Assembly: GCF_014076495.1 (NCBI RefSeq)
Contig: NZ_CP043575.1
Span: 434,001 to 498,000, forward strand
DNA: 64,000 nucleotides
DNA from: Comamonas koreensis
Lineage (GTDB): Bacteria; Pseudomonadota; Gammaproteobacteria; Burkholderiales; Burkholderiaceae_C
Reading direction: 5' to 3'
Shown here: positions 1 through 64,000 of the stretch, in pieces
How positions within the stretch are numbered: position 1 is the first letter of the stretch
Layout: each line of letters opens with the position of its first letter
Program-made: the position numbers and the translations under genes
The notes under the pieces: generated by a model
Told to the model about the DNA's origin: nothing
Databases searched by the model: none
The model's input: only the letters and a program-made list of their open reading frames with translations

Positions 1-1254
1 CAGCAGCAAGGGCTGGAGCTGGTCAATCAGCGCGGCCTGCTTGGTCCACAAGGCTGTGCTCTGGGCACTGCCGCGCGTAGTCATGCCCGAGTTGCCGCCA
101 CCCGTGGCCGTGCCGTTGAGGCTGAAGCGCCGCTCGCTGGCATTGAACAGCGCCAGCCGCAGCTCGGCCAGCTGCCGCAACGTGGCCTTGCGGCGCGACT
201 GGATGGTGTTGACGGTGGGCAGCGCCACGCGCTGCTTCCACAGCCACTGGCCCACCGAGGCGCTGCCGCCCAGGCGCAGGCGCGCCTGCGTGTCGCGCAA
301 GGCCGAGGCCAGCTGGCTTTGGCGGTATTCGTCGCTCGCCAGGTCCTGGCGCTCTTTGACCAGGCGGTCGTTGTGCGCCAGGATCTGGGCGGCCAGCGCG
401 CTGTTTTGCTGCGCCAGCTCGCGCACGGCGGCCGAGGCCTCGGCCGTGTCGTTCTCGGCCGCCTGCGTTTGCTGCACCTGCTGCTCGAGCTGCTGGCGGG
501 CGCGGTCGGCAATGCGCTGGTTGAGCCAAGCCACGCGCGGCGTGCGCTCGAGCAGCTCGCGGCGCTGGGTCTGCAGTTGCACATCGAGCAGGCGCTGGCG
601 GGTCTCGATCGTCGATTGCTCTTCCTGGCGCAGTGCCAGCTCCTGCGTGGCGCGGCGGTGCTCGGCGCTGCGGCGCTGCTGGCGCGCCTGGGTCAGCGCC
701 TTCGACTCTCCCGGCTCGGCCGTCACCGGCGTCGCGGTCTCCTGCACGCGCTGCTGCAGGCTGGCCAGGTCGCTGCGGCCATTGCCGGGCTGGGCCACCA
801 GGTTGGCCTGTTCGGCCGCCGATTTCTCGATGCCGGACTTGAGCGCGGCAATCGCCTCGCGCTCGTCGGTCAGTAGCTTTTCCAGCACTTCCTGGCTGGC
901 ATTGGCGGGTACACGCTCTTCCCAGCGCGTCTGTATCTGGCCCAGCTCCTGGTCACTCAGCGGTGCGGGGGGCGCGCCCGCGGGGGTCTGCACGCGGCTG
1001 CGCAGGCGCTCGAGCGACTGGGTCAGCGCATCGGCCTCCTGCTCGGCCGTGGTGGTGGCCTCGCGCTGCGCCTGGATGGCGCGCTCTTCATCGCTGCTGC
1101 TCGATGAACTGCCCCCCAGGCCCGCCAGCGAGGTCAGTGACTGTGCCGTCGCTGCCGAGGGGAGCAGGCATGCGCACAGCAGCAGCCACAGGGCCGGCAA
1201 CCACCAGCGTGGCAGACCCTGGCGGGCAGAGAAAGAGAGGGGGGAGGCTCGCAT
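1..1254 (-). CDS. MscK/KefA-like mechanosensitive channel, N-terminal part (cut by window edge)
   Basis: The first 418 codons of a larger gene are visible; the reading frame runs open off the left edge. The protein begins with a signal-peptide-like stretch (hydrophobic run around residues 17-36 ending in ATAQS). A long Gln/Glu/Ala/Arg-rich helical region follows, with coiled-coil character up to about residue 340. That architecture is typical of the periplasmic N-terminal domain of large MscS-superfamily channels (MscK/KefA/MscM type), whose membrane and pore domains would lie outside the window. The start is the ATG at 1254, next to the signal peptide. It is the last visible gene of a six-gene minus-strand run with the AAA ATPase, flotillin, YqiJ-like, PspA and YjfI-like genes, which suggests a role in envelope stress or membrane tension. 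The pore itself cannot be confirmed here, so the family call rests on the N-terminus alone. Confidence 0.7.
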   Translation of the reverse strand, partial: MRASPLSFSARQGLPRWWLPALWLLLCACLLPSAATAQSLTSLAGLGGSSSSSSDEERAIQAQREATTTAEQEADALTQSLERLRSRVQTPAGAPPAPLSDQELGQIQTRWEERVPANASQEVLEKLLTDEREAIAALKSGIEKSAAEQANLVAQPGNGRSDLASLQQRVQETATPVTAEPGESKALTQARQQRRSAEHRRATQELALRQEEQSTIETRQRLLDVQLQTQRRELLERTPRVAWLNQRIADRARQQLEQQVQQTQAAENDTAEASAAVRELAQQNSALAAQILAHNDRLVKERQDLASDEYRQSQLASALRDTQARLRLGGSASVGQWLWKQRVALPTVNTIQSRRKATLRQLAELRLALFNASERRFSLNGTATGGGNSGMTTRGSAQSTALWTKQAALIDQLQPLLL

Positions 1255-1332
1255 CGGCACAGTGTATCGGTATGCGCCCTCCCCGGAGGCTAGGACAAGG
1301 GCGCTGCTTGCACCTGATAACAATGCTTTCAA

Positions 1333-1380
1333 CGTCCCTGGCGGTGGCCGCGGCGGTAGTGGCTGCAGTTGCCAGGGACG
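1333..1380. repeat. 10-bp perfect inverted repeat between ATPase and MscK-like genes
   Basis: CGTCCCTGGC at 1333-1342 is perfectly complementary to GCCAGGGACG at 1371-1380, with a 28-base loop. It lies in the 135-bp gap between the stop of the giant ATPase gene and the start of the channel gene. There is no T-run on the minus strand, so it is not a standard intrinsic terminator. It could be an mRNA-stabilising or attenuating stem-loop that lowers expression of the channel gene. Confidence 0.5.
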
Positions 1381-1389
1381 CTGGGATGC

Positions 1390-4300
1390 TCAGCGCGGTG
1401 GCCGGCTATCCTGCATGCGGTCAAAGGCCTTGTCGATATCGTCGGCCTGCAAGGTGGCCTGCAGCGGCTGGCGGCCGGCGCGCTGCTGGTCGATCTGCTC
1501 TTGCATGCGGGTGGCGACCTGCATCAGCACGCGGTGCAGCCCCAGCTGCTGGCGCCGGCTCTGGTCCAGGTGCTCGACCACCGGCTGCAGCGACTGCAGC
1601 ACCAGCTGGCCCAGCTGCTGCACGGCCAGGTCCAGCGGCGGTGCATCAGCGTGGCGCGCGGGCTGCGGCGCCGGCGCGCTGTCCAGCACCGCCTGGCGAA
1701 TGCCGTCGAGCGACTGGCCCACGGCCGTTTGCGCCTGGCCCCACTGCGCCAGCATGCGCTGCAGGCCCTCTTGCGCGGCGCTGTCACCCTGGTGGCGGTC
1801 CTGCTGTGCCTGGGCCATCGCACGCGTAGCGGCGACCAGGTCGACCAGCTGGGTCGTCACGCGGGTGGCCGCATCGGCATTGGCGCCGCCTGCGGCCTGC
1901 TGGCGCTGGAACTGGGCCTTGATCTCGGCCCAGCGCGCCTGGGCCTGCGCATCGGCGCTGCCGCGCAGCTCGGCGAGCTTGAGCAGGTTCTCCTCGGCGC
2001 CGCCGGTCAGCATCTGCGCCTCGCCCTGGTAATGGTCGCTCAGCATCTGCGCCATCTCGGCATCGTTCATCACCGGGGTGATCTTCTCGGCGAGCTTGTT
2101 CATGTTGCGGTAGCTGCCCTGCAGCTTGAAAGGCGGCTCCGTGCGGTAGCTGTCGTCCTGCGCGGCGCTGTGGATGTACTGCTGGTTGACCTTAAACACC
2201 AGCTCGCGCACCTGCAGCATGCGCTGGAGCACCGCCTCCATCTCGCGCAGCTCGGCGGCCGCATAGTCGTGCGACAGCGCATTGGCCGACACCTCCTTGC
2301 CCTGCACCCGGTCGAGCAGCAGGTACAGATCCTGCAGGCTGCGCGTGGCCATCGGCGCGAGCACCGCGTTCGAGGTCATGCTGTTTTCGATATAGCTGAG
2401 CTTGAAGACCTCATCCATGCCGCCCAGCACATCGCCCAGGTTGTAGATGTCGGCGCGGTTGGCCAGCATGTCGGGGATCTTGAAGACCTCGCCCGACTCG
2501 GTATAGGGGTTGCCGGACATGACCACGCAAAAGCGCTTGCCGCGCATGTCATGGGTCTTGGTCTGGCCCCTCCACACCCCTTCGATGCGGCGCGTGCCAT
2601 CGGACAGCGAGATGAACTTCTGCAAGAACTCCGGATGCGTGTGCTGGATATCGTCGATATACAGCATCACGTTGTTGGCCATCTCCAGCGCGAGGTTGAG
2701 CTTTTCGAGCTCCTTGGCCGCCGTCGCATCGGGCGCCTGGGCCGGGTCGAGCGAGCGCACCGAGTGGCCCAGCGCCGGGCCGTTGATCTTCATGAAGATG
2801 AGACCCAGGCGGTTGGCCACGTACTCCATCAAGGTGGTCTTGCCGTAGCCGGGCGGCGAGATCATCATCAGCAGGCCCATCTGGTCGGTGCGCTTGTTCT
2901 CGCCCACGACGCCGATCTGCTTGGCCAGGTTGTCGCCAATCACCGGCAGGTAGATCTCGTTGATGAGCCGGTTGCGCACAAAGGACGACAGCGGCCGGGC
3001 CTTGAACTCCTCGAGCCGGAAGCGCGCGCGGTACTCGCCCAGCAGCTGCTGGCGCAGCGCCTGGTAGCGCTCCCACTGCGGCAGATAGCGGCGGTAGTGG
3101 CGCGCCGCACGCGTGGTCAGCTCGTCGAGCTGGATGGACATGCGGCCGGCATCCACCCGGCCATGCTGGCCCAGCAGGCCCAGCACCTCGCAGCGCAGAT
3201 CCACATTGCTGACCTGGTGCGGCAGCTCGCCCTGGCAGACCAGCCAGGCGGCCGCTTCGCTGCAGTAAGGCAGCCAGGCGGCACGCTCGGCCTCGGGGGC
3301 GGCCTTGGCCACTGTCTGCAGCCAGTGCAGCGCGCTGCGCCAGCGCTGGGCCAGCGGTGCGGCGCCGCGCTCGCGGCTGGCCTGGCCGGCCTCGCCGCCC
3401 GCCCAGTAGCGCTGCAGATCGGCCCAGTGCAGGCCTTCCTTGGGGCCGGCCTTGAGCGCCTGCTGCAGCGCGGCCACCACCGCCTGGCTGGCGCCCGAGA
3501 AATGGAAGCGCAGCGCCTTGTGCGCCAGCTCGGCCTGCAGGTAATCGGCGGCGGCGCGCAGCAGGTTGTCAGTCTCGCTGTCCCACTCTCCCGCATCGGG
3601 CGCTGCCGCTGCCAGCAAGGGGCTGGCCGGGTCGGCGCGCAGCAGCGCATCGAGCAGGCCCTGGTCCTGCGCAAAGGCGCGCAGCTGGGCCATGATGTCG
3701 GTCTGCAGCGCCAGGCGCTCGGCCTCGCTACCCAGCAGCTGCTGCATGGCCTGGGCCTGCTGCGCGCGCTCGGGCCAGCGTGCAATGCTGCTGGCCAGCT
3801 GGGGCTGCTGGATATGGGCCTGCTGGCTCCAGAACAAGAGCGCCAGGCTGCGTGCCTGCGGCGCATGGCGCAGCACCCCGGCGCCATCGGCCAGCGGCAC
3901 CAGCGCCTGCAATATGACGGCCGCATCATGGTCGTGGATGCCGCGCTCATAGCCGTCGCGGTAGCGCGGCGCAGAAAACTCGCGGATCGCCTGGGTCAGC
4001 GCCTCGCCATCGGGCAGGAGCTGGCGCAGGCGGTCCTGGCTCCAGCCTTCGCGCCCGGCACGCACGGCCTGCACCACCTCCAGCGCCAGGTACTCGCCCC
4101 GGTACATCTCGGCCGATTCGGCCGGCGACGAGGCATCCCAGTAGGCCTGCAGGCCGGCCAGCTCTGCATTGTCCACCGGCTCGAAGTACTCGGTGCCCAC
4201 CAGGTGCAGGTAGAGCTGGCCGTCGCGCGGCAGCAAGGTCAGGTCCAGGTCCTGGTTGCCCACCGAGAAACGGTGGCGGCCCAGGCGGATCAGCTTGCCA

Positions 4301-6891
4301 TCGCCCTCGTACAGGTCGGTTCGGTCCTGCAGCGCGCGGAAGGCCTGGTCGCGCAGCGACTTGATGCGGCTGTCGATGTCATCGGCCTTGACGGGGTCCT
4401 GCAACTCGCCGCGCAGGCGCCCGGCCAATTCCTTGAGCTTGGCAATGAGCGGGTCGCCGGCAAAGAACGCGTGCAGTGCCTCTGGGCTGGCGATCTTTTC
4501 GGTGCGCTTGGGCAGGCCTTGCACAATGCGCAGCGCGGCATCGAGCACGCCCTGGGCGCGGCGCTGGCGCTCGTCCTGCAAGGACTGCTTGCGCGCCTCG
4601 AAAGTCTCCAGCACCTCTTCGCGCTTGGCGATGATGTCCGAGAGAAACTGCGCATGCTCGCCAAACTGGCTCTCGATGTCTTCGAGCTGCACCAGGAGGC
4701 GCGCGAGCTGCTCATCGCATTTCTCGGGCGTCTGGGCCAGGTTCAGGCCGCTGACGATGCTTTGCGAGAACAGCGCCAGCTGCGCGGCAAACTGGGCCAG
4801 GTTCTCGGCGCTGCCCAGGCCGGATTTGCGCTGCTCGGCGCGCGCGCGCACCTGGTTCAAGCGGGCGTAGATGGACGAGATGCGGTCCACCACCGCCGTG
4901 CGCTGGGTGGCGTCGTCAATCTTGAGGCTGCCCATCAGCTCGGACAGCAGATCGAGCGCGGCCGACATCTGGGCCATCTGCGCCAGCGGCTCGGCCAGCT
5001 GCACCACCGTGGTCGCTGCCTGGGCCTGCTGGTCCAGCGCCTGCAGCTGCTCCACATAGGGCTGCATGGCCGCGTCGGTGGCGATAAAGCCGGCCGTGCG
5101 CTGCGAGACTTCAGCCTGGGCCTCCTCGGCCGTCTGCACCATGGCCTCGATCGCTGCGGCATCCACATAGCGCAGCTCGCGCGTGGCCAGCAGCTGGCCG
5201 CGCAATGCGGCCAGATCGGTCAGCGCCCCCACATAGGCATCGATGCTGTCGCCGTCGGACAGGCGAATCTGCTTGAGCAGCTGCGCATGGCGGCTGCTGA
5301 CCTCGCCCATGGCCTTGGCCGAGGCCTGGCGGATGCTCTCGACCTTTTCGTACTCGTCGAGCACCGCGTCGCCGGTGGCGACAATGCCCAAAAGGTTCTC
5401 ATGCAGCGCCTGCATGCCCGGGCTGCTGAGCCAGTGGTAGCGCTCAAAGAGGCGCCGCGCCGTGTCGATCAGCCGCTCATAGCGCGGCAGCGAGACCTCG
5501 GTGGCGGCAATCTCCTTGCGCACGCTGTACAGGTCGGAGATGCCGCTGACCAGCTCGGCATTGCCGATGCGGCCCAGCACGCTGTCCTTTTGCGGCTGGC
5601 GCGCGGCATAGTCGTCCGACGCAAAGGGCGTGCGCCACAGCTGCATCGGGTGCACGCGCGAGGCCTCATTGCTCTCGGCAGCAAAGATGACAATGCGGCC
5701 ATCGTCCATGCGCGCATAGCCGTGGCCGATCAGGGGCGGCTGCAGCGCCCGCTCGATCAGGTTGTACTTGAACAGCGCCATGCGCCCGCTCTCGGGCTCG
5801 TAGAACACATAGAGCACATCCTCGCCATTGGGCGAGCGGATGCTGCGGCGGTAGCGCATGCCCTGCATGTTCTGCTCGAAGGCGCGGTGTTCGCCGTTTT
5901 GCAGATAGTAGCCACCGGGGAAGATGATGCCGTGGTCCTGGGGCAGCTGGATGCAGGCCGCGCCAATCGCATCCATGCGCAGCACCTGGCGCGACAAGGT
6001 GTTGTAGACCAGGTAACGCCACTGGTCCTCACGGTAGGGCAGGATCTTGAGCAACACCAGGCTGCCGACGGCCGCGTATTCAAACACCGCGTCATCGAGC
6101 GACTGGTTCTTCTCCTGCACCGGCTCGCGGTAGATGCCCAGGCCGTCATTGGTGTTGTTCTCGACCTTGATCGTCAGGTCGCCGTCAAGCGTCTCGACAA
6201 ACACCTTGTCCAAGATATTGATGTGCGGGTGGCGGCCCTGCACCAGGTGCTCGCGGCCGGCGCGCTGCCACTCAAAATCATGGGGGGCAGGCAGCTCGAT
6301 GTCGCGCTCGCCCCGGTTGTCGATGTAACGGATCTGCTGGCCATCGGGCGAGACCGACCAGCGGAACACCCGCACATCGCCCAGGCGCTCGCCGATCTGG
6401 AAGCTGGCCAGCAGCTTGCCATCCCGCACCGCCAGCTGCATCAGCTTGGTGTGCTTGTAGTAGGCGTAGAGCTCCTGGAAATCCTGCACAAAGCTCTGGA
6501 TGCCCAGGAAGCTGTCCTTGAGCTCGACCGGCGTGACTTCGTAGCCCTGCTCGCCCTCGTGCAGGCGGTAGAGCGCAAACACATCCTCGATGCGCGTCTC
6601 CTGCTTGAGGCCCATGAACACGTTGTAGCCAAACAGCAAAAAGCCGCCGACCTGGGCGATGTCGCGGCCCAGGCAGTTGTTTTCGGTGCGCACCCGCATG
6701 CGGGCGATGACCTCCATCTGGCTGCGGCCAAACTCCTCCAGCCGCGCTTCGTTGAGTTCGCGCGCCAGCGTCTCCAGCGCCTGGCCCTGGGCATCGAGCC
6801 GCTTGGCCAGCACTTCATAGGAGCCGCCGCTGGCGACGGCGTCGTCAACGGCAGAGCGGTCCGGTAGGTGGTTGGTGGGGATAGTGGACAT
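1390..6891 (-). CDS. Giant AAA-family ATPase (annotated in databases as 'DNA repair ATPase')
   Basis: An 1833-residue cytoplasmic protein without signal peptide or obvious membrane segment. The C-terminal third carries an AAA ATPase core: Walker A PPGYGKTT near residue 1346 and Walker B MLYIDDI near residue 1410, followed by a GNPYTESGE sensor-like stretch. The N-terminal 500 residues are beta-rich with repeated short strand motifs, and the centre (about 500-900) is helical and coiled-coil-like. This matches a family usually called DNA repair ATPase, though the name has little experimental support and the linkage here argues for a membrane-associated role. It sits directly downstream of the flotillin gene (129 bp) and upstream of the MscK-like gene. 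A working guess is an AAA remodeller acting on the PspA/flotillin membrane system. The long plus-strand frame opposite it is a codon-bias shadow. Confidence 0.85.
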   Translation of the reverse strand: MSTIPTNHLPDRSAVDDAVASGGSYEVLAKRLDAQGQALETLARELNEARLEEFGRSQMEVIARMRVRTENNCLGRDIAQVGGFLLFGYNVFMGLKQETRIEDVFALYRLHEGEQGYEVTPVELKDSFLGIQSFVQDFQELYAYYKHTKLMQLAVRDGKLLASFQIGERLGDVRVFRWSVSPDGQQIRYIDNRGERDIELPAPHDFEWQRAGREHLVQGRHPHINILDKVFVETLDGDLTIKVENNTNDGLGIYREPVQEKNQSLDDAVFEYAAVGSLVLLKILPYREDQWRYLVYNTLSRQVLRMDAIGAACIQLPQDHGIIFPGGYYLQNGEHRAFEQNMQGMRYRRSIRSPNGEDVLYVFYEPESGRMALFKYNLIERALQPPLIGHGYARMDDGRIVIFAAESNEASRVHPMQLWRTPFASDDYAARQPQKDSVLGRIGNAELVSGISDLYSVRKEIAATEVSLPRYERLIDTARRLFERYHWLSSPGMQALHENLLGIVATGDAVLDEYEKVESIRQASAKAMGEVSSRHAQLLKQIRLSDGDSIDAYVGALTDLAALRGQLLATRELRYVDAAAIEAMVQTAEEAQAEVSQRTAGFIATDAAMQPYVEQLQALDQQAQAATTVVQLAEPLAQMAQMSAALDLLSELMGSLKIDDATQRTAVVDRISSIYARLNQVRARAEQRKSGLGSAENLAQFAAQLALFSQSIVSGLNLAQTPEKCDEQLARLLVQLEDIESQFGEHAQFLSDIIAKREEVLETFEARKQSLQDERQRRAQGVLDAALRIVQGLPKRTEKIASPEALHAFFAGDPLIAKLKELAGRLRGELQDPVKADDIDSRIKSLRDQAFRALQDRTDLYEGDGKLIRLGRHRFSVGNQDLDLTLLPRDGQLYLHLVGTEYFEPVDNAELAGLQAYWDASSPAESAEMYRGEYLALEVVQAVRAGREGWSQDRLRQLLPDGEALTQAIREFSAPRYRDGYERGIHDHDAAVILQALVPLADGAGVLRHAPQARSLALLFWSQQAHIQQPQLASSIARWPERAQQAQAMQQLLGSEAERLALQTDIMAQLRAFAQDQGLLDALLRADPASPLLAAAAPDAGEWDSETDNLLRAAADYLQAELAHKALRFHFSGASQAVVAALQQALKAGPKEGLHWADLQRYWAGGEAGQASRERGAAPLAQRWRSALHWLQTVAKAAPEAERAAWLPYCSEAAAWLVCQGELPHQVSNVDLRCEVLGLLGQHGRVDAGRMSIQLDELTTRAARHYRRYLPQWERYQALRQQLLGEYRARFRLEEFKARPLSSFVRNRLINEIYLPVIGDNLAKQIGVVGENKRTDQMGLLMMISPPGYGKTTLMEYVANRLGLIFMKINGPALGHSVRSLDPAQAPDATAAKELEKLNLALEMANNVMLYIDDIQHTHPEFLQKFISLSDGTRRIEGVWRGQTKTHDMRGKRFCVVMSGNPYTESGEVFKIPDMLANRADIYNLGDVLGGMDEVFKLSYIENSMTSNAVLAPMATRSLQDLYLLLDRVQGKEVSANALSHDYAAAELREMEAVLQRMLQVRELVFKVNQQYIHSAAQDDSYRTEPPFKLQGSYRNMNKLAEKITPVMNDAEMAQMLSDHYQGEAQMLTGGAEENLLKLAELRGSADAQAQARWAEIKAQFQRQQAAGGANADAATRVTTQLVDLVAATRAMAQAQQDRHQGDSAAQEGLQRMLAQWGQAQTAVGQSLDGIRQAVLDSAPAPQPARHADAPPLDLAVQQLGQLVLQSLQPVVEHLDQSRRQQLGLHRVLMQVATRMQEQIDQQRAGRQPLQATLQADDIDKAFDRMQDSRPPR

Positions 6892-7020
6892 GGCTAGAGC
6901 GGCAGAGAATGCGGTGGGGCAAGGCCGGCCAGCACGGGTGCTGGGGCCTGCGATGGGAGTGGCCCGCCCAGCGGCGCACAGGGCGCCGCCGGGCCAGGCG
7001 GGCTAGGCCAAGGCCTGGAC

Positions 7021-9111
7021 TCAGGACTCGGCCGCCGATGGCGGCAGGCTCTTCTTGTCCTGGCCGCCGCCCAGCAGGTTGCTCAGTGCATCCGTGGGCA
7101 GGCCCTTGCCGCCGATGAACTTTTGCAGCAGCTCCTGCACGATGGGGCTCTTGGCCGAGACACCCTCGACCGCCTTGCCCACCGACAGCGCCTTGGCAAA
7201 GTTGTTGAAGAAGTCGCCACCGCCGCCGACGATGTCGATATTGGCCTTGGACAGCGCGGCCGACAGCACCTCGGCCTGCTCCTGCGCCACGGTCTTGTTC
7301 GCCTCGATCGCAGCCAGCGCCTGCTCGAAGTTCTTCTCCAGCTGCATGCGGAACTCTTCGTGCGAGCGGGCCTGGTCGGACAGCGACGCGAGCGCCGTGA
7401 ACTTTTCGGTCAGACCCTTGGCCTCGGCAAACAGCTTGTCGCGCAGCACATCGGCTTCGGACTGGCCGACATCGCGGGTCACCACTGCCTTGGTGTTGCC
7501 CACCTGGGCTTCACCACGGGCCTGTGCCATCAGACGCTCTTCGAGCACCTTGGCATCGGCCAGGCCCAGCTTTTCGTTGGCATCGGCCTGCGCCTCGATC
7601 ACGCGCACTTCGGCCAGGCCCTTTTCCTCTTCGCCGCGCGCCTGGGCGATCAGCTTTTCGGCAATGATCTTGGCCTGCACCATGCCCTCGCGCTCAATGG
7701 CCGCTGCCGTCACTTCGCGCACCTTGGCGTCCGCCAGGCCCGGCGCTGCGCGCTCGACCTCGATGGCCTCGGCCATCTTCTTCTTGGCTTCGGCGGTCTT
7801 GCCGGCCGCTTCCAGCTCGGCCTGGGCCAAGGTGGTCACCTCGACGGCCTTGTGGCGCGATGCCGACTCGTCGGCCTCGGCCTTCTTGACCTGGCGCACC
7901 ATGTCTTCTTCGGCCTGGGCCTGGGCGGTCAGCACGGTGACCTGCTTCATGCGCTCGGCCTCGGACACCACGCGCACTTCCTTGATGCGCTCCTCTTCCT
8001 GGGCCACGCCCTTTTCCACCACCACGCGCTCGCGGATCACATTGGCGATATTGGCCTTCTCGACCTCGATGGCCTTTTCCTTCTCGATGCGCTGCAGCTC
8101 CACCTCGCGCTGGCGCGAGACCACTTCCAGGTCCTTGGCGCGGGTGACCTTTTCAATCTCGATCACCACCGCGCGCTCGCGGTTCTGCTGGGCCACCGCC
8201 ACTTCGCGCTGGCGGTTTTCCTCGCGGATGTCGAGCTGCTCCTGCGTCTGGATACGGGCCTGCTCGGCCTTGAGGCGCTCTTCTTCCTGCACCTTCTGGG
8301 TCTCGGCCTGCTCGCGCGCCTGGATGGTGGCGATCTCGCGCTTTTGGCGCGCCTCGGCATCAGCCTGCTGGCGCTCGAGCGCCAGCATCGCTTCCTTGGT
8401 CTCGACGTTCTTCTTGGTCACGGCCAGCTCGGCATTGCGCTCGAGCTCGTTGGTGACGATGTTCTGGTTGGCCGTCAGCTCGGTGATTTTGCGAATCCCT
8501 TCGGCGTCCAGGATGTTGTTCGGGTCCAGCGAGGCCTTGGAGGTCTGCTCCAGGTAGTCGATGGCCACGTCTTCGAGCACATAGCCGTTCAGGTCATTGC
8601 CGATCACATGGATGATCTGGTCGCGGAAATCCTGGCGGTTCTCGAACAGTTTGACAAAGTCGATCTGCTTGCCCACGGTCTTCAAGGCCTCGGAGAACTT
8701 GGCATTGAACAGCTCATTGACGGCACCCTTCTCCGATGCACGCTCCACACCGATGGCCTTGGCCACCTTGAGCACATCGGCGGCGGTCTCGTTGACGCGC
8801 AGGTAGAAGGCCACGGTGATGTCGGCACGCATGTTGTCGCGGCAGATCAGGCCTTCCTTGCCACGGCGGTCAATCTCCAAGGTGATCAGCGAGATGCGCA
8901 TGAACTCCTTCTTGTGGATCACCGGCAGCACCATGCCGCCGGTGAACTTCACCTTGGGCTGCGAGGTCGTGTCATTGATGATCAAGGCCGTGCCCTGGGG
9001 CACCTTGATGTAGAAGGCCTTGACCAGCGCAAACAGGCCCAGGATGACGATGAAGACCGTGCCGATCACCACCCCCGCGACGATGTACCACTCCAGATTT
9101 CCCCAATTCAT
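7021..9111 (-). CDS. YqiK-like flotillin (SPFH/Band 7 protein)
   Basis: A 696-residue flotillin. One N-terminal membrane segment (about residues 9-32) is followed by an SPFH/Band 7 domain to about residue 200. A very long Glu/Ala/Lys/Gln/Arg-rich coiled coil (about 210-600) follows, then a short Gly-rich C-terminus. Flotillins organise membrane microdomains and oligomerise through the coiled coil. At roughly 700 residues it is longer than E. coli YqiK (about 550), mainly through the coiled coil. The ATG at 9111 is preceded by AGGGAGC on the minus strand. The upstream neighbour encodes a YqiJ-like protein, the usual partner of YqiK, and PspA is one gene further up, so a shared membrane-integrity function is likely. 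Confidence 0.92.
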   Translation of the reverse strand: MNWGNLEWYIVAGVVIGTVFIVILGLFALVKAFYIKVPQGTALIINDTTSQPKVKFTGGMVLPVIHKKEFMRISLITLEIDRRGKEGLICRDNMRADITVAFYLRVNETAADVLKVAKAIGVERASEKGAVNELFNAKFSEALKTVGKQIDFVKLFENRQDFRDQIIHVIGNDLNGYVLEDVAIDYLEQTSKASLDPNNILDAEGIRKITELTANQNIVTNELERNAELAVTKKNVETKEAMLALERQQADAEARQKREIATIQAREQAETQKVQEEERLKAEQARIQTQEQLDIREENRQREVAVAQQNRERAVVIEIEKVTRAKDLEVVSRQREVELQRIEKEKAIEVEKANIANVIRERVVVEKGVAQEEERIKEVRVVSEAERMKQVTVLTAQAQAEEDMVRQVKKAEADESASRHKAVEVTTLAQAELEAAGKTAEAKKKMAEAIEVERAAPGLADAKVREVTAAAIEREGMVQAKIIAEKLIAQARGEEEKGLAEVRVIEAQADANEKLGLADAKVLEERLMAQARGEAQVGNTKAVVTRDVGQSEADVLRDKLFAEAKGLTEKFTALASLSDQARSHEEFRMQLEKNFEQALAAIEANKTVAQEQAEVLSAALSKANIDIVGGGGDFFNNFAKALSVGKAVEGVSAKSPIVQELLQKFIGGKGLPTDALSNLLGGGQDKKSLPPSAAES

Positions 9112-9189
9112 GCGTAGCTCCCTATCAGTATCAATTTCTAAAAAAATGCGATGCGGGCCCGCCGCGCCGGCGCTGGCGAGCCGCTCCTA

Positions 9190-9873
9190 TCAAACAGGTG
9201 GGTGCAAACCCGGTATCTCGCTGCCGTCGAACTCGGCCTTGCTGACCACGCGCCAGGCGTTGTGCGCTGGCAGGTGCTCGATCAGCACGATCTCGGTGCC
9301 GCGCGGCAGATCGCGCTCGGGCGAGCGCATCTGCACATTGAGCCCGCCGCCGCCGTCATCGACGCTGCCGTAACCTTGCGTGGCGTTGACAACGCCGCTG
9401 CGCACCAGGCCTGTGCGGCCCAGCAGCACCTGCGGGGTTTCGGGCGGCGCAATGCGCGCCACCAGGCCGCGCAGCGGCCGCAGCACCACCACGGTGGCGG
9501 CAAAGCCCAGCACCAACGCGGCCAGCGCCAGCGCGCTGCCGATGATGAGGTTGACCAGGGTCCAGCCCTGGGGCATCGGCACCAGATGGCACAGCACATA
9601 GGAGGCCAGCCAGGACAGCAGCAGCAACACCGTCAGGATGACGGTGGCCGGAATGCCGCCCAGGCCCACCTTGAGCAGCAGGCCGGCCAGCGCGCTGACC
9701 GAATGCTCCACGCCATGGGCATGGTCGCTGCCATCGAACAGCAGCCATTGGTCCAGTGAATCGGTCTCCACCAGGCCCACCAGCGCGATCAGCCAGTACA
9801 GCAGCATGCACAGCAGCAATGCGCCGAAGATGAAGGTCGGAAAGCCCAGCGCATAGTGCAGAAAGGTCGACAT
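9190..9873 (-). CDS. YqiJ-like inner-membrane protein with OB-fold C-terminus
   Basis: A 227-residue membrane protein with hydrophobic segments near residues 8-35, about 65-90 and about 100-125, then a soluble beta-rich C-terminal domain ending HNAWRVVSKAEFDGSEIPG. That C-terminus is typical of the NfeD/YqiJ OB-fold that pairs with SPFH proteins. The start chosen is the ATG at 9873, which gives a normal YqiJ N-terminus (MSTFLHYALGFPTF) behind an AGAGGGA ribosome site; the frame is open further upstream but that part looks non-coding. It lies between pspA (93 bp upstream) and the flotillin gene (78 bp downstream). NfeD-type proteins are thought to anchor or modulate their flotillin partners. 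Confidence 0.85.
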   Translation of the reverse strand: MSTFLHYALGFPTFIFGALLLCMLLYWLIALVGLVETDSLDQWLLFDGSDHAHGVEHSVSALAGLLLKVGLGGIPATVILTVLLLLSWLASYVLCHLVPMPQGWTLVNLIIGSALALAALVLGFAATVVVLRPLRGLVARIAPPETPQVLLGRTGLVRSGVVNATQGYGSVDDGGGGLNVQMRSPERDLPRGTEIVLIEHLPAHNAWRVVSKAEFDGSEIPGLHPPV

Positions 9874-9966
9874 GGCAGTCCCTCTTCTCGGTGTGCGGTA
9901 GCGGGCGTGACGCCGGCTCCTCACTTGTTGTGTGTCTGGTCGGGCCCGCCAGGGGCCCGGGCGCGA

Positions 9967-10671
9967 TCAGCCCTGCTTGGTGCTGGCGCGCTGCGCCTTG
10001 AGGCGCTCGAGCACCGACTGCGCATTACCGGCAGCGGCGGTGATGCCCGCGGCACGCAGCTTGGCATCGAGCGCGTCTTCGCTGCTGCTGTTTGCCAGCT
10101 CGGCCGCGCTTTCCATGCGGGCGCCGCGCTCGGCCTGCTTTTGCTTGATGCGTTCGAGCGAATCGAGCGCCGTCTGCACGCGCGACTGCGAGCCGGTGTA
10201 GCGGCCCGCTACCGTGGCCTGGGCGCGCTGCACGCTCTCGGTGGCCTTGACGGTGTCGGCCTGCTGCTTGAGCCGCTTGATATTGGACTGCGCAGTCTGG
10301 ATCGCGCCGCGCAGCTGCTCCACGCTCTGGGTGAAGGCGCCCAGCTGGGCCTCTTCCTCGTCACGCTGGGTTTCGAGCAGGGCCACCTTGCCGGCCACTT
10401 CCAGTGCCAGCGCCTCGTCCTGGGTTTCCAGCGCCTTCATCGCATAGCCTTCGTACTCGGCAATCTTGGCTTGCGTGGTCTGCAGCTTGCCAGCGGACAG
10501 CTTTTGCTTGGCCATGATCTCGGCCAGCGCTTCCTTGGAGCTGTTCAGGTCGTTGTCGGCATCGCGGATTTCCTGGTCCAGGATGCGCAGCGCCTGGCTG
10601 TCGGTGACGGCTTCACCCGCCTCGTGCGCGGCGCCGCGCAGCGCAGTCACCAGCTTGTTCCATACGGTCAT
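9967..10671 (-). CDS. pspA: PspA/IM30-family membrane-stress protein (YjfJ-like)
   Basis: A 234-residue, almost entirely alpha-helical protein starting MTVWNKLVTALRG, an amphipathic helix of the kind PspA/Vipp1 proteins insert into membranes. A long coiled-coil hairpin with Gln/Glu/Lys/Ala content follows and the tail is KAQRASTKQG. Length and layout fit the PspA/IM30 family, the bacterial ESCRT-III relatives that coat and repair the inner membrane. It is the second gene of the minus-strand module. The upstream DUF2170 protein corresponds to E. coli YjfI, and yjfI-yjfJ linkage is known in enterobacteria. No pspF, pspB or pspC homologue is nearby, so regulation must differ from the classical Psp system. 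Confidence 0.92.
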   Translation of the reverse strand: MTVWNKLVTALRGAAHEAGEAVTDSQALRILDQEIRDADNDLNSSKEALAEIMAKQKLSAGKLQTTQAKIAEYEGYAMKALETQDEALALEVAGKVALLETQRDEEEAQLGAFTQSVEQLRGAIQTAQSNIKRLKQQADTVKATESVQRAQATVAGRYTGSQSRVQTALDSLERIKQKQAERGARMESAAELANSSSEDALDAKLRAAGITAAAGNAQSVLERLKAQRASTKQG

Positions 10672-10711
10672 GATGCTCTCCTTGTACTGTGGGGTCGGGG
10701 ACGGGCTGCGC

Positions 10712-11350
10712 TCAGACCTGCGCCAGGGTCAGATAGGGGGCCAGCGCCTCGGTGGCCTGGATCACGCTGTCGGCCAGGATCAGGATCTCGGCCAGGATGT
10801 CGTCCGTGCTGCTGTTGGCGCGCATCGCGGCAAACATCACATAGCCTTCGCCACCCCGGGTCAGGGGCTCCAGCGCCATCGTTGTGAACGGGAACAGCTT
10901 TTGCAGGCGCAGGATTTGCGCATTGAGACCGGCGCTATCGCGCACCTGGTTGGCGGGCCACAAAAAGGCCTCGACCACCAATTGCTCACCCGACAGGGCC
11001 ACATGCACGGGCAGGTCGCCAAAATCGGACAGGGTGACCAGCACGCTGGTCTCGGCCCCCTCCAGTAGCTCTATCTGCAACTTGCCCTCGCGGGCCAGCG
11101 CCGATGCGCCCAGCTCGTCGGCCAGCGCCTGAATGCTGCGGTAGTGGTGCTTGCTGCTTTCCATGCTCCCCTCCTGTCGGTGGATGGTCAATGAACCCGG
11201 TTGTGCCTGCGGCTGGCGCATCTGCTTTTCGAGCAAATGCAGGGCCGCGCTGTACTCTGGAAGTACCCAGACCTCTTTTTTCACCAAACCCTGCTCCCGC
11301 AGCCGTTGGCGGTGCAGTCGCTGGTAGTGAGCAGATGTTTTTGGATCCAT
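10712..11350 (-). CDS. YjfI-like protein: ribbon-helix-helix-like N-terminus plus DUF2170
   Basis: A 212-residue protein when started at the ATG at 11350. The frame is open 17 codons further up, but that part reads through a palindromic operator-like site and is unlikely to be coding. Residues about 12-45 (RLREQGLVKKEVWVLPEY followed by a helix) resemble the strand-helix layout of ribbon-helix-helix domains, like those in MazE-type antitoxins. Residues about 65-200 fit DUF2170, the domain that makes up E. coli YjfI. It is first in the PspA/flotillin/ATPase module, with pspA starting 40 bp after its stop. The combination suggests a DNA-binding protein that senses or partners PspA and may control the operon. 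The RHH assignment is from pattern recognition only. Confidence 0.8.
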   Translation of the reverse strand: MDPKTSAHYQRLHRQRLREQGLVKKEVWVLPEYSAALHLLEKQMRQPQAQPGSLTIHRQEGSMESSKHHYRSIQALADELGASALAREGKLQIELLEGAETSVLVTLSDFGDLPVHVALSGEQLVVEAFLWPANQVRDSAGLNAQILRLQKLFPFTTMALEPLTRGGEGYVMFAAMRANSSTDDILAEILILADSVIQATEALAPYLTLAQV

Positions 11351-11368
11351 GGGATGACGATAACAGCC

Positions 11369-11393
11369 ATTACATGTGATGTGTACATGTAAT
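11369..11393. promoter_or_regulatory. Perfect 9-bp inverted repeat, candidate operator of the YjfI/PspA module
   Basis: ATTACATGT at 11369-11377 and ACATGTAAT at 11385-11393 are exact reverse complements separated by 7 bp. Each arm contains the self-complementary box ACATGT, as expected for dimeric ribbon-helix-helix repressors that bind paired boxes. The site lies 18 bp upstream of the YjfI-like ATG, in the gap shared with the divergent enoyl-CoA hydratase gene. No confident -35/-10 pair was assigned. Confidence 0.6.
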
Positions 11394-11513
11394 AGTTTCA
11401 ATATGTAAATTCTCCTTTGAAATCATAGCACTGCAGGGCTATTTCACGGGCTGTCACCGTGTTTTGTCTCTGTGGGGACCGGCCCCATCGTGTGACATCT
11501 TCACAATGGCCGC

Positions 11514-12281
11514 ATGCTTTTGATCGACCTGCACCACGCCCACGCTGCCTTGCAAGACAACGGCGTCGCCACCTTGACGATTCGCCATGCCGGCAGCCTC
11601 AATATCCTGTCGTCGCCGGTGCTCGAAGCGCTGGCCCAGGCATTCGATACGCTGGCGCAGGACACGCGCATCCGCGTGCTGGTGCTGCGCGGCAGCGGTG
11701 ACAAGGCCTTTGTCGCGGGCGCTGATATCAAGGAAATGCGGGCGCTGACGCCGGACAATGCCGCTGCCTTCATCACCCGGCTGCGCCGCGTCTGCGAAGG
11801 CGCGCGCCAGTTCCCCACGCCGGTGATTGCCCGCCTGCCGGGCTGGACGCTGGGCGGCGGGCTGGAGCTGGCCTGCGCCTGCGATATCCGCATTGCCAGC
11901 AACCGGGTGCAGTGCGGCATGCCCGAGGTCCAGGTCGGCATCCCCTCGGTGATCCATGCCGCCATGCTGCCCCGGCTGATTGGCGGGGCGCGCACGCAGT
12001 GGCTGCTGCTGACCGGCGACAACATTGACGCCGCACAGGCGCTGCAATGGGGCCTGCTCGACCAGGTGGTGCCGCCCCAGCGGCTCGACGACGAGGTAGA
12101 GCGCCTGGCCAACCAGCTGGCCGGCTACGGCCCGCAGGCACTGCGCCAGCAAAAACGCATGCTGCGCGCTTGGGAGCGGCAATCTGTCGACCAGGCCATC
12201 GAAGACAGCGTGCTGGAATTTGCCAACGCCTTCAAGACCGGTGAGCCCCAGGCCTATATGGCCCGCTTTGGCCAGCACTGA
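11514..12281 (+). CDS. Enoyl-CoA hydratase/isomerase family protein
   Basis: A 255-residue crotonase-fold protein. The oxyanion-hole segment AGADIKEM lies near residue 70 and the active-site region GGGLELACACD near residue 118. Both glutamates used by classical enoyl-CoA hydratases appear present, in GGGLEL and in MPEVQVG about 20 residues on. The substrate-pocket stretch PSVIHAAMLPRLIG differs from short-chain hydratases and occurs in less characterised subgroups. The likely reaction is hydration or isomerisation of an enoyl-CoA. It stands alone, divergent from the YjfI/PspA module, so the pathway is unclear. A hairpin with arms GCCTGCC/GGCAGGC (12294-12319) follows the stop but lacks a T-run. 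Confidence 0.85.
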   Translation: MLLIDLHHAHAALQDNGVATLTIRHAGSLNILSSPVLEALAQAFDTLAQDTRIRVLVLRGSGDKAFVAGADIKEMRALTPDNAAAFITRLRRVCEGARQFPTPVIARLPGWTLGGGLELACACDIRIASNRVQCGMPEVQVGIPSVIHAAMLPRLIGGARTQWLLLTGDNIDAAQALQWGLLDQVVPPQRLDDEVERLANQLAGYGPQALRQQKRMLRAWERQSVDQAIEDSVLEFANAFKTGEPQAYMARFGQH

Positions 12282-12814
12282 TACAGGGGCAAGCCTGCCT
12301 GCGCTTGAGCGGGCAGGCCTATCTGCGCTTTGCTAGCAGGCGGCATCACCTGCTGATGCCGGGGCTCCGCAATCGGGGCCCGTTTCTCTCCCTACCGCCC
12401 CCTTGATCGCCCATGCCGTCTGCGCAGGGGTGATGTCCCATCGCGCCCGGATGGCACACGCCCAGCGCTGGCCCTCTGTTGCAGGGCGCAGTGTGGTTGC
12501 CAAGCCCCAGCCATCCCTTGTCATTTTTCTATGGGATTGGCAACACACCCCCAAGAAAAAGCATCATCCAGAAACAGGAAATTTTGATGCGCCGCAGCAA
12601 TATTTACATTTGATCGTTAAAAATCGCTTCCAAATCAAGCATCAACTTGTAACCTCACCAACGACGTTTGCAGGCAGATCGTTGATAGTATTTCCCTTTG
12701 TCGTTAATAAATACTTACTTTTTACTAGGATACTTGTTGAAACACTATTCATGCATTTGTGGCGATTGATATAATCGAATCACAAGTCGTGAGAATTTTT
12801 TTCTATCAATCACC
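12282..12814. other. 533-bp intergenic region with AT-rich promoter segment
   Basis: There is no convincing gene; a 123-codon frame here has atypical composition and no recognisable motif. The left half is GC-rich like the genome. From about 12530 the sequence becomes strongly AT-rich (for example 12700-12760), unlike any other stretch in the window. It contains repeated short motifs GATCGTTAA (12612), GATCGTTGA (12678) and GTCGTTAAT (12700), plus a dyad over a perfect TATAAT at 12757-12785. It is most simply the control region for the downstream polysaccharide cluster, perhaps bound by nucleoid proteins that recognise AT-rich DNA. Confidence 0.6.
12757..12785 (+). promoter_or_regulatory. -10 box TATAAT inside an imperfect dyad, upstream of the polysaccharide cluster
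   Basis: TATAAT occurs at 12770-12775. It is embedded in a symmetric arrangement: TTGTG (12757-12761), CGATT (12763-12767), AATCG (12773-12777) and CACAA (12781-12785). The first ATG of the cluster is about 40 bp further on. The -35 is poor (about 12747-12752), as for an activated or repressed promoter. The factor binding the dyad is unknown. Confidence 0.5.
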
Positions 12815-14263
12815 ATGCCCAAGCGCTCCGCCCCCTCATTTCAGGCCCCTGCCCTCTGCGCAGCGCTCCTGGGCCTTTTGCCTGTATGGGCCCATGCCCA
12901 GCCACTGCGGCCTTACCAAGCCAGCTGGGCCACCTGGGGCCTGGGTCTGTGCCTGGCCGCGCTGATGGTGGTGGTGGCGCTGGAGGCGCTCTACACCTTC
13001 CGCCACTACGCCTTCACGCTCAACCGCCTGTTCGCACGCCAGCGCCCGCTGTATGCCGGCATCGAGCAGGCGCACTGGCCGCACATCACCGTCTTTATTG
13101 CAGCGCACAACGAAGAGGCCGTGATCTCGGGCTGCATCGAGGCGCTCCTGGATGTGGACTATCCGCGCGATCGCCTGACGATCATGCCGGTCAATGACCG
13201 CTCGACCGATGGCACGCGCCAGATCATCGACAGCTATGCCGACCGCCACCCTGGCCGCCTGCAGCTGTTCCACCGCCAGGAAGGCCCTCCAGGCAAGGCC
13301 GCGGCGCTCGCCGATGCCACCGCCATCGTCCAGGCCCGGGGCGAGTCCGAGCTGATCGTGGTGTTCGATGCCGACTACCTGCCGGGCAAGAAGATCATCA
13401 AGCAGCTGGTCGCCCCCTTCCTCGACCCCGAGGTGGGCGCCGTCATGGGCCGCGTGGTGCCCCAGAACGCCGGCGTGAACCTGCTCACCCGCCTGCTCGA
13501 TCTGGAGCGCTCCGGTGGCTACCAGGTCGACCAGCAGGCCCGTTTCAACATGGGTGCGGTGGCGCAGTACGGCGGCACCGTGGGCGGCATTCGCCTGAGC
13601 GCGCTGCAGGATGTGGGCGGCTGGACCCCCGAGGTGCTGGCCGAAGACACCGACCTGACCTACCGCCTGCTGCTCAAGGGCTGGCAAACCGCCTACCTGG
13701 GCTACGCCGAATGCTATGAGGAAGTGCCTGAGAGCTGGGCTGTGCGTTTTCGCCAGATCAGCCGCTGGGCCAAGGGCCACAACCAGGTGATGACCAAGCT
13801 GGGCACCGAGATGCTGACCCGCAAGGGCCTGCGCTGGATGGAGCGTGTCGACGGCGTGGCGCTCCTGGGCGTGTTCCTGATGTCGCCCATCTTGCTGGTG
13901 GGCTGGCTGCTGGCCCTGGTGCTGACGGTCACCGGCTACGGCATCGGTGCCAATGTGAACATTGCCTTGCTGATGCTGCTGATCGCCACCGGTTTTGCCT
14001 GCGTGGGCAACTTCGCCGCCTTCTTCGAAGTGGCCGCTGCCGTGCACCTTGACGGCCACCAGCGCCGCCTGCGCCTCTTGCCGCTGCTGCTGACGGGCTT
14101 TGTCGTCAGCATGGTGGCCGTCTCCAAGGCCACGATCGACGGGCTGCTGCTCGACAAGCTGTTCAAGCGCCAGTTCAAATGGGACAAGACCGTGCGCTAC
14201 CGCCAGGCGCCCGCCGCTGCCCCGGTCGTCTCGCCCGCAGCCCTGCCTGAAGCACGTGTATGA
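12815..14263 (+). CDS. Processive family-2 glycosyltransferase, membrane polysaccharide synthase
   Basis: A 482-residue membrane glycosyltransferase of the cellulose/hyaluronan/PNAG-synthase type. An N-terminal signal-like and membrane region (to about residue 62) precedes a cytoplasmic GT2 domain. The motifs are HNEE (about 98), DRSTDGT (128), DAD (185-187), EDTD (277-280) and QISRW (314-318), the D, DxD, ED and QxxRW set of processive synthases. Three or four membrane helices follow (about 345-440). The natural product would be a beta-linked polymer made at the inner membrane and passed outward. Its stop overlaps the next start by 4 bp (14260-14263), which implies translational coupling. 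The epimerase in the same operon makes UDP-N-acetylmannosamine a plausible donor; that is inference. Confidence 0.9.
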   Translation: MPKRSAPSFQAPALCAALLGLLPVWAHAQPLRPYQASWATWGLGLCLAALMVVVALEALYTFRHYAFTLNRLFARQRPLYAGIEQAHWPHITVFIAAHNEEAVISGCIEALLDVDYPRDRLTIMPVNDRSTDGTRQIIDSYADRHPGRLQLFHRQEGPPGKAAALADATAIVQARGESELIVVFDADYLPGKKIIKQLVAPFLDPEVGAVMGRVVPQNAGVNLLTRLLDLERSGGYQVDQQARFNMGAVAQYGGTVGGIRLSALQDVGGWTPEVLAEDTDLTYRLLLKGWQTAYLGYAECYEEVPESWAVRFRQISRWAKGHNQVMTKLGTEMLTRKGLRWMERVDGVALLGVFLMSPILLVGWLLALVLTVTGYGIGANVNIALLMLLIATGFACVGNFAAFFEVAAAVHLDGHQRRLRLLPLLLTGFVVSMVAVSKATIDGLLLDKLFKRQFKWDKTVRYRQAPAAAPVVSPAALPEARV

Positions 14264-15213
14264 GCGCCCCCGTCCATCCCCTGCTGTTTGGCAGCATGTG
14301 GCTGACCGTGACCGCCCTGGTCTTCCTCTTGCCGCTGCTGCCGGCGCTGCGCGAGCTGTATTCGCGCAGCGATGCCGATGCACTGGCCATCGATCCGCTG
14401 GACAACGGCCGCACGGACTACACGGCCCAGCGCATGGCCGAGCAACTCGATCTGCTCGAAGCCATGCCGCGCGTGGCCCAGTGGCAGCACGATGACCAGG
14501 GGCGCCTGATGGTGCCCCGTGGCCAATCGCGCCTGATGGCCCGGACCGAGGTGCCGGTCGTGATCGGCTTCAGGTCCCAGCTGCGCACCCTTGTCTCCAG
14601 CGACATCGTCGAGCTGCAGGCCAACAGCGTGGTGCAACGCGTGCTGCATGCCAAGAGCATCCACTGCCTGGGCCCGGCCCAGCTGGCCCGCCTGACCAGC
14701 GCCGAGCGCCATATCGTGCTCTCGCCCGGTGCGCGCTTTTTGCGCCTCTCGGCCGCCTGCATCTTTACCTGGCCCCTCAAGCGCTCGCTGCAGTTCCCGC
14801 TGCCCGAGCTGGGCACCGGCATGCCGCTGACGACGCTGCAGCGGCGCCATGAAGGCGACCTGCGCATTCCCGCCGGCACCATTGTGCGCGGTGGCCTGGT
14901 GGTCACCGGCAACCTGCTGATGGAAGAGATGTCCGTGGTCGTGGGCCATATCAAGGTGCATGGCAATGCCGTGCTGGCCCAGAGCGCCTGTGTGCAGGGC
15001 GCGGTGTTCGTGCAGGGCGACCTGCAGACCAAGGGCAACAACTATGTCGAAGGGCCACTGTGCGCCGGCAAGCGCCTGCAGCTGGGCCCCGACAGCCAGG
15101 TGGGCGACAAGGAGTGCCCCAGCAGTGTCTCGGCCTGGACCATTGCCTTACACGCCAGTGTCCGCGTCTATGGCAGTATGGCTGCTGTACGTTCCGGACA
15201 GGTGGTGCTATGA
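14260..15213 (+). CDS. Membrane-anchored beta-helix protein, bactofilin-like C-terminus
   Basis: 317 residues. One hydrophobic segment (about 11-30) anchors the protein, then a soluble domain of unclear fold extends to about residue 195. From about 205 to 290 there are short regularly spaced strands rich in Gly, Val and Ile (GDLRIPAGTIVRGGLVVTG and similar). These look like a right-handed beta-helix or bactofilin-type solenoid. I do not recognise a named family. It is coupled by 4-bp overlaps to both the synthase before it and the secreted protein after it. It may therefore form a scaffold for the synthase complex at the membrane. A catalytic role cannot be excluded. Confidence 0.7.
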   Translation: MSAPVHPLLFGSMWLTVTALVFLLPLLPALRELYSRSDADALAIDPLDNGRTDYTAQRMAEQLDLLEAMPRVAQWQHDDQGRLMVPRGQSRLMARTEVPVVIGFRSQLRTLVSSDIVELQANSVVQRVLHAKSIHCLGPAQLARLTSAERHIVLSPGARFLRLSAACIFTWPLKRSLQFPLPELGTGMPLTTLQRRHEGDLRIPAGTIVRGGLVVTGNLLMEEMSVVVGHIKVHGNAVLAQSACVQGAVFVQGDLQTKGNNYVEGPLCAGKRLQLGPDSQVGDKECPSSVSAWTIALHASVRVYGSMAAVRSGQVVL

Positions 15214-16253
15214 AAACACGCAATCTCTGGATCGCCTCGGCAGCCATGGCCTGGCAGCTGGCAGGCGCAGCGCAGCCGGACGAGCCCCCGGCGCTGGCCG
15301 CCTTTGCCACCGGCGATGGCGCCTACTACACCACCTTGGGCGGCCAGGTCGTAGACCCTTACTTCGTCAACAAGGGCTTCACGATCGCGCTGCAGGCGGG
15401 TGTGCCGCTACGCGCCGAGCTGCAGCAGTGGCTGGCCTGGCTGCTGCCGCGCCAGCGCCAGGATGGCGGCTTTGACCGCTTTTGCCCCACCGCAGACACT
15501 GCCTGGCGCAGCTGCATGGGCGCCGATGCCGACGACTCCATGGCCGCCACCACGATCGAGATGCTGCACTTGGCGCGGCAGAAGCAATGGCTCACTCCTG
15601 GTCAGCAGGCCGCTGCCCAGCAGGCCATTGCGCGCAGCCAACAGCTGCTCGCGCGCCTGCGCAACCCCAGCAACCAGCTCTACAAAGCCTTGCTGGACAC
15701 CGAGCTGTACTACCTGATGGACAACATCGAGGTCTACGAAGCGCTGCGCGCGGCCGAAGGGGCGCAGGCGGGCCCCGCCTCCAAGCAGCTGGCAGCGGCC
15801 ATCAACCGGCGTTTTCGCAGTGGCAGCGACTGGAAACCGGCCTTGCCCGAATACGACCGTCCGCGCTTTTATCCCCATACCCTGGCCAGCGCCTACCTGT
15901 GGCAGACCGGGGTGATTTCCCGCGCCGAATCGGACCGCGCCACCGCCCAGTGGCTGGCCCAGCATGGCAGCGCCTGGCTCTCGCGCAGCGAAGACCACTA
16001 TGCATGGGGCCTGGTTGCATGGAAAATGCGTCAGACCGCACCGATCCAGGCCGCCTGCTGGCGTGCATCGCTACGGCCCTTCCAGCCTGCGGTAGGCTGG
16101 ACCGTGTTGGATGCGATGATCGACCACGCGCTGGCGCACACGGGTATCAGCACCCAGTGCCCTTTTGCAATGGCCACGGCGCCCGCGCCGGTGCCCGCGC
16201 CGGTGCCCGCGCCGGTGCCCGCGCCCACAACCACCCCGGCTGCCAACCCTTGA
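15210..16253 (+). CDS. Secreted helical protein of the polysaccharide cluster, Pro-Ala repeat tail
   Basis: 347 residues starting at the ATG at 15210, which overlaps the previous stop by 4 bp. A signal peptide (residues 1-21, ending AGAAQ) is followed by a helix-rich domain with repeated Trp/Tyr/Asp motifs (RQDGGFDRFC, DADDSMAATTIEML, YDRPRFYPHTLA). The repeated helical hairpins recall alpha/alpha-barrel glycoside hydrolases or lyases, but no family was identified. Such an enzyme would trim the polymer in the periplasm, as BcsZ does for cellulose. The last 20 residues are a PAPV repeat encoded by a 12-bp tandem repeat, probably a flexible linker. Function is open. Confidence 0.7.
   Translation: MKTRNLWIASAAMAWQLAGAAQPDEPPALAAFATGDGAYYTTLGGQVVDPYFVNKGFTIALQAGVPLRAELQQWLAWLLPRQRQDGGFDRFCPTADTAWRSCMGADADDSMAATTIEMLHLARQKQWLTPGQQAAAQQAIARSQQLLARLRNPSNQLYKALLDTELYYLMDNIEVYEALRAAEGAQAGPASKQLAAAINRRFRSGSDWKPALPEYDRPRFYPHTLASAYLWQTGVISRAESDRATAQWLAQHGSAWLSRSEDHYAWGLVAWKMRQTAPIQAACWRASLRPFQPAVGWTVLDAMIDHALAHTGISTQCPFAMATAPAPVPAPVPAPVPAPTTTPAANP
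16179..16226 (+). repeat. 12-bp tandem repeat encoding a Pro-Ala-Pro-Val tail
   Basis: Four units of the type GTGCCCGCGCCG run from 16179 to 16226; the first and last units are slightly changed. They lie in frame in the 3' end of the preceding gene and encode the PAPV repeats. Unit gain or loss by slippage would keep the frame and only change linker length. Confidence 0.85.
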
Positions 16254-16263
16254 GGCTGACACC

Positions 16264-18153
16264 ATGAACAAGCTCTTGCGCTGGAAAAAATGGCTGGCCG
16301 CCACCGCAGTGGTGCTGTGCCTGCTCGCCGTCATTGGCTGGCACCAGTCACGCAGCCTGCAGGCCAGCCAGCACTACGCCACCATCAGCTTGCTGATCCC
16401 CGATGGCATGCCCGCCCATGCGCCCCAGGTGCAGATCTGGAGCGAGGCAGCGCGCGAGCGCGGCCTGCTGCTCAAGCCGCTGGCGATCAGCGAATGGATG
16501 CGTGGCATCCACTATGGCGCCCCCGCTGCGCAGCAGGCGGTGATCCTGCCCGATACCTTCCACCGCAATATCTCTGATGCGGCAGTGCAGACCCTGATCG
16601 ACGTGGTGCAGGCTGGCGGCCAGGCCATGGTGGTGCAGGACGGCGGCATGCTCGACGAGCGCGGCTACTACAGCAAGGGCACATCGCGCCTGTCGCAGAT
16701 GCTCGGCGTGCGCTATGGCGACTACGACACCTACAAGGACCAGCTGTCCGACTATGAAGAGATCCGGGGCGCGCCCACCACGATGGAGCTGCTGGGCATC
16801 CCGCCCGGGCGCTACCTCGATGCCAAGGCCGCTGCCAAGCTCACTGCGATCGACCCCGAGGAGCTGGCGGTCGATCAACCTGGCTTTCCGAGCTTCATTG
16901 CCGGCTACACCAAGGATTCGCAGCGCTTTACCGTGCTCAAGACCGACCGCCCCCAGGGCGCACGCATCCTGCTGCAATCGAGCAATGGCGATGTGGTGGC
17001 CAGCGTCAACCGCTGGGGCAAGGGCCAGGCGATGTTCATCAACCTGCCGCTGACCTATTTGCTGCAGCGCACCGACGGCATTTTCCTGCACGGTTTTCTG
17101 GCCTACTTTGCCCAGCAGCTGGTGCAGCAGCCGCAACTGCTGGCCTCACCGGACGGCATTGGCGCGCTGGTGCTGAACTGGCACAACGACGACGGCCGGG
17201 CCATCGGCTTTTTGCACGAGCTGCAGGAAGCGGGCATTTTTGACCACGGCCACCAGTCCTTGCACTTCACCGCCGGCCCCGATGTGAACCAGCCAGGCGA
17301 CGGCCTGGGCATGGACCTGGACTACAACGAAGACGCCCAAAAGATGATCCAGATGCTGCTCAGCCAGGGCCACAGCATCGGCAACCACGGCGGCTGGATC
17401 CACAACTATTTCGGCAACAACGCCTCCGACGACAACGCCGACGATTTCATGCCGTTTCTCGACCTGAACAATGCCTCGGTCACCAAGGCCAACCATGGCC
17501 TGCAGCCCAAGGAATACTCGGCCCCCAACGGCAATACGCCGCTGTGGACCTATGACTGGATGGCCGAGCACGGCGTGCAGTCCTTTTACACGGTGGCCAA
17601 CGTCGGCATGCCGCCCACACGGCTGTGGTTGGGCACGCGCCAGGTCCAGCAGTCCTGGGCCTTCCCCGTGCTGACCTACGGCCAGGTTGCGTCGGCCGAA
17701 GAGGCCTCGTTCCAGAAGATACCGGTTGCCGAGTTCGGCCAGTGGCTGCAGCAGGTGGCGGGCTTTATCGAACATACCCGCAGCATCCGCCTGAGCTACT
17801 TTCACCCGATTGGCGCGGTGGAGTACCTGCCAGCGGTCAAGGCCTACATCGACAGCGTACAGGCCTGTGCGGACCGCAAGCAGTGCCAGTTCATCTCGAT
17901 GGGCGAGGCGGCCGACTTCCTCAGTCGGCGCAACCAGGTGCAGTGGTCCATCGCGGCCGAGGGCGACAACGACCTGCTCAGGGCCAGCCACCCGCAGTCC
18001 CTGGCCGCGATGGCCTGGACTGTGCCCAAGACAAAATATGCGGCCGTGCGTGTGCGCGCTGGCCAGGCCCAGGTGCAAGCCACCGATAGTGCCTGGCTGG
18101 TGCGCGTGCAGGACGGTCAAGAACTCAGCCTTGAAATGCGTCGCCAAAAATGA
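16264..18153 (+). CDS. GATase-like plus NodB-like polysaccharide deacetylase fusion
   Basis: 629 residues, starting at the ATG at 16264. A membrane anchor (about residues 9-26) precedes an N-terminal domain (about 38-275) that looks like a glutamine-amidotransferase-type Rossmann fold (VILPDTFH, AMVVQDGG). A C-terminal NodB-like carbohydrate esterase domain starts near residue 295. The deacetylase motifs are divergent: WHNDDG at 306-311 replaces the usual TFDDG. The metal-binding motif reads H375-GGWI-H380, with one more residue between the histidines than the canonical H-x3-H. It would act in the periplasm on the nascent polymer, as PgaB does on PNAG. The stop overlaps the epimerase start by 4 bp. 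Confidence 0.8.
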   Translation: MNKLLRWKKWLAATAVVLCLLAVIGWHQSRSLQASQHYATISLLIPDGMPAHAPQVQIWSEAARERGLLLKPLAISEWMRGIHYGAPAAQQAVILPDTFHRNISDAAVQTLIDVVQAGGQAMVVQDGGMLDERGYYSKGTSRLSQMLGVRYGDYDTYKDQLSDYEEIRGAPTTMELLGIPPGRYLDAKAAAKLTAIDPEELAVDQPGFPSFIAGYTKDSQRFTVLKTDRPQGARILLQSSNGDVVASVNRWGKGQAMFINLPLTYLLQRTDGIFLHGFLAYFAQQLVQQPQLLASPDGIGALVLNWHNDDGRAIGFLHELQEAGIFDHGHQSLHFTAGPDVNQPGDGLGMDLDYNEDAQKMIQMLLSQGHSIGNHGGWIHNYFGNNASDDNADDFMPFLDLNNASVTKANHGLQPKEYSAPNGNTPLWTYDWMAEHGVQSFYTVANVGMPPTRLWLGTRQVQQSWAFPVLTYGQVASAEEASFQKIPVAEFGQWLQQVAGFIEHTRSIRLSYFHPIGAVEYLPAVKAYIDSVQACADRKQCQFISMGEAADFLSRRNQVQWSIAAEGDNDLLRASHPQSLAAMAWTVPKTKYAAVRVRAGQAQVQATDSAWLVRVQDGQELSLEMRRQK

Positions 18154-19334
18154 GCTCCTCCACCCCTTCCTCCTCCTTGTCCGTCGCGGCCATCATGGGC
18201 ACCCGGCCCGAGATCATCAAAATGGCCCCGGTGGTGCTGGCGCTGCGCCAGCGCGGTATCACCACCCATGTGCTGCACACCGGCCAGCACGAAGAGATGG
18301 CCTGGCCGCTCTATGAATTTTTCGGCATCGCGCCCCAGGAGGTGATCCGCCTCAAGCGCGAGGTCGCCACCTTGCCGGCGCTGTCGAGCGAGCTGATGTC
18401 GGCCATCGGCAGCACCCTGGCCAGCCTCCAACCGGCCGTAGCGCTGGTGCATGGCGACACCAGCAGCGCGGCCATGGGCGCGCTCGCGGCCGCCTTCCTG
18501 CAGATCCCCGTCGGCCATGTCGAGGCCGGTCTGCGCTCGGGCCGCATCTCCGAGCCTTTCCCCGAAGAGATCAACCGCAGCCTGATCGGCCGCGTGAGCC
18601 AATGGCACTTTGCCCCCACCGGCCAGGCCCGCGAGAACCTGGAGAAGGAAAACGTGCCCGGCGAGATCGCGGTGGTCGGCAACACCGTCGTCGACGCCGT
18701 GCTGCTGGCCGCGCGCCATGTGCGCACGCAGCGCACTGCCGGCCAGCCGGTGGCCAACCCCGACTACCAGTGGTTCGTCGACAGCGGCCTGCGCCAGCTG
18801 GTGCTGGTAACGGCACACCGGCGCGAGAACTGGGGCGCGCCCATGGTGGAGATCGCCCATTCGGTGGCGCGCCTGCTCGAGCAGCACCCTGAGGCCGCCG
18901 TGGTCTGGCCGGTGCACCTGAACCCGCTGGTGCAGCAGGTGGTGCGCGGCGTGCATGGCGCCAGCTCCGCAGACGTGCAGCGCCGCTGGCGCCTCACGGC
19001 CCCGCTGGATTACGCGCCCATGGTGGAGATCATGGACGCCGCCCAGCTGCTGCTGACCGACTCGGGCGGTATCCAGGAAGAAGGCCTGTCACTGCACAAG
19101 CCCCTGCTGGTGATGCGCGATGTGACCGAGCGTCCCGAAGTCATCGCCTGCGGCGCCGGCCTGCTGGTGGGCACCGAGGCCGAGCGCATCCTCTCGGCCG
19201 CCAGCCATGTGCTGGCCACCGGCCAACTGCCCGGCCTGCCGCCCGCCTCTGTGGACAACCCCTTTGGCGATGGCAGCAGCGGCTTGCAGATCGCCGCCGC
19301 AATTGCCCGCCATCTGCAGCCCTCCTCCCTCTGA
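18150..19334 (+). CDS. wecB: UDP-N-acetylglucosamine 2-epimerase (non-hydrolysing)
   Basis: 394 residues, full length for WecB. Family signatures are present: MGTRPEIIK at the N-terminus (UDP binding), HGDTSS, GHVEAGLRSG, TAHRRENWG, and DSGGIQEE near the C-terminus, with VTERPEV following. The enzyme interconverts UDP-GlcNAc and UDP-ManNAc in the cytoplasm. The 4-bp overlap with the deacetylase gene ties it to the polysaccharide operon, where it would supply the ManNAc donor. No UDP-ManNAc dehydrogenase (wecC) is present in the window, so the sugar is probably used as ManNAc and not as the uronic acid. Confidence 0.95.
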   Translation: MSSSTPSSSLSVAAIMGTRPEIIKMAPVVLALRQRGITTHVLHTGQHEEMAWPLYEFFGIAPQEVIRLKREVATLPALSSELMSAIGSTLASLQPAVALVHGDTSSAAMGALAAAFLQIPVGHVEAGLRSGRISEPFPEEINRSLIGRVSQWHFAPTGQARENLEKENVPGEIAVVGNTVVDAVLLAARHVRTQRTAGQPVANPDYQWFVDSGLRQLVLVTAHRRENWGAPMVEIAHSVARLLEQHPEAAVVWPVHLNPLVQQVVRGVHGASSADVQRRWRLTAPLDYAPMVEIMDAAQLLLTDSGGIQEEGLSLHKPLLVMRDVTERPEVIACGAGLLVGTEAERILSAASHVLATGQLPGLPPASVDNPFGDGSSGLQIAAAIARHLQPSSL

Positions 19335-19354
19335 ACAACCTCTACAAGAACCCC

Positions 19355-20227
19355 ATGAACACCTTCTTCCTCCGCAGCTCCATGGCGCTGAGCGCCGCCG
19401 CCTTGCTGGCCCCTGCCATGGCCCAGACCACCGGTGCCGGCACCACAGCGCCCATCACCGAGCCCGCCGCCGCGCCTGCAGCACCGGCCGCAGACTTCGA
19501 GCCGGGCCAGCGCGGCCGGGTTGATATCGGCGCGGGCTTCTCCAGCCTGACCGGCGGCAACAGCAACTGGAATGACGAGTACGTGCGCGGCTATGTCGGC
19601 CTCAAGCCCGGCACCGTCCTGAACTGGGACCTGGCCAGCCAGCGCCACTTCGACCAGCGCGGCACCGTGGGCGCGCTGTCGCTGACACACACCTTGTCGC
19701 CCTGGTGGTACATGTCGGTGGGTGCCAGCTCCGGCTCGGCCGACTTCCAGAACAAGTACCGCGGTGACATCGCCATCTACCGCAAGTGGACCGAGAGCCA
19801 GCAGTGGGTGACGGGCCTGTCGCTGATGAAATCGGCCAGCCGCGACGGCATCCACCGCGACACCGGCATCACCGCCTCGGTCGCCTACTACTCGACCAAC
19901 GACTGGGTCGGCGAAGGCGGTGTGGTCTACAACAAGTCCAACCCCGGCTCGGTCGAAGGCTACCGGGGCTTTGCCGCGCTGACCATGGGCCGCGAAAAGC
20001 AGCACTACTTCACCGCCCGCATCGACCATGGCAAGGAAGGCTACCTACCCACCGGCGCCATCGCCAACGGCGTGGGCAACCAGGTCGGCTTCCAATCGAC
20101 CGAGCTGAGCCTGCAATGGCGCCAGTGGCTGGGCAAGGACTGGGGCTACCTGGTGGGCGGCCAGTTCTACCGCAACCCCTACTACAACCGCAAGGGCCTG
20201 AGCGCTGCGGTGTTCTTCGACTTCTAA
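19355..20227 (+). CDS. YaiO-like outer-membrane beta-barrel protein
   Basis: 290 residues. A signal peptide (to about residue 23, AMAQ) and a Thr/Ala/Pro linker precede a run of alternating amphipathic strands from about residue 50. The protein ends in aromatic residues (AAVFFDF), the typical outer-membrane barrel end. The pattern matches the YaiO family, which in E. coli lies next to a glycosyltransferase (YaiP) and a deacetylase (YaiS). Here it likewise follows a synthase, a deacetylase and an epimerase, 20 bp after wecB. It is the best candidate for the outer-membrane exit channel of the polymer. No TPR domain of the PgaA kind is attached. Confidence 0.8.
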   Translation: MNTFFLRSSMALSAAALLAPAMAQTTGAGTTAPITEPAAAPAAPAADFEPGQRGRVDIGAGFSSLTGGNSNWNDEYVRGYVGLKPGTVLNWDLASQRHFDQRGTVGALSLTHTLSPWWYMSVGASSGSADFQNKYRGDIAIYRKWTESQQWVTGLSLMKSASRDGIHRDTGITASVAYYSTNDWVGEGGVVYNKSNPGSVEGYRGFAALTMGREKQHYFTARIDHGKEGYLPTGAIANGVGNQVGFQSTELSLQWRQWLGKDWGYLVGGQFYRNPYYNRKGLSAAVFFDF

Positions 20228-20236
20228 GGCCAGGCC

Positions 20237-21001
20237 ATGTCGTTGCGCATGACCCGCCAGCACCGGGGCCTCAGAAGCTACATCTGGACCTGGCAGCACA
20301 GCGCCCAGCTGCTGGTGCTGCTGCTGGCCTTCTGGCTGGTGCTGTGGTGGGCTGCGCCGCTGTTGATGCACCGCTGGGCCGATGTGCTGGCCTGGGCCTG
20401 GCCGCACCTGGGCCTGGGCAGCAGCGAGGGGGTCGAGGTGCAGACCACATCGCTGCTGGGCGTGCCCATCGAGGTGGTGCGCACACATTTCTATGTGCCG
20501 CCCCCCAGCCTCTGGCAATGGTGGGGTGGCGCGCTGCTGTCGCTGGGGCTGATGGCGCTGTCCTTTGTGCTCTCGCGCGAGCGCCTGCCGCTGATCTACG
20601 GGCTGCGCATCGTCGCGCTGTTGGGCATCGTGGGTCTGCTGTCCTACGAGTTCCTGCCCACGCTGGCCGTCAGCGACGTCAACCGCCTGCTGGCCGACAA
20701 CATCCTGGACATGGGCCTGGCCATGCTCTGGCTGCTGCCGGCCGTGCATGCGCTGGTGCTCTACATCTTCCCGATCCCGGTGCTGCACAAGGTCGCCGCC
20801 ACGATGACCGGCATGCTGATGCTGGTCGTCAGCATTCCGCTGCAGGCCGCCTCGCTCGCCTGGCTGGCCCAGCAGTTCAGCCTGCTGGTCACCTTGCCCT
20901 TGTACATGCTGTTCAGCTTTTTGCCCCAGATTGCGGCGCAGCTGGGCATCTACGGTCTGTTCATGAGCTTTGCGCCAGCGCCTGAGCGAGGGGGCGCCTA
21001 G
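20237..21001 (+). CDS. Polytopic inner-membrane protein of the polysaccharide cluster
   Basis: 254 residues, 9 bp after the barrel gene. Hydrophobic segments lie near residues 23-45, 93-112, 120-140, 155-178, 182-205 and 213-240, so five or six membrane helices are expected. A periplasmic loop lies at about 55-90. I do not recognise a family. Position as the last gene suggests an accessory role in synthesis, transport or modification of the polymer. Confidence 0.7.
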   Translation: MSLRMTRQHRGLRSYIWTWQHSAQLLVLLLAFWLVLWWAAPLLMHRWADVLAWAWPHLGLGSSEGVEVQTTSLLGVPIEVVRTHFYVPPPSLWQWWGGALLSLGLMALSFVLSRERLPLIYGLRIVALLGIVGLLSYEFLPTLAVSDVNRLLADNILDMGLAMLWLLPAVHALVLYIFPIPVLHKVAATMTGMLMLVVSIPLQAASLAWLAQQFSLLVTLPLYMLFSFLPQIAAQLGIYGLFMSFAPAPERGGA

Positions 21002-21021
21002 CTGGGGGCGCCCACTTCGCT

Positions 21022-21091
21022 GCACCTCGCCGGGGGCACCTCGCCGGCCGCACCTCGCCGGCCGCACCTCGCCGGCCGCACCTCGCCGGCC
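21022..21091 (+). repeat. 14-bp tandem repeat, five copies
   Basis: Five head-to-tail copies of GCACCTCGCCGGCC run from 21022 to 21091; the first copy ends GGGG and the other four are identical. They start 21 bp after the stop of the last polysaccharide gene. Copy number is likely variable between strains. No function is evident. The rest of the gap to 21276 holds only the ribosome site AAGGAG for the next gene. Confidence 0.9.
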
Positions 21092-21276
21092 ACCCCCTCC
21101 TCCAGGATCCAAAAAGTTTCCCAAGCAACGATTAGCCGACGAGACCCTGTTGGCTTGCCACTGGGCGGACAATGCGCCGTGGCCCTGTCCGCAGGGCCCA
21201 GACCAACCGATCGACCCATGGCGCCCGGTGGCCGGCCACCGGGCAGGCCCGCTGGGGCGCCGCCAAGGAGAAAACA

Positions 21277-21561
21277 ATGCTGTATCTGGTTCGCATGGAT
21301 GTGAACATTCCCCATGACCTGCCCCAAGCGCAGGCCCAAGAGATCAAGGCCCGCGAGAAGGCCTATTCGCAAGATCTGCAGCGCGATGGCCGCTGGAAGC
21401 ACATCTGGCGCGTGGCGGGCGAGTATGCGAACTACAGCGTGTTCGATGTGGAATCGAACGACGAGCTCCACGGCCTGCTGCAGGCGCTGCCGCTGTTCCC
21501 CTACATGAAGATCTCGGTCACGCCGCTGGCCCAGCACCCCTCGGCCATCGCCCAGAACTGA
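21277..21561 (+). CDS. catC: Muconolactone delta-isomerase
   Basis: 94 residues, the normal length for CatC. Features include MLYLVRMDVNIP at the N-terminus, the basic helix with REKAYSQDLQRDGRW, and the C-terminal SVTPLAQHPS motif. The enzyme converts muconolactone to 3-oxoadipate enol-lactone in the catechol branch of the beta-ketoadipate pathway and forms a decamer in the cytoplasm. The start is fixed by AAGGAG six bases upstream of the ATG at 21277; the frame is open further upstream but unlikely to be coding. It is an orphan: catA, catB and pcaD are not in the window, and the nearest neighbour is a convergent hydratase gene. Confidence 0.95.
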   Translation: MLYLVRMDVNIPHDLPQAQAQEIKAREKAYSQDLQRDGRWKHIWRVAGEYANYSVFDVESNDELHGLLQALPLFPYMKISVTPLAQHPSAIAQN

Positions 21562-21658
21562 GTCGGCGCGCCGGCAGGGGCCGGCCACCCGCTTGTACGA
21601 CGCACACCCTCGCGAGCAGCGACGGTGTGCGTTGTGCTTTCCGGCTTGGATGCGCGGA

Positions 21659-22441
21659 CTACAGCTGCACGCGCAGCTCGCCGATGCCGTCAAACTGCAC
21701 CCGCACTGCATCGCCAGGCGCCGCCTGCAGCAAGCCGCACCAGCTGCCCGTGGTCACCACCGTGCCGGCGCGCAGGCTGCCAAAGTGCGCCGTCGCATGG
21801 CGCAGCCACTGCGGCAGCAGCCAGGCCGGGTCCTGCAGGCCATAGCTGCGCTCAAAGGCCTGGGCGGGCTGCGCGCCGATCTGGACCGTGCAGCGCTGCG
21901 TGCTGCCATCCACCGGGCGGTAGGGCTGCCAGGCGCCCAGCACCAGCGCGCCGTGGCAGAGCAGGTCCGCCGCCTTCAAGGCCGCAGGCGCCTGCAGCTG
22001 CTGCTGCCAGCGTGAATCGACGATCTCGATGCTCAGCGCCATCGCATCGATCAGCTGGGCGGCGCTGGCCTCATCGAGCGCAGCGGCCTGGTCCGCATCG
22101 ACCGATTGGCCCAGGCGCAGCGCAATCTCCGCCTCAACCCCGCGCAGGAAAAACGGGGTGGCACGCAGATCGGCGCCGCCACCGTGCACCCCTTGGGGCG
22201 GCAGAGGCGCATGGCCCAGCGGCTGGCTGCGGCTGGGTCCACCCGATTTCCAGTACTGGGGCGCTTGGGCGGCGTCCCCCCAGCGCTGGGCCCGCTCGCG
22301 GTGCACGGCGATGATGTCGGCAGGCGCCAGGCTCGCCGGCCAGGCGGCCGCGTCGATGGCGGCGCCGGCCCCGGTGGCGGTCTGCAGCGCCTGGGCCAGG
22401 GCAGCGGGTTGAAAGGTCGAAGCGGTGTCGGCAGAGGGCAT
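21659..22441 (-). CDS. 2-keto-4-pentenoate hydratase-like protein (FAH superfamily)
   Basis: 260 residues when started at the ATG at 22441; an upstream ATG at 22480 would add 13 residues. The GVEAEIALRLG motif near the centre is the acidic metal-binding signature of 2-hydroxypenta-2,4-dienoate hydratases (MhpD/XylJ type). The substrate in that family is a vinylpyruvate from meta-cleavage. Other parts are divergent, so a decarboxylase (XylI-type) or a different keto-acid substrate is possible. It faces catC, 97 bp away, and may belong with it to aromatic-compound breakdown. Confidence 0.75.
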   Translation of the reverse strand: MPSADTASTFQPAALAQALQTATGAGAAIDAAAWPASLAPADIIAVHRERAQRWGDAAQAPQYWKSGGPSRSQPLGHAPLPPQGVHGGGADLRATPFFLRGVEAEIALRLGQSVDADQAAALDEASAAQLIDAMALSIEIVDSRWQQQLQAPAALKAADLLCHGALVLGAWQPYRPVDGSTQRCTVQIGAQPAQAFERSYGLQDPAWLLPQWLRHATAHFGSLRAGTVVTTGSWCGLLQAAPGDAVRVQFDGIGELRVQL

Positions 22442-22640
22442 GGCGATGGCGTTCGAAAGTGTAAAAAGTCCAATCGGCATAGCGTAACGGACAGCGCCGC
22501 CCGCCCCTGTCACCGCAGCAAACACGCTACATGTAAGCAGAACCGGTGCAAGGTTATGCAAAAAAAGCATTCCATCCCAATCATCCGGCCTTGGACAAAG
22601 GTATAGAGCGGATTTAAGCTGTACAGACCTTTTCAACCGC

Positions 22641-23957
22641 ATGGATCGTATGCCGTCCAACAGCACTCCCGCCGCAGCGCCACAACACGCTCTGCCTTCC
22701 TACCTCGACCCCAAGCACCTGGGCCCCTGGGGCAACTACCTGCAGCAGGTCGACCGCGTCACGCCTTACCTGGGCTCGCTGGCCCGCTGGGTCGAGACGC
22801 TCAAGCGCCCCAAGCGCGCGCTGATCGTGGATGTGCCCATCGAGATGGACAACGGCACGATCGCCCACTTTGAAGGCTACCGGGTGCAGCACAACCTGAG
22901 CCGCGGCCCGGGCAAGGGCGGCGTGCGGTTCCACCAGGATGTGACCCTGTCCGAAGTGATGGCCCTGTCAGCCTGGATGTCGATCAAGAATGCCGCCGTG
23001 AACGTGCCCTACGGCGGCGCCAAGGGCGGTGTCCGCGTCGACCCCAAGACCCTGTCCAAGGGTGAGCTCGAACGCCTGACCCGCCGCTACACCAGCGAAA
23101 TCGGCCTGTTCATCGGCCCGTCCAAGGACATCCCGGCACCGGACGTGAACACCAACGGCCAGATCATGGCCTGGATGATGGACACCTACTCGATGAACAC
23201 CGGCGCCACCGCTACCGGCGTGGTCACCGGCAAGCCCATCGATCTGGGCGGCTCGCTCGGCCGTGTCGAGGCCACCGGCCGCGGCGTGTTCACCGTGGGC
23301 GTCGAGGCCGCCAAGCTGTCGGGCCTGGCCCTGCAAGGCGCCAAAGTGGCGGTGCAAGGTTTTGGTAATGTGGGCGGTACGGCAGGCAAGCTGTTTGCCG
23401 AAGCGGGCGCCATCGTCGTGGCCGTGCAGGACCACACCGGCACCATCTTCAACGCCAAGGGCCTGGATGTGCCCGCCGTGCTCGAGCACGTGGCCAACAC
23501 CGGCGGTGTGGGCGGCTTCAAGGGCGCCGACAAGATGGCCAACGAGGACTTCTGGTCCGTCGACTGCGACATCCTGATCCCCGCTGCACTGGAAGGCCAG
23601 ATCAACGCCAAGAACGCCGCCAAGATCAAGGCCAAGATGGTGATCGAGGGCGCCAACGGCCCCACCACCACCGAAGCCGATGACATCCTGAACGACAAGG
23701 GTGTGCTGGTGCTGCCCGATGTGATCGCCAACGCGGGCGGCGTGACGGTGAGCTACTTCGAATGGGTGCAGGATTTCTCCAGCTTCTTCTGGAGCGAAGA
23801 CGAGATCAACGCCCGTCTGGTGCGCATCATGCAAGAAGCCTTTGCCGCTGTGTGGCAAGTGGCGCAAGAGAACAAGGTCTCCCTGCGTACCGCCACCTTC
23901 ATCATCGCCTGCCGCCGCATTCTGCACGCACGCGAGGCACGTGGTCTGTACCCATAA
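22641..23957 (+). CDS. Glu/Leu/Phe/Val dehydrogenase, probably NAD(P)-glutamate dehydrogenase
   Basis: 438 residues, typical of hexameric glutamate dehydrogenases of the GudB/RocG type. Visible motifs are the substrate-binding [10 protein letters not shown], the catalytic lysine segment [19 protein letters not shown] with the catalytic aspartate, and the NAD-binding GFGNVGG near residue 239. The reaction is oxidative deamination of glutamate to 2-oxoglutarate. It is monocistronic, with a strong terminator after it. Leucine dehydrogenase activity is less likely given length and motifs. The alternative start MPSN at residue 4 is equally possible. Confidence 0.93.
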
Positions 23958-23982
23958 AGCCAGAACGACTCCACGCATTGCT

Positions 23983-24006
23983 AGCGGCCTTCGGGCCGCT
24001 TTTTTT
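23983..24006 (+). terminator. Rho-independent terminator after glutamate dehydrogenase
   Basis: AGCGGCC (23983-23989), loop TTCG, GGCCGCT (23994-24000), then six further T residues. This is a textbook intrinsic terminator 26 bp after the stop. Confidence 0.92.
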
Positions 24007-24145
24007 GCGCCCTGCTTCCGCGCACGCAAAGCATGGCTTTCGCAAGTGCGAAGGCCCAATGCGCGCTGGTGCAGGCAAACCCCATCACGCCGCTGGGTGG
24101 AACTCCCTATCGTGAGCCCTTAACGATAAATACGGAGACAACGCC

Positions 24146-25099
24146 ATGCGCTTTGCGCGCCGCCGCGCCCTCGCGGCCCTGCTGCTTTCCCCCCTGCTGG
24201 CCTTTGCGGCCGACTGGCCGTCCCGCCCCATCGCCATCGTCGTGCCCGCAGCAGCTGGCGGCACCACCGATATCGCAGCGCGCCTGCTGGCCCAGAAGAT
24301 GGGCTCCTCGCTCAAGACCAGCGTCATCGTCGAGAACAAGGCCGGCGGCGGCGGCAGCATCGGCACCGCCTATGTGGCGCGCGCCAAGCCCGACGGCTAC
24401 ACCTTGCTGATGGGCAACATCGGCCCGGTGGCCATCAATTTCAGCCTCTACAAAAAGCTGGCCTATGGCCCCAACGACCTGCGCGGCATCACCAATGTGA
24501 TCTCGGTGCCCAACATCCTGGTGGTGCATGCCAACTCCCCCATCCAGAACGTGCAGCAGCTCGTGGCACTGGGCAAGCAAAAGCCGCTGACGGCCGCGAC
24601 CTCCGGCGTGGGCCAGTCGCCGCACATGTCCACCGAGCTGTTCCGCCAGCAAAGCGGGCTCGATGTCACCCTGGTACCCCACAGCGGCGCAGCGCCTGCG
24701 GTTACTGCGCTGCTGGGCCAGCAGATCGATTTCATGATCGACAACCTGCCCAGCTCGATGCCGCATATCCAGTCGGGCAAGTTCCGGGCGTTGGCCATCA
24801 CCAGCCGCGAGCGCTCGGCCCAGCTGCCCGATGTGCCGACGATGCGCGAGGCCGGTGTGCCGATGGATGTGACCGCCTGGTTTGACCTGCTCGCCCCGGC
24901 GGGCACGCCGGATGCCATCGTCAACCGCCTGCAGCAGGCAGCGCATGAGGCACTGCAAAGCGCCGACATCCGCCGCACCTTTGCCGAGCTGGGTGGTGTG
25001 CCCGGCGGCGAGACGGCGGCCGAGCACGACGCCTTTATCGCGCAGGAGCGCAAGCGCTGGGCCGAGATCGTGCGCGCCGCCAACCTGTCTCTGGACTGA
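24146..25099 (+). CDS. Bug-family tripartite tricarboxylate binding protein
   Basis: 317 residues. The signal peptide (about 1-22, LLAFA-ADWPSRPI) is followed by the Bug family hallmark segments: WPSRPIAIVVPAAAGGTTDIAARL, ENKAGGGGSIGTAYVARAKPDGYT and the C-terminal AERKRWAEIVR-type helix. Such periplasmic proteins bind organic acids and are greatly expanded in Burkholderiales. The TctA/TctB membrane partners are absent nearby. The acyl-CoA ligase gene starts 23 bp after its stop, so the bound ligand may be the carboxylate that the ligase activates. Confidence 0.92.
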   Translation: MRFARRRALAALLLSPLLAFAADWPSRPIAIVVPAAAGGTTDIAARLLAQKMGSSLKTSVIVENKAGGGGSIGTAYVARAKPDGYTLLMGNIGPVAINFSLYKKLAYGPNDLRGITNVISVPNILVVHANSPIQNVQQLVALGKQKPLTAATSGVGQSPHMSTELFRQQSGLDVTLVPHSGAAPAVTALLGQQIDFMIDNLPSSMPHIQSGKFRALAITSRERSAQLPDVPTMREAGVPMDVTAWFDLLAPAGTPDAIVNRLQQAAHEALQSADIRRTFAELGGVPGGETAAEHDAFIAQERKRWAEIVRAANLSLD

Positions 25100-25122
25100 T
25101 TTCCTTCGTTTGCATGTTTGCT

Positions 25123-26700
25123 ATGTCTGACACTTCCTCCTTCCAACTCGCCCAGCCCTTTGGCTCCATCCCCGCCCTGGTGCTGGCCCAGGCCCAGGAG
25201 CGCCCCGAGCACACCGCGCTGGTGCTGGGCGCCACGCGCCTGAACTACGCCCAGCTGGCCCAGGGCATGCGCCAGGTGGCCTGCGCGCTGCAGCAGCAAG
25301 GCCTGCAGGCCGGTGATGTAGTGGCCATCTGCGCCAGCACCTCGGTGCCTTATGTGCTGGCCTACCTGGGCGCGCTGCAGGCCGGGGTGGTGGTGGCACC
25401 GCTGGCGCCATCGGCCACGGCCGAGCACCTGAGCGCCATGCTGGACAACGCCGAGGCCAAGCTGCTGCTGCGCGATGCCGAGGTCGCCGCCCAGTGGCCG
25501 CTGGCCAGCACGGCCGAGCGCCCCTGCATCGCGCTGGACGATACCGCACAGGCCGGCACGCGCTGGAGCGACTGGCTCGCCCAGGTGCCCGCCGGCCAGG
25601 CGCCCCAAGCGGTGCAGCCCACGCCGCAGTGGCCCTTCAACCTGATCTACTCGTCGGGCACCACCGGCGTGCCCAAGGGCATTGTGCAAAGCTGGGGCAT
25701 GCGCTGGTCGCATGTCAAGCGCGCAGCCACCAACGGCTACGGGCCCGATGCGGTATCGCTGTGCGCGACGCCGCTGTACTCCAACACCACCTTGGTGGCG
25801 GTCCTGCCCACGTTGGCGCTGGGCGGCACTTTGGTGATGATGCGCAAGTTCGACGCGGCCCAGTACCTGCAGCTGGCCCAGGACGAGCGCGCCACCCACA
25901 CCATGCTGGTGCCCGTGCAGTACCAGCGCCTGCTCGACTGCCCGGCGTTTGACCAGACCGATCTGCACTTGCTGCAGCACAAGTTCTGCACCAGCGCTCC
26001 GTTCAAGACCGCGCTCAAGGCCGAGGTGCTGCGCCGCTGGCCCGGGCGCCTGATCGAGTACTACGGCATGACCGAAGGGGGCGTGCGCTGCGAGCTGCAC
26101 TGCCACCAGTTCCCCGACAAGCTGCACACCGTCGGCCGCGCCGGGCCGGACGCCGATCTGCGCTTTATCGACGAGGACGGCCAGGAGCTACCCCAAGGCG
26201 CGCAGGGCGAAATCGTCGGCCGCTCGGCCGGCATGATGACCGGCTACCACCGCCAGCCCGACAAGACCCGCGAGGCCGAGTGGATCAGCCCCAGCGGCGA
26301 GCGCTTTATCCGCAGCGGCGATGTGGGCCAGATGGATGCCGATGGCTTCATCGTGCTGGGCGACCGCAAGAAGGACATGATCATCACCGGCGGCTTCAAC
26401 GTCTACCCCAGCGATATCGAGGCCGTCATGCTGCAGCACCCCGAGGTGCGCGAGTGCGCGGTGATCGGCGTGCCCTCGGACGCCTGGGGTGAGAGCCCCG
26501 TCGCCTATGTGGTGCCCCAGCCCGGCAGCAGCCCCCAGCCGGCCGAGCTGCAGCAGTGGCTCAACAGCCGTGTGGGCAAAACCCAGCGCGTGGCCGACCT
26601 GGTCATCCACAGCCAACTGCCGCGCAGCGAGATCGGCAAGGTGCTCAAGCGCGAGCTGCGCACGCTGTACGCGAGCCAGGTTAGCCAGTCTGCCGCTTGA
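25123..26700 (+). CDS. AMP-forming acyl-CoA ligase
   Basis: 525 residues from the ATG at 25123 (an in-frame ATG at 25114 would add three). The ANL-superfamily core motifs are clear: P-loop YSSGTTGVPKG near residue 180, YYGMTEGG, GDVGQMDADGF, and the hinge GDRKKDMIITGGFNVYPSDIE, with the catalytic C-terminal lysine in SEIGKVLKRELR. It activates a carboxylic acid with ATP and CoA. It sits between two Bug receptor genes (23 bp and 43 bp spacing), forming a small transport-and-activation operon. The acid is unknown; the family covers aromatic, fatty and cyclic acids. Confidence 0.9.
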   Translation: MSDTSSFQLAQPFGSIPALVLAQAQERPEHTALVLGATRLNYAQLAQGMRQVACALQQQGLQAGDVVAICASTSVPYVLAYLGALQAGVVVAPLAPSATAEHLSAMLDNAEAKLLLRDAEVAAQWPLASTAERPCIALDDTAQAGTRWSDWLAQVPAGQAPQAVQPTPQWPFNLIYSSGTTGVPKGIVQSWGMRWSHVKRAATNGYGPDAVSLCATPLYSNTTLVAVLPTLALGGTLVMMRKFDAAQYLQLAQDERATHTMLVPVQYQRLLDCPAFDQTDLHLLQHKFCTSAPFKTALKAEVLRRWPGRLIEYYGMTEGGVRCELHCHQFPDKLHTVGRAGPDADLRFIDEDGQELPQGAQGEIVGRSAGMMTGYHRQPDKTREAEWISPSGERFIRSGDVGQMDADGFIVLGDRKKDMIITGGFNVYPSDIEAVMLQHPEVRECAVIGVPSDAWGESPVAYVVPQPGSSPQPAELQQWLNSRVGKTQRVADLVIHSQLPRSEIGKVLKRELRTLYASQVSQSAA

Positions 26701-26743
26701 TTGCCGCCAACACCCGTCCAACAACAAGACCAGGAGACACGAC

Positions 26744-27748
26744 TTGACCCATCGCCACACCACTTCCCTCCGGCGCAGGCAGCTGGCCGGCCTGCTCTCA
26801 GGCTTGGCGGTCGCCAGCGGCATGCTGCTGGCCGGCATGGCCCATGCAGCGCCCTGGCCCACCAAGCCGATCCAGCTGGTCATCCCCTACCCCCCTGGGG
26901 GCAGTGCCGATCTGCTGGGCCGGCCGCTGGCCTTGCAGCTGCAGCAGCAGCTGGGCCAGCCGGTGGTGCTGGAGTACAAACCCGGGGCCGGTGGCACCCT
27001 GGCCTCGCAGTATGTGGCGCGTGCCAAGCCCGACGGCTACACCGTGCTGATGGTGCTGGCCGCGCATGCGATCAATGACAGCCTCTACCCCAAGCTGCCC
27101 TATGACACCCGCAAGGACTTTGCACCGGTCTCGCTGGTGGCCAACCTGCCGATGATCGTCGTGGGCAGCAGCAAGCTGCAGGCCAAGAACATTGGCGAGC
27201 TGGTCAAGGCCGCGCAGGCCGCCCCGGAAAAGCTCACCTATGGCTCGGCCGGCAATGGCAACACCGGCCACCTGGCTGGGGCGCTGTTTGCCAGCACCGC
27301 CGGCGTCAAGATGACCCATGTGCCCTACAAGGGCAGTGCCGGCGTCGTCAATGCGATGCTGGCCAGCGATATCGACCTGACCTTTGACAGCATCTCCACC
27401 TCGATCCCGCATGTGCGCAGCGGCAAGCTCCATGCGCTGGCCGTCACCAGCGCCAAGCGCTCGGCGCTGGCACCCGAGATCCCCACCGTGCAGGAGCAGG
27501 GCTTTCCGGGCTTTGACATCAATGGCTGGTACGCGGTGATCGCCCCGGCGGGCACCCCGGCCGACATCACCGGCAAGCTCAGCCGCGAGATTGCGACCGC
27601 GCTGCAAAACCCCGCGCTGCAGTCGCAGCTGGCCGCCAGCGGCTATGAGCCCGTCGGCTCCACGCCCGAAGCGCTGGGCGCCCATATCGACCGCGAGATG
27701 GAGCGCTGGGCTGCTGTCGTCAAAGCCACTGGCGCCCGCATCGAATAA
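26744..27748 (+). CDS. Bug-family tripartite tricarboxylate binding protein
   Basis: 334 residues starting at a TTG at 26744, chosen because CAGGAGA lies 6 bp upstream and the next in-frame ATG would remove the start of the signal peptide. The N-terminus has two arginines followed by a hydrophobic run, with cleavage near AHA-APWPTKPI. Family motifs PYPPGGSADLLGRPLA and VARAKPDGYT are present. It is the third gene of the binding-protein/ligase/binding-protein unit and ends before a strong terminator. A second receptor in the same operon may broaden ligand range. Confidence 0.9.
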   Translation: MTHRHTTSLRRRQLAGLLSGLAVASGMLLAGMAHAAPWPTKPIQLVIPYPPGGSADLLGRPLALQLQQQLGQPVVLEYKPGAGGTLASQYVARAKPDGYTVLMVLAAHAINDSLYPKLPYDTRKDFAPVSLVANLPMIVVGSSKLQAKNIGELVKAAQAAPEKLTYGSAGNGNTGHLAGALFASTAGVKMTHVPYKGSAGVVNAMLASDIDLTFDSISTSIPHVRSGKLHALAVTSAKRSALAPEIPTVQEQGFPGFDINGWYAVIAPAGTPADITGKLSREIATALQNPALQSQLAASGYEPVGSTPEALGAHIDREMERWAAVVKATGARIE

Positions 27749-27769
27749 AAGGCTCAGGCCCCAACAACA

Positions 27770-27795
27770 ATGCCCTGGCAAGCCAGGGCATTTTT
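27770..27795 (+). terminator. Rho-independent terminator
   Basis: ATGCCCTGGC (27770-27779), two-base gap, GCCAGGGCAT (27782-27791), followed by TTTT. It closes the acyl-CoA ligase operon and lies between convergent genes. Confidence 0.9.
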
Positions 27796-27815
27796 CATGG
27801 GGAAGTTAACGCAGA

Positions 27816-28685
27816 TCAGCGGCTTTGGCGCGCGCTGGCCTGGGCTTCCAGTGCGGCGCGCAGCGCATCGTCATTGCTGCCCTGCTCGCTGCCGGCATCC
27901 GGCGTCACCTTGCGCAACAGGCCGGTGATGCGGCCCGAGTTCTGCATCAGGCGGTTGGCATACAGCGCGCCCTCGCCCGAGCCACGGGTATTGTTCCAGT
28001 TGCCCTCCGCCTGGTTGACGCTGAAGTTAAACCAGAAGCTCCGTACCGTTTCGCTCGAGGTGCCGCTGCGCATCTTCACGCACTGGGTCTTGCCGGTATC
28101 GACACCCCGGATGATCTGCTCGCAGGCAAACAAGCCGTCGTAGGAGACGGTCATGCCACTGCTGAAGGAAGAGCCGCCGGTGATGCGGGTCAGCTGCATG
28201 GTCTCGGTTTCGATATTGCCATTGCTGTCGCCATAGACCAGGCTCCACAGGCCCAGCAAGGAGGCGGGCGAGTTGTCATAGCCAAACTGGTAGCGCTTGA
28301 TTTCCTTCTCGCCTTCGCCCGGCAGGGTGATGTAGCCCAAGGTGCCGCTGACAAAGCGGATGCGCACATTGCCAGGGCTGCCGCGCTCGACGCCGCTGCG
28401 GTCGCCACTGCCCAGGAAACGGCCGCCTTCGTAGCGGCCCAAGGTGGTCGTCAGCTCGCTGTTCTCGTTCAGGCGGCCGGTGGCCATGTAGAAGGTGGGC
28501 TGGCCGCTGCTTTCATAGGCATAGACCTGCATCACCAGCACGTCGTTTTGCACATCGACGGCAAAACCACGGCCGGGCCGGCCGTTGACTTCGTCGGAGA
28601 TGATCCAGGTGCCGCCCTGGGGCACGTAGGCATGGGCCATTCCGGTAAGGGCCACGGCGGCCCAGGCAATCGCGTGTTTGAACAT
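27816..28685 (-). CDS. Secreted protein of unknown function
   Basis: 289 residues with a signal peptide (about 1-19, GMAHA). The mature part begins with a beta-rich stretch containing GTWIISDEVNGRPGRGFAVDV and, about 35 residues later, a segment with Tyr and SGQPTFYMATG. This G-W-x-G-x-G-F and Y-x-x-x-G-x-P-x-(W/F)-Y layout recurs in uncharacterised secreted proteins of proteobacteria. Two cysteines (ACEQ and TQCV) about 15 residues apart could form a disulfide. The C-terminal 35 residues are charged and probably disordered. No function can be assigned, and the gene appears monocistronic. Confidence 0.75.
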   Translation of the reverse strand: MFKHAIAWAAVALTGMAHAYVPQGGTWIISDEVNGRPGRGFAVDVQNDVLVMQVYAYESSGQPTFYMATGRLNENSELTTTLGRYEGGRFLGSGDRSGVERGSPGNVRIRFVSGTLGYITLPGEGEKEIKRYQFGYDNSPASLLGLWSLVYGDSNGNIETETMQLTRITGGSSFSSGMTVSYDGLFACEQIIRGVDTGKTQCVKMRSGTSSETVRSFWFNFSVNQAEGNWNNTRGSGEGALYANRLMQNSGRITGLLRKVTPDAGSEQGSNDDALRAALEAQASARQSR

Positions 28686-28827
28686 GTCGCTCTCCTATAT
28701 CGGTGCGCCAATGTAGCGGCGCGGTAGCGGCGCGGTAGTGGAGCGAGTATATCGACGAGATTGCGGAGGTCTGTGTCAGAAAGTGTCCTGCCCTGCACCC
28801 CGTGCAGGCCGCTTTTTGAGAACCTGT

Positions 28828-29715
28828 TCAGGACGCGCTTTGCAGGCGCCGCTGGGCCTGCTGGTGGCGCTGCAAGGTCTTGTGGGCGAGTGCAATCACG
28901 GGGGCATCGACCATGCGGCCATCGACGACGCAGACCCCGCCTTGCGCTGCCTCGGCGGCAGCCAGCACCTGCTGGGCGCGCTGCAGCTGCGCCTCCGTCG
29001 GCGCAAAGGCCGCATTGATGGGCGCCACCTGCATCGGGTGGATGCTGAGCTTGCCACCAAAACCGCCGCGCAGCGCACGCGCCGCATCGGCCTGCACCAC
29101 GGCGGCATCCTGGGTGTTGACTGTCACGCCATCGATGGGCGCGGGCAGCTGTGCGCGGCGCGCAGCCAGCACCACGGCCAGGCGCACTGGCACCAGCTCA
29201 GTCTCGTCCTCGGCGCAGGCCATGCCGGCATCGACCTGAAAATCCAGATGGCCAAAGGCCAGCCGCAAAACGCGCGGCGCGCGCGCAATCGCATCGATCG
29301 CATGCAGGCCCGCCACCGATTCGATGATGGGCACCAGCAGCCCTTGCGTACCCAGCGCCGGCAGCAGCAGCGCCATGGCATCGGCGGCCTCTGCCTTGGG
29401 CAGCACCACCCCGGCGGCGCCCTGCGCCACCAGCTGGGCCAGCGCCTGCAGGTCGCCATCAAACCAGGGCGTGCCATGGGCATTGATGCGCACCAGCACT
29501 CGGGCGCGCTCTGCCACTTGCAGCTGGCCAAAGGCGCCCAGCAAGGCGGCGCGGGCTCCTTCCTTGTCCTGCGGCGCCACCGCATCTTCCAGGTCCACGA
29601 TCACCGCATCAGCCCCACTGGTTAGGGCCTTGGCGATGCGCTCGGGGCGGCTGGCCGGTACAAACAGCCAGGAGGTGGCGGTGGCGAGCGGATGCGCGTT
29701 GAGAGTCATGTCCAT
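28828..29715 (-). CDS. HpcH/HpaI/CitE-family CoA-ester lyase
   Basis: 295 residues from the ATG at 29715, which has GGAAG upstream; the ATG at 29709 is an alternative. CitE-type features are SWLFVPASRPERIAKAL at the start, IVDLEDAV (Mg-binding acid), the PIIESVAGL segment and KLSIHPMQV. Relatives cleave citryl-, citramalyl-, malyl- or methylmalyl-CoA by a retro-Claisen reaction, giving acetyl-CoA plus a keto acid. It is downstream of and co-directional with the CoA-transferase/hydratase operon, but a terminator (29732-29752) stands just before it. In itaconate or mesaconate breakdown a lyase of this family performs the last step. Confidence 0.88.
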   Translation of the reverse strand: MDMTLNAHPLATATSWLFVPASRPERIAKALTSGADAVIVDLEDAVAPQDKEGARAALLGAFGQLQVAERARVLVRINAHGTPWFDGDLQALAQLVAQGAAGVVLPKAEAADAMALLLPALGTQGLLVPIIESVAGLHAIDAIARAPRVLRLAFGHLDFQVDAGMACAEDETELVPVRLAVVLAARRAQLPAPIDGVTVNTQDAAVVQADAARALRGGFGGKLSIHPMQVAPINAAFAPTEAQLQRAQQVLAAAEAAQGGVCVVDGRMVDAPVIALAHKTLQRHQQAQRRLQSAS

Positions 29716-29731
29716 CAGTCTTCCGTTTATC

Positions 29732-29752
29732 AAAAAAGGGGCCCATGGCCCC
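29732..29752 (-). terminator. Rho-independent terminator on the minus strand
   Basis: On the minus strand GGGGCC, a 3-base loop, GGCCCC and then six T (plus coordinates 29738-29752 for the stem, 29732-29737 for the T run). It would end transcripts coming from the catabolic operon above. Its T run is only about 16 bp before the lyase ATG, so it could also act as an attenuator for that gene. Confidence 0.8.
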
Positions 29753-29781
29753 TGCTCCTGCGCGGGTGAACGCCAGGCTTA

Positions 29782-29930
29782 GAGCCGCTAACACGACCCA
29801 GCAAACCGAAGGTTTGCGGTTGAGACTAGGCGTCCCCGACTAGGCGCCGAGCCGCAGGCAGGACAGTAGTACGACAAGGCTTGGCGCGGCCGGCCAGGCA
29901 ACGACGTATCAAGGGTTGTGTTGGCGGCTC
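29782..29930. repeat. Structured intergenic element with 18-bp imperfect terminal inverted repeats (copy 1)
   Basis: GAGCCGCTAACACGACCC at 29782-29799 pairs with GGGTTGTGTTGGCGGCTC at 29913-29930 at 16 of 18 positions without counting G-U pairs. Inside is a perfect hairpin GCAAACC-GAA-GGTTTGC (29801-29817), two copies of CTAGGCG (29826, 29840), CAAGGC (29875-29880) and CAACGACG (29899-29906). The right arm abuts the stop codon of the Bug receptor gene. The element at 50553-50645 has the same core blocks in the same order but unrelated terminal arms. It is a candidate structured RNA or mobile palindromic repeat. Confidence 0.65.
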
Positions 29931-30926
29931 TTATTCGGCGGTCACGCCGGCTGCCTTGATCACCGTGTTCCAGCGTTTCACTTCGGATTCCAGCAAGGTC
30001 TTCAAGCTCTGCGGCGTGGCGCGGTCCGGCGTGACCAGCTCGCTGCTCAGGTCGGCAATGCGCTGCACCACGACGGGGTCCTTCAAGGCCACATTCAAAG
30101 CGGTGTTGATCTTGGTGATCACCTCGGCCGGCGTACCCTTGGGAGCATACATGCCGTGCCAGACCTTGACATCAAAGCCCTTCAAGCCCTGCTCATCGAG
30201 CGTGGGAATCTGCGGCATGGCAGTGAGGCGCTGGGGCGTGGTCACGCCAAACACCTTGACCCGGTTGCCGTCCTTGATGACCGGCGCGGTCTGCGTGGTC
30301 TGGTCGCACAGCAGATCAACCTGGCCGCCCATCAGATCATTCATCGCCGGGCCCGCGCCCTTATAGGGCACGGTGGTGAGCTTGACGCCCGCCTGGTACG
30401 CAAACAGCATGCCGCACAGCTGCGAGACGGCGCCAATGCCGGCATTGGCCAGCGACACCTTCTCCTGGTTGGCCTTCACATAGGCCATCAGCTCCTGGAA
30501 GTTGTTGGCCGGAAAGTCCTTGCGCGACAGCAGCGTCATCGGCACATCGAGCACCTGGCCGATGTACTCGAAATCCTTCAGCGGGTCGTAGGGCAGCTTC
30601 TTGTACAGCGATGGCGCCGTGGCCATGCCCATGTGGTGGATCAGGATGGTGTAGCCATCGTTCTTGGCGCGGGCCACGCGCGCTGGCGCAATCGTGCCGC
30701 CTGCGCCCACGGTGTTCTCCACCACCACGGTCTGGCCCAGCGACTTGCCCATCGGAATGGCCAGCATGCGGGCCACCACATCGGTGGGGCCACCGGCCGA
30801 GTAGGGCACCACCAGCACCACGGGTTTGGTCGGCCAGTCCTCCGCCTGGGCGTTGAGGTGCAGGCCCAGGCCGGCTGCGGCCATCACGGCGGCAGCGGCC
30901 ACCGGGGTCAACATGCGAAAGCGCAT
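29931..30926 (-). CDS. Bug-family tripartite tricarboxylate binding protein
   Basis: 331 residues from the ATG at 30926, which has AAGGAGACAAGA in front; upstream in-frame codons have no ribosome site. A signal peptide (about 1-28) precedes DWPTKPVVLVVPYSAGGPTDVVARML and VARAKNDGYT, the Bug hallmarks. It is the last gene of the minus-strand catabolic operon, 106 bp after the PrpD-family gene. A periplasmic receptor for the operon's substrate is the natural role. The membrane partner must be encoded elsewhere. Confidence 0.93.
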   Translation of the reverse strand: MRFRMLTPVAAAAVMAAAGLGLHLNAQAEDWPTKPVVLVVPYSAGGPTDVVARMLAIPMGKSLGQTVVVENTVGAGGTIAPARVARAKNDGYTILIHHMGMATAPSLYKKLPYDPLKDFEYIGQVLDVPMTLLSRKDFPANNFQELMAYVKANQEKVSLANAGIGAVSQLCGMLFAYQAGVKLTTVPYKGAGPAMNDLMGGQVDLLCDQTTQTAPVIKDGNRVKVFGVTTPQRLTAMPQIPTLDEQGLKGFDVKVWHGMYAPKGTPAEVITKINTALNVALKDPVVVQRIADLSSELVTPDRATPQSLKTLLESEVKRWNTVIKAAGVTAE

Positions 30927-31032
30927 TCTTGTCTCCTTGTCTGGGGACAGGTACATTGCCCGTCCCGGTAGGGGAAGGGGCCTGAACGGGCCCCCGCTGC
31001 GCAGCCACCAAGCTCCGGCGCTGCTGCTTTCT

Positions 31033-32412
31033 TTATACGGCGACCAACAGCTTTTCGACCCTGGTCCAATCCCGTACTTGCCACAGTTTCTGCACCGATT
31101 GCTGCATCTGCGCGGCGGGCACGGCGCGGCTGAATTCACCCAGGCGCAGCGCCTTGTCGGTCAGCTCCTCGCGGCTCAGGGTGTTGCCCGGGTCGCCCTT
31201 GGGCTCGTCGACCCGGCCTTCCAGCACGCGGCCATCGGTGGTGGTCACGGTCACCTTGCCAATCCAGCGCTGCGGGTAGGCGCCGTCCACCTCGGGGTCC
31301 AGCACCATGCGCACCTTGTCGCGCAGCGCCATCGTGTCTTCGGCGCGGAATTCGTTGTCGAATTCGTTGAGGCCGGCAAAGCCAAAGCGCGCAGCCAGCG
31401 CCAGCACCGTGCCCATCGAGAACTTGCTCTGGTGCACCGTGCTGGGGTCCACCACGGGGCCCAGTACATCGATCGCGGCCTGGTGCACATGGGTCACCAC
31501 CTCGGCAATGTCCGAGACCTTGAGCTGGTGCGCGCGTACCACCTGCAGCAGCGCATCGGCGGCCGGGTGGGTGTGGCGGCAGGAGGCATGCCATTTGAAG
31601 GAGGTCTCGGGCGTCGCCCAGCGCGTGCCCAGGCCATCGATGAGGCGGGCCGGGTCGCTGTCGCTGGACATGCCAGCGGCCATGCCCTGCGCGCCGCAGA
31701 AGATATCGGCCGCGCCGGTAAAGCCATCCTTGGCCAGGTAGGCGGCCATCAGGCCGGCACCGGCGGCATGGGCGGTGTGCAGCTGCTTGCTGTCGGCCGC
31801 AGTGCGCAAGAACTCCCACAGGCCGGCCGATTGGGTGCCCGCCGAGCCAAAGGCATGCAGCATTTGATGCGCATTGAGGCCCAGCAGATGGCCCACGGCC
31901 GCCGCTGCTGCCAAGGTGCCGGCCGTGCCGGTGGTGTGGAAGATCTTGTAGTGCGAGCGGCCCAGAAACTCGCCCACGCGGATGCCCACTTCATAGCCGG
32001 CGATGCAGGCGGTCAGCAGCTCCTTGCCGGACTTGCCCAGCGCCTGCGCCACGGCCACGGCCGGGGGGAAGACGACCGCTGCCGGGTGGAACACCGAGCC
32101 GTTGTGCACATCGTCCTGCTCGGCCACATGCGAGGCGGCGGCATTGGCCATCGCCGCCAGGTAGGGGCTGCTGCTGCGGCCCTCGGGGCCGATCACCTCG
32201 GCCGGGCCCTGTGCCGGGCCCTGGCCCAGTGCAAAGCGGGTGATGCTGGCGACGGGGCGGGCATTGTGGCCGGCGACCACCGAGCCAAACCAGTCGACCC
32301 AGAGGTCTTCGGTTTTCTGCAGCACCGATTCAGGAATGTCGCTGTACTGCAGCTCGGCGGCAAAGCGGGCCAGTTGCGCCGCGGGCGTGGGGGATGAGGT
32401 TGCTGTGGTCAT
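31033..32412 (-). CDS. MmgE/PrpD-family protein
   Basis: 459 residues from the ATG at 32412. The long helical domain with HVAEQDDVHNGSVFHPAAVVFPP and the later FKWHASCRHTHPAADAL segment are typical of the family. Known members are 2-methylcitrate dehydratase, cis-aconitate decarboxylase and iminodisuccinate epimerase, so dehydration, decarboxylation or isomerisation of a polycarboxylate is possible. It lies 25 bp after the CaiB-type transferase gene. The operon context favours a step on a di- or tricarboxylate. The exact reaction cannot be read from motifs. Confidence 0.88.
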   Translation of the reverse strand: MTTATSSPTPAAQLARFAAELQYSDIPESVLQKTEDLWVDWFGSVVAGHNARPVASITRFALGQGPAQGPAEVIGPEGRSSSPYLAAMANAAASHVAEQDDVHNGSVFHPAAVVFPPAVAVAQALGKSGKELLTACIAGYEVGIRVGEFLGRSHYKIFHTTGTAGTLAAAAAVGHLLGLNAHQMLHAFGSAGTQSAGLWEFLRTAADSKQLHTAHAAGAGLMAAYLAKDGFTGAADIFCGAQGMAAGMSSDSDPARLIDGLGTRWATPETSFKWHASCRHTHPAADALLQVVRAHQLKVSDIAEVVTHVHQAAIDVLGPVVDPSTVHQSKFSMGTVLALAARFGFAGLNEFDNEFRAEDTMALRDKVRMVLDPEVDGAYPQRWIGKVTVTTTDGRVLEGRVDEPKGDPGNTLSREELTDKALRLGEFSRAVPAAQMQQSVQKLWQVRDWTRVEKLLVAV

Positions 32413-32437
32413 GTTCTTGTCTCTCCAACAGATAGCA

Positions 32438-33619
32438 TCAAAGGCCGGAGGCCTTGCGCACCGCTGCCAGCGCATCGGCCGGCAGCTGCAGCGCATCGAG
32501 GATGGCGGCCGTGTGCTCGCCCACCGCAGGCACCGCATCCATGCGGTAGTCGTACTGGTTGTTGCGCCCGGGCGGCAGCAGCGCAGGCACCGTGCCTACG
32601 GGCGTGTCCACCTGCGCAAAGCGCTGGCGCGCCAGCAGCTGCGGGTGTGCCCACAGACCTGCCATGTCGTTGACATGGGCATTGGCAATACCGGCCTCGT
32701 CCAGGCGCTGCACCACATCGCTGGCATTGAGCGCGCCAAAGATGCGCACAATCTCGGCCTGCAGCTCGGCGCGGTTGGCATTGCGCTTGGCATTGCTGTC
32801 AAAGCGCGCGTCGGTCGCCAGTGCCGGTGCCAGCAGCACCTGGTCGCAGAAGATCTTCCACTCGCGCTCATTTTGCAGGCCCAGCATCACCGTGCCGCCA
32901 TCGCCGGCCACAAACGGGCCATAGGGGTAGATGCTGGCATGCGATGCGCCGGTGCGCGGTGGTGGCGCTGCGCCTTCGAACGCGTAGTACATCGGGTAGC
33001 CCATCCACTCGCCCAGCGCTTCGAGCATGGACACATCGATATGGCTGCCCTCGCCCGTCTTGCCGCGCAGCAGCAGGGCCGAGAGGATGTTCGTGTAGGC
33101 ATACATGCCCGCCGCAATATCGGCCACCGAGATGCCCGATTTGCTCGGCGTCTCGGGCGTGCCGGTCACCGACAGAAAGCCCGCCTCGCTCTGGATCAGC
33201 AGGTCATAGGCCTTCTTGTCGCGGTAGGGGCCGTTGTCGCCATAGCCGCTGATGTCGCAGACGATGAGGCGCGGAAAGGCTGCATGCAGGGCCTCGTACG
33301 ACAAACCCATGCGCGCCGCAGCGCCCGGCGCCAGGTTCTGCAGCAGCACATCGGCCGAGCCCAGCAGCTGCTTGAGCGCCTCCAGCGATGCCGCATCCTT
33401 GAGGTCCAGCGCCAGGCTTTCCTTGTTGCGGTTGAGCCAGGTGAAATGCGAGGACTGGCCGCGCACCCGGCTGTCATAGCCGCGCGCAAAATCGCCGCTG
33501 CCCGGCCGCTCCACCTTGATGACGCGCGCGCCCAGATCGGCCAGCTGGCGCGCGCAAAAAGGCGCAGCGACTGCGTGCTCCAGCGATACGACGGTGATCC
33601 CGTCCAATGGTCTTGTCAT
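32438..33619 (-). CDS. CaiB/BaiF-family (class III) CoA-transferase
   Basis: 393 residues, full length. The N-terminal MTRPLDGITVVSLEHAVAAPF, KVERPGSGDFARGYD and the catalytic aspartate in KKAYDLLIQSEAGFLSVTG (D139) are as in formyl-CoA, succinyl-CoA:itaconate and related transferases. It would move CoA from succinyl-CoA or another donor onto the operon's acid. It lies between the acyl-CoA dehydrogenase (40 bp upstream) and PrpD genes. With the MaoC hydratase and CitE-type lyase, it fits the logic of itaconate/mesaconate/methylsuccinate breakdown. Confidence 0.92.
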   Translation of the reverse strand: MTRPLDGITVVSLEHAVAAPFCARQLADLGARVIKVERPGSGDFARGYDSRVRGQSSHFTWLNRNKESLALDLKDAASLEALKQLLGSADVLLQNLAPGAAARMGLSYEALHAAFPRLIVCDISGYGDNGPYRDKKAYDLLIQSEAGFLSVTGTPETPSKSGISVADIAAGMYAYTNILSALLLRGKTGEGSHIDVSMLEALGEWMGYPMYYAFEGAAPPPRTGASHASIYPYGPFVAGDGGTVMLGLQNEREWKIFCDQVLLAPALATDARFDSNAKRNANRAELQAEIVRIFGALNASDVVQRLDEAGIANAHVNDMAGLWAHPQLLARQRFAQVDTPVGTVPALLPPGRNNQYDYRMDAVPAVGEHTAAILDALQLPADALAAVRKASGL

Positions 33620-33659
33620 GAAGACTCCGGTTGTCTGTTTTTATCGCTGCGCAGCGCCA

Positions 33660-34826
33660 TCAGAACGAGCGCGGCAGGCCCAGGATGTGCTCGGCCACGT
33701 AGGAATAGATCAGGTTGGTCGAGATGGGCGCGACCTGATACAGACGCGTCTCGCGGAACTTGCGCTCCACGTCGTATTCGCAGGCAAAGCCAAAGCCGCC
33801 GTGGAACTGCAGGCAGGCATTGGCCGCCTCCCAGCTCGCCTTGGCCGCCAGGTACTTGGCCATATTCGCCTGGGCGCCCATGGGCTCGTGCTTGTCAAAC
33901 AGCTCGCAGGCCTTCCAGCGCATCAGGTTGGCCGCTTCCACCTCGATGAAGGCATCGGCAATCGGAAACTGCACGCCCTGATTCTGGCCAATCGGGCGGC
34001 CAAACACTTCGCGGTCGCGCACATAGTTGGTCACGCGGTCAAGGAACCAGTAGCCGTCGCCAATGCACTCGGCCGCGATCAGGGTGCGCTCGGCGTTGAG
34101 GCCGTCCAGGATGTACTTGAAGCCCTTGCCCTCTTCGCCAATCAGGTTCTCCTCGGGGATCTCCAGGTTCTCGAAGAACAGCTCATTGGTCTCGTGGTTG
34201 ACCATGTTCAGGATGGGGCGCACGGTCAGGCCCTTTTTCTCGGCCTCGCGCAGATCGACCATGAAGATCGACATGCCTTCGCTCTTTTTCTTCACTTCGG
34301 CCAGCGGCGTCGTGCGCGCCAGCAAGATCATGAAATCGCTGTGCTGGATGCGGCTGATCCACACCTTCTGGCCGTTGATGACGTACTTGTCGCCTTTCTT
34401 CACGGCCGTGGTCTTGATCTTGGTGGTGTCGGTGCCGGTGGTGGGCTCGGTCACGCCCATCGATTGCAGGCGCCACTCGCCGCTGGCGATCTTGGGCAGG
34501 TACTTTTCCTTCTGCGCGGCCGAGCCATGGCGCAGCAAGGTGCCCATGTTGTACATCTGGCCGTGGCAGGCGCCGGAGTTGCCGCCGCAGCGGTTGATCT
34601 CTTCCATGATGACCGAGGCCTCGGTCAGGCCCAGGCCGGAGCCGCCGTATTCCTGCGGAATCAGCGCGGCCAGCCAGCCGGCCTTGGTCAGCGCCTCGAC
34701 AAAGGTCTCGGGGTAGGCTCGCGCCTCATCGACCTTGCGGAAATACTCATCGGGGAACTCGGCGCAGAGCGCACGGATGGCATCGCGGATTTCGGGGAAG
34801 TTGTTGGAGCCGGTATGTTCGATCAT
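33660..34826 (-). CDS. Acyl-CoA dehydrogenase with relocated catalytic base
   Basis: 388 residues with the three-domain acyl-CoA dehydrogenase fold. FAD-binding segments SMGVTEPTTGTDTTKIKT and KVWISRIQHSDF are present. The glutamate usual in YEGT near the C-terminus is absent; that stretch reads YQVAPISTN (around 363-371). E246 in LNAERTLIAAE lies where isovaleryl-CoA dehydrogenase and long-chain enzymes carry their alternative base, so activity is likely retained, probably on a branched or bulky acyl-CoA. It is the second gene of the minus operon, after the MaoC hydratase. Confidence 0.92.
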   Translation of the reverse strand: MIEHTGSNNFPEIRDAIRALCAEFPDEYFRKVDEARAYPETFVEALTKAGWLAALIPQEYGGSGLGLTEASVIMEEINRCGGNSGACHGQMYNMGTLLRHGSAAQKEKYLPKIASGEWRLQSMGVTEPTTGTDTTKIKTTAVKKGDKYVINGQKVWISRIQHSDFMILLARTTPLAEVKKKSEGMSIFMVDLREAEKKGLTVRPILNMVNHETNELFFENLEIPEENLIGEEGKGFKYILDGLNAERTLIAAECIGDGYWFLDRVTNYVRDREVFGRPIGQNQGVQFPIADAFIEVEAANLMRWKACELFDKHEPMGAQANMAKYLAAKASWEAANACLQFHGGFGFACEYDVERKFRETRLYQVAPISTNLIYSYVAEHILGLPRSF

Positions 34827-34913
34827 GGTTCTGGGTCGGGCGTTGGGGGTGGCGGCGCTGACAGCGTCTGCGCCACCCGCCGGTGTTGGGAAAAGCGTTG
34901 TTGGTGGCGGCGC

Positions 34914-35810
34914 TCAGCGGATCTTGGCGGTGGCCTGCATCGTGAGCCAGCCCTCATGGTCATGCGCCCAGAGCTTGATGGTCTTGCCATCGTCCTGGGG
35001 CTCGCCCAGCACGGTGAAGGGGTGCAGATCAAAGGTGGGGCGGATGGCCTTGAACGAGAAGTCGGTCAGCACCGCATCCGGCGCATTGCGGCGCAGCAGA
35101 TCGACCAGCAAGGTCGCGATCAGCGGGCCATGCACGATGAGGCCCGGGTAGCCCTCTTCCTGCGTGACATAGCTGCGGTCGTAGTGGATGCGGTGGCCGT
35201 TGAAGGTGAGCGCCGAGTAGCGGAACAGCATCACCGGGTCGGCCGTGATCTCGCGCTTCCAGGCGGCCTGCGTCTGGGCGGCCGTGGGCTGGGGCACCGG
35301 GTCGCTGGGCTGGGCGGCGGCGCGGTAGACGATGTCATGCTCCTCGGTCAGCGCCAGGCCCCGGGCATTGCGGTAGCTGTGCTGCACCAGCACAAACAGC
35401 AGCTCGCCCGAGCGGCCCACTTTGTGGTCCACCGAGGCGATGCGCGAGACGCGCTCGACGCGCTCGCCAATGCGCAGCGGGTTGTCCGCCTGCCACTGCA
35501 GGCGACCGCCCGCCCACATGCGCCGGGGCAGCGGCACCGGGGGCAGAAAGCCGCCACGCGCCGGGTGGCCGTCCGGCCCCAGCAGGCTTTGCCGCGCCAT
35601 CGGCAAAAAGTTCATCCAGTGCCACAGCGGCGGCAGGCTGTCGCCATCCTGGGCCGGGGCATCATCGCGGTCCAGGGTGGCCGACAGGCCCGCCGCGGCC
35701 GTGCGGGCCACCAGGTCCTGCATGGTCTCGGTCTTGTGGATCCAGCTTTGCAAATGGGCGACCTGCTCGGCAGAGAGCGAGGCGGCGGAAGGTTCAGGGG
35801 TTCGCGACAT
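34914..35810 (-). CDS. MaoC-family hydratase, itaconyl-/mesaconyl-CoA hydratase-like
   Basis: 298 residues with two hot-dog halves: an N-terminal FAS1-like dehydratase half (about 1-150) and a C-terminal MaoC half (about 175-298) with YSALTFNGHRIHYD and GLIVHGPLIATLL. These match the catalytic His/Asp region of hydratase-2 enzymes. The double hot-dog layout and the LTFNGHRIHYDR signature are typical of mesaconyl-C4-CoA and itaconyl-CoA hydratases. It is the first gene of the minus operon, divergent from the SDR gene. Hydration of an unsaturated dicarboxyl-CoA is the best guess. Confidence 0.85.
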   Translation of the reverse strand: MSRTPEPSAASLSAEQVAHLQSWIHKTETMQDLVARTAAAGLSATLDRDDAPAQDGDSLPPLWHWMNFLPMARQSLLGPDGHPARGGFLPPVPLPRRMWAGGRLQWQADNPLRIGERVERVSRIASVDHKVGRSGELLFVLVQHSYRNARGLALTEEHDIVYRAAAQPSDPVPQPTAAQTQAAWKREITADPVMLFRYSALTFNGHRIHYDRSYVTQEEGYPGLIVHGPLIATLLVDLLRRNAPDAVLTDFSFKAIRPTFDLHPFTVLGEPQDDGKTIKLWAHDHEGWLTMQATAKIR

Positions 35811-35942
35811 GGTGGCACTGTCGCAGGCTGCGCCCGCCAGCGCAATCGCAGAGATTGGAACCTCTCCTTTTACAGCGGTGAAGACAGCGGGTTAACGCGC
35901 ATTTGTGAGCCAGTCGTTTCAGTTTGCCAAAGACCTGCCTAC

Positions 35943-35963
35943 GCATTTGCGAATTGGCAATGC
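35943..35963. promoter_or_regulatory. Imperfect dyad in the divergent promoter region
   Basis: GCATTTGC (35943-35950) and GGCAATGC (35956-35963) form an imperfect inverted repeat (6 of 8 matching) around GAATT. It sits in the 214-bp gap between the divergent hydratase and SDR genes. A TetR- or GntR-sized operator controlling both operons is plausible; no regulator gene is adjacent. Confidence 0.35.
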
Positions 35964-36024
35964 GCTTAATGGACGGCATGCTGGTGGCATTCATCGACAC
36001 ACACAGATCCAAGGAAAAGCAGAC

Positions 36025-36939
36025 ATGTCCACCATGCTCGAAGGCAAAGTCGTTATCGTCACCGGTTCTGGCGGCGGCATCGGCCGTGATATGGCCCTGG
36101 CCATGGCCCAGCAAGGCGCCAAGGTTGTCGTCAACGACATCGGCACCTCCACCACCGGCGAAGGCCATGACGACGGCCCCGCGCAACAGGTCGTCAACGA
36201 GATCAAGGCCGCAGGAGGCCAGGCCGTCGCCAATACCGACAGCGTCTCGGACGCCAATGCCGCGGCCAAGATCGTGCAATGCGCGCTCGACAGCTTTGGC
36301 AAGCTCGACGGCATCGTCAACAACGCCGGCATCCTGCGTGACCGGTTCTTCCACAAGATGAGCGTCGACGAGTGGGATGCCGTCATCAAGGTCCACCTCT
36401 ACGGCAGCTACTACGTGGCGCGCGCTGCGGCCAACCACTTCAAGGAGCAGGAGAGCGGCGCGATGGTGCACATGACCAGCACCTCCGGCCTGATCGGCAA
36501 CTTTGGCCAGGCCAACTACTCGGCCGCCAAGCTGGGCATCGTCGCGCTGTCCAAGAGCATTGCGCTGGACATGGCCAAGTTCCATGTGCGCAGCAACTGC
36601 ATCTCGCCCTTTGCCTGGAGCCGCATGATCGGCTCCATCCCCACCGACACGCCCGAGCAGCAGGCCCGCGTGGACAAGCTCAAGCAGATGACCCCCAACA
36701 AGATCGCCCCGCTGGCCGTCTACCTGCTGAGCGACCAGGCCAAGGATGTGAACGCCCAGGTGTTTGCCGTGCGCAATAACGAGATCTTCCTGATGAGCCA
36801 ACCGCGCCCGCTGCGCTCGGTGCACCAGGGCGAGGGCTGGACGCCCGAGGACATCGCCTCGCATGCGATGCCGGCGCTCAAATCCTCGTTTGTGCCGATG
36901 GAGCGGTCGGGGGAGGTGTTTAGCTGGGATCCTGTCTAA
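36025..36939 (+). CDS. Short-chain dehydrogenase, 3-hydroxyacyl-CoA dehydrogenase type
   Basis: 304 residues from the ATG at 36025. The Rossmann motif TGSGGGIGRDMA, NNAGILRD, and the catalytic Ser/Tyr/Lys in TSTSGLIGNFGQANYSAAKLG are intact. The sequence resembles the dehydrogenase part of peroxisomal multifunctional enzyme type 2, which oxidises (R)-3-hydroxyacyl-CoA. The length, about 50 residues over a minimal SDR, fits that group. The next gene encodes a hydratase-2 protein, the natural partner in that pathway. It opens the plus-strand catabolic operon. Confidence 0.9.
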   Translation: MSTMLEGKVVIVTGSGGGIGRDMALAMAQQGAKVVVNDIGTSTTGEGHDDGPAQQVVNEIKAAGGQAVANTDSVSDANAAAKIVQCALDSFGKLDGIVNNAGILRDRFFHKMSVDEWDAVIKVHLYGSYYVARAAANHFKEQESGAMVHMTSTSGLIGNFGQANYSAAKLGIVALSKSIALDMAKFHVRSNCISPFAWSRMIGSIPTDTPEQQARVDKLKQMTPNKIAPLAVYLLSDQAKDVNAQVFAVRNNEIFLMSQPRPLRSVHQGEGWTPEDIASHAMPALKSSFVPMERSGEVFSWDPV

Positions 36940-36940
36940 G

Positions 36941-37024
36941 CTACCCCCTGTGCGGCGTTGCCGCTTCCCCCTAAAGGGGGACGGCACCCTCCGGGCGGGG
37001 CGGCCCTTCGTCGGTGCCTGGTAG
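36941..37024. repeat. Multi-stem intergenic repeat of Comamonadaceae type
   Basis: Outer arms CTACC (36941-36945) and GGTAG (37020-37024) enclose nested hairpins. These are GCGGC-GTT-GCCGC, then TCCCCCT-AA-AGGGGGA, then GGCACC (36983-36988) with GGTGCC (37013-37018). The sequence begins right after the SDR stop. Similar CCCCC/GGGGG elements are, to my knowledge, frequent between genes in this family. It may act as a terminator or mRNA 3' end. The rest of the gap to 37232 shows no other feature. Confidence 0.55.
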
Positions 37025-37232
37025 ATCGGCCTCGCCAGTTTTTGGCATGGCGCTCAGTAGGGACGACTGAGTTGTTCACACAGGCTCGATAGGTGTGCTC
37101 TGCCAGTTTCACAGATACCCCCCAGTGGCGTTGCAGGACCTCCAGAACAGCCTCCTGTGCGCATCCATAGCCGATACCGAAGTGCCGTTTCCCTTCCGCC
37201 TTCGCACAACAACAACCCCAGAGACAACGACC

Positions 37233-38126
37233 ATGACCATCAATTACCAGCAACTCAAGGACCGGCCGTTTGCGCCGGTGCACCAGGATTATTCGCAGCG
37301 CGACACGATGCTGTATGCGCTGAGTCTGGGGGTGGGCAATGATCCGCTCGATGCCCGCAATCTGCCGCTGGTCTACGAGGGCATGGCGCAGCCGCTGCAG
37401 GCGCTGCCGACGATGAGCTCGGTACTGGGCTATCCGGGCTTTTGGGCCAAGGAGGCGGATACGGGGATTGACTGGGTCAAGCTGGTGCATGGCGAGCAGC
37501 GCACCACCATCCACCAGCCGCTGCCGGTGGGGGCCAAGGTGGTGGGCAAGACACGGGTCACGCGCGTGATCGACAAGGGCGCGGGCAAGGGCGCGATTGT
37601 GGTGAGCGAGCGCAGCCTGGAAGGCGAAGATGGCACACTCTACGCCACCTTGGAGCAGGTCACGTTCTGCCGGGGTGATGGTGGTTACAGCGAAGCGCTG
37701 GGCGGCCAGCCCAGCGATACCTCGCTGCCGGCACTGGCGCCCACGCCCGATACGGCGCCGCGCTGGACCTACACCCACACGATCCGCCCCGAGGCCGCCC
37801 TGCTCTACCGCCTGATGGGCGACTACAACCCCCTGCATGCCGATCCCAAAGTGGCGCAGGCCGCTGGCTTTGACAAGCCCATCCTGCACGGCTTGGCTAC
37901 CTACGGCATGGTCTGCCATGCGCTGGTGATGACCGCCTGCAACGGCGATGCCAGCCTGCTGCGCAGCATGCATGCGCGCTTTTCGTCGCCGGTGTTTCCG
38001 GGCGAGACCTTGCGCACCGAGGTCTGGCAGGAAGGGGACGCGCTGCAGTTCCGCGCGCTGGTGGTCGAGCGCGGCATTGTCGTGCTCAGCCACGGCAATG
38101 CCAGCATCGCTGCCGCGCAGCCATGA
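37233..38126 (+). CDS. Hydratase-2-type MaoC enoyl-CoA hydratase
   Basis: 297 residues from the ATG at 37233. The double hot-dog protein carries the complete hydratase-2 signature YRLMGDYNPLHADPKVA, with catalytic Asp and His, followed by PILHGLATYG. Family members hydrate trans-2-enoyl-CoA to (R)-3-hydroxyacyl-CoA, which the upstream SDR could then oxidise. Its last 4 bp overlap the next start, so the two are coupled. Confidence 0.93.
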   Translation: MTINYQQLKDRPFAPVHQDYSQRDTMLYALSLGVGNDPLDARNLPLVYEGMAQPLQALPTMSSVLGYPGFWAKEADTGIDWVKLVHGEQRTTIHQPLPVGAKVVGKTRVTRVIDKGAGKGAIVVSERSLEGEDGTLYATLEQVTFCRGDGGYSEALGGQPSDTSLPALAPTPDTAPRWTYTHTIRPEAALLYRLMGDYNPLHADPKVAQAAGFDKPILHGLATYGMVCHALVMTACNGDASLLRSMHARFSSPVFPGETLRTEVWQEGDALQFRALVVERGIVVLSHGNASIAAAQP

Positions 38127-39391
38127 GCATGGCCCAAGGCCGGCAGATGGCGCTGGCAGACCTGGACCTGGCGCAGTTCATCCGCGCTGGTGACAGCATC
38201 GTCTGGGGCCAGTCGGCCGCCGAGCCGCTGTCGCTGATCCAGGCCTATGTGGCCCAGCGCCAGCGCTTTGCGCGTACCAGCGTCTTTCTGGGCATTGGCG
38301 GCGCAACTACCTTGCAGCCTGACCATGCCGATGCCATCGACATGCGCGGCTATGCGGCCGGTGGCTCGCACCGCACGCTCGGCATGGCCGGTGTGCTCGA
38401 TCCGATTCCCTGCCACTATTCACAGATTCCGCAGCTGATCGCCAGCCGCCGCATCGCCGTCGATGTGGTGTTCGTCCAGGTATCACCACCCAATGCCGAT
38501 GGCGACTGCAGCCTGGGCCTGGCCCATGACTACCTGGTCACTGCCATGCGCCATGCGCGCTGCGTGATTGCCGAGGTCAACGCCGATGTACCCTGGGTGG
38601 CGGGCGCCAGCCTGCGCCTGGCCGATGTGGATGCCTGGGTGCAGAGCGACCAGGGCGTCGTCGATGTGCCCGCTGGCAAGATTGGCCCCGCCGAAGAGGC
38701 GATTGCGCAGCTGATCGCCAGCCGCGTGGAAGACGGCGCCACCTTGCAGCTGGGCATTGGCAACCTGCCCGATGCGGTGCTGCAGGCGCTGCAGGGCCAC
38801 CGCGACCTGGGTGTGCACAGCGGCACCATTGGCGACCGCGTCGCCGACCTGGTCGAGGCCGGCGTCATCACCAACGCGCGCAAGGGCATCGATGTGGGCA
38901 CCAGCGTCACCGGCCTGCTGATGGGCAGTGCCCGCACGCGGCGCTGGGCGCATAACAACCGTGCGCTGCGCATTGCCGGCACCGACTACACCCACAACGC
39001 CCGGGTGCTAGGCCAGACCCAGCGGCTCACCGCCATCAACTCGGCGATCGAGGTGGACCTAACGGGCCAGATCAATGCCGAGGTGGTGGCGGGCCAGTAC
39101 CTGGGCGCGGTCGGCGGTGCGATGGATTTTTTGCGGGCCGCTGCCGCCTGCGATGGCGGCCTGCCGATCGTCGCGCTGCCGTCTACCGCGCGCGGCCAGT
39201 CGCGCATCGTCGCGCAGCTGTCCGGGCCGGTTTCCACACCGCGCGCCGATGCCGGTTTGATCGTCACCGAGCATGGCGTGGCCGATCTGCGCGGCCTGAG
39301 CCTGGCCCAGCGCGTGCGCGCGATGCTGGCGATTGCCGCGCCTGAACACCGAGACCTTCTGGCGGCCCAAGCGCGCCAACAACTGAATTGA
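38123..39391 (+). CDS. Acetyl-CoA hydrolase/CoA-transferase family protein lacking the catalytic Glu
   Basis: 422 residues, starting inside the previous stop (4-bp overlap). Class I CoA-transferase fold features are LQLGIGNLPDAVL, VITNARKG and the C-terminal IVTEHGVADLRGLSL. The catalytic glutamate of the 4-hydroxybutyrate/acetyl-CoA branch normally follows GVHT or GIHT. Here the segment reads GVHSGTIGD with Gly at position 234, so the usual Glu-CoA thioester could not form there. The other family member in this window (57786) keeps its glutamate. It may be a different enzyme, use another residue, or be inactive. Confidence 0.85.
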   Translation: MSMAQGRQMALADLDLAQFIRAGDSIVWGQSAAEPLSLIQAYVAQRQRFARTSVFLGIGGATTLQPDHADAIDMRGYAAGGSHRTLGMAGVLDPIPCHYSQIPQLIASRRIAVDVVFVQVSPPNADGDCSLGLAHDYLVTAMRHARCVIAEVNADVPWVAGASLRLADVDAWVQSDQGVVDVPAGKIGPAEEAIAQLIASRVEDGATLQLGIGNLPDAVLQALQGHRDLGVHSGTIGDRVADLVEAGVITNARKGIDVGTSVTGLLMGSARTRRWAHNNRALRIAGTDYTHNARVLGQTQRLTAINSAIEVDLTGQINAEVVAGQYLGAVGGAMDFLRAAAACDGGLPIVALPSTARGQSRIVAQLSGPVSTPRADAGLIVTEHGVADLRGLSLAQRVRAMLAIAAPEHRDLLAAQARQQLN

Positions 39392-39414
39392 TTCAATTTT
39401 CTGGAGACATAACC

Positions 39415-40611
39415 ATGCGTAAAGCCGCCATCGTCACCCCTTTGCGAACCCCGGTAGGCACCTACGGGGGCAGCCTGCGCCCCGTCTCGGTCGAGGACCT
39501 GGCCGCCACCACCGTGCGTGCCGTGGTCGAGCGCAGTGGCATCGACCCCAGCCGCATCGACGATGTGGTGTTTGCCCAGTCTTACGCCAGCAGCGAAACG
39601 CCTTGCGTGGGCCGATGGGCCGCGCTGCAGGCCGGCCTGCCGGTGGAAGTGCCCGGCATGCAGCTCGACCGCCGCTGCGGCGGCGGCCTGCAAGCGGTGG
39701 TCACCGCCTGCATGATGGTGCAAAGCGGCGCCGCCGATGTCGTGATCGCCGGTGGTGTGGAGAGCATGAGCAATATCGAGTACTACACCACCGATATGCG
39801 CTGGGGCAAGCGCGCCGGCAGCGTCACCATGTATGACCGCCTGGACCGGGGCCGCGAGCGCTCGCAACCGGTGGAGCGTTTTGGCGTCATCTCCGGCATG
39901 ATCGAGACCGCCGAGAACCTGGCGCGCGACTATGGCATCAGCCGCGAAGAGGCCGACGCCTTTGCGCTGCGCAGCCACCAGCGTGCTGCTGCCGCCTGGC
40001 AGGCCGGCCGCTTTGATGCCGAGGTGGTACCCGTCAGCGTGCCGCAACGCAAGGGCGAGCCCATGCTGTTCAGCCGCGACGAGGGCTTTCGCGCCGATGC
40101 CACGATGGACTCGCTGGGCAAGCTGCGCGCGCTGATGAAGGGCGGCACCGTCAGCGCCGGCAATGCCAGCCAGCAAAACGATGCCTCGGCCGCCTGCCTC
40201 ATCGTTGCCGAAGACAAGCTCCAGGAGCTGGGCCTGACGCCGATGGCCAGCCTGGTGGGCTGGGCCGCTGCCGGCTGCGAGCCCTCGCGCATGGGCATTG
40301 GCCCGGTGCCTGCCGTCAAGAAGCTGCTGGGCAAGCTGGGCCTGTCGATGAACGACATGGACCTGGTCGAGATCAACGAGGCCTTTGCCTGCCAGGTGCT
40401 GGCCGTGCTGCAGGGCCTGGAGTGGAACGATGCCGAGCGCCTGAATGTGAACGGCTCGGGCATCTCGCTGGGCCACCCGATTGGCGCCACGGGCGTGCGC
40501 ATTCTGGCCACCTTGCTGCATGAGCTCGAACGCCGCAAGGGGCGCTACGGCCTGGAGACCATGTGCATCGGCGGCGGCCAGGGCATTGCCGCCGTGTTCG
40601 AGCGCTACTGA
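39415..40611 (+). CDS. Acetyl-CoA C-acyltransferase (thiolase)
   Basis: 398 residues from the ATG at 39415 behind CTGGAGA. All three thiolase signatures are present: nucleophile C88 in DRRCGGGLQA, GHPIGATG with the catalytic His, and CIGGGQG with the second catalytic Cys. The first motif is RRCGGGL where most thiolases have N-x-C-x-S-G, a small deviation that leaves the cysteine in place. It performs the thiolytic end step after the SDR and hydratase in the same operon, giving acetyl-CoA or another acyl-CoA. Confidence 0.93.
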   Translation: MRKAAIVTPLRTPVGTYGGSLRPVSVEDLAATTVRAVVERSGIDPSRIDDVVFAQSYASSETPCVGRWAALQAGLPVEVPGMQLDRRCGGGLQAVVTACMMVQSGAADVVIAGGVESMSNIEYYTTDMRWGKRAGSVTMYDRLDRGRERSQPVERFGVISGMIETAENLARDYGISREEADAFALRSHQRAAAAWQAGRFDAEVVPVSVPQRKGEPMLFSRDEGFRADATMDSLGKLRALMKGGTVSAGNASQQNDASAACLIVAEDKLQELGLTPMASLVGWAAAGCEPSRMGIGPVPAVKKLLGKLGLSMNDMDLVEINEAFACQVLAVLQGLEWNDAERLNVNGSGISLGHPIGATGVRILATLLHELERRKGRYGLETMCIGGGQGIAAVFERY

Positions 40612-40655
40612 CGCACGGCAGCTGCCACCTACGACAAAAAACCAGGAGACAAGAC

Positions 40656-41645
40656 ATGACCTTCATCCACCGCCGCAGCCTGCTGGCCGCCACGGCAGCC
40701 GCCGCCCTCAGCCTTTGCGCTGCTGCCCATGCCCAAGGGGGCCTGGGATCGGGCGCACCGGTGCGCCTCATCGTCGGCTACTCGGCCGGCGGCCCCGTGG
40801 ACCAGGGCGCACGCCTGCTGTCCATCGCGCTGTCCAAGGAGCTGGGCAGCACCGTCGTGGTCGACAACAAGACGGGCGCCAACGCCACCCTGGCCGGCAA
40901 CGAAACCTCGCGCGCCAACCCCGATGGCCTGACCCTGTGGTTTGCCGCCAGCCCCACGATCACCATCAGCCCCAATGTGATGCGCAAGATGCAGTTCGAC
41001 CCGGTCAAGGACCTCACCCCGATCGCGCCGGTGCTGAGCTACTACAACGTGCTGGTAGCCAACAACAACGAGCCCTTCAAGACCACGCAGGCGCTGGTCG
41101 ACTATGCCAAGGCCCACCCTGGCAAGCTCAGCTATGCATCGGCGGGCGTTGGCGGCTCCAACCACCTGGGCACCTTGCTGTTTGCCAAGCGCAGCGGCAT
41201 CGAGCTGAACCATGTGCCCTACCGCGGCAACGCGCCAGCGATGACCGATGTGATGGGCGGCCAGATTAACATGATGATGGACATCATCAGCACCGCCGGC
41301 ACCTACATCCACGGCAAGAAGGTGACGCCCATTGCCGTCACCTCGCCCCAGCGCAACCCGGCGCTGCCCGATGTGCCAACCTTTGCCGAAAGCGGCATCG
41401 AAGGCCTCAAGGGCTTTGATGTCGGCGGCTGGTATGCCGTCTACGGCCCCAAGGGCATGTCGCCCGAGCTGCAGATGCGCCTGAACAAGGCGATCAATGC
41501 CGCGCTGGCCCAGCCTGAGCTCAAGGCCAAGTACAAGGAGCTGGGCTACGACGAATGGACGGGCAGCCCCCAGACCCTGGTCGAGCGCGCCGCCAAGGAA
41601 CGCCAGATGTGGTCCACCGTGACCCAGGGCATTGTGGTGGACTGA
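40656..41645 (+). CDS. Bug-family tripartite tricarboxylate binding protein
   Basis: 329 residues from the ATG at 40656 with CAGGAGACAAG in front. A signal peptide (about 1-27, AHAQ) precedes RLIVGYSAGGPVDQGARLL and the NETSRANPDGLT segment, a slightly divergent version of the VARAKPDGYT motif. It lies between the thiolase gene and the acyl-CoA ligase gene (10 bp before it). It is the fourth Bug receptor in about 17 kb. The ligand is probably the acid that the next gene's product activates. Confidence 0.92.
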   Translation: MTFIHRRSLLAATAAAALSLCAAAHAQGGLGSGAPVRLIVGYSAGGPVDQGARLLSIALSKELGSTVVVDNKTGANATLAGNETSRANPDGLTLWFAASPTITISPNVMRKMQFDPVKDLTPIAPVLSYYNVLVANNNEPFKTTQALVDYAKAHPGKLSYASAGVGGSNHLGTLLFAKRSGIELNHVPYRGNAPAMTDVMGGQINMMMDIISTAGTYIHGKKVTPIAVTSPQRNPALPDVPTFAESGIEGLKGFDVGGWYAVYGPKGMSPELQMRLNKAINAALAQPELKAKYKELGYDEWTGSPQTLVERAAKERQMWSTVTQGIVVD

Positions 41646-41655
41646 AGAGGAACAT

Positions 41656-43197
41656 ATGGAATTTCGCATTCACCAGTTTCTGGACCGCTGGCTGCAGGAG
41701 GCCCCTGACCGGCCCTTCATCTACCTGCCGGACCGCACGTTGAGCTATGCCGACCTGGGCCGCCTGGTCGATGCGCTGGAGGCGGAGCTGCGCGTGCTGC
41801 AGGTGCGCAGCGGCGACCGCGTGCTGGTGGTCGCCGAGAACTGCCCCGAGCATGCCGCCTTGCTGCTGGCCTGCAGCCGCGTGGGCGCCTGGGCCTGCGG
41901 CGTCAATGCCCGCATGGCGCCCGGCGAGGTGCGCGGCTTTGCCGACAAGGCCGATGCGCGGGTGGTCTACTTCACCGACCGCGTCTCCAAGGCCGCTGCC
42001 GCGCACGCCGAGCGCTATGGCGTCAGCCCCTCCTGCGTGCCGGGCCTGGCCCACACGGCGGTGCGTGCCGATGCGCGCGCCGAGCCCGAGCCGGACGGCA
42101 ATCCAGTCGCTGCCATCATCTTCACCTCCGGCACCACCGGCACGCCCAAGGGCGTGCTGATGAGCCAGCGCGGTGTGGCGCACTTTGCCCGCGTCTCGGC
42201 CCAGTCGCGCCGGCTCGGGCCCGATGACAAGGTCTACGCCTTTGTGCCGATGACCCATATCTTCGGCCTGGGCACGGTGCTGCTGGCCTCGCTGTCGGCC
42301 GGCGCCGCGCTGGAGATGCGCAGCCAGTTCGAGCCCGCCGATCTGCTCGACGCGCTCGCCCACCATGGCATCACGCAGCTGCAAGGCCCGCCCGCCTTGT
42401 TTGCGCGCCTCTTGCAGCACTGCGAGCAGCAGGGCATCCGCCAACCGGCGGCGCCGCATCTGCGCTACCTCTACACCGGCGCCGGCCCGCTCGATCTGGC
42501 CCTGAAAACCAAGGTCGAGGCGCTGTTTGGCCAGACCCTGCACCATGGCTATGCGATGAGCGAATACGCCGGCTCGCTGCACCTGACGCGCATCGACGAA
42601 GCCCGCAGCGACACCAGCGCTGGCTACTGCATCGATGGCGCGGAACTGCAGATCGTCGATCCGCACAGCGGCCGTCCGCTGCCGACCGGCGAGCGCGGTG
42701 AAATCTGGGTGCGGGGCACGGGCCTGATGCCCGGCTACTTCCGTGACCCCGAGGCCACGGCAGCCGCTTTGCGCGACGGCGGCTGGTACGCCACCGGCGA
42801 CCTGGGCGAGCTGCATGCCGATGGCGCGCTCTTCGTCGTGGGCCGCCTCAAGGAGATGATCATCCGCTCGGGCTTCAACGTCTACCCCAGCGAGGTCGAG
42901 CATGCGCTGGGCAGCTTTCCCGGCATCCAGCGCGCCGCCGTCGTGGGCCAGAAAGAGGCCGATGGCAACGAGGCCGTGATCGCCTTTGTGGTGCAGGATG
43001 CCCGCCATCCACCCGATGCGCAGGCGCTGCAGGAACACCTGCGCGAGCACCTGGCGCCCTACAAGCGGCCGGCGCGCATCATCGCCATCGATGAGCTGCC
43101 GGTGAATGCCAATGGCAAGGTGATGAAGCGCGAGCTGCAGGCCCGGCTGGAGGCGGAGCAGACCGCTGCAGCGCCCGCAAGCGCTACGGCGTCGTAG
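41656..43197 (+). CDS. AMP-forming acyl-CoA ligase
   Basis: 513 residues from the ATG at 41656 (GAAGAGG upstream). ANL motifs are FTSGTTGTPKGVL near residue 157, YAMSEYAG, YATGDLGELHADG, and VGRLKEMIIRSGFNVYPSEVE, with the catalytic lysine in NANGKVMKRELQ. It closes the plus-strand operon and gives it its own ATP-dependent entry to CoA esters, in addition to the CoA-transferases. Its 3' end overlaps the convergent TlpA-type gene by 14 bp. Confidence 0.92.
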   Translation: MEFRIHQFLDRWLQEAPDRPFIYLPDRTLSYADLGRLVDALEAELRVLQVRSGDRVLVVAENCPEHAALLLACSRVGAWACGVNARMAPGEVRGFADKADARVVYFTDRVSKAAAAHAERYGVSPSCVPGLAHTAVRADARAEPEPDGNPVAAIIFTSGTTGTPKGVLMSQRGVAHFARVSAQSRRLGPDDKVYAFVPMTHIFGLGTVLLASLSAGAALEMRSQFEPADLLDALAHHGITQLQGPPALFARLLQHCEQQGIRQPAAPHLRYLYTGAGPLDLALKTKVEALFGQTLHHGYAMSEYAGSLHLTRIDEARSDTSAGYCIDGAELQIVDPHSGRPLPTGERGEIWVRGTGLMPGYFRDPEATAAALRDGGWYATGDLGELHADGALFVVGRLKEMIIRSGFNVYPSEVEHALGSFPGIQRAAVVGQKEADGNEAVIAFVVQDARHPPDAQALQEHLREHLAPYKRPARIIAIDELPVNANGKVMKRELQARLEAEQTAAAPASATAS

Positions 43198-44005
43198 CCG
43201 GCACGATCTGCTGCATGAAATCGTTCAGGCTGGCGTGGGAGAGCTCGCCCACGCGCTGGCCCTGCAGCTGGCCGCTGGCGTCATAGAACAAGGTGGTAGG
43301 CAGCGCACGGCTGCCAGCGACTTCGCCCATGCTGTTGCGCGGATCGAGCAGCACCTGGCCATCGGGCAGGCCAAAGCCGCGCGCGGCCTTGAGCACCACC
43401 TCGGGCGCCTCTTGCTGGTTCACCCAGAGAAACTGCGCCTGCGGGTAGCGCTTTTGCGCCTCCAGCAGCGCGGGCATCTCGCGCACGCAGGGGGTGCACC
43501 AGCTGGCCCAGAGGTTGATGACCACGGGCTTGCCCTTGAACTGGTCGAGCGCATGGCTTTGGGCATCGAGCGCCACCAGCGACAGCGGCGGCAAGGCCTT
43601 GGCGCTGGAGGAGAAGTTGTAGAACAGCGCATGGCCGCCCAGCCACAGCGCCGCAAACAGCGCCGCCGCACCCGCCAGCGGCTGCAACACGGCCTTTTTG
43701 CGCAGCCACAGCCACCACATATAGACAACCGCCACCGCCAGCGCCGCCCAGGGCTCCCAGCCCCCATCGCGCACATTCAGCATTGACAGCGGCTGCGCCA
43801 GGTACTCATCGGCATAGCGGGCGACAAAGCCCAGGCGCGCCGCCACCAGCGCCAACAGCGGCAGCAGCCAGGCATGCGGCGTTGTGGCCAGGCCGCGCTT
43901 GCGCGCCCAGCGCGCCAGCAGCACATCGGCCGCAAGCCATGCCAGCATCAAAATGACCAAACCCCAGGGCAGTGAAAACGGCCCGATCTGCAAACTTGCG
44001 CTCAT
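43184..44005 (-). CDS. TlpA-like thioredoxin with N-terminal membrane domain
   Basis: 273 residues from the ATG at 44005. Three or four membrane helices (about 10-30, 42-60, 85-102 and 108-128) precede a periplasmic thioredoxin-fold domain with the redox motif WASWCTPCVREMP near residue 170 and a cis-Pro segment ALPTTLF. TlpA/ResA-type proteins reduce periplasmic disulfides, for example in cytochrome c maturation. The membrane part resembles a truncated prolipoprotein diacylglyceryl transferase-like domain, a fusion seen in some Burkholderiales. It is monocistronic and overlaps the convergent ligase gene by 14 bp. Confidence 0.88.
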   Translation of the reverse strand: MSASLQIGPFSLPWGLVILMLAWLAADVLLARWARKRGLATTPHAWLLPLLALVAARLGFVARYADEYLAQPLSMLNVRDGGWEPWAALAVAVVYMWWLWLRKKAVLQPLAGAAALFAALWLGGHALFYNFSSSAKALPPLSLVALDAQSHALDQFKGKPVVINLWASWCTPCVREMPALLEAQKRYPQAQFLWVNQQEAPEVVLKAARGFGLPDGQVLLDPRNSMGEVAGSRALPTTLFYDASGQLQGQRVGELSHASLNDFMQQIVPATTP

Positions 44006-44139
44006 CGTTGTATTTCTGAATGACAAAAAACGCTGGAGTGGGTACACACCAGCGGCGATTGTGCAGTCTGAATACCTGGCGCGCCTTTTGGTTCCATTCC
44101 TGGGCCCGGCAGCAGGGCCCGGGAAGGGGAAAACCGGCT

Positions 44140-45579
44140 TTACTGGTCTTCGCTGACCAGCTTGATATTGCAGTAAGCCTGCAGGCCTTCAATGCCGCAT
44201 TCCGAGCCCCAGCCGCTTTCCTTGACGCCGCCAAACGGTGCCTCGGCCATCGAGATGTTCAAGGTGTTGATGCCCAGCATGCCGGTCTGCACGCCGTTGG
44301 AGAGTTGCTGGCGCACGGCGCTGTCCTGCGTGAAGGCATAGGCGGCCAGGCCGTATTGCAGGCGGTTGGCGCGCTGGAGCGCTTCGTCCATGTCGGCGAT
44401 GGGATTGATCAGCGCGACCGGGCCAAAGGGCTCCTCGTTCATCAGGCCGGCGTCTTCGGGCAGGTTGCTGATGACAGTGGGCTCCCAGAAGAAGCCCTTG
44501 CCGGGCATGCGCTTGCCGCCGGTGTGCAGCGTAGCGCCCTTCTCCTGGGCATCGGCGATCAGGCGGGTGAGGGCCTCGATGCGGCGCGGATTGGCCAGCG
44601 GGCCCATCTGGCTGCTCTCGTCGAGGCCATTGCCGACCTTGAGCTTTTTGGTGCGCTCGACAAAGGCGCTCACAAAGCTGTCGAACACATCGCGGTGTAC
44701 ATAAAAGCGCGTGGGCGAGATGCAGACCTGGCCGGCATTGCGGAACTTGCCGGCGACAAGGGCATCGGCGGCCTTGTTGATGTCGGCATCCTTCCAGACG
44801 ATGACCGGTGCATGGCCGCCCAGCTCCAAGGTGGCGCGCTTCATGCTCTTGGCGGCATGCGAGGCCAGCATCTTGCCCACGGCAGTGGAGCCGGTGAACG
44901 AGAACTTGGCCACCTCGGGCTGGTCGAGCAGGTAGCCCGAGACCTCGGCCGGCACGCCAAACACCATGTTCAGCACGCCAGCGGGCAGGCCGGCGTCGTG
45001 CAGCACGCGCACCAGCTCCTGGGCGGTGGCAGGGGTTTCCTCGGCGGGCTTGAGCACCAGGGTGCAGCCGGCGGCCAGCGCGCCGGCGATCTTGCGTGCG
45101 GGGGTGATGGCCGGGAAGTTCCAGGGTGCAAAGGCGGCGCAGACGCCGACGGGCTCATGGTGCACGGCAATGCGCTGGGTCGGGGTCTTGCCCGGCACCA
45201 GGCGGCCATAGTTGCGGCGGCCCTCTTCGGCATACCAGTCATAGGTGTCGGCAGCGGCCAGCACTTCCAGTTTGGCTTCGCGCACCGGCTTGCCCTGCTC
45301 CAGGGTCATGCAGCGGGCAATGTGGTCGGCACGCTCGCGGATCAGGCTGGCGGCCTTGCGCAAGATGTCCGAGCGGGCCAGCGGCGAGGTGCGCTTCCAG
45401 CCTTCAAAGGCTGCGTTGGCGGCCTGCAGGGCGGCCTGCAGATCGGCGGCGCTGGCGTGAGGCAGCTGGCCCAGCGTGGATTCGTCGAGCGGGTTGATGA
45501 CCGGCTCGCTCTTGCGGCCGTCGGCGGACAGCCATTGGCCGTTGATAAATAGTTGCAACTGTGGATAAGCTTGGGACAT
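44140..45579 (-). CDS. gabD: NAD(P)-dependent succinate-semialdehyde dehydrogenase-type aldehyde dehydrogenase
   Basis: 479 residues from the ATG at 45579. Aldehyde dehydrogenase landmarks are APWNFPAITPARKIAGALAAG, the general base Glu in TLELGGHAPV, the nucleophile Cys in RNAGQVCISPTR, and EEPFGPVA. The GQVCISPTR and EAPFGGVKESGWGSE stretches fit the succinate-semialdehyde group. It lies downstream of, and in the same direction as, the binding-protein gene (83 bp apart). A DnaA-box sequence falls inside its first codons (45560-45568), probably by chance. Confidence 0.88.
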   Translation of the reverse strand: MSQAYPQLQLFINGQWLSADGRKSEPVINPLDESTLGQLPHASAADLQAALQAANAAFEGWKRTSPLARSDILRKAASLIRERADHIARCMTLEQGKPVREAKLEVLAAADTYDWYAEEGRRNYGRLVPGKTPTQRIAVHHEPVGVCAAFAPWNFPAITPARKIAGALAAGCTLVLKPAEETPATAQELVRVLHDAGLPAGVLNMVFGVPAEVSGYLLDQPEVAKFSFTGSTAVGKMLASHAAKSMKRATLELGGHAPVIVWKDADINKAADALVAGKFRNAGQVCISPTRFYVHRDVFDSFVSAFVERTKKLKVGNGLDESSQMGPLANPRRIEALTRLIADAQEKGATLHTGGKRMPGKGFFWEPTVISNLPEDAGLMNEEPFGPVALINPIADMDEALQRANRLQYGLAAYAFTQDSAVRQQLSNGVQTGMLGINTLNISMAEAPFGGVKESGWGSECGIEGLQAYCNIKLVSEDQ

Positions 45580-45611
45580 GCTGGGCTCCTGCAAGGGGGT
45601 TTGGAATGCAT

Positions 45612-45642
45612 AACGCGGTCTTTCAGCGCTGAAGACCGCGTT
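45612..45642. repeat. 31-bp palindromic stem-loop upstream of the aldehyde dehydrogenase gene
   Basis: AACGCGGTCTT (45612-45622) and AAGACCGCGTT (45632-45642) are perfect complements. The centre CAGCGCTG is itself self-complementary. It lies between the stop of the binding-protein gene and the start of the dehydrogenase gene. No T-run follows on either strand, so it is either a weak terminator/attenuator or an mRNA-processing hairpin. Confidence 0.6.
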
Positions 45643-45662
45643 GCCTGTGGATAAGTCTGTGG

Positions 45663-46871
45663 TTACTTTTTCACGAAACCACACTTGCCATCGGCCATGG
45701 GCCGGAAGGCCTGGTCACCCGCAATGGTGGCCAGCACCTTGTAGTAGTCCCAAGGGCCTTTGGATTCCTCAGGCGACTTGACCTGCACCAGGTAGAGGTC
45801 GTGCACCATGCGGCCGTCCTCGCGCACATGGCCGTTCTGGCTGAAGAAATCCTCGATCTTGTTGGACTTGAGGTACTTGGTCACCGCGGGGCCATCGTCG
45901 GTCTTGGTGGCCGCCACGGCCTTGAGGTACTGGGTCACGGCCGAGTAGGTACCGGCATGCACCATCGAGGGCATGGTCTTCTTGCCCATGCGCTCAAAAA
46001 AGCGCTGCGAGAAGGCGCGCGTCTCGGGCGTGCGGTCCCAGTAGAAGGCGGTCGCAAAGGTCAGGCCCTGCGCGGTCTTGAGGCCCAGCGAATGCACGTC
46101 CTGGATGAACATGAACTGCGGCGCCACCGTCTGCTTTTGCATCAGGCCAAACTGCTTGGCCGACTTGATCGCATTGATCGTGTCATTGCCCGCGCTCACC
46201 AGGGTGACCACCGAGGCCTTGGACTCCTGCGCCTGCAGCACAAAGGACGAGAAATCGCTGGCATTGAGCGGGAAGTTGGTGCGGCCCACGATCTTGCCGC
46301 CGCCCTTGCTGACGATATTGGTCACCGTCTCGGCGCCGGCCTTGCCGAAGGCATAGTCCACCGCCATGATGTACCAGTCCTTCTTGCCTTTTTCCAGCAT
46401 CGCATGGGCCACGCCGCTGGCCATCGCATAGGTGTCATAGGTGTAGTGGATGGCAGTGGGGATGCAGGCTTCGCTGGTCAGCGTGTCTGAGGCGCCGCCC
46501 GAGGTCAGCACCAGCTTGTTGCGCTCCTTGGCCAGGTTGTAGACCGCCATCGCGACGGCCGAGTTGTTCAGGTCCACCACCACGTCCACGCCATCGGTGT
46601 CAAACCAGGTGCGCGCGCGGCTGGCACCGACATCGGCCTTGCCCTGGTGGTCGGCAAACACCACCTCGATCTTCTTGCCCCCCACACTGCCGCCAAAGTC
46701 TTCCACCGCCATGCGCGCGGCTTCGAGCGAGCCCCGCCCTGCGGTGTCGGCATAGGGGCCGGACATATCGCTGAGCACGGCAATCTTGACGACGTCGTCA
46801 GAGATGCCCTGCGCTTGCGCGCCCGTGGTGCAGCATGCGGCCATGGCCAAAGCCAGCGCGGTCATTTTCAT
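45663..46871 (-). CDS. Branched-chain-amino-acid-type ABC transporter substrate-binding protein
   Basis: 402 residues with a signal peptide (about 1-20, GAQAQ). The mature protein starts VVKIAVLSDMSGPYADTAGRGSLEAARMAVEDF, typical of LivJ/HAAT periplasmic binding proteins, and has the two-lobed pattern with LTSGGASDTLTSEAC in the hinge region. Family ligands include amino acids, aromatic acids, urea and short amides. The permease and ATPase genes are not adjacent, so it is an orphan receptor here. It is divergent from the DUF35/thiolase-like operon, with a candidate operator between them. Confidence 0.9.
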   Translation of the reverse strand: MKMTALALAMAACCTTGAQAQGISDDVVKIAVLSDMSGPYADTAGRGSLEAARMAVEDFGGSVGGKKIEVVFADHQGKADVGASRARTWFDTDGVDVVVDLNNSAVAMAVYNLAKERNKLVLTSGGASDTLTSEACIPTAIHYTYDTYAMASGVAHAMLEKGKKDWYIMAVDYAFGKAGAETVTNIVSKGGGKIVGRTNFPLNASDFSSFVLQAQESKASVVTLVSAGNDTINAIKSAKQFGLMQKQTVAPQFMFIQDVHSLGLKTAQGLTFATAFYWDRTPETRAFSQRFFERMGKKTMPSMVHAGTYSAVTQYLKAVAATKTDDGPAVTKYLKSNKIEDFFSQNGHVREDGRMVHDLYLVQVKSPEESKGPWDYYKVLATIAGDQAFRPMADGKCGFVKK

Positions 46872-46976
46872 GGTCTTGTCTCCGGTTTTATAGAAAGCGT
46901 TTGACAGACGATGCTAGAGATTTCCAGCGCGCCGGTTTCTGCATTTGCCAAGCGCCGCCTTAGGCTGCGCCAAAGC

Positions 46977-47001
46977 CTAGAAAACCCTGATGGTCTTCTA
47001 G
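46977..47001. promoter_or_regulatory. 25-bp dyad between divergent transcription units
   Basis: CTAGAAAACC (46977-46986) and GGTCTTCTAG (46992-47001) are reverse complements at 9 of 10 positions with a 5-bp centre CTGAT. The dyad lies in the 255-bp gap between the binding-protein gene (minus) and the DUF35 gene (plus), about 105 bp from the first start and 125 bp from the second. Its size suits a TetR-, GntR- or MarR-type dimer. No regulator gene is nearby. Confidence 0.5.
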
Positions 47002-47126
47002 AGCAAACTGCTGTCACCCAGGTTCGTCAAGCGCGGCCAAACCCCCTCTTCGGCAACCAATAATTGCGTGCAGCAGGCAATGGGGCCATGCTTGAGCATC
47101 CGCTATCTCCTCAGAAAGATTCCGCA

Positions 47127-47492
47127 ATGACACCCTCGATGTCAAGCCAGTACCAGGCTGCATTGGATACGGGCAGCTTCCAGATTCAGCGCTGCAAGGC
47201 CTGCGCCCAGGCCATCTTCTACCCCCGTGAGCTGTGCCCGCATTGCGGCAGCGATGCGCTGGCCTGGGAGCAACCCAGCGGCGAGGGAACGGTCTACTCG
47301 ACCACAGTGATCCGCCGCAAGGCCGAGGCTGGTGGCGACTACAACGTCGCGCTGGTGGACCTGGCAGAAGGCCCGCGCATGATGAGCCGCGTCGAAGGCA
47401 TGGCACCGGCCGATGTGAAGATCGGCATGGCGGTGAAGGCCGAAGTCATCGAGCACAACGGCAAGGGCCTGGTGGTGTTCAAAGCCGCATAA
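47127..47492 (+). CDS. DUF35 (Zn-ribbon/OB-fold) acyl-CoA-associated protein
   Basis: 121 residues from the ATG at 47127. The N-terminal zinc ribbon has the pairs CKAC and CPHC about 14 residues apart (residues about 23-40), followed by the OB-fold with GEGTVYSTTVIRR and FKAA at the end. DUF35 proteins bind CoA esters and form tight complexes with thiolase-like or aldolase partners encoded next door, as in Ltp2 aldolases and benzylsuccinate-pathway enzymes. The thiolase-like gene follows after 14 bp, which fits exactly. Confidence 0.92.
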   Translation: MTPSMSSQYQAALDTGSFQIQRCKACAQAIFYPRELCPHCGSDALAWEQPSGEGTVYSTTVIRRKAEAGGDYNVALVDLAEGPRMMSRVEGMAPADVKIGMAVKAEVIEHNGKGLVVFKAA

Positions 47493-47506
47493 CGAGGGAT
47501 AAAAAC

Positions 47507-48700
47507 ATGGCACAAGTACATACCAGCAGCGGCCTGCGCGCGCTGCGCGGCAAGGCCGCCATCACCGGCGTGGCCACCTATGGCTGCGGCGAAGCCCCGG
47601 GCTCGGACGACATGCTGCTGCTCGCCCGCGCCGCCCATGCGGCCGTGGCCGATGCGGGCCTGACGATGCAGGACATCGACGGCCTGGCCACCTGCAGCGT
47701 CAACGCCACCATGTGGCCCATGCCGGTGATCGAGCACCTGGGCATCAACCCAAACTACGTCAATGGCACCATGCTGGGCGGCTCCAGCTTTATCGCCCAC
47801 CTGCTGCCCTCGATCATGGCCTTGGAGGCCGGCCAGTGCAAGCATGTGCTGGTCTGCTACGGCAGCGCCCAGCGCTCGGCCGCCTTTGGCCGCAAAGAAT
47901 CGACCGCTGCGCGCAAGTTCATGGACCCGCAGCCCTTTGAGCACCCGTTTGAGCCCACGATGCCGGTCGCAGCCTATGCGATGGCTGCGGCCCGCCACAT
48001 GCACCAGTACGGCACCACACGCGAGCAGCTCGCGGCCGTCGCCGTCTCGGCGCGCCAATGGGCGCAGAAGAACCCCGAGGCCTTCATGCGCGATTCGCTC
48101 TCCATCGAGCAGGTGCTGGGCGCGCGCATGGTGGCCGATCCCTTCACCGTGCGCGACTGCTGCCTGGTGACCGATGGCGGCGGCGCCTTTGTGCTCAGCC
48201 GCGCAGAAGACGCCCAGCGCGGCCCCAACGCCCCCATCTATGTGCTGAGCAATGCCACGGCCTGCTGGAACCGCCAGATCTCGTCGATGCCCGACCTCAC
48301 CGTCACCGCTGCGAGCCAGTCCGGCGCGCAGGCCTTTGCGATGGCAGGCCTGACAGCGCAGGACATGGATGTGGTCGAGCTCTACGACGCCTTCACCATC
48401 AACACCCTGCTTTTCCTGGAAGACCTGGGCTTTGTCAAAAAGGGCGAGGCCGGTGCCTTTGTTGCCAGCGGAGCGATTGCGCCGGGCGGCAGCCTGCCGG
48501 TCAACACCAATGGCGGAGGCCTGTCCTGCGTGCACCCGGGCATGTACGGCATCTTTGCGCTGATCGAGGCGGTGCGCCAGCTGCGCGGCAACTGCGGCGA
48601 ACGCCAGGTGGCGGGCGCCCAGCTGGCACTGGCCCATGGCAATGGCGGCACCTTGTCCAGCCAGGCCACGGCGATCCTGGGCACGGCGGCAACGCTCTGA
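47507..48700 (+). CDS. Thiolase-superfamily protein without nucleophilic cysteine (DUF35 partner)
   Basis: 397 residues from the ATG at 47507. The SCP2-thiolase/lipid-transfer fold is clear (GMYGIF, LSCVHPG, AHGNGG). The N-terminal nucleophile region reads NGTMLGGSSF, with M89 where thiolases have the acylated cysteine. Partners of DUF35 proteins with this change, such as Ltp2, are retro-aldolases and not condensing enzymes. A carbon-carbon cleavage of a hydroxyacyl-CoA is therefore more likely than thiolysis. It is followed 32 bp later by an acyl-CoA dehydrogenase gene. Confidence 0.9.
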   Translation: MAQVHTSSGLRALRGKAAITGVATYGCGEAPGSDDMLLLARAAHAAVADAGLTMQDIDGLATCSVNATMWPMPVIEHLGINPNYVNGTMLGGSSFIAHLLPSIMALEAGQCKHVLVCYGSAQRSAAFGRKESTAARKFMDPQPFEHPFEPTMPVAAYAMAAARHMHQYGTTREQLAAVAVSARQWAQKNPEAFMRDSLSIEQVLGARMVADPFTVRDCCLVTDGGGAFVLSRAEDAQRGPNAPIYVLSNATACWNRQISSMPDLTVTAASQSGAQAFAMAGLTAQDMDVVELYDAFTINTLLFLEDLGFVKKGEAGAFVASGAIAPGGSLPVNTNGGGLSCVHPGMYGIFALIEAVRQLRGNCGERQVAGAQLALAHGNGGTLSSQATAILGTAATL

Positions 48701-48732
48701 CCTGCGCTACAGAACACAACAGAGAACCATCC

Positions 48733-49893
48733 ATGATTCGAGACCCAGAAACCCTGGAGGCGCTGCTCGACAGCGTGCGCCGCTTTGTGCGCGAGCGCCT
48801 GGTGCCCGCCGAAAACGAAGTCGCCGAGACCGACGAGATCCCCGAAGCCATCGTGCAGGAGATGCGCGAGCTGGGCCTGTTTGGCCTGACGATTCCCGAG
48901 CAGTTCGGCGGTCTGGAGCTGACGATGGAGGAGGAAGTGCATGTGCTGCTGGAGCTGTGCCAGACCTCGCCCGCCTTCCGCTCGGTGATCGGCACCACGG
49001 TGGGCATCGGCTCGCAAGGCATTCTGATGGATGGCACCGATACCCAGAAGGCCGAGTGGCTGCCCCGCCTGGCCACCGGCGAGGTGATCGCCTCGTTCGC
49101 GCTGACCGAGCCCGAAGCCGGCTCGGACGCCGCCTCCCTGCGCACCACCGCCGTCAAGCAGGGCGACCACTACCTCGTCAACGGCACCAAGCGCTTCATC
49201 ACCAATGCGCCCCATGCCGGCATGTTCACCCTGATGGCGCGCACCAACCCGACCGACAAGGGCGCGGGGGGCGTGTCGTCCTTCATCGTCGATGCCAAGA
49301 GCCCGGGCATCAGCTTTGGCAAGTACGACAAGAAGATGGGCCAGCGCGGCGCCCACACCTGCGATGTGATCTTTGACAACGTCAAGGTGCCCGCCGCCAA
49401 CCTGATCGGCCTGCAAGAGGGCCGCGGCTTCAAGACCGCGATGAAGGTGCTGGAAAAAGGCCGCATCCACATCGCCGCCGTGGCCGTGGGCTGCGCCAAG
49501 CGCATCCTGCGCGACGCGTTGCAGTACTCGCTCGAGCGCAAGCAGTTTGGCCAGGCGATCTGCGACTTTCAGCTGGTGCAGGCCATGCTGGCCGACAGCC
49601 AGGCCGAGCTGTATGCCGCCGAGTGCATGACCATTGACGCCGCGCGCCGCCGCGACGCGGGCCAGAACGTCTCGACCGAGGCATCGAGCGCCAAGATGTT
49701 TGCCACCGAGATGTGCGGCCGCGTGGCTGACCGCGCGGTGCAGATCCTGGGCGGCTCGGGCTATATGGCCGAGTACGGCATCGAGCGCTTCTACCGCGAT
49801 GTGCGCCTGTTCCGCCTCTACGAAGGCACGACCCAGATCCAGCAGATCATCATTGCGCGCAACATGGTGCGCGACGCCAAGGCCGCCGCATGA
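48733..49893 (+). CDS. Acyl-CoA dehydrogenase
   Basis: 386 residues. All standard motifs are present: FALTEPEAGSDAASLRTTA for FAD binding, GTKRFITNA, and the catalytic glutamate in LYEGTTQIQQ near the C-terminus. The reaction is alpha,beta-desaturation of an acyl-CoA, with electrons passed to ETF. It lies between the DUF35/thiolase-like pair and a thioesterase gene that overlaps its stop by 4 bp. Together they form a short acyl-CoA pathway of unknown substrate. Confidence 0.95.
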   Translation: MIRDPETLEALLDSVRRFVRERLVPAENEVAETDEIPEAIVQEMRELGLFGLTIPEQFGGLELTMEEEVHVLLELCQTSPAFRSVIGTTVGIGSQGILMDGTDTQKAEWLPRLATGEVIASFALTEPEAGSDAASLRTTAVKQGDHYLVNGTKRFITNAPHAGMFTLMARTNPTDKGAGGVSSFIVDAKSPGISFGKYDKKMGQRGAHTCDVIFDNVKVPAANLIGLQEGRGFKTAMKVLEKGRIHIAAVAVGCAKRILRDALQYSLERKQFGQAICDFQLVQAMLADSQAELYAAECMTIDAARRRDAGQNVSTEASSAKMFATEMCGRVADRAVQILGGSGYMAEYGIERFYRDVRLFRLYEGTTQIQQIIIARNMVRDAKAAA

Positions 49894-50348
49894 GCACCAC
49901 CCCACCCCGCCAGCAGCTGAGCATCGAGGACCTCAACACCCGCGTGCCCTTTCTGCGCCTCATCGGCGCGCGCCAGGACCCGAACTTTGAAGACGGCATT
50001 GTGCGCGTGCACCTGCCCGACCTGCGCGAGGAGCTGTGCAACCAGCTGCCCGCCGCGCATGGCGGCATCCTGATGACCCTGCTGGACGTGGCCATGTCCC
50101 GCGCTGCCGTGCTCGCGCCCGGCGCGCCGTCGAGCACCGCCGTCACCGTCGAGATGTCCTCGCGCTTCATCTACCCGGGCCGTGGCCCGCTGGTTGCCGA
50201 AGGCTGGGTCATCAACCAGGGCCGCTCGCTGTGCACCTGCCAGGCCAACATCTACGACGCCAACCGCCGCATCCTGGCCACCGCCCAGGGCACCTTCAAG
50301 TACTGGAAAGCCCACGCCTACGACAACACGGCCGAGCCCAGTGCATAA
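49890..50348 (+). CDS. PaaI-family hot-dog thioesterase
   Basis: 152 residues. The hot-dog pattern with AAHGGILMTLLDVAMSRAA (HGG and the catalytic Asp) and VEMSSRFIYPGRGPLVAEG is typical of PaaI/YbdB-type acyl-CoA thioesterases. It would release CoA from stalled or final intermediates of the operon. The ATGA overlap with the dehydrogenase gene shows translational coupling. A terminator follows at 50443. Confidence 0.9.
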   Translation: MSTTPPRQQLSIEDLNTRVPFLRLIGARQDPNFEDGIVRVHLPDLREELCNQLPAAHGGILMTLLDVAMSRAAVLAPGAPSSTAVTVEMSSRFIYPGRGPLVAEGWVINQGRSLCTCQANIYDANRRILATAQGTFKYWKAHAYDNTAEPSA

Positions 50349-50381
50349 CTGAGGGGAAAAGCACAGCCATGTGCATAGTTT

Positions 50382-50408
50382 TGTGGATAAGCCGCTGACT
50401 TATCCACG
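50382..50408. other. Inverted pair of DnaA-box sequences
   Basis: TGTGGATAA at 50382-50390 (a perfect box on the minus strand) and TTATCCACG at 50400-50408 (one mismatch) face each other across 9 bp. Single perfect boxes also occur at 45560-45568, 45646-45654 and 57645-57653. No AT-rich unwinding element, dnaA or other origin gene is present, so this is not proposed as an origin. It may titrate DnaA or be chance. Confidence 0.45.
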
Positions 50409-50442
50409 ACCCACCAGAAATCCACCGACTTACCCCCAACGA

Positions 50443-50472
50443 AAACGCGACCCGAAGGTCGCGTTTGTTTTT
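50443..50472 (+). terminator. Rho-independent terminator after the thioesterase operon
   Basis: AAACGCGACC (50443-50452), loop CGAA, GGTCGCGTTT (50457-50466), then GTTTTT. The opposite strand has a weaker TTTT, so it may also catch read-through from minE. Confidence 0.88.
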
Positions 50473-50552
50473 GAAGAACGGAAAACAGGATGGTGATTCC
50501 GATATTCAACAGCTAGGAGCAGCGCGCACAGCGCCCAAGCCACCCACCCCAA

Positions 50553-50645
50553 TGGCGAGATGGGCCCGCAGGCTAGGCGTGGCGCCGTAGACAATACTTT
50601 GGTATGGCAAGGCGCCACAACAACGCATACGGGCCCATATCGCCA
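50553..50645. repeat. Structured intergenic element with 16-bp terminal inverted repeats (copy 2)
   Basis: TGGCGAGATGGGCCCG (50553-50568) pairs with CGGGCCCATATCGCCA (50630-50645) at 15 of 16 positions. Inside, GTGGCGCC (50579-50586) pairs perfectly with GGCGCCAC (50611-50618), and ATAC/GTAT closes the apex (50594-50605). Core blocks CTAGGCG (50573), CAAGGC (50608) and CAACAACG (50618) match those at 29826-29906 in order. The terminal arms differ between copies yet each is self-complementary, which suggests conserved structure. Confidence 0.7.
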
Positions 50646-50729
50646 CCCAAAAACGAAAACTGCCAAAGTCCCATCCAGAACAAGAATCCGCCAGAGCACA
50701 CATGCACCCAGGACAGGATCCCCACCGAC

Positions 50730-50987
50730 TTACTTGTCTGGAAGCTCGATTTTTACTTCGAGAACTTCAAGATTATCTTGTCGTTCCAGGTTGACGCGGA
50801 CGTCATCGGGATTGATGGAGACGTACTTGGCGATCACCGCCATCAGCTCTTTTTGCAGCGCAGGCAGATAGTCCGGCTGGTTATTGCTACGCCCAGTGCG
50901 CTCACGCGCCAAAATAATCTGCAGCCGCTCCTTGGCGACCGACGCGGTCTTTTTCTTTTCACCCAAGAACAGGGACAGCAAGGACAT
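50730..50987 (-). CDS. minE: Cell division topological specificity factor MinE
   Basis: 85 residues, normal length. The N-terminal membrane-targeting and MinD-binding part ([27 protein letters not shown]) and the C-terminal dimer domain ([29 protein letters not shown]) are recognisable. MinE drives the pole-to-pole oscillation of MinCD that places the division septum at mid-cell. It is last in the minCDE operon, 5 bp after minD. The mandatory partners are present and in the usual order. Confidence 0.97.
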
Positions 50988-50992
50988 TGAAC

Positions 50993-51805
50993 TTACCTCC
51001 CAAAAATGCGTTTGAAGAAACCAGGCTTTTGCGCATCGGTAAAGCGCATCGGCTTGTCTTCACCCAAAAAGCGTGCCACCACATCCTTGTAGGCTTCGGA
51101 CACATCGGTCTGGTTCAGGTTGATCGCAGGCGTGCCCTGGTTGGACGCCTGCAGCACCGACTCCGACTCGGGAATCACACCAATCAGCGGAATGCGCAGA
51201 ATGTCCTGGATATCTTCCAGCGACAGCATCTGGCCGTCCTGCACCCGGTTGGGGTTGTAGCGGGTGATCAGCAAATGCTCCTTGATCGGATCGCCGCCAT
51301 CGACGGCGCGCTTGGTCTTGGAGTTGAGCATGCCCAGAATGCGGTCCGAGTCACGCACGGACGAGACCTCGGGGTTGGTGACCACCAGCGCCTCGTCGGC
51401 AAAGTGCATGGCCATCAGCGCCCCGCTCTCGATACCGGCGGGCGAGTCGCAGACGATGAAATCAAAGTCCATCGCGGCCAGGTCCTTGAGGATCTTCTCG
51501 ACCCCCTCCTGCGTCAGCGCATCCTTGTCGCGCGTTTGCGAGGCGGCCAGGATGTAGAGGTTCTCGAGCTGCTTGTCCTTGATCAGCGCCTGGTTGAGGT
51601 TGGCCTCGCCCTGGATCACATTGATCAGGTCATAGACCACACGGCGCTCGCAGCCCATGATCAGGTCCAGATTGCGCAGGCCGACATCGAAGTCGATCAC
51701 CGCAGTCTTGTGCCCGCTCAGCGCCAGTCCGGCCGCAAAGCTTGCACTGGTGGTAGTTTTTCCAACTCCGCCCTTGCCGGAAGTTACAACGACGATTTTT
51801 GCCAT
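50993..51805 (-). CDS. minD: Septum site-determining ATPase MinD
   Basis: 270 residues. The deviant Walker [15 protein letters not shown] lies at the N-terminus, [16 protein letters not shown] follows near residue 40, and [11 protein letters not shown] near residue 120. The C-terminal amphipathic helix GFFKRIFGR attaches MinD to the inner membrane when ATP-bound. MinD recruits MinC to the membrane and is released by MinE. Spacing is 67 bp after minC and 5 bp before minE. Confidence 0.98.
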
Positions 51806-51872
51806 CTTTCGATCCGATCCCTTTACGTCCTCAAATGTCCAAAGCCCGGTGCGGGCCGTCCCCGTGCGCCTG

Positions 51873-52604
51873 TCACAGCGGCTCGATCAACAGTTTCTCA
51901 CCTTCAAGCCGCACCACGGCTGCCTTGCCCGACAGCTCGGCGGGCCAATCCGACTCGACCGTGCGGTAGATGCCCGCGATGGACACCAGCTGCGGCTCAA
52001 AACAGGTGCAATAAATACGTGCACTCTTATCCCCCCGGGCGCCGGCCACGGCCCGGCCCCGCAAGGGCCCGTAGACATGGACGTTGCCATCGGCAATCAC
52101 CTCGGCGCCGTAGCTGACGATGGCGTTGACGATCACATCGCTGCCCGCCGCATAGACCTGCTGGCCCGAGCGCATCGGTTTGTCGACCCGCATGGTCGCC
52201 TTGGCCGGCAGCTGCACTTCCTTGATGACCTCGACTTCGACCTCGCGCACTTCGGGCTCAGCCGCCTTGCGCGCAGGTGGCGCCTCGGGCGCGGCGATCA
52301 GCCCCGCCGCATAGGCGCGGGCCATCTGCGCCTCGCTGCCGCCGCGCACCGCCACCGGTGTGGTGCGGTACTGGCGCAGCAAGGCCACCAGGGCAGCAAA
52401 GTCGATGTCCTCATCGGCCTCGCGCAGCTGCGCCAGATCGACCAGCACCGGGTCGTGGTCGAAGAAGGCGGAGTCGCTGCCAAAACGCTCGGCAAACTCC
52501 TGCGCCAACTGCTCCAGGTCGGCCGAACGCAGTGCGAACGCAACCACCGGCAACTGGGCGCTTTTCATATCGAAACCGCTGCGCTGGGTCGTTTCACCTG
52601 ACAT
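51873..52604 (-). CDS. minC: Septum site-determining protein MinC
   Basis: 243 residues. The N-terminal FtsZ-inhibiting domain (about 1-110) is linked by an acidic, variable segment to a C-terminal beta-helix domain with SGQQVYAAGSDVIVNAIVSYGAEVIADG and HVYGPLRGRAVAGARGD, the MinD-binding part. It blocks FtsZ ring assembly at the poles. The linker is longer and richer in Glu/Val than in E. coli MinC. It is first in the operon, and the 190 bp upstream should hold the promoter; no strong -35/-10 was assigned. Confidence 0.97.
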   Translation of the reverse strand: MSGETTQRSGFDMKSAQLPVVAFALRSADLEQLAQEFAERFGSDSAFFDHDPVLVDLAQLREADEDIDFAALVALLRQYRTTPVAVRGGSEAQMARAYAAGLIAAPEAPPARKAAEPEVREVEVEVIKEVQLPAKATMRVDKPMRSGQQVYAAGSDVIVNAIVSYGAEVIADGNVHVYGPLRGRAVAGARGDKSARIYCTCFEPQLVSIAGIYRTVESDWPAELSGKAAVVRLEGEKLLIEPL

Positions 52605-52753
52605 GGTTATAAGCCGATCTAGTTACTGGACATGAATCGGCAAAGTGTAACCTGCCTGACGTGAATCGCCGCAGCCGGTCTGCCGTTTTGCCCGGATTGA
52701 CAACACTCTTTTACCAATGAAGCCGCGCTTACGGGCGGATACAGAGTGCCATG

Positions 52754-52774
52754 AAAAAGGGCGCTTGCGCGCCC
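52754..52774 (-). terminator. Rho-independent terminator on the minus strand
   Basis: On the minus strand GGGCGC, loop GCAA, GCGCCC, then five T (stem 52759-52774, T run 52754-52758). It ends the zinc-ribbon/lipoprotein/membrane-protein operon, 20 bp after the stop. Confidence 0.92.
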
Positions 52775-52794
52775 TCAAAGAATGCCACAACCCG

Positions 52795-54276
52795 TCAAGG
52801 CTTGAGCTGGAAGCCGCAGTGGCCGCAGAACACATCGTCGGCCGCCACCACTTCAAAGCAGCTGCGGCAGCGCAGCAAGGGCTCGGAGGCCGCCTGTGCC
52901 GCTGGGGCTGCCGCAGGCGGCAAGGCCGAAGCTGCCGCGCCGCCAGCCACCGCTGCGCCACCCAGACCCGCTGCGGTAGCTGGCGCTACGGGCGGCTGCA
53001 CGGGGGCTGGCGCCACCACGGGTGCCGGGGCCACAGGGGCTTGCGACACGGGGGCAGGTGGTACCGGAGCCACGGGCGCCGAAGGCGGCACAGGCGCAGG
53101 GGCGGGTACCGGCGCGGACGCTACGGGAGCAGCCGGTGCGACAGGTGCGACCGGCGCAGGAGCCGGGGCAAAGATATCGTGGTGCGGTGCCACCGGTGCG
53201 GCTGGCGTCACTGGCGCCACAGGCGCTGCCGGGCCTCGTGCCGCAGCACCCTGGTGGCCATGGCCATCCATATGCGCGGCGTGGCGCACCTTGTCGGCCG
53301 CTTCACGGGCCATGCCCTGGGCCTGGCGGGCCTTTTCGCGCGCCAGGTCAATGCCGGCCTGCAGACTCTCTTCGGTGCCCTGCTCATCGAGGCCATCGGT
53401 GACCATCAGGTAGATGATGTTCACGCCCATGATCATTACCTGCATGGTCAGCGCCATCAGCACCGCAAACAGGATCACGGTCGACAGCGTACCGGCCAGC
53501 ATATGGCCGCTGCTGGCCATCGCGCCAAAGGCGGCGGAGTTGCCCATGCCGCCCATCGAGGCCATCATGCTCGGGCCAATCACGCCGCTGGCAATGGCCG
53601 TCATGTAGGCAAAGCCGGGGATGAAGCCGGTAAACACCACCAAGGTGATCACGGTGATGACGATATAGAGCGCCAGCAGCATCAGCACCAGTGGCACCAG
53701 GCGCGTGCGCACGACAGCCACCACCAGCGATACGGCGCGGCGCAGCGAGCGGCCGTCCCAGATCGCCGGCGCGAGCAGTGGCGCGGCGACCCAGTACAGC
53801 GCGATGAAGAACACCGAGGCGGCGATCACCATCACCGGGTGGGCAAAGAACAGCAGGATCGGTCCGATGAACGGGATCTTGCAGACGAAATACACAATGG
53901 CCGCCACCAGGCACAGGCCCAGCACCACGGCCAGCACCAGCAGACCAAACAGGATAAATCGCGGCACACACAGCAGGCCCGCGCGGATGGCGGCCGCCAC
54001 GCTGCGCTGCTCCACATCCTTGGCCTTGTCCTGCAGCAGGATGCCGACGGCCGACATGCCGGCCGAGAACACCACCGAGGCGATGACCAGGAACAGCAGC
54101 GCCAGCAGCATGCTGCCCGCACGGGTCGCCAGCATCTGGCCGCCCACCATCACCAGCCCTCCGGCCAGCCAGGTCAGGAACGACAAGCCGAGCACGCGCC
54201 ACTGGGTCAGCCCCTCGGCCGCTCGCATCAGTTGGCCAAAGTCAATGGACTTCAACATCGATTGGGGAGAAGACAT
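52795..54276 (-). CDS. Six-helix membrane protein with Pro-Ala linker and C-terminal zinc ribbon
   Basis: 493 residues. About six hydrophobic helices lie between residues 25 and 300. A helical segment (about 300-345) is followed by a long low-complexity Pro/Ala/Val linker (about 350-460), then a C-terminal zinc ribbon with CRSC and CGHC (about residues 466-487). I do not recognise a family for the membrane part. It is the last gene of a minus-strand trio with a lipoprotein and another zinc-ribbon protein. The shared zinc ribbon and Pro-Ala linker suggest that the three products work together, perhaps in envelope sensing. Function is unknown. Confidence 0.75.
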   Translation of the reverse strand: MSSPQSMLKSIDFGQLMRAAEGLTQWRVLGLSFLTWLAGGLVMVGGQMLATRAGSMLLALLFLVIASVVFSAGMSAVGILLQDKAKDVEQRSVAAAIRAGLLCVPRFILFGLLVLAVVLGLCLVAAIVYFVCKIPFIGPILLFFAHPVMVIAASVFFIALYWVAAPLLAPAIWDGRSLRRAVSLVVAVVRTRLVPLVLMLLALYIVITVITLVVFTGFIPGFAYMTAIASGVIGPSMMASMGGMGNSAAFGAMASSGHMLAGTLSTVILFAVLMALTMQVMIMGVNIIYLMVTDGLDEQGTEESLQAGIDLAREKARQAQGMAREAADKVRHAAHMDGHGHQGAAARGPAAPVAPVTPAAPVAPHHDIFAPAPAPVAPVAPAAPVASAPVPAPAPVPPSAPVAPVPPAPVSQAPVAPAPVVAPAPVQPPVAPATAAGLGGAAVAGGAAASALPPAAAPAAQAASEPLLRCRSCFEVVAADDVFCGHCGFQLKP

Positions 54277-54368
54277 CTGCGATTCCTTCGTCGTTTTTAC
54301 CGTATAGCTGCTCCGCCATGGCCTGCGCAGGCGCTTTCATGGCGGAGATGGGGGGATGGGCCGCCTGC

Positions 54369-55019
54369 TCAGTCGATGCGGCTGGGCCAGGGTTTGGCCT
54401 GGATCACGAAATGCTCGACACCGGCGGGCACATTCTTGTCGGCCGATTTCTTGACCTCGACCGGGTTGCCGGCCTCGGTGGGCGCGGTGCCGGAATTGGT
54501 GTTGACCTTCTTGGCGCGCAGATCACGTGGCGAGACGGTGACAAAAATCGTGGCGCCGCCGCGGTTGTCGGCCATCATCGTGGCAATGTCCTTGATGGCG
54601 ACCATCGCATCCTTGTGCTCCTGGCGCGACTTGGCGGCCCAGGGCAGATCGAGCGAGACCGAATCGAGCACCGGCATGGCGCGCGTGGCGGGCGACTGGC
54701 TGGTGCTGAAGACCTGCTCGGTGGTCATGGTCTTGCTGCCTTCCTTGATGCGCTGCTTGGCAGGCAAGGCGGACATGGCCTCGACGGCACGCAGGCGCAG
54801 GGCCTCGGCCTCGTCGATCTCGCCCTTCATCTTCTGCTCCCAGGTCACCAGGGCAGGTGGCACGGCAGGCTCACGGCAGCCGGGGGGCGATGCGACACCA
54901 CATTCGACCTGCACCGGTACGGCCGGCGCGGGAGCCGGTGCGGGTTCTGGCGGCGGGGCAGCACAGCCGGCCAGCGCGAGCACCGACACCAGGGCGGACA
55001 TTTTCATCAATAGTTTCAC
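54369..55019 (-). CDS. Putative lipoprotein of the zinc-ribbon operon
   Basis: 216 residues if started at the GTG at 55019, chosen because AAGGAG lies 6 bp upstream. A TTG at 55034 would begin inside the ribosome site, and an ATG at 55007 is an alternative. The lipobox LALAGC gives a lipidated N-terminus, followed by a Pro/Ala linker and a mixed soluble domain containing VTVSPRDLRAKKVNTNSG. It probably sits in the outer or inner membrane facing the periplasm. No family recognised. It starts 11 bp after the zinc-ribbon gene and is followed by the membrane-protein gene. Confidence 0.75.
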   Translation of the reverse strand: MKLLMKMSALVSVLALAGCAAPPPEPAPAPAPAVPVQVECGVASPPGCREPAVPPALVTWEQKMKGEIDEAEALRLRAVEAMSALPAKQRIKEGSKTMTTEQVFSTSQSPATRAMPVLDSVSLDLPWAAKSRQEHKDAMVAIKDIATMMADNRGGATIFVTVSPRDLRAKKVNTNSGTAPTEAGNPVEVKKSADKNVPAGVEHFVIQAKPWPSRID

Positions 55020-55030
55020 AAGGCTCTCCT

Positions 55031-55969
55031 TCAATTGAGCAAATCATCCAAAGTCTGTTTGCGCACCGGCTTGCGCACCGCCGGGCGGGCCGGTGCAGGT
55101 GCCGGGGCGGGCGCTTCCTCCACCGCCACGGCTGCGGCCGCAGCATCCTCGGCGGGCGCTGGCGCCAGCAGCGTTTCATTGGGGGCGAGTGCGGCATCGG
55201 TCGCGACCATCGCAGGCGCTGCGGACTCTACCGGCACGGCGGCATCAGCGGCCACGGGCTGGGCGGGCGCTGCCGGTGCGGAGACACTGGGCGCAGCCAC
55301 CGCGCCACCGGCCGGGCGCCCTTGCTGGCTCGTCCACCACCAGGCACCGCCACCGGCCAACACGGCAATGCCCAGCAGCGCCAGCACGATGCGCAGCCCC
55401 TGCCCGCTGGGAGGCGGCGGGGCTTCAGGCATGGGGTTGCGCAGCTGCGCGCTGGCGCGTGGCCGCAGAGGGGGGTCTGCTGCGACGGGAGGGGCACGCT
55501 TGGCAGCGGCATCGGTCTCCCACAAGGGCACCTCGGGCTCGCGCAACGCGGGCGCCGGCACGGCCGCTGCCGGGCTCGCCGACGCGCCGCCAATCACCAT
55601 CGCAGCGCTGGTCTGGATGCGCTCGCCGGGCGGCAAGCTGGAGGGCGGCAGGGAGCTGTCCTGCACATTGCCAAAGACCAGAATGGCCTTTTCTTCGGCC
55701 ACGCTCAGCGGGGCGTCCCAGTAGGGAGCCGTGTCCTCAAAACCAGGCGTCTCTTCAAACCGGCATCCGCATTGCTTGCAAAACAGCGCCTGGCCCTTGC
55801 ACAGCGCGCCGCAATCGGGGCAGGTGGCGTAGGCGGCCACCGGCGCAGCCGGCGCACTGCGGGGGCTGGCTACGGCCTCGGGCGCCGCTGCGCTCTGCAC
55901 CTTGCAGCCGCATTTTCGACAGAATTTAGCGCTGGCGGCCAATGCCTCGCCACATTGCACACAGTTCAT
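55031..55969 (-). CDS. Double zinc-ribbon protein with single membrane helix
   Basis: 312 residues. Two N-terminal zinc ribbons are visible: MNCVQCG with FCRKCG (about 1-22) and CPDCG with FCKQCG (about 49-69). A disordered Pro/Ala-rich cytoplasmic linker follows, then one membrane helix (about 178-197, LRIVLALLGIAVLAGGGAWWW) and an Ala/Pro/Val-rich periplasmic tail ending KQTLDDLLN. The layout is that of a type II bitopic protein with cytosolic metal-binding domains. It is first in the operon with the lipoprotein and the six-helix protein. No specific function can be named. Confidence 0.75.
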   Translation of the reverse strand: MNCVQCGEALAASAKFCRKCGCKVQSAAAPEAVASPRSAPAAPVAAYATCPDCGALCKGQALFCKQCGCRFEETPGFEDTAPYWDAPLSVAEEKAILVFGNVQDSSLPPSSLPPGERIQTSAAMVIGGASASPAAAVPAPALREPEVPLWETDAAAKRAPPVAADPPLRPRASAQLRNPMPEAPPPPSGQGLRIVLALLGIAVLAGGGAWWWTSQQGRPAGGAVAAPSVSAPAAPAQPVAADAAVPVESAAPAMVATDAALAPNETLLAPAPAEDAAAAAVAVEEAPAPAPAPARPAVRKPVRKQTLDDLLN

Positions 55970-56256
55970 GGAAACCCTCTCTCCCGAAACAGGCCGGTTG
56001 CTGCAGGCAACCGGCCGTATTTGTTCTCAATGTCATTGTGATTATCTATCGCATTCACCCAACAAGCCAGTGCTACCGCACCACAGCCTTGCGCCGACCC
56101 GGGCATGCGGGGCCTTGCAGTCCTCGCCCTGGCGCTGGTTAGAGAGTTTCCCTCTCTCTACAAGGCTTGCCAAATTCACTATGATGCAGCACCTTTTCTC
56201 TCGCTCGCCTGCAACTGCCCCTCCCGGAGCAGCCCTGCCTGCGGCCTGCCAAAACC

Positions 56257-57549
56257 ATGTCTGATTCCTTCCTTCCCCGCTGGCGCGAAGTGCGCCCGGG
56301 TGCTGATGATGTTGTCGCGCCCGATGAGCGCCTGCCCTGGCCACAAACCTCGATCATGGGGGTGCAGCATGTCATCGCCATGTTTGGCTCGACCATTTTG
56401 GCGCCCATTCTGATGGGTTTTGATCCCAATGTCGCCATTTTGATGAGTGGCGTCGGCACTTTGATCTTCTTTTTGATCACCGGCGGGCGCGTGCCCAGCT
56501 ACCTGGGATCGAGCTTTGCGTTCATCGGCGTGGTGATTGCCGCCACCGGCTACGCCGGCTCCGGGCCCAATGCCAACATCGGCATGGCGCTGGGCGGCAT
56601 CATCGCCTGTGGCCTGCTCTACACCTTGATCGGTTTTATCGTGCAGGCGGTGGGCACGGGCTGGATCGAGCGCTTCATGCCACCGGTGGTGACGGGCGCG
56701 ATCGTGGCCGTGATCGGCCTGAACCTGGCCACGGTTCCCGTCAAGAACATGGCCAGCAACAACTTCGAGAGCTGGATGCAGGCGATGACCTTTGTCTGCG
56801 TTGGCATGGTGGCCGTGCTTACCCGGGGCATGGTGCAGCGCCTGCTGATCCTGGTGGGCCTGATTGCCGCAGCTGTCCTCTACGCCATCCTGACCAATGG
56901 CATGGGCCTGGGCAAGCCGGTGGATCTGTCGGGCCTGGCCACGGCCGCCTGGATTGGCATGCCCAATTTCTCGGCACCCCAGTTCAGCCCCCAGGCGATG
57001 GTGCTGATCGCCCCGATCGTGATCATCCTCGTGGCCGAGAACCTGGGCCACATCAAGGCTGTGACAGCCATGACCGGCCGCAACCTGGACCAGTACATGG
57101 GCCGGGCCTTCATCGGTGACGGCGTGGCCACGATGGTCAGCGGCGGCGTGGGCGGCACGGGCGTGACCACCTATGCAGAAAACATCGGCGTGATGGCGGC
57201 CACCCGCATCTACTCCACCGCGGTGTTCATGGTCGCTGGCCTCATCGCGCTGCTGCTGGGCTTCTCGCCCAAGTTCGGCGCGCTGATCCAGGCCATTCCA
57301 CTGCCCGTCATGGGCGGCGTATCCATCGTGGTGTTCGGCCTGATTGCAGTGGCCGGCGCCAAGATCTGGGTGGAAAACAAGGTGGATTTCTCGCAGAACA
57401 AGAACCTGATCGTTGCGGCGATCACCTTGATCATCGGCACCGGCGACTTCACCTTGAAGTTCGGCAGCTTTGCGCTGGGCGGCATCGGGACCGCGACCTT
57501 CGGCGCGATCATCCTCTACCAACTGCTCAACCGCAGCGACAAGCGCTGA
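56257..57549 (+). CDS. Uracil/xanthine permease (nucleobase:cation symporter-2)
   Basis: 430 residues with about 14 hydrophobic segments. The NCS2 signature is seen as MGVQHVIAMFGSTILAPILMG at the N-terminus, SFAFIGVVIAATGYAG, the substrate-binding glutamate region VAENLGHIKAV (motif near 264), and VSGGVGGTGVTTYAENIGVMA. The sequence is closest in style to UraA/RutG uracil transporters, although xanthine or uric acid cannot be excluded. It is monocistronic, divergent from the zinc-ribbon operon, with a strong terminator after it. The 287-bp upstream region shows only a short inverted repeat AGAGAG/CTCTCT near 56145. Confidence 0.93.
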   Translation: MSDSFLPRWREVRPGADDVVAPDERLPWPQTSIMGVQHVIAMFGSTILAPILMGFDPNVAILMSGVGTLIFFLITGGRVPSYLGSSFAFIGVVIAATGYAGSGPNANIGMALGGIIACGLLYTLIGFIVQAVGTGWIERFMPPVVTGAIVAVIGLNLATVPVKNMASNNFESWMQAMTFVCVGMVAVLTRGMVQRLLILVGLIAAAVLYAILTNGMGLGKPVDLSGLATAAWIGMPNFSAPQFSPQAMVLIAPIVIILVAENLGHIKAVTAMTGRNLDQYMGRAFIGDGVATMVSGGVGGTGVTTYAENIGVMAATRIYSTAVFMVAGLIALLLGFSPKFGALIQAIPLPVMGGVSIVVFGLIAVAGAKIWVENKVDFSQNKNLIVAAITLIIGTGDFTLKFGSFALGGIGTATFGAIILYQLLNRSDKR

Positions 57550-57570
57550 GCGGCACGCCAACGCATCGCC

Positions 57571-57596
57571 AAGCCCGGTTGTCCCGGGCTTTTTTA
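57571..57596 (+). terminator. Rho-independent terminator after the permease gene
   Basis: AAGCCCGG (57571-57578), loop TTGTC, CCGGGCTT (57584-57591), then further T residues. Confidence 0.92.
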
Positions 57597-57604
57597 TGCG
57601 CTAA

Positions 57605-57623
57605 ATTGTTGCAGTGCAACAAT
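57605..57623. promoter_or_regulatory. 19-bp perfect palindrome upstream of the acetyl-CoA hydrolase gene
   Basis: ATTGTTGCA-G-TGCAACAAT (57605-57623) is perfectly symmetric with 9-bp arms and a single central base. It lies 163 bp before the ATG of the acetyl-CoA hydrolase/transferase gene and just after the permease terminator, so it belongs to the downstream promoter. The TTGTTGCA half-site resembles TGC-rich sites of PhaR-type regulators of polyhydroxyalkanoate metabolism. That link is a suggestion only. Confidence 0.55.
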
Positions 57624-57785
57624 AAATTGCCAGCGCAGTAGCACTTATCCACAATCGGGTATTCCCGGATCCTTAATGGTTTCGGGTGCAACGACTGCTA
57701 AGATTTGCCCGCCTCGCAGCCCGGCCTTTGCCGCCGGGCAGCATCTGTAGACAATAACGAAAACACCTTCCTGGAGTCTCCCCCC

Positions 57786-59306
57786 ATGTCGTTGAATGAC
57801 CGTGTGCGCTGCAGCGCGCTGCACTCCCGCATCATGTCCGCCGCCGACGCGGCTGCCCTGATCCCTGCTGGCGCCAATGTGGGCATGAGCGGCTTCACCG
57901 GCGCAGGCTACCCCAAGGCCCTGCCCCAGGCCATCGCAGCCCATGCCAAGTCCGAGCATGCCGCCGGCCGGCCCTACAAGATCAATGTCTGGACGGGCGC
58001 CTCCACCGCTGCCGAATGCGACGGCGTGCTGGCCGAGGCCGCTGCCATCGGCCAGCGCCTGCCCTTCAACACCGACCCGATCGCGCGCAAGTCCATCAAT
58101 GCCGGGGACATCGACTTCATCGACATGCACCTGTCCCACGTCGCCCAGCATGCCTGGTTCGGCTTTCTGGGCCACATGCATGTGGCGGTGGTCGAAGTAC
58201 TGGGCATCACCGCCGATGGCCTGCTGATCCCGTCGACTGCCGTTGGCAACAACAAGACCTGGCTGGAGATTGCCGACAAGGTGATCCTGGAGGTGAACAC
58301 CAAGCCTCCCGCCAAGATGGAAGGCATGCACGACATCTACTACGGCACCGCCATCCCGCCGCGCCGCGTGCCCATCCGCATGACCCACGCCGATGACCGC
58401 ATTGGCGAGGGCTACCTGAAGGTGGACCTGGACAAGGTCGTCGCCGTCGTCGAGACCCACAAGGGTGACCGCGACAATGTGTTTGCCGCCCCGGACGCCA
58501 ACTCCAACACCATTGCCGCCTCCATCATCGACTTTCTCTCGCACGAGATGAAGATGGGGCGCCTGCCCCAGGAGATGCTGCCCATCCAGTCGGGCGTGGG
58601 CAATGTGGCCAATGCCGTGCTGGCCGGCCTGCTCACCGGCCCCTTCGACAACCTGCTGGGCTTTACCGAGGTGCTGCAGGACGGCATGCTGGACCTGCTG
58701 CGCACGGGCAAGATGGCGCGCGCCTCGGCCACCTCCATCTCGCTGTCGGCAGCTGCCTACCGCGATTTCGAGGAGAACATCGACTTCTACCGCGAACGCA
58801 TCATCCTGCGCCCGCAGGAGATCTCCAACCACCCAGAGCTGGTGCGCCGCCTGGGCGTGATCGCGATGAACTCGATGATCGAGGCTGACATCTACGGCAA
58901 CATCAACTCCACCCATGTGATGGGCTCGAGCATGATGAACGGCATTGGCGGCAGCGGCGACTTTGCGCGCAACGGCTACCTGTCCTTCTTCGTCACGCCC
59001 TCGGTGGCCAAGAACGGCCATATCTCCTGCATCGTGCCGATGTGCTCGCATATGGACCATACCGAGCACGACACGCAGATCATCGTCACCGAGCAGGGCC
59101 TGGCCGACCTGCGCGGCCTCTCGCCCAGGCAGCGCGCCAAGCTCATCATCGAGCGCTGCGCGCACCCGGACTTCCGCCCCATGCTGCAGGACTATGTGGA
59201 CCGCGCGATGCACCAGTCGGCCGGCCTGCACACGCCCCACATCCTGACCGAGGCGCTGTCCTGGCACCAGCGTTACCTCGATACCGGCTCGATGAAGACC
59301 GCCTGA
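57786..59306 (+). CDS. Acetyl-CoA hydrolase/succinyl-CoA:acetate CoA-transferase
   Basis: 506 residues from the ATG at 57786, preceded by CTGGAG. It is a full-length class I family member of the AarC/Ach1 type. SGFTGAGYPKALP lies at the N-terminus, IQSGVGNVANAVLAGL near residue 280, the catalytic glutamate E295 in GFTEVLQDG, and IVTEQGLADLRGLS at the C-terminus. It interconverts acetyl-CoA and acetate or moves CoA between succinate and acetate. It is monocistronic with its own terminator. A DnaA-box-like sequence (57645) and the 19-bp palindrome lie upstream. Confidence 0.93.
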   Translation: MSLNDRVRCSALHSRIMSAADAAALIPAGANVGMSGFTGAGYPKALPQAIAAHAKSEHAAGRPYKINVWTGASTAAECDGVLAEAAAIGQRLPFNTDPIARKSINAGDIDFIDMHLSHVAQHAWFGFLGHMHVAVVEVLGITADGLLIPSTAVGNNKTWLEIADKVILEVNTKPPAKMEGMHDIYYGTAIPPRRVPIRMTHADDRIGEGYLKVDLDKVVAVVETHKGDRDNVFAAPDANSNTIAASIIDFLSHEMKMGRLPQEMLPIQSGVGNVANAVLAGLLTGPFDNLLGFTEVLQDGMLDLLRTGKMARASATSISLSAAAYRDFEENIDFYRERIILRPQEISNHPELVRRLGVIAMNSMIEADIYGNINSTHVMGSSMMNGIGGSGDFARNGYLSFFVTPSVAKNGHISCIVPMCSHMDHTEHDTQIIVTEQGLADLRGLSPRQRAKLIIERCAHPDFRPMLQDYVDRAMHQSAGLHTPHILTEALSWHQRYLDTGSMKTA

Positions 59307-59331
59307 TTCCGGACCCTGACCCCGTTTCCAT

Positions 59332-59363
59332 GCCCCGGCAGCTGCGCTGCGCGGGGCTTTTTT
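59332..59363 (+). terminator. Rho-independent terminator after the CoA-transferase gene
   Basis: GCCCCG (59332-59337) pairs with CGGGGC (59352-59357). An inner GCAG/CTGC stem extends the hairpin, and six T residues follow. Confidence 0.88.
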
Positions 59364-59379
59364 GCATCTGTCTCCGACG

Positions 59380-59418
59380 CAATAGCGGCGGCGCGCGCTG
59401 CGGCGCACAATAGCGGCG
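59380..59418 (+). repeat. 11-bp direct repeat
   Basis: CAATAGCGGCG occurs at 59380-59390 and again at 59408-59418, 28 bp apart start to start, between the terminator and the MFS gene. A repeat on this phasing could be two binding sites on one DNA face pattern, or a small duplication. Confidence 0.5.
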
Positions 59419-59455
59419 ATCCATGGCATCAGCTATGTAAAAAGCCGCAGAAGCC

Positions 59456-59486
59456 TTTGATAAAGCTGAACATACAGCTATCAAAA
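59456..59486. repeat. Bulged hairpin sequence in the MFS gene leader
   Basis: TTTGATAAAGCTG and CAGCTATCAAAA around AACATA form a bulged inverted repeat about 50 bp before the MFS start. GCTATCAAAA-type sequences are, to my knowledge, recurrent in intergenic DNA of Comamonadaceae. It could be a degenerate copy of such a repeat or an operator. Confidence 0.4.
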
Positions 59487-59537
59487 GCGAAGCACCTTAG
59501 CCACCCGTCCTACCCATAACAGCATCGGAGACCAAAT

Positions 59538-60839
59538 ATGGACACCCTGGAACAGCGCACCATCTCCAAGATCAGCTGGCGGCTCTTGCCGCTGCTGATG
59601 GTCTGCTACTTCATCGCCTACCTCGACCGCGTCAATATCGGCTTTGCCGGGGCCAGCATGTCCAAGGACCTGGGGTTCTCGGCAGCGGTCTTTGGCAGCG
59701 CGGCCGGTATCTTCTTTCTGTCGTACTTTCTCTGTGAAGTGCCCAGCAACCTGGCGCTGGAGAAGTTTGGCGCGCGCAAATGGATTGCCCGCATCATGTT
59801 CAGCTGGGGCGTGCTGTCGGCCGCGCAGGCCTGGGTCGGCGGCGCCACCAGCTTCAACATCGTGCGCTTTTTGCTGGGGATTGCCGAGGCGGGCTTTTTC
59901 CCCGGCGTGATCTTCTATATCACCTTGTGGTTCCCGGCCGCCTACCGGGCGCGCATTGTGGGCTGGTTCATGTTTGCCATCCCCATCTCCACAGTGATCG
60001 GCGCGCCCATCTCCGGCTTTATCCTCGACATGGACGGCATGGGCGGCATGCACGGCTGGCAGTGGCTGTTCATCCTCGAAGCGCTGCCCGCGATCTTCCT
60101 GACCTTTGTCGTGCTGTTCTACCTGCCCGATGGCCCGCAGGATGCCAAGTGGCTGAGCGACGAAGAGCGCGCCTGGCTGGCCCAGACCCTGACGGCCGAG
60201 CGCCAGAACCGCGAATCCATCCACAAGATCTCCTGGAAGCAGACCCTGCTCAACCCCAAGGTGATCGCGCTGGGCTTTGTCTACATGGGCATCACCGTGC
60301 CGCTCTACGGCCTGGGCTTTTTCCTGCCGCAGATCATCAAGGGCTTTGGTGGCCTGTCCAATGTGCAGGTGGGCTTTATCAACGCCTTCCCCTACCTGGT
60401 CGGCGCGATCGCGATGATCTTCTGGACGCGCGGCTCCGACCGCATGAAGGAGCGCAAATGGTTTGTGCTGATTCCGCTGGCCTGCATCGTCGCCGGCCTG
60501 CTGATCGCCGCCAACACCGCCGCACCGGTGCCCAAGATGGCGGCGGTGACCCTGGCTGCCTTTGGCATCTTCAGCGCGCTGCCCACCTTCTGGACCCTGC
60601 CCACCGCCTTTTTGAGCGGCACCGCAGCCGCTGCGGGCATCGCCTGGATCAACTCCATCGGCAACCTGGGCGGCTACATCGGCCCCACGATCTTCGGCAC
60701 CTTGAAGGACAAGATGGGCAACGATGTCTACGCCGTCATGTTCCTGGCATCGCTGGCGGTCGTCGCGTTTGCACTGGTGTTCTTCATGCGCCATGACACC
60801 CGCGCCGAAGGCTTTGATGTGAAGGCCCAGGCCCACTAG
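59538..60839 (+). CDS. MFS transporter, anion:cation symporter (ACS) family
   Basis: 433 residues with 12 predicted membrane helices and the large cytoplasmic loop at the middle (about 195-235). N-terminal RLLPLLMVCYFIAYLDRVNIGFAG is the ACS-family signature seen in transporters for tartrate, 4-hydroxyphenylacetate, glucarate or phthalate. Later landmarks are GIAEAGFFPGVIFYITLWFP and GYIGPTIFGTLKD. It should import an organic anion with protons. It is monocistronic. The substrate cannot be inferred from context. Confidence 0.92.
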   Translation: MDTLEQRTISKISWRLLPLLMVCYFIAYLDRVNIGFAGASMSKDLGFSAAVFGSAAGIFFLSYFLCEVPSNLALEKFGARKWIARIMFSWGVLSAAQAWVGGATSFNIVRFLLGIAEAGFFPGVIFYITLWFPAAYRARIVGWFMFAIPISTVIGAPISGFILDMDGMGGMHGWQWLFILEALPAIFLTFVVLFYLPDGPQDAKWLSDEERAWLAQTLTAERQNRESIHKISWKQTLLNPKVIALGFVYMGITVPLYGLGFFLPQIIKGFGGLSNVQVGFINAFPYLVGAIAMIFWTRGSDRMKERKWFVLIPLACIVAGLLIAANTAAPVPKMAAVTLAAFGIFSALPTFWTLPTAFLSGTAAAAGIAWINSIGNLGGYIGPTIFGTLKDKMGNDVYAVMFLASLAVVAFALVFFMRHDTRAEGFDVKAQAH

Positions 60840-60861
60840 GGAGCGGCTAAGCCCTCCTCCC

Positions 60862-60890
60862 AAAAAACAATGCGCCCTCGGGCGCATTGT
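60862..60890 (-). terminator. Rho-independent terminator between convergent genes
   Basis: ACAATGCGCC (60867-60876) pairs with GGCGCATTGT (60881-60890). The A-run at 60862-60867 gives a T-run on the minus strand, so it mainly serves the YihY-family gene. It could also slow plus-strand transcripts from the MFS gene. Confidence 0.88.
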
Positions 60891-60920
60891 TGTTGCTGCG
60901 TAGAGACTTTGAAAAGGTTC

Positions 60921-61901
60921 TTAGATCTGGAAATCCACGGTAGCGGCCTGCCCGGCCGTTGGCCGCAGGCGCGTGCTGTCCTCCTCGGCCCCGCCTCCTC
61001 CTTTGCCATGCAGCGCAATGTCAGCACTGTTCAGTGCGCGCGCGCAGCTGGCGGCAAACAGCAAAATAGCCGACGAGAAATAGATCCACATCAGCAGCAC
61101 CACCAGCGAGCCGGCCGCGCCATAGGCCGAGACCACGGCAGCGGTGGACAGATACCAGGCCAGCACCTGCTTGCCGATGGTGAAGAGGAAGGCGCCAATG
61201 GCCGCGCCGGCAATCAAAAAACGCAGCCGGGGCTTGGTGCCGGTGCCGATACGCATCATGCCGACGAACAAGGTGACGGTGATCAGGAAGGACACGGTCT
61301 CGTTGATGACGCCCAGCAGCATGCCGGGGGCCTCGATATGCAACACGGCACCGGCCCAGCGCGTGGTCATGCTCAGCATCGTCGTGAGAACCAGCGATAT
61401 CAGCATCAAAAAGCCCAGCACCAGGATATAGCCCAGGCCGCGCACACGCTGCACCAGCGAGTACCACCAGGGCGTGCCGCTCTTGTCGACTTTTTCGCCA
61501 TGGTTCCACAGGCGCTCGAGCGAGGTCTGCAGCTCCACAAACACCCCGGTCGCGCCCGACAGCAGCATCACAAAACCAATCGCCGAGGCGATCAGGCCTT
61601 GCGACTTGGTCTGCGCGCTCGACAGCGCACCGCGCACCACATCGGCCACTTGCGATCCCATGATGTCTTCGACCTGGTGGATCAGGTTGCTCTCGATGTA
61701 GGAGCGATCGAGCCACCAGCCCAGCACCCCCACCAAGAGCAGCAGCAGCGGCGCCAGGCTCAGCATGCCGTAGAACGACATGGCCGCGCTCATGCGCAGA
61801 CCATCGGCCGCCAGCCATTGCTCGGCCGCATGGTAGAAGGGGCGGAAAGGATTGAGCTTGCGTTGCACCCGCTGGGCGAGCGTCGAGTCTTGTGTCACCA
61901 T
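60921..61901 (-). CDS. YihY/BrkB-family inner-membrane protein
   Basis: 326 residues. The family signature AADGLRMSAAMSFYGMLSLAPLLLLLVGVLGW lies near the N-terminus, and about six membrane helices follow, with GSLVVLLMWIYFSSAILLFAASCARAL at the end of the domain. The role of the family is uncertain; the older label ribonuclease BN is known to be wrong for it. The C-terminus is a short charged and disordered tail. It is monocistronic, with a palindrome in the gap upstream. Confidence 0.92.
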   Translation of the reverse strand: MVTQDSTLAQRVQRKLNPFRPFYHAAEQWLAADGLRMSAAMSFYGMLSLAPLLLLLVGVLGWWLDRSYIESNLIHQVEDIMGSQVADVVRGALSSAQTKSQGLIASAIGFVMLLSGATGVFVELQTSLERLWNHGEKVDKSGTPWWYSLVQRVRGLGYILVLGFLMLISLVLTTMLSMTTRWAGAVLHIEAPGMLLGVINETVSFLITVTLFVGMMRIGTGTKPRLRFLIAGAAIGAFLFTIGKQVLAWYLSTAAVVSAYGAAGSLVVLLMWIYFSSAILLFAASCARALNSADIALHGKGGGGAEEDSTRLRPTAGQAATVDFQI

Positions 61902-61955
61902 CGCCCGATTCTGGCATCGATGGGCGGCCCGCCGGTGTCAGCCATCGGCCATAGC

Positions 61956-61970
61956 TGGCACCAGGTGCCA
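61956..61970. promoter_or_regulatory. 15-bp perfect inverted repeat upstream of the YihY-family gene
   Basis: TGGCACC-A-GGTGCCA (61956-61970) is perfectly symmetric with 7-bp arms. It sits in the 102-bp gap between the stop of the monooxygenase gene and the start of the YihY-family gene, both on the minus strand. It may be an operator for the latter or part of a transcript hairpin (no T-run). Confidence 0.4.
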
Positions 61971-62003
61971 ATTCCTGACATTCTGCGAACCGCCCAGGCA
62001 CCC

Positions 62004-63857
62004 TCAGCGCAGATGGTGCACCGGCTGCAGGCCATAGACCGGGGTGGCCAGCCCTTCCTGCCGCGCCTTGAGCTGCAGCGCCAGGTACAGCGAATAGTGG
62101 CGCGACTGGTGCAGGTTGCCGCCGTGGAACCACAGCTGCGGCTGCTGGGTGGGCTTCCACATATTGCGCTGCTCGCCCTCCCAGGGGCCCGGGTCCTTGG
62201 TCGTGTCCGATCCCAGGCCCCAGACCTTGCCCACCTTGTCGGCCACCTCCTGGCTGATGAGCTCGGCCACCCAGCCATTCATCGAGCCGTAGCCGGTGGC
62301 ATAGACCACCAGATCGGCGGGCAGCTCGGTGCCATCGCTCAGCACCACGGCGTTCTCGGTCAGGTGGCTGATGCCCTTGTTCTCGCCCGCCTGCAGCTTG
62401 ATGCTGCCGTCGATCACCAGGTCGCAGGCGCCCACATCGATGTAGTAGCCCGAGGCGCGGCGCAGGTACTTCATAAAGAGGCCCGAATCGTCATCACCAA
62501 AGTCCAGCATGAAGCCCGCCGCTTCGAGCTGGCGGTAGAACTCGGCATCGCGCTCGCGGATGCGGTCATACAGCGGCACCTGGAAGTCGGCCATGATGCG
62601 GTAGGGCAGCGAGGCAAAGACCAGATCCGCCTTCTTCGTGGTCATGCCGCTGGCCACCGCGCGCTCCGAGTACAGATCGCCCAGGCCAATGTCCATCAGC
62701 GAATCGGAGCGCACGATATGCGTGGACGAGCGCTGCACCATGGTCACATCGGCGCCATGCTCCCAGAGCGCCGCGCAGATGTCGTGGGCCGAGTTGTTGG
62801 CGCCGATCACCACCACCTTCTTGCCGGCATAGGCCTCGGGCCCGGAATGCTGCGACGAGTGCTGCTGCTCGCCCCGGAAGCGCTCCTGGCCTTCGATGCG
62901 GGGGATGTTGGCCTTGCCCGACATACCGGTGGCAAACACCAGCTGTTGGGGGCGCAGCACCATCTGGCGGCCCTCGCGCTCCACCGTCACTTCCCACTCC
63001 TGGGCCGCCTCGTCATAGCGCGCGCCCAGGCATTGGGTGGACGACCAGTAGTTCACCTCCATCACGCGGGTGTACATCTCCAGCCAGTCGCCAATCTTGT
63101 CCTTGGGCGCAAACACCGGCCAGTGCTCGGGAAAGGGGATGTAGGGGAGGTGGTCGTACCAGACCGGGTCGTGCAGGCACAGTGATTTGTAGCGGTTGCG
63201 CCATTGGTCGCCCGGGCGCGGCTGCCGGTCGATGACGATGTGCGACACGCCCAGCTGGCGCAGCCGCGCGCCCAGCGCAATACCGCCCTGGCCGCCGCCA
63301 ATCACCAGCACATAGGGCTGGCGGCTCTCGCCCAGGGTCTCGGCCTCTTCCTGCTGGCGGTCCAGCCAGGTCTTGCGGCCCCGGCGTATGCCGTGCTCGG
63401 CCCCCATCGGCCGGCGCAGGCCTTGCGCCTCTTCAAAGCCCTTGAGCTCCTGGATCGTGGTCAGCAAGGTCCAGATGCGCCCATCGCGAATACGCAGGTG
63501 GCCCAGGCCCCGCGCATGGCGCGCATCCACCACCAGCCAGGCGCTCAGCACGCCATCAGCCTCGATGACCTCCTCCTTCGGATCGAGCTGCAGCACCAGG
63601 GGCGCGGCGGCGTCGAGCTGCGCGGCCAGCATGTCGGCCACCTGCGCCGGGCCCTCGCAGGTCTTGAGGTTCCAGGTCAGCAGCACTAGGTCGCGCCAGA
63701 AGCAGTCTTGGGCAAACAGCTGGCTGGCGGCCGCAAAATCGCGGGCGGCCAGCGCCTGGTTGAGCTGGTCCAGCAGGGCCTGGGCGCGGGCGGTGGGGGT
63801 GCCGGCCTCAGCGGGCCTGGCATCCGGGGTGGGGTTGGCGGTGGTAGCGGTTGTCAT
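62004..63857 (-). CDS. Flavin-dependent monooxygenase with N-terminal NTF2-like domain
   Basis: 617 residues from the ATG at 63857. An N-terminal SnoaL/NTF2-like domain (about residues 25-150) precedes a flavoprotein monooxygenase core. The core has the FAD motif VIGGGQGGIALGARL near 180, FRGEQQHSSQHSG corresponding to the FMO identifying motif, and the NADPH-binding VVIGANNSAHDI near 335. The family covers N-hydroxylating, YUCCA-like and Baeyer-Villiger enzymes. Fusion of the NTF2-like domain is known in related fungal and bacterial proteins and may shape the substrate pocket. The ATG is preceded by AGGAGACA. Nothing else is visible in the last 143 bp of the window. Confidence 0.88.
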   Translation of the reverse strand: MTTATTANPTPDARPAEAGTPTARAQALLDQLNQALAARDFAAASQLFAQDCFWRDLVLLTWNLKTCEGPAQVADMLAAQLDAAAPLVLQLDPKEEVIEADGVLSAWLVVDARHARGLGHLRIRDGRIWTLLTTIQELKGFEEAQGLRRPMGAEHGIRRGRKTWLDRQQEEAETLGESRQPYVLVIGGGQGGIALGARLRQLGVSHIVIDRQPRPGDQWRNRYKSLCLHDPVWYDHLPYIPFPEHWPVFAPKDKIGDWLEMYTRVMEVNYWSSTQCLGARYDEAAQEWEVTVEREGRQMVLRPQQLVFATGMSGKANIPRIEGQERFRGEQQHSSQHSGPEAYAGKKVVVIGANNSAHDICAALWEHGADVTMVQRSSTHIVRSDSLMDIGLGDLYSERAVASGMTTKKADLVFASLPYRIMADFQVPLYDRIRERDAEFYRQLEAAGFMLDFGDDDSGLFMKYLRRASGYYIDVGACDLVIDGSIKLQAGENKGISHLTENAVVLSDGTELPADLVVYATGYGSMNGWVAELISQEVADKVGKVWGLGSDTTKDPGPWEGEQRNMWKPTQQPQLWFHGGNLHQSRHYSLYLALQLKARQEGLATPVYGLQPVHHLR

Positions 63858-64000
63858 GGCTTGTCTCCTTTTTTTGGGATATCGCAGCGGCTGAGCGGCC
63901 GCAGCTGGGCTGTTTTTGCAAGCCCCATGCCAAGCGGCCATGCTGCACTGCAACCTCCTTGCACCAGGGGCGCGCATTGCGGGTTTGCCAGCAGCGGGCT

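Follow-up and report, generated by a model that had tools for sequence, protein, structure and literature searches.

A recurrent WecB-linked gene cluster of Comamonas koreensis predicted to make an N-acetylmannosamine-containing exopolysaccharide

Two single-synthase polymers of N-acetylmannosamine (ManNAc), from Escherichia coli and Acinetobacter, have been proposed as phage receptors and are called uncharacterised in the available sections of the papers that describe them. The N4 glycan receptor (NGR) of E. coli involves NfrB, NfrA, and YbcH with WecB; it needs WecB and not WecC or WecA, and a ManNAc polymer has been proposed (available text of PMC8669469 and PMC8669472), with wecB adjoining nfrB wherever the genome holds no other wecB (PMC8669469, same sections). 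The PGR system of Acinetobacter baumannii includes the GT2 protein PgrC, the WecB homolog PgrF, the predicted outer-membrane porin PgrG, and PgrE, which resembles the C terminus of PgaB, and its polymer is also proposed to contain ManNAc (PMC12507263, in part). The Pss polymer of Listeria consists of ManNAc and galactose 2:1 (PMC7479077), and its locus comprises pssA-E with the (alpha/alpha)6 glycosidase PssZ (PMC10172500 and PMC7479077, in the sections available). Synthase systems that are WecB-dependent, WecB-linked, or ManNAc-containing therefore have precedents, which the original prediction made from the DNA analyzed here did not name.

We analyzed a seven-gene locus in a 64,000-nucleotide stretch of DNA from Comamonas koreensis (the window), which belongs to a genome of 5.2 Mb in one contig. 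As predicted, seven ORFs, all on the + strand, lie within 12815-21001 (genes A to G; Table 1), with three 4-bp overlaps, all ATGA (A/B at 14260, B/C at 15210, and D/E at 18150); at the remaining junctions the genes are 9 to 20 bp apart. Given a terminator-like hairpin (12362-12381) 3' of the upstream enoyl-CoA hydratase gene and the 37% GC stretch before A, we read the seven genes as a single operon that has a start of its own; a search upstream of A found no sigma-70 consensus promoter. In an empty-site comparison, Comamonas without the locus held relatives of the upstream gene that are just 57-58% identical, or lacked one. Our search of the open-licence PMC literature returned no named system with the same gene set, in line with the original prediction. 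From its sequence, the most likely product of the operon is a secreted, cell-surface polymer consisting at least in part of the uncommon sugar ManNAc.

Table 1. Features of the locus in the window (genes A to G and the preceding intergenic stretch)
Feature	Position	Strand	Basis
AT-rich intergenic stretch, likely promoter region	12530..12814	+	37% GC against 66% GC for the window
A: processive-type GT2 polysaccharide synthase, 482 aa	12815..14263	+	Motifs, hydrophobic segments, GT2 match
B: bactofilin-like protein, one N-terminal membrane segment, 317 aa	14260..15213	+	PF04519 below cutoff
C: secreted (alpha/alpha)6-barrel protein, glycoside-hydrolase-like, 347 aa	15210..16253	+	Predicted structure
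D: membrane-anchored GATase-like + NodB-type deacetylase, 629 aa, PelA-like architecture, accessory	16264..18153	+	Predicted structure
E: WecB, non-hydrolysing UDP-GlcNAc 2-epimerase, 394 aa	18150..19334	+	TIGR00236, motifs
F: YaiO-family outer-membrane beta-barrel, proposed exporter, 290 aa	19355..20227	+	TIGR04390
G: polytopic inner-membrane protein, five strong hydrophobic segments, 254 aa	20237..21001	+	Hydrophobicity

The synthase A is a GT2 protein (PF13641, 114 bits) of processive type by its D, DxD, ED, and QxxRW motifs (VNDRST, FDAD, AEDTD, and QISRW) and by the hydrophobic segments flanking the glycosyltransferase domain on either side. Of 13 outside synthases scored with the A profile, two led: one from Enterococcus faecalis at 176.6 bits and Listeria PssC at 174.2 bits (named from gene order and the available text of PMC10172500), the next reaching at most 145 bits; PgaC scored 119.9 bits, BcsA 59.6 bits, and YaiP 37 bits, and NfrB gave no match. 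In the synthase tree, however, the A proteins form a single clade (100/99) and Pss groups with PgaC and others (92/89), a clade of A with Pss being worse in a tree test (AU p = 0.064). Since Pss is not grouped with A, the donor of A cannot be read from the A sequence, and we draw no proof of the substrate from synthase phylogeny, where the pairwise scores favor PssC and the tree does not. One A. baumannii match (H75), considered as PgrC, turned out to be PgaC-like.

The locus resembles NGR in combining a membrane GT2, an outer-membrane protein, and WecB, and the argument from a wecB adjoining the synthase gene, as given in the available NGR text, follows near-identical logic to that used here. 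NfrB differs in carrying a C-terminal c-di-GMP (MshEN) domain: A has no match to NF008411 or to a c-di-GMP motif, both of which E. coli NfrB has, and no significant match to NfrB. Pfam and NCBIfam searches found no c-di-GMP module in the seven proteins, and at a limit of E 0.1 the nfr stretch of E. coli gave no match to any of the seven locus profiles. With PGR, compared by its published description in the sections available, the likeness lies in the GT2 PgrC, the WecB homolog PgrF, the predicted outer-membrane porin PgrG, PgrE, and the proposed ManNAc-containing polymer, whereas PGR adds a BcsB homolog, matched by none of the seven locus proteins, and a diguanylate-cyclase-like protein without GGDEF. 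The likeness to Pss lies in PssC, among the top scorers with the A profile and level with the E. faecalis relative, and in PssZ, a fold match of C; Pss differs in being Gram-positive, in the BcsB-type gene adjoining its GT2, and in having no wecB in the 12.8 kb examined. Judged by sequence, the locus would work like NGR and PGR yet lacks their defining parts (MshEN, an NfrB-family synthase, and BcsB).

Likenesses to other systems are likewise partial. The PgaABCD system for poly-N-acetylglucosamine (PNAG) also has a GT2 synthase, a periplasmic deacetylase, and outer-membrane export, and A and PgaC share 31% identity across 257 residues, but the present locus has WecB, a YaiO barrel, B, C, and G, and no large PgaA-like porin gene. 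D shares the architecture of PelA but has no match to an N-terminal part of it (PelA aligns from residue 282), and no other pel genes were recognised among the seven. The E. coli yaiO-yaiX-yaiP-yaiS genes are annotated as a YaiO barrel, an acyltransferase fragment, a glycosyltransferase, and a deacetylase, and our locus likewise holds an acyltransferase in its E. fergusonii and E. coli copies; YaiP, though, is distant from A (37 bits), and the profiles of B, C, D, E, and G found no match in the K-12 yai stretch. Two further leads were dropped. For the Leptothrix/Sphaerotilus sheath genes, lthB is listed as GT8 in a reference-list passage; homologs of C occur in Sphaerotilus. In the Rubrivivax psc1 cluster (PMC3684757, in part), the UDP-GlcNAc 2-epimerase and PEP-CTERM deacetylase genes sit among wza/wzx/wzy genes, which makes it a different kind of cluster.

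Gene E passes the WecB model TIGR00236 (358 bits against a cutoff of 210), and GTRPExIK, GDT, EAGLR, PEE, HRRE, and DSGGxQEE, which we take to be the motifs holding the WecB catalytic residues, are common to E. coli WecB and 13 aligned locus copies, the window included. WecC, the UDP-ManNAc dehydrogenase, is absent from the window's genome at the family cutoff. The one UDPG/MGDP dehydrogenase superfamily match there has UDP-glucose dehydrogenase as its best model (478.6 bits, cutoff 700). This protein also clears the general model for nucleotide-sugar dehydrogenases, while its score with the WecC model is 156.5 bits (cutoff 459). Across 31 genomes, the WecC model passes its cutoff in 5, always adjoining another WecB outside the locus, and the locus WecB is the sole TIGR00236 match in 11 of 30 genomes. 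The window's genome carries a second WecB, inside a cluster that by eye resembles LPS/O-antigen genes, so E is not the sole UDP-ManNAc source there. On the E. coli chromosome and the E. fergusonii plasmid, A occurs together with its own wecB, although E. coli K-12 has a wecB in its ECA operon. The WecB tree, in which five locus copies group with WecB of E. coli and further WecBs (98/95), suggests repeated recruitment of different WecB lineages; we do not claim it, as a single origin was not rejected (AU p 0.169, five long rows dropped). On a Latilactobacillus sakei plasmid, we observed a GT2, a GH8, and a wecB gene adjoining one another.

The locus recurs well beyond the window. D matched in 12 of 200 family genomes and, as a profile, in 2 of 369 class genomes, and A in 25 of 399 family, 7 of 300 order, and 4 of 349 phylum genomes, counts that include the window's own genome and come from overlapping samples. 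The A matches scored at least 444.8 bits in the family and at least 481 bits in the order, with no further match inside the limits set on the E-value (1e-70 and 1e-60); among named relatives, D was found only in Comamonas (four loci). Together, the A-search loci, one class-level D locus with A (L055), the four Comamonas loci, and three further loci (a Cupriavidus megaplasmid, the E. fergusonii plasmid, and the E. coli chromosome) make 38 loci besides the window, which are interrelated and not independent.

All six families of the core (A, B, C, E, F, and G) pass 1e-5 in 35 of the 38 loci, and WecB lies less than 4 kb from A in 37, on the same strand in 36 of these 37; linkage was counted around A loci only. 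The sole WecB miss, L103, is a 3.8-kb contig, and excluding L145, which was found via its B-WecB region, linkage becomes 36 of 37. Co-occurrence, suggested as a check for all seven families, holds for the six-gene core and not for D, a gene of D type being present in 27 of 38 loci (in L099 on the opposite strand only) and missing from 11, two of which are cut by contig ends, as L103 and L109 are. Between L109 and L105, A hardly differs (branches 0 and 0.003) though their genomes are assigned to different families, so the short L109 contig may be mis-binned. The place of WecB varies: it follows D, C, or B, lies upstream of A with or without D between the two, or is divergent. Gene orders include A-B-C-D-E-F-G, A-B-D-E-F-G-C-D, A-B-C-E-F-G, A-B-C-E-F-G-D, E-A-B-C-F-G-D, E-D-A-B-C-F-G, and B-E-F-G-acyltransferase-C-A; D is missing from the two enterobacterial copies (E. 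fergusonii and E. coli), which hold an acyltransferase gene. Linkage preserved despite such rearrangement is the strongest evidence that these genes work together, and recurrence in other genera and families makes this more than a chance grouping.

Because the linkage to WecB is general, a polymer containing ManNAc is the best inference, to be weighed against a PNAG-like polymer of GlcNAc only, with WecB as a supply or balance enzyme passing UDP-ManNAc to another glycan such as LPS. For such a polymer speak the PgaC/IcaA model TIGR03937, the best NCBIfam match of A at 124.4 bits, and the other WecB in the O-antigen-like cluster, which indicates that UDP-ManNAc is probably used elsewhere. A nevertheless falls far below the cutoff of that equivalog model (422.3 bits), WecB stays by A through the rearrangements, 11 of 30 genomes have no other WecB match, and the seven genes hold no glycosyltransferase besides A, so we consider a GlcNAc-only product improbable. 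A ManNAc-containing, synthase-dependent exopolysaccharide is favored by the WecB linkage, the sole-WecB genomes, and the absence of WecC, in keeping with the original prediction of such a system with WecB inside the operon.

Whether A would polymerise ManNAc alone is a further matter. WecB is reversible, which would make both UDP-sugars present, and a bifunctional A could build a mixed GlcNAc/ManNAc polymer in the manner of single-enzyme heteropolymer synthases, Listeria Pss offering a mixed precedent. The A sequence gives no sign of a second donor site, and we regard this sub-case of the ManNAc-containing polymer, whose odds overlap with those of the whole, as conceivable but rather doubtful.

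The remaining core proteins also bear on the function of the locus. B scores 21.2 bits against bactofilin PF04519 (cutoff 27.9), its orthologues carry the annotation polymer-forming cytoskeletal protein, and its family was detected in all 38 loci. F passes the YaiO model TIGR04390 (141.9 bits against 32), in line with the YaiO-like barrel of the original prediction; the F profile found no match to YaiO of E. coli K-12 at E 0.1. G passes 1e-5 in 36 of 38 loci, the misses being L109, cut by its contig end, and L145, which has a gene of similar size where G lies in E. fergusonii. A different envelope process, such as a modified glycolipid or glycoprotein with the YaiO barrel not acting as exporter, would suit the cell-shape roles of the bactofilin family, and neither a characterised locus member nor a proven role for YaiO is known to us. 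The GT2 motifs, the glycosidase-like C, the PelA-like D, and the barrel, however, amount to the parts list of synthase-dependent export, which leaves such a process with little probability.

Neither Pfam nor NCBIfam yielded a match for C, D, or G at E 0.01, and searching the PDB by sequence with D and C brought no useful match; the predicted structures agree with the helical, enzyme-like C and the GATase/NodB fusion D of the original prediction. C is modeled as an (alpha/alpha)6 barrel (pLDDT 90.9), a fold common to BcsZ, PssZ, GH63, and others in our structure comparison, and by this fold match it is glycoside-hydrolase-like. Drimenyl diphosphate synthase and squalene-hopene cyclase stood high in the Foldseek list for C (TM 0.39-0.51), which we read as a shared toroid fold. 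D is modeled (pLDDT 94.6) with GATase-like, deacetylase, and beta domains in a single chain, as in the PelA deacetylase; its NodB/CE4-type deacetylase fold is assigned by fold match and its activity is predicted, and human NDST1, which also came up for D, was set aside (TM at most 0.30). H307, D309, H375, H380, and H514 of D are invariant in 45 sequences, but the motif is HxD...HxxxxH, unlike the usual DD...HxxxH. Because D is accessory, the predicted partial deacetylation of the polymer may hold only for some lineages.

The predicted folds of C and D fit a scheme in which we infer that A uses UDP-ManNAc and what B, C, D, F, and G each do. WecB (E) would convert UDP-GlcNAc to UDP-ManNAc, and the inner-membrane synthase A would polymerise ManNAc, alone or with GlcNAc, and extrude the chain. 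At the inner membrane, B would cluster or scaffold the synthase complex and G would act as a membrane partner. Where present, D would strip some N-acetyl groups in the periplasm, C would trim or clear the chain in the manner of BcsZ or PssZ, and F would take it across the outer membrane. We judge this synthase-dependent, ManNAc-containing exopolysaccharide to be the probable product. More tentatively, the locus may represent an unnamed class of ManNAc exopolysaccharide, apart from NGR, PGR, and Pss, in which a small YaiO barrel exports, the synthase is organized by a bactofilin-like protein, and a PelA-like enzyme, in many lineages, yields a partly de-N-acetylated, positively charged poly-mannosamine; such a class would span several Burkholderiales families and be accessory in a few enterobacteria.

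The locus is compact, holds the only WecB match in 11 of 30 genomes, and occurs in environmental Comamonas, where the question of a ManNAc polymer would thus be directly testable. YaiO and bactofilin-like proteins would gain a testable role in polysaccharide export, and the locus would supply a candidate deacetylase and a candidate glycosidase for a ManNAc polymer.

All four named Comamonas loci share the same flanking genes, encoding an enoyl-CoA hydratase and a muconolactone isomerase-like protein. In many relatives (fetched stretches L030-L036, L094, L097, and L098 among others), additional and more distant paralogues of the accessory GATase-like/NodB-type deacetylase gene (D) lie downstream of the locus; the L032 locus contains three D-type genes, and the D gene of L030 carries an internal stop.

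Positions of the genes and locus copies discussed here, in the coordinates of the window or of each fetched stretch
Feature	Location	Remarks
Enoyl-CoA hydratase gene	window 11514-12281	upstream of locus
Muconolactone isomerase-like gene	window 21208-21561	downstream of locus
D-type deacetylase gene	L038:9313-11487	remaining locus genes absent within fetched stretch
D-type deacetylase gene	L056:9696-11906	remaining locus genes absent within fetched stretch
Second, more canonical wecB (495 bits)	L051:8997-10094	same genome as window, outside window
Locus copy, gene order changed	L143:3581-10206	E. fergusonii conjugative IncI1/B/O plasmid
Locus copy, gene order changed	L145:8669-15580	E. coli AH19B041 chromosome
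Adjacent GT2, glycosyl hydrolase family 8 (GH8) gene, and wecB	L152:2366-5765	Latilactobacillus sakei plasmid pKCA54

Both enterobacterial copies contain an acyltransferase gene and lack D. By megablast, 2 of 5426 E. coli genomes match the E. fergusonii plasmid stretch, across 15% of its length. The 3.8-kb contig L103 encodes the synthase (A), the bactofilin-like protein (B), and the secreted barrel protein (C), gives a weak match (68 bits) to the polytopic membrane protein (G), and lacks wecB (E) and the YaiO barrel gene (F). The synthase of L105 is almost identical to that of L109, though their genomes carry different family assignments; the contig of L109 is short and may have been placed in the wrong genome bin.

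Beyond the locus itself, the GT2/GH8/wecB trio of the L. sakei plasmid is a possible Gram-positive set for a ManNAc polymer. Despite its second wecB, the C. koreensis genome encodes no WecC above the cut-off. Judged by eye, the surroundings of this wecB, which include an ABC transporter, resemble an LPS/O-antigen cluster, and the LPS of C. koreensis may contain ManNAc.
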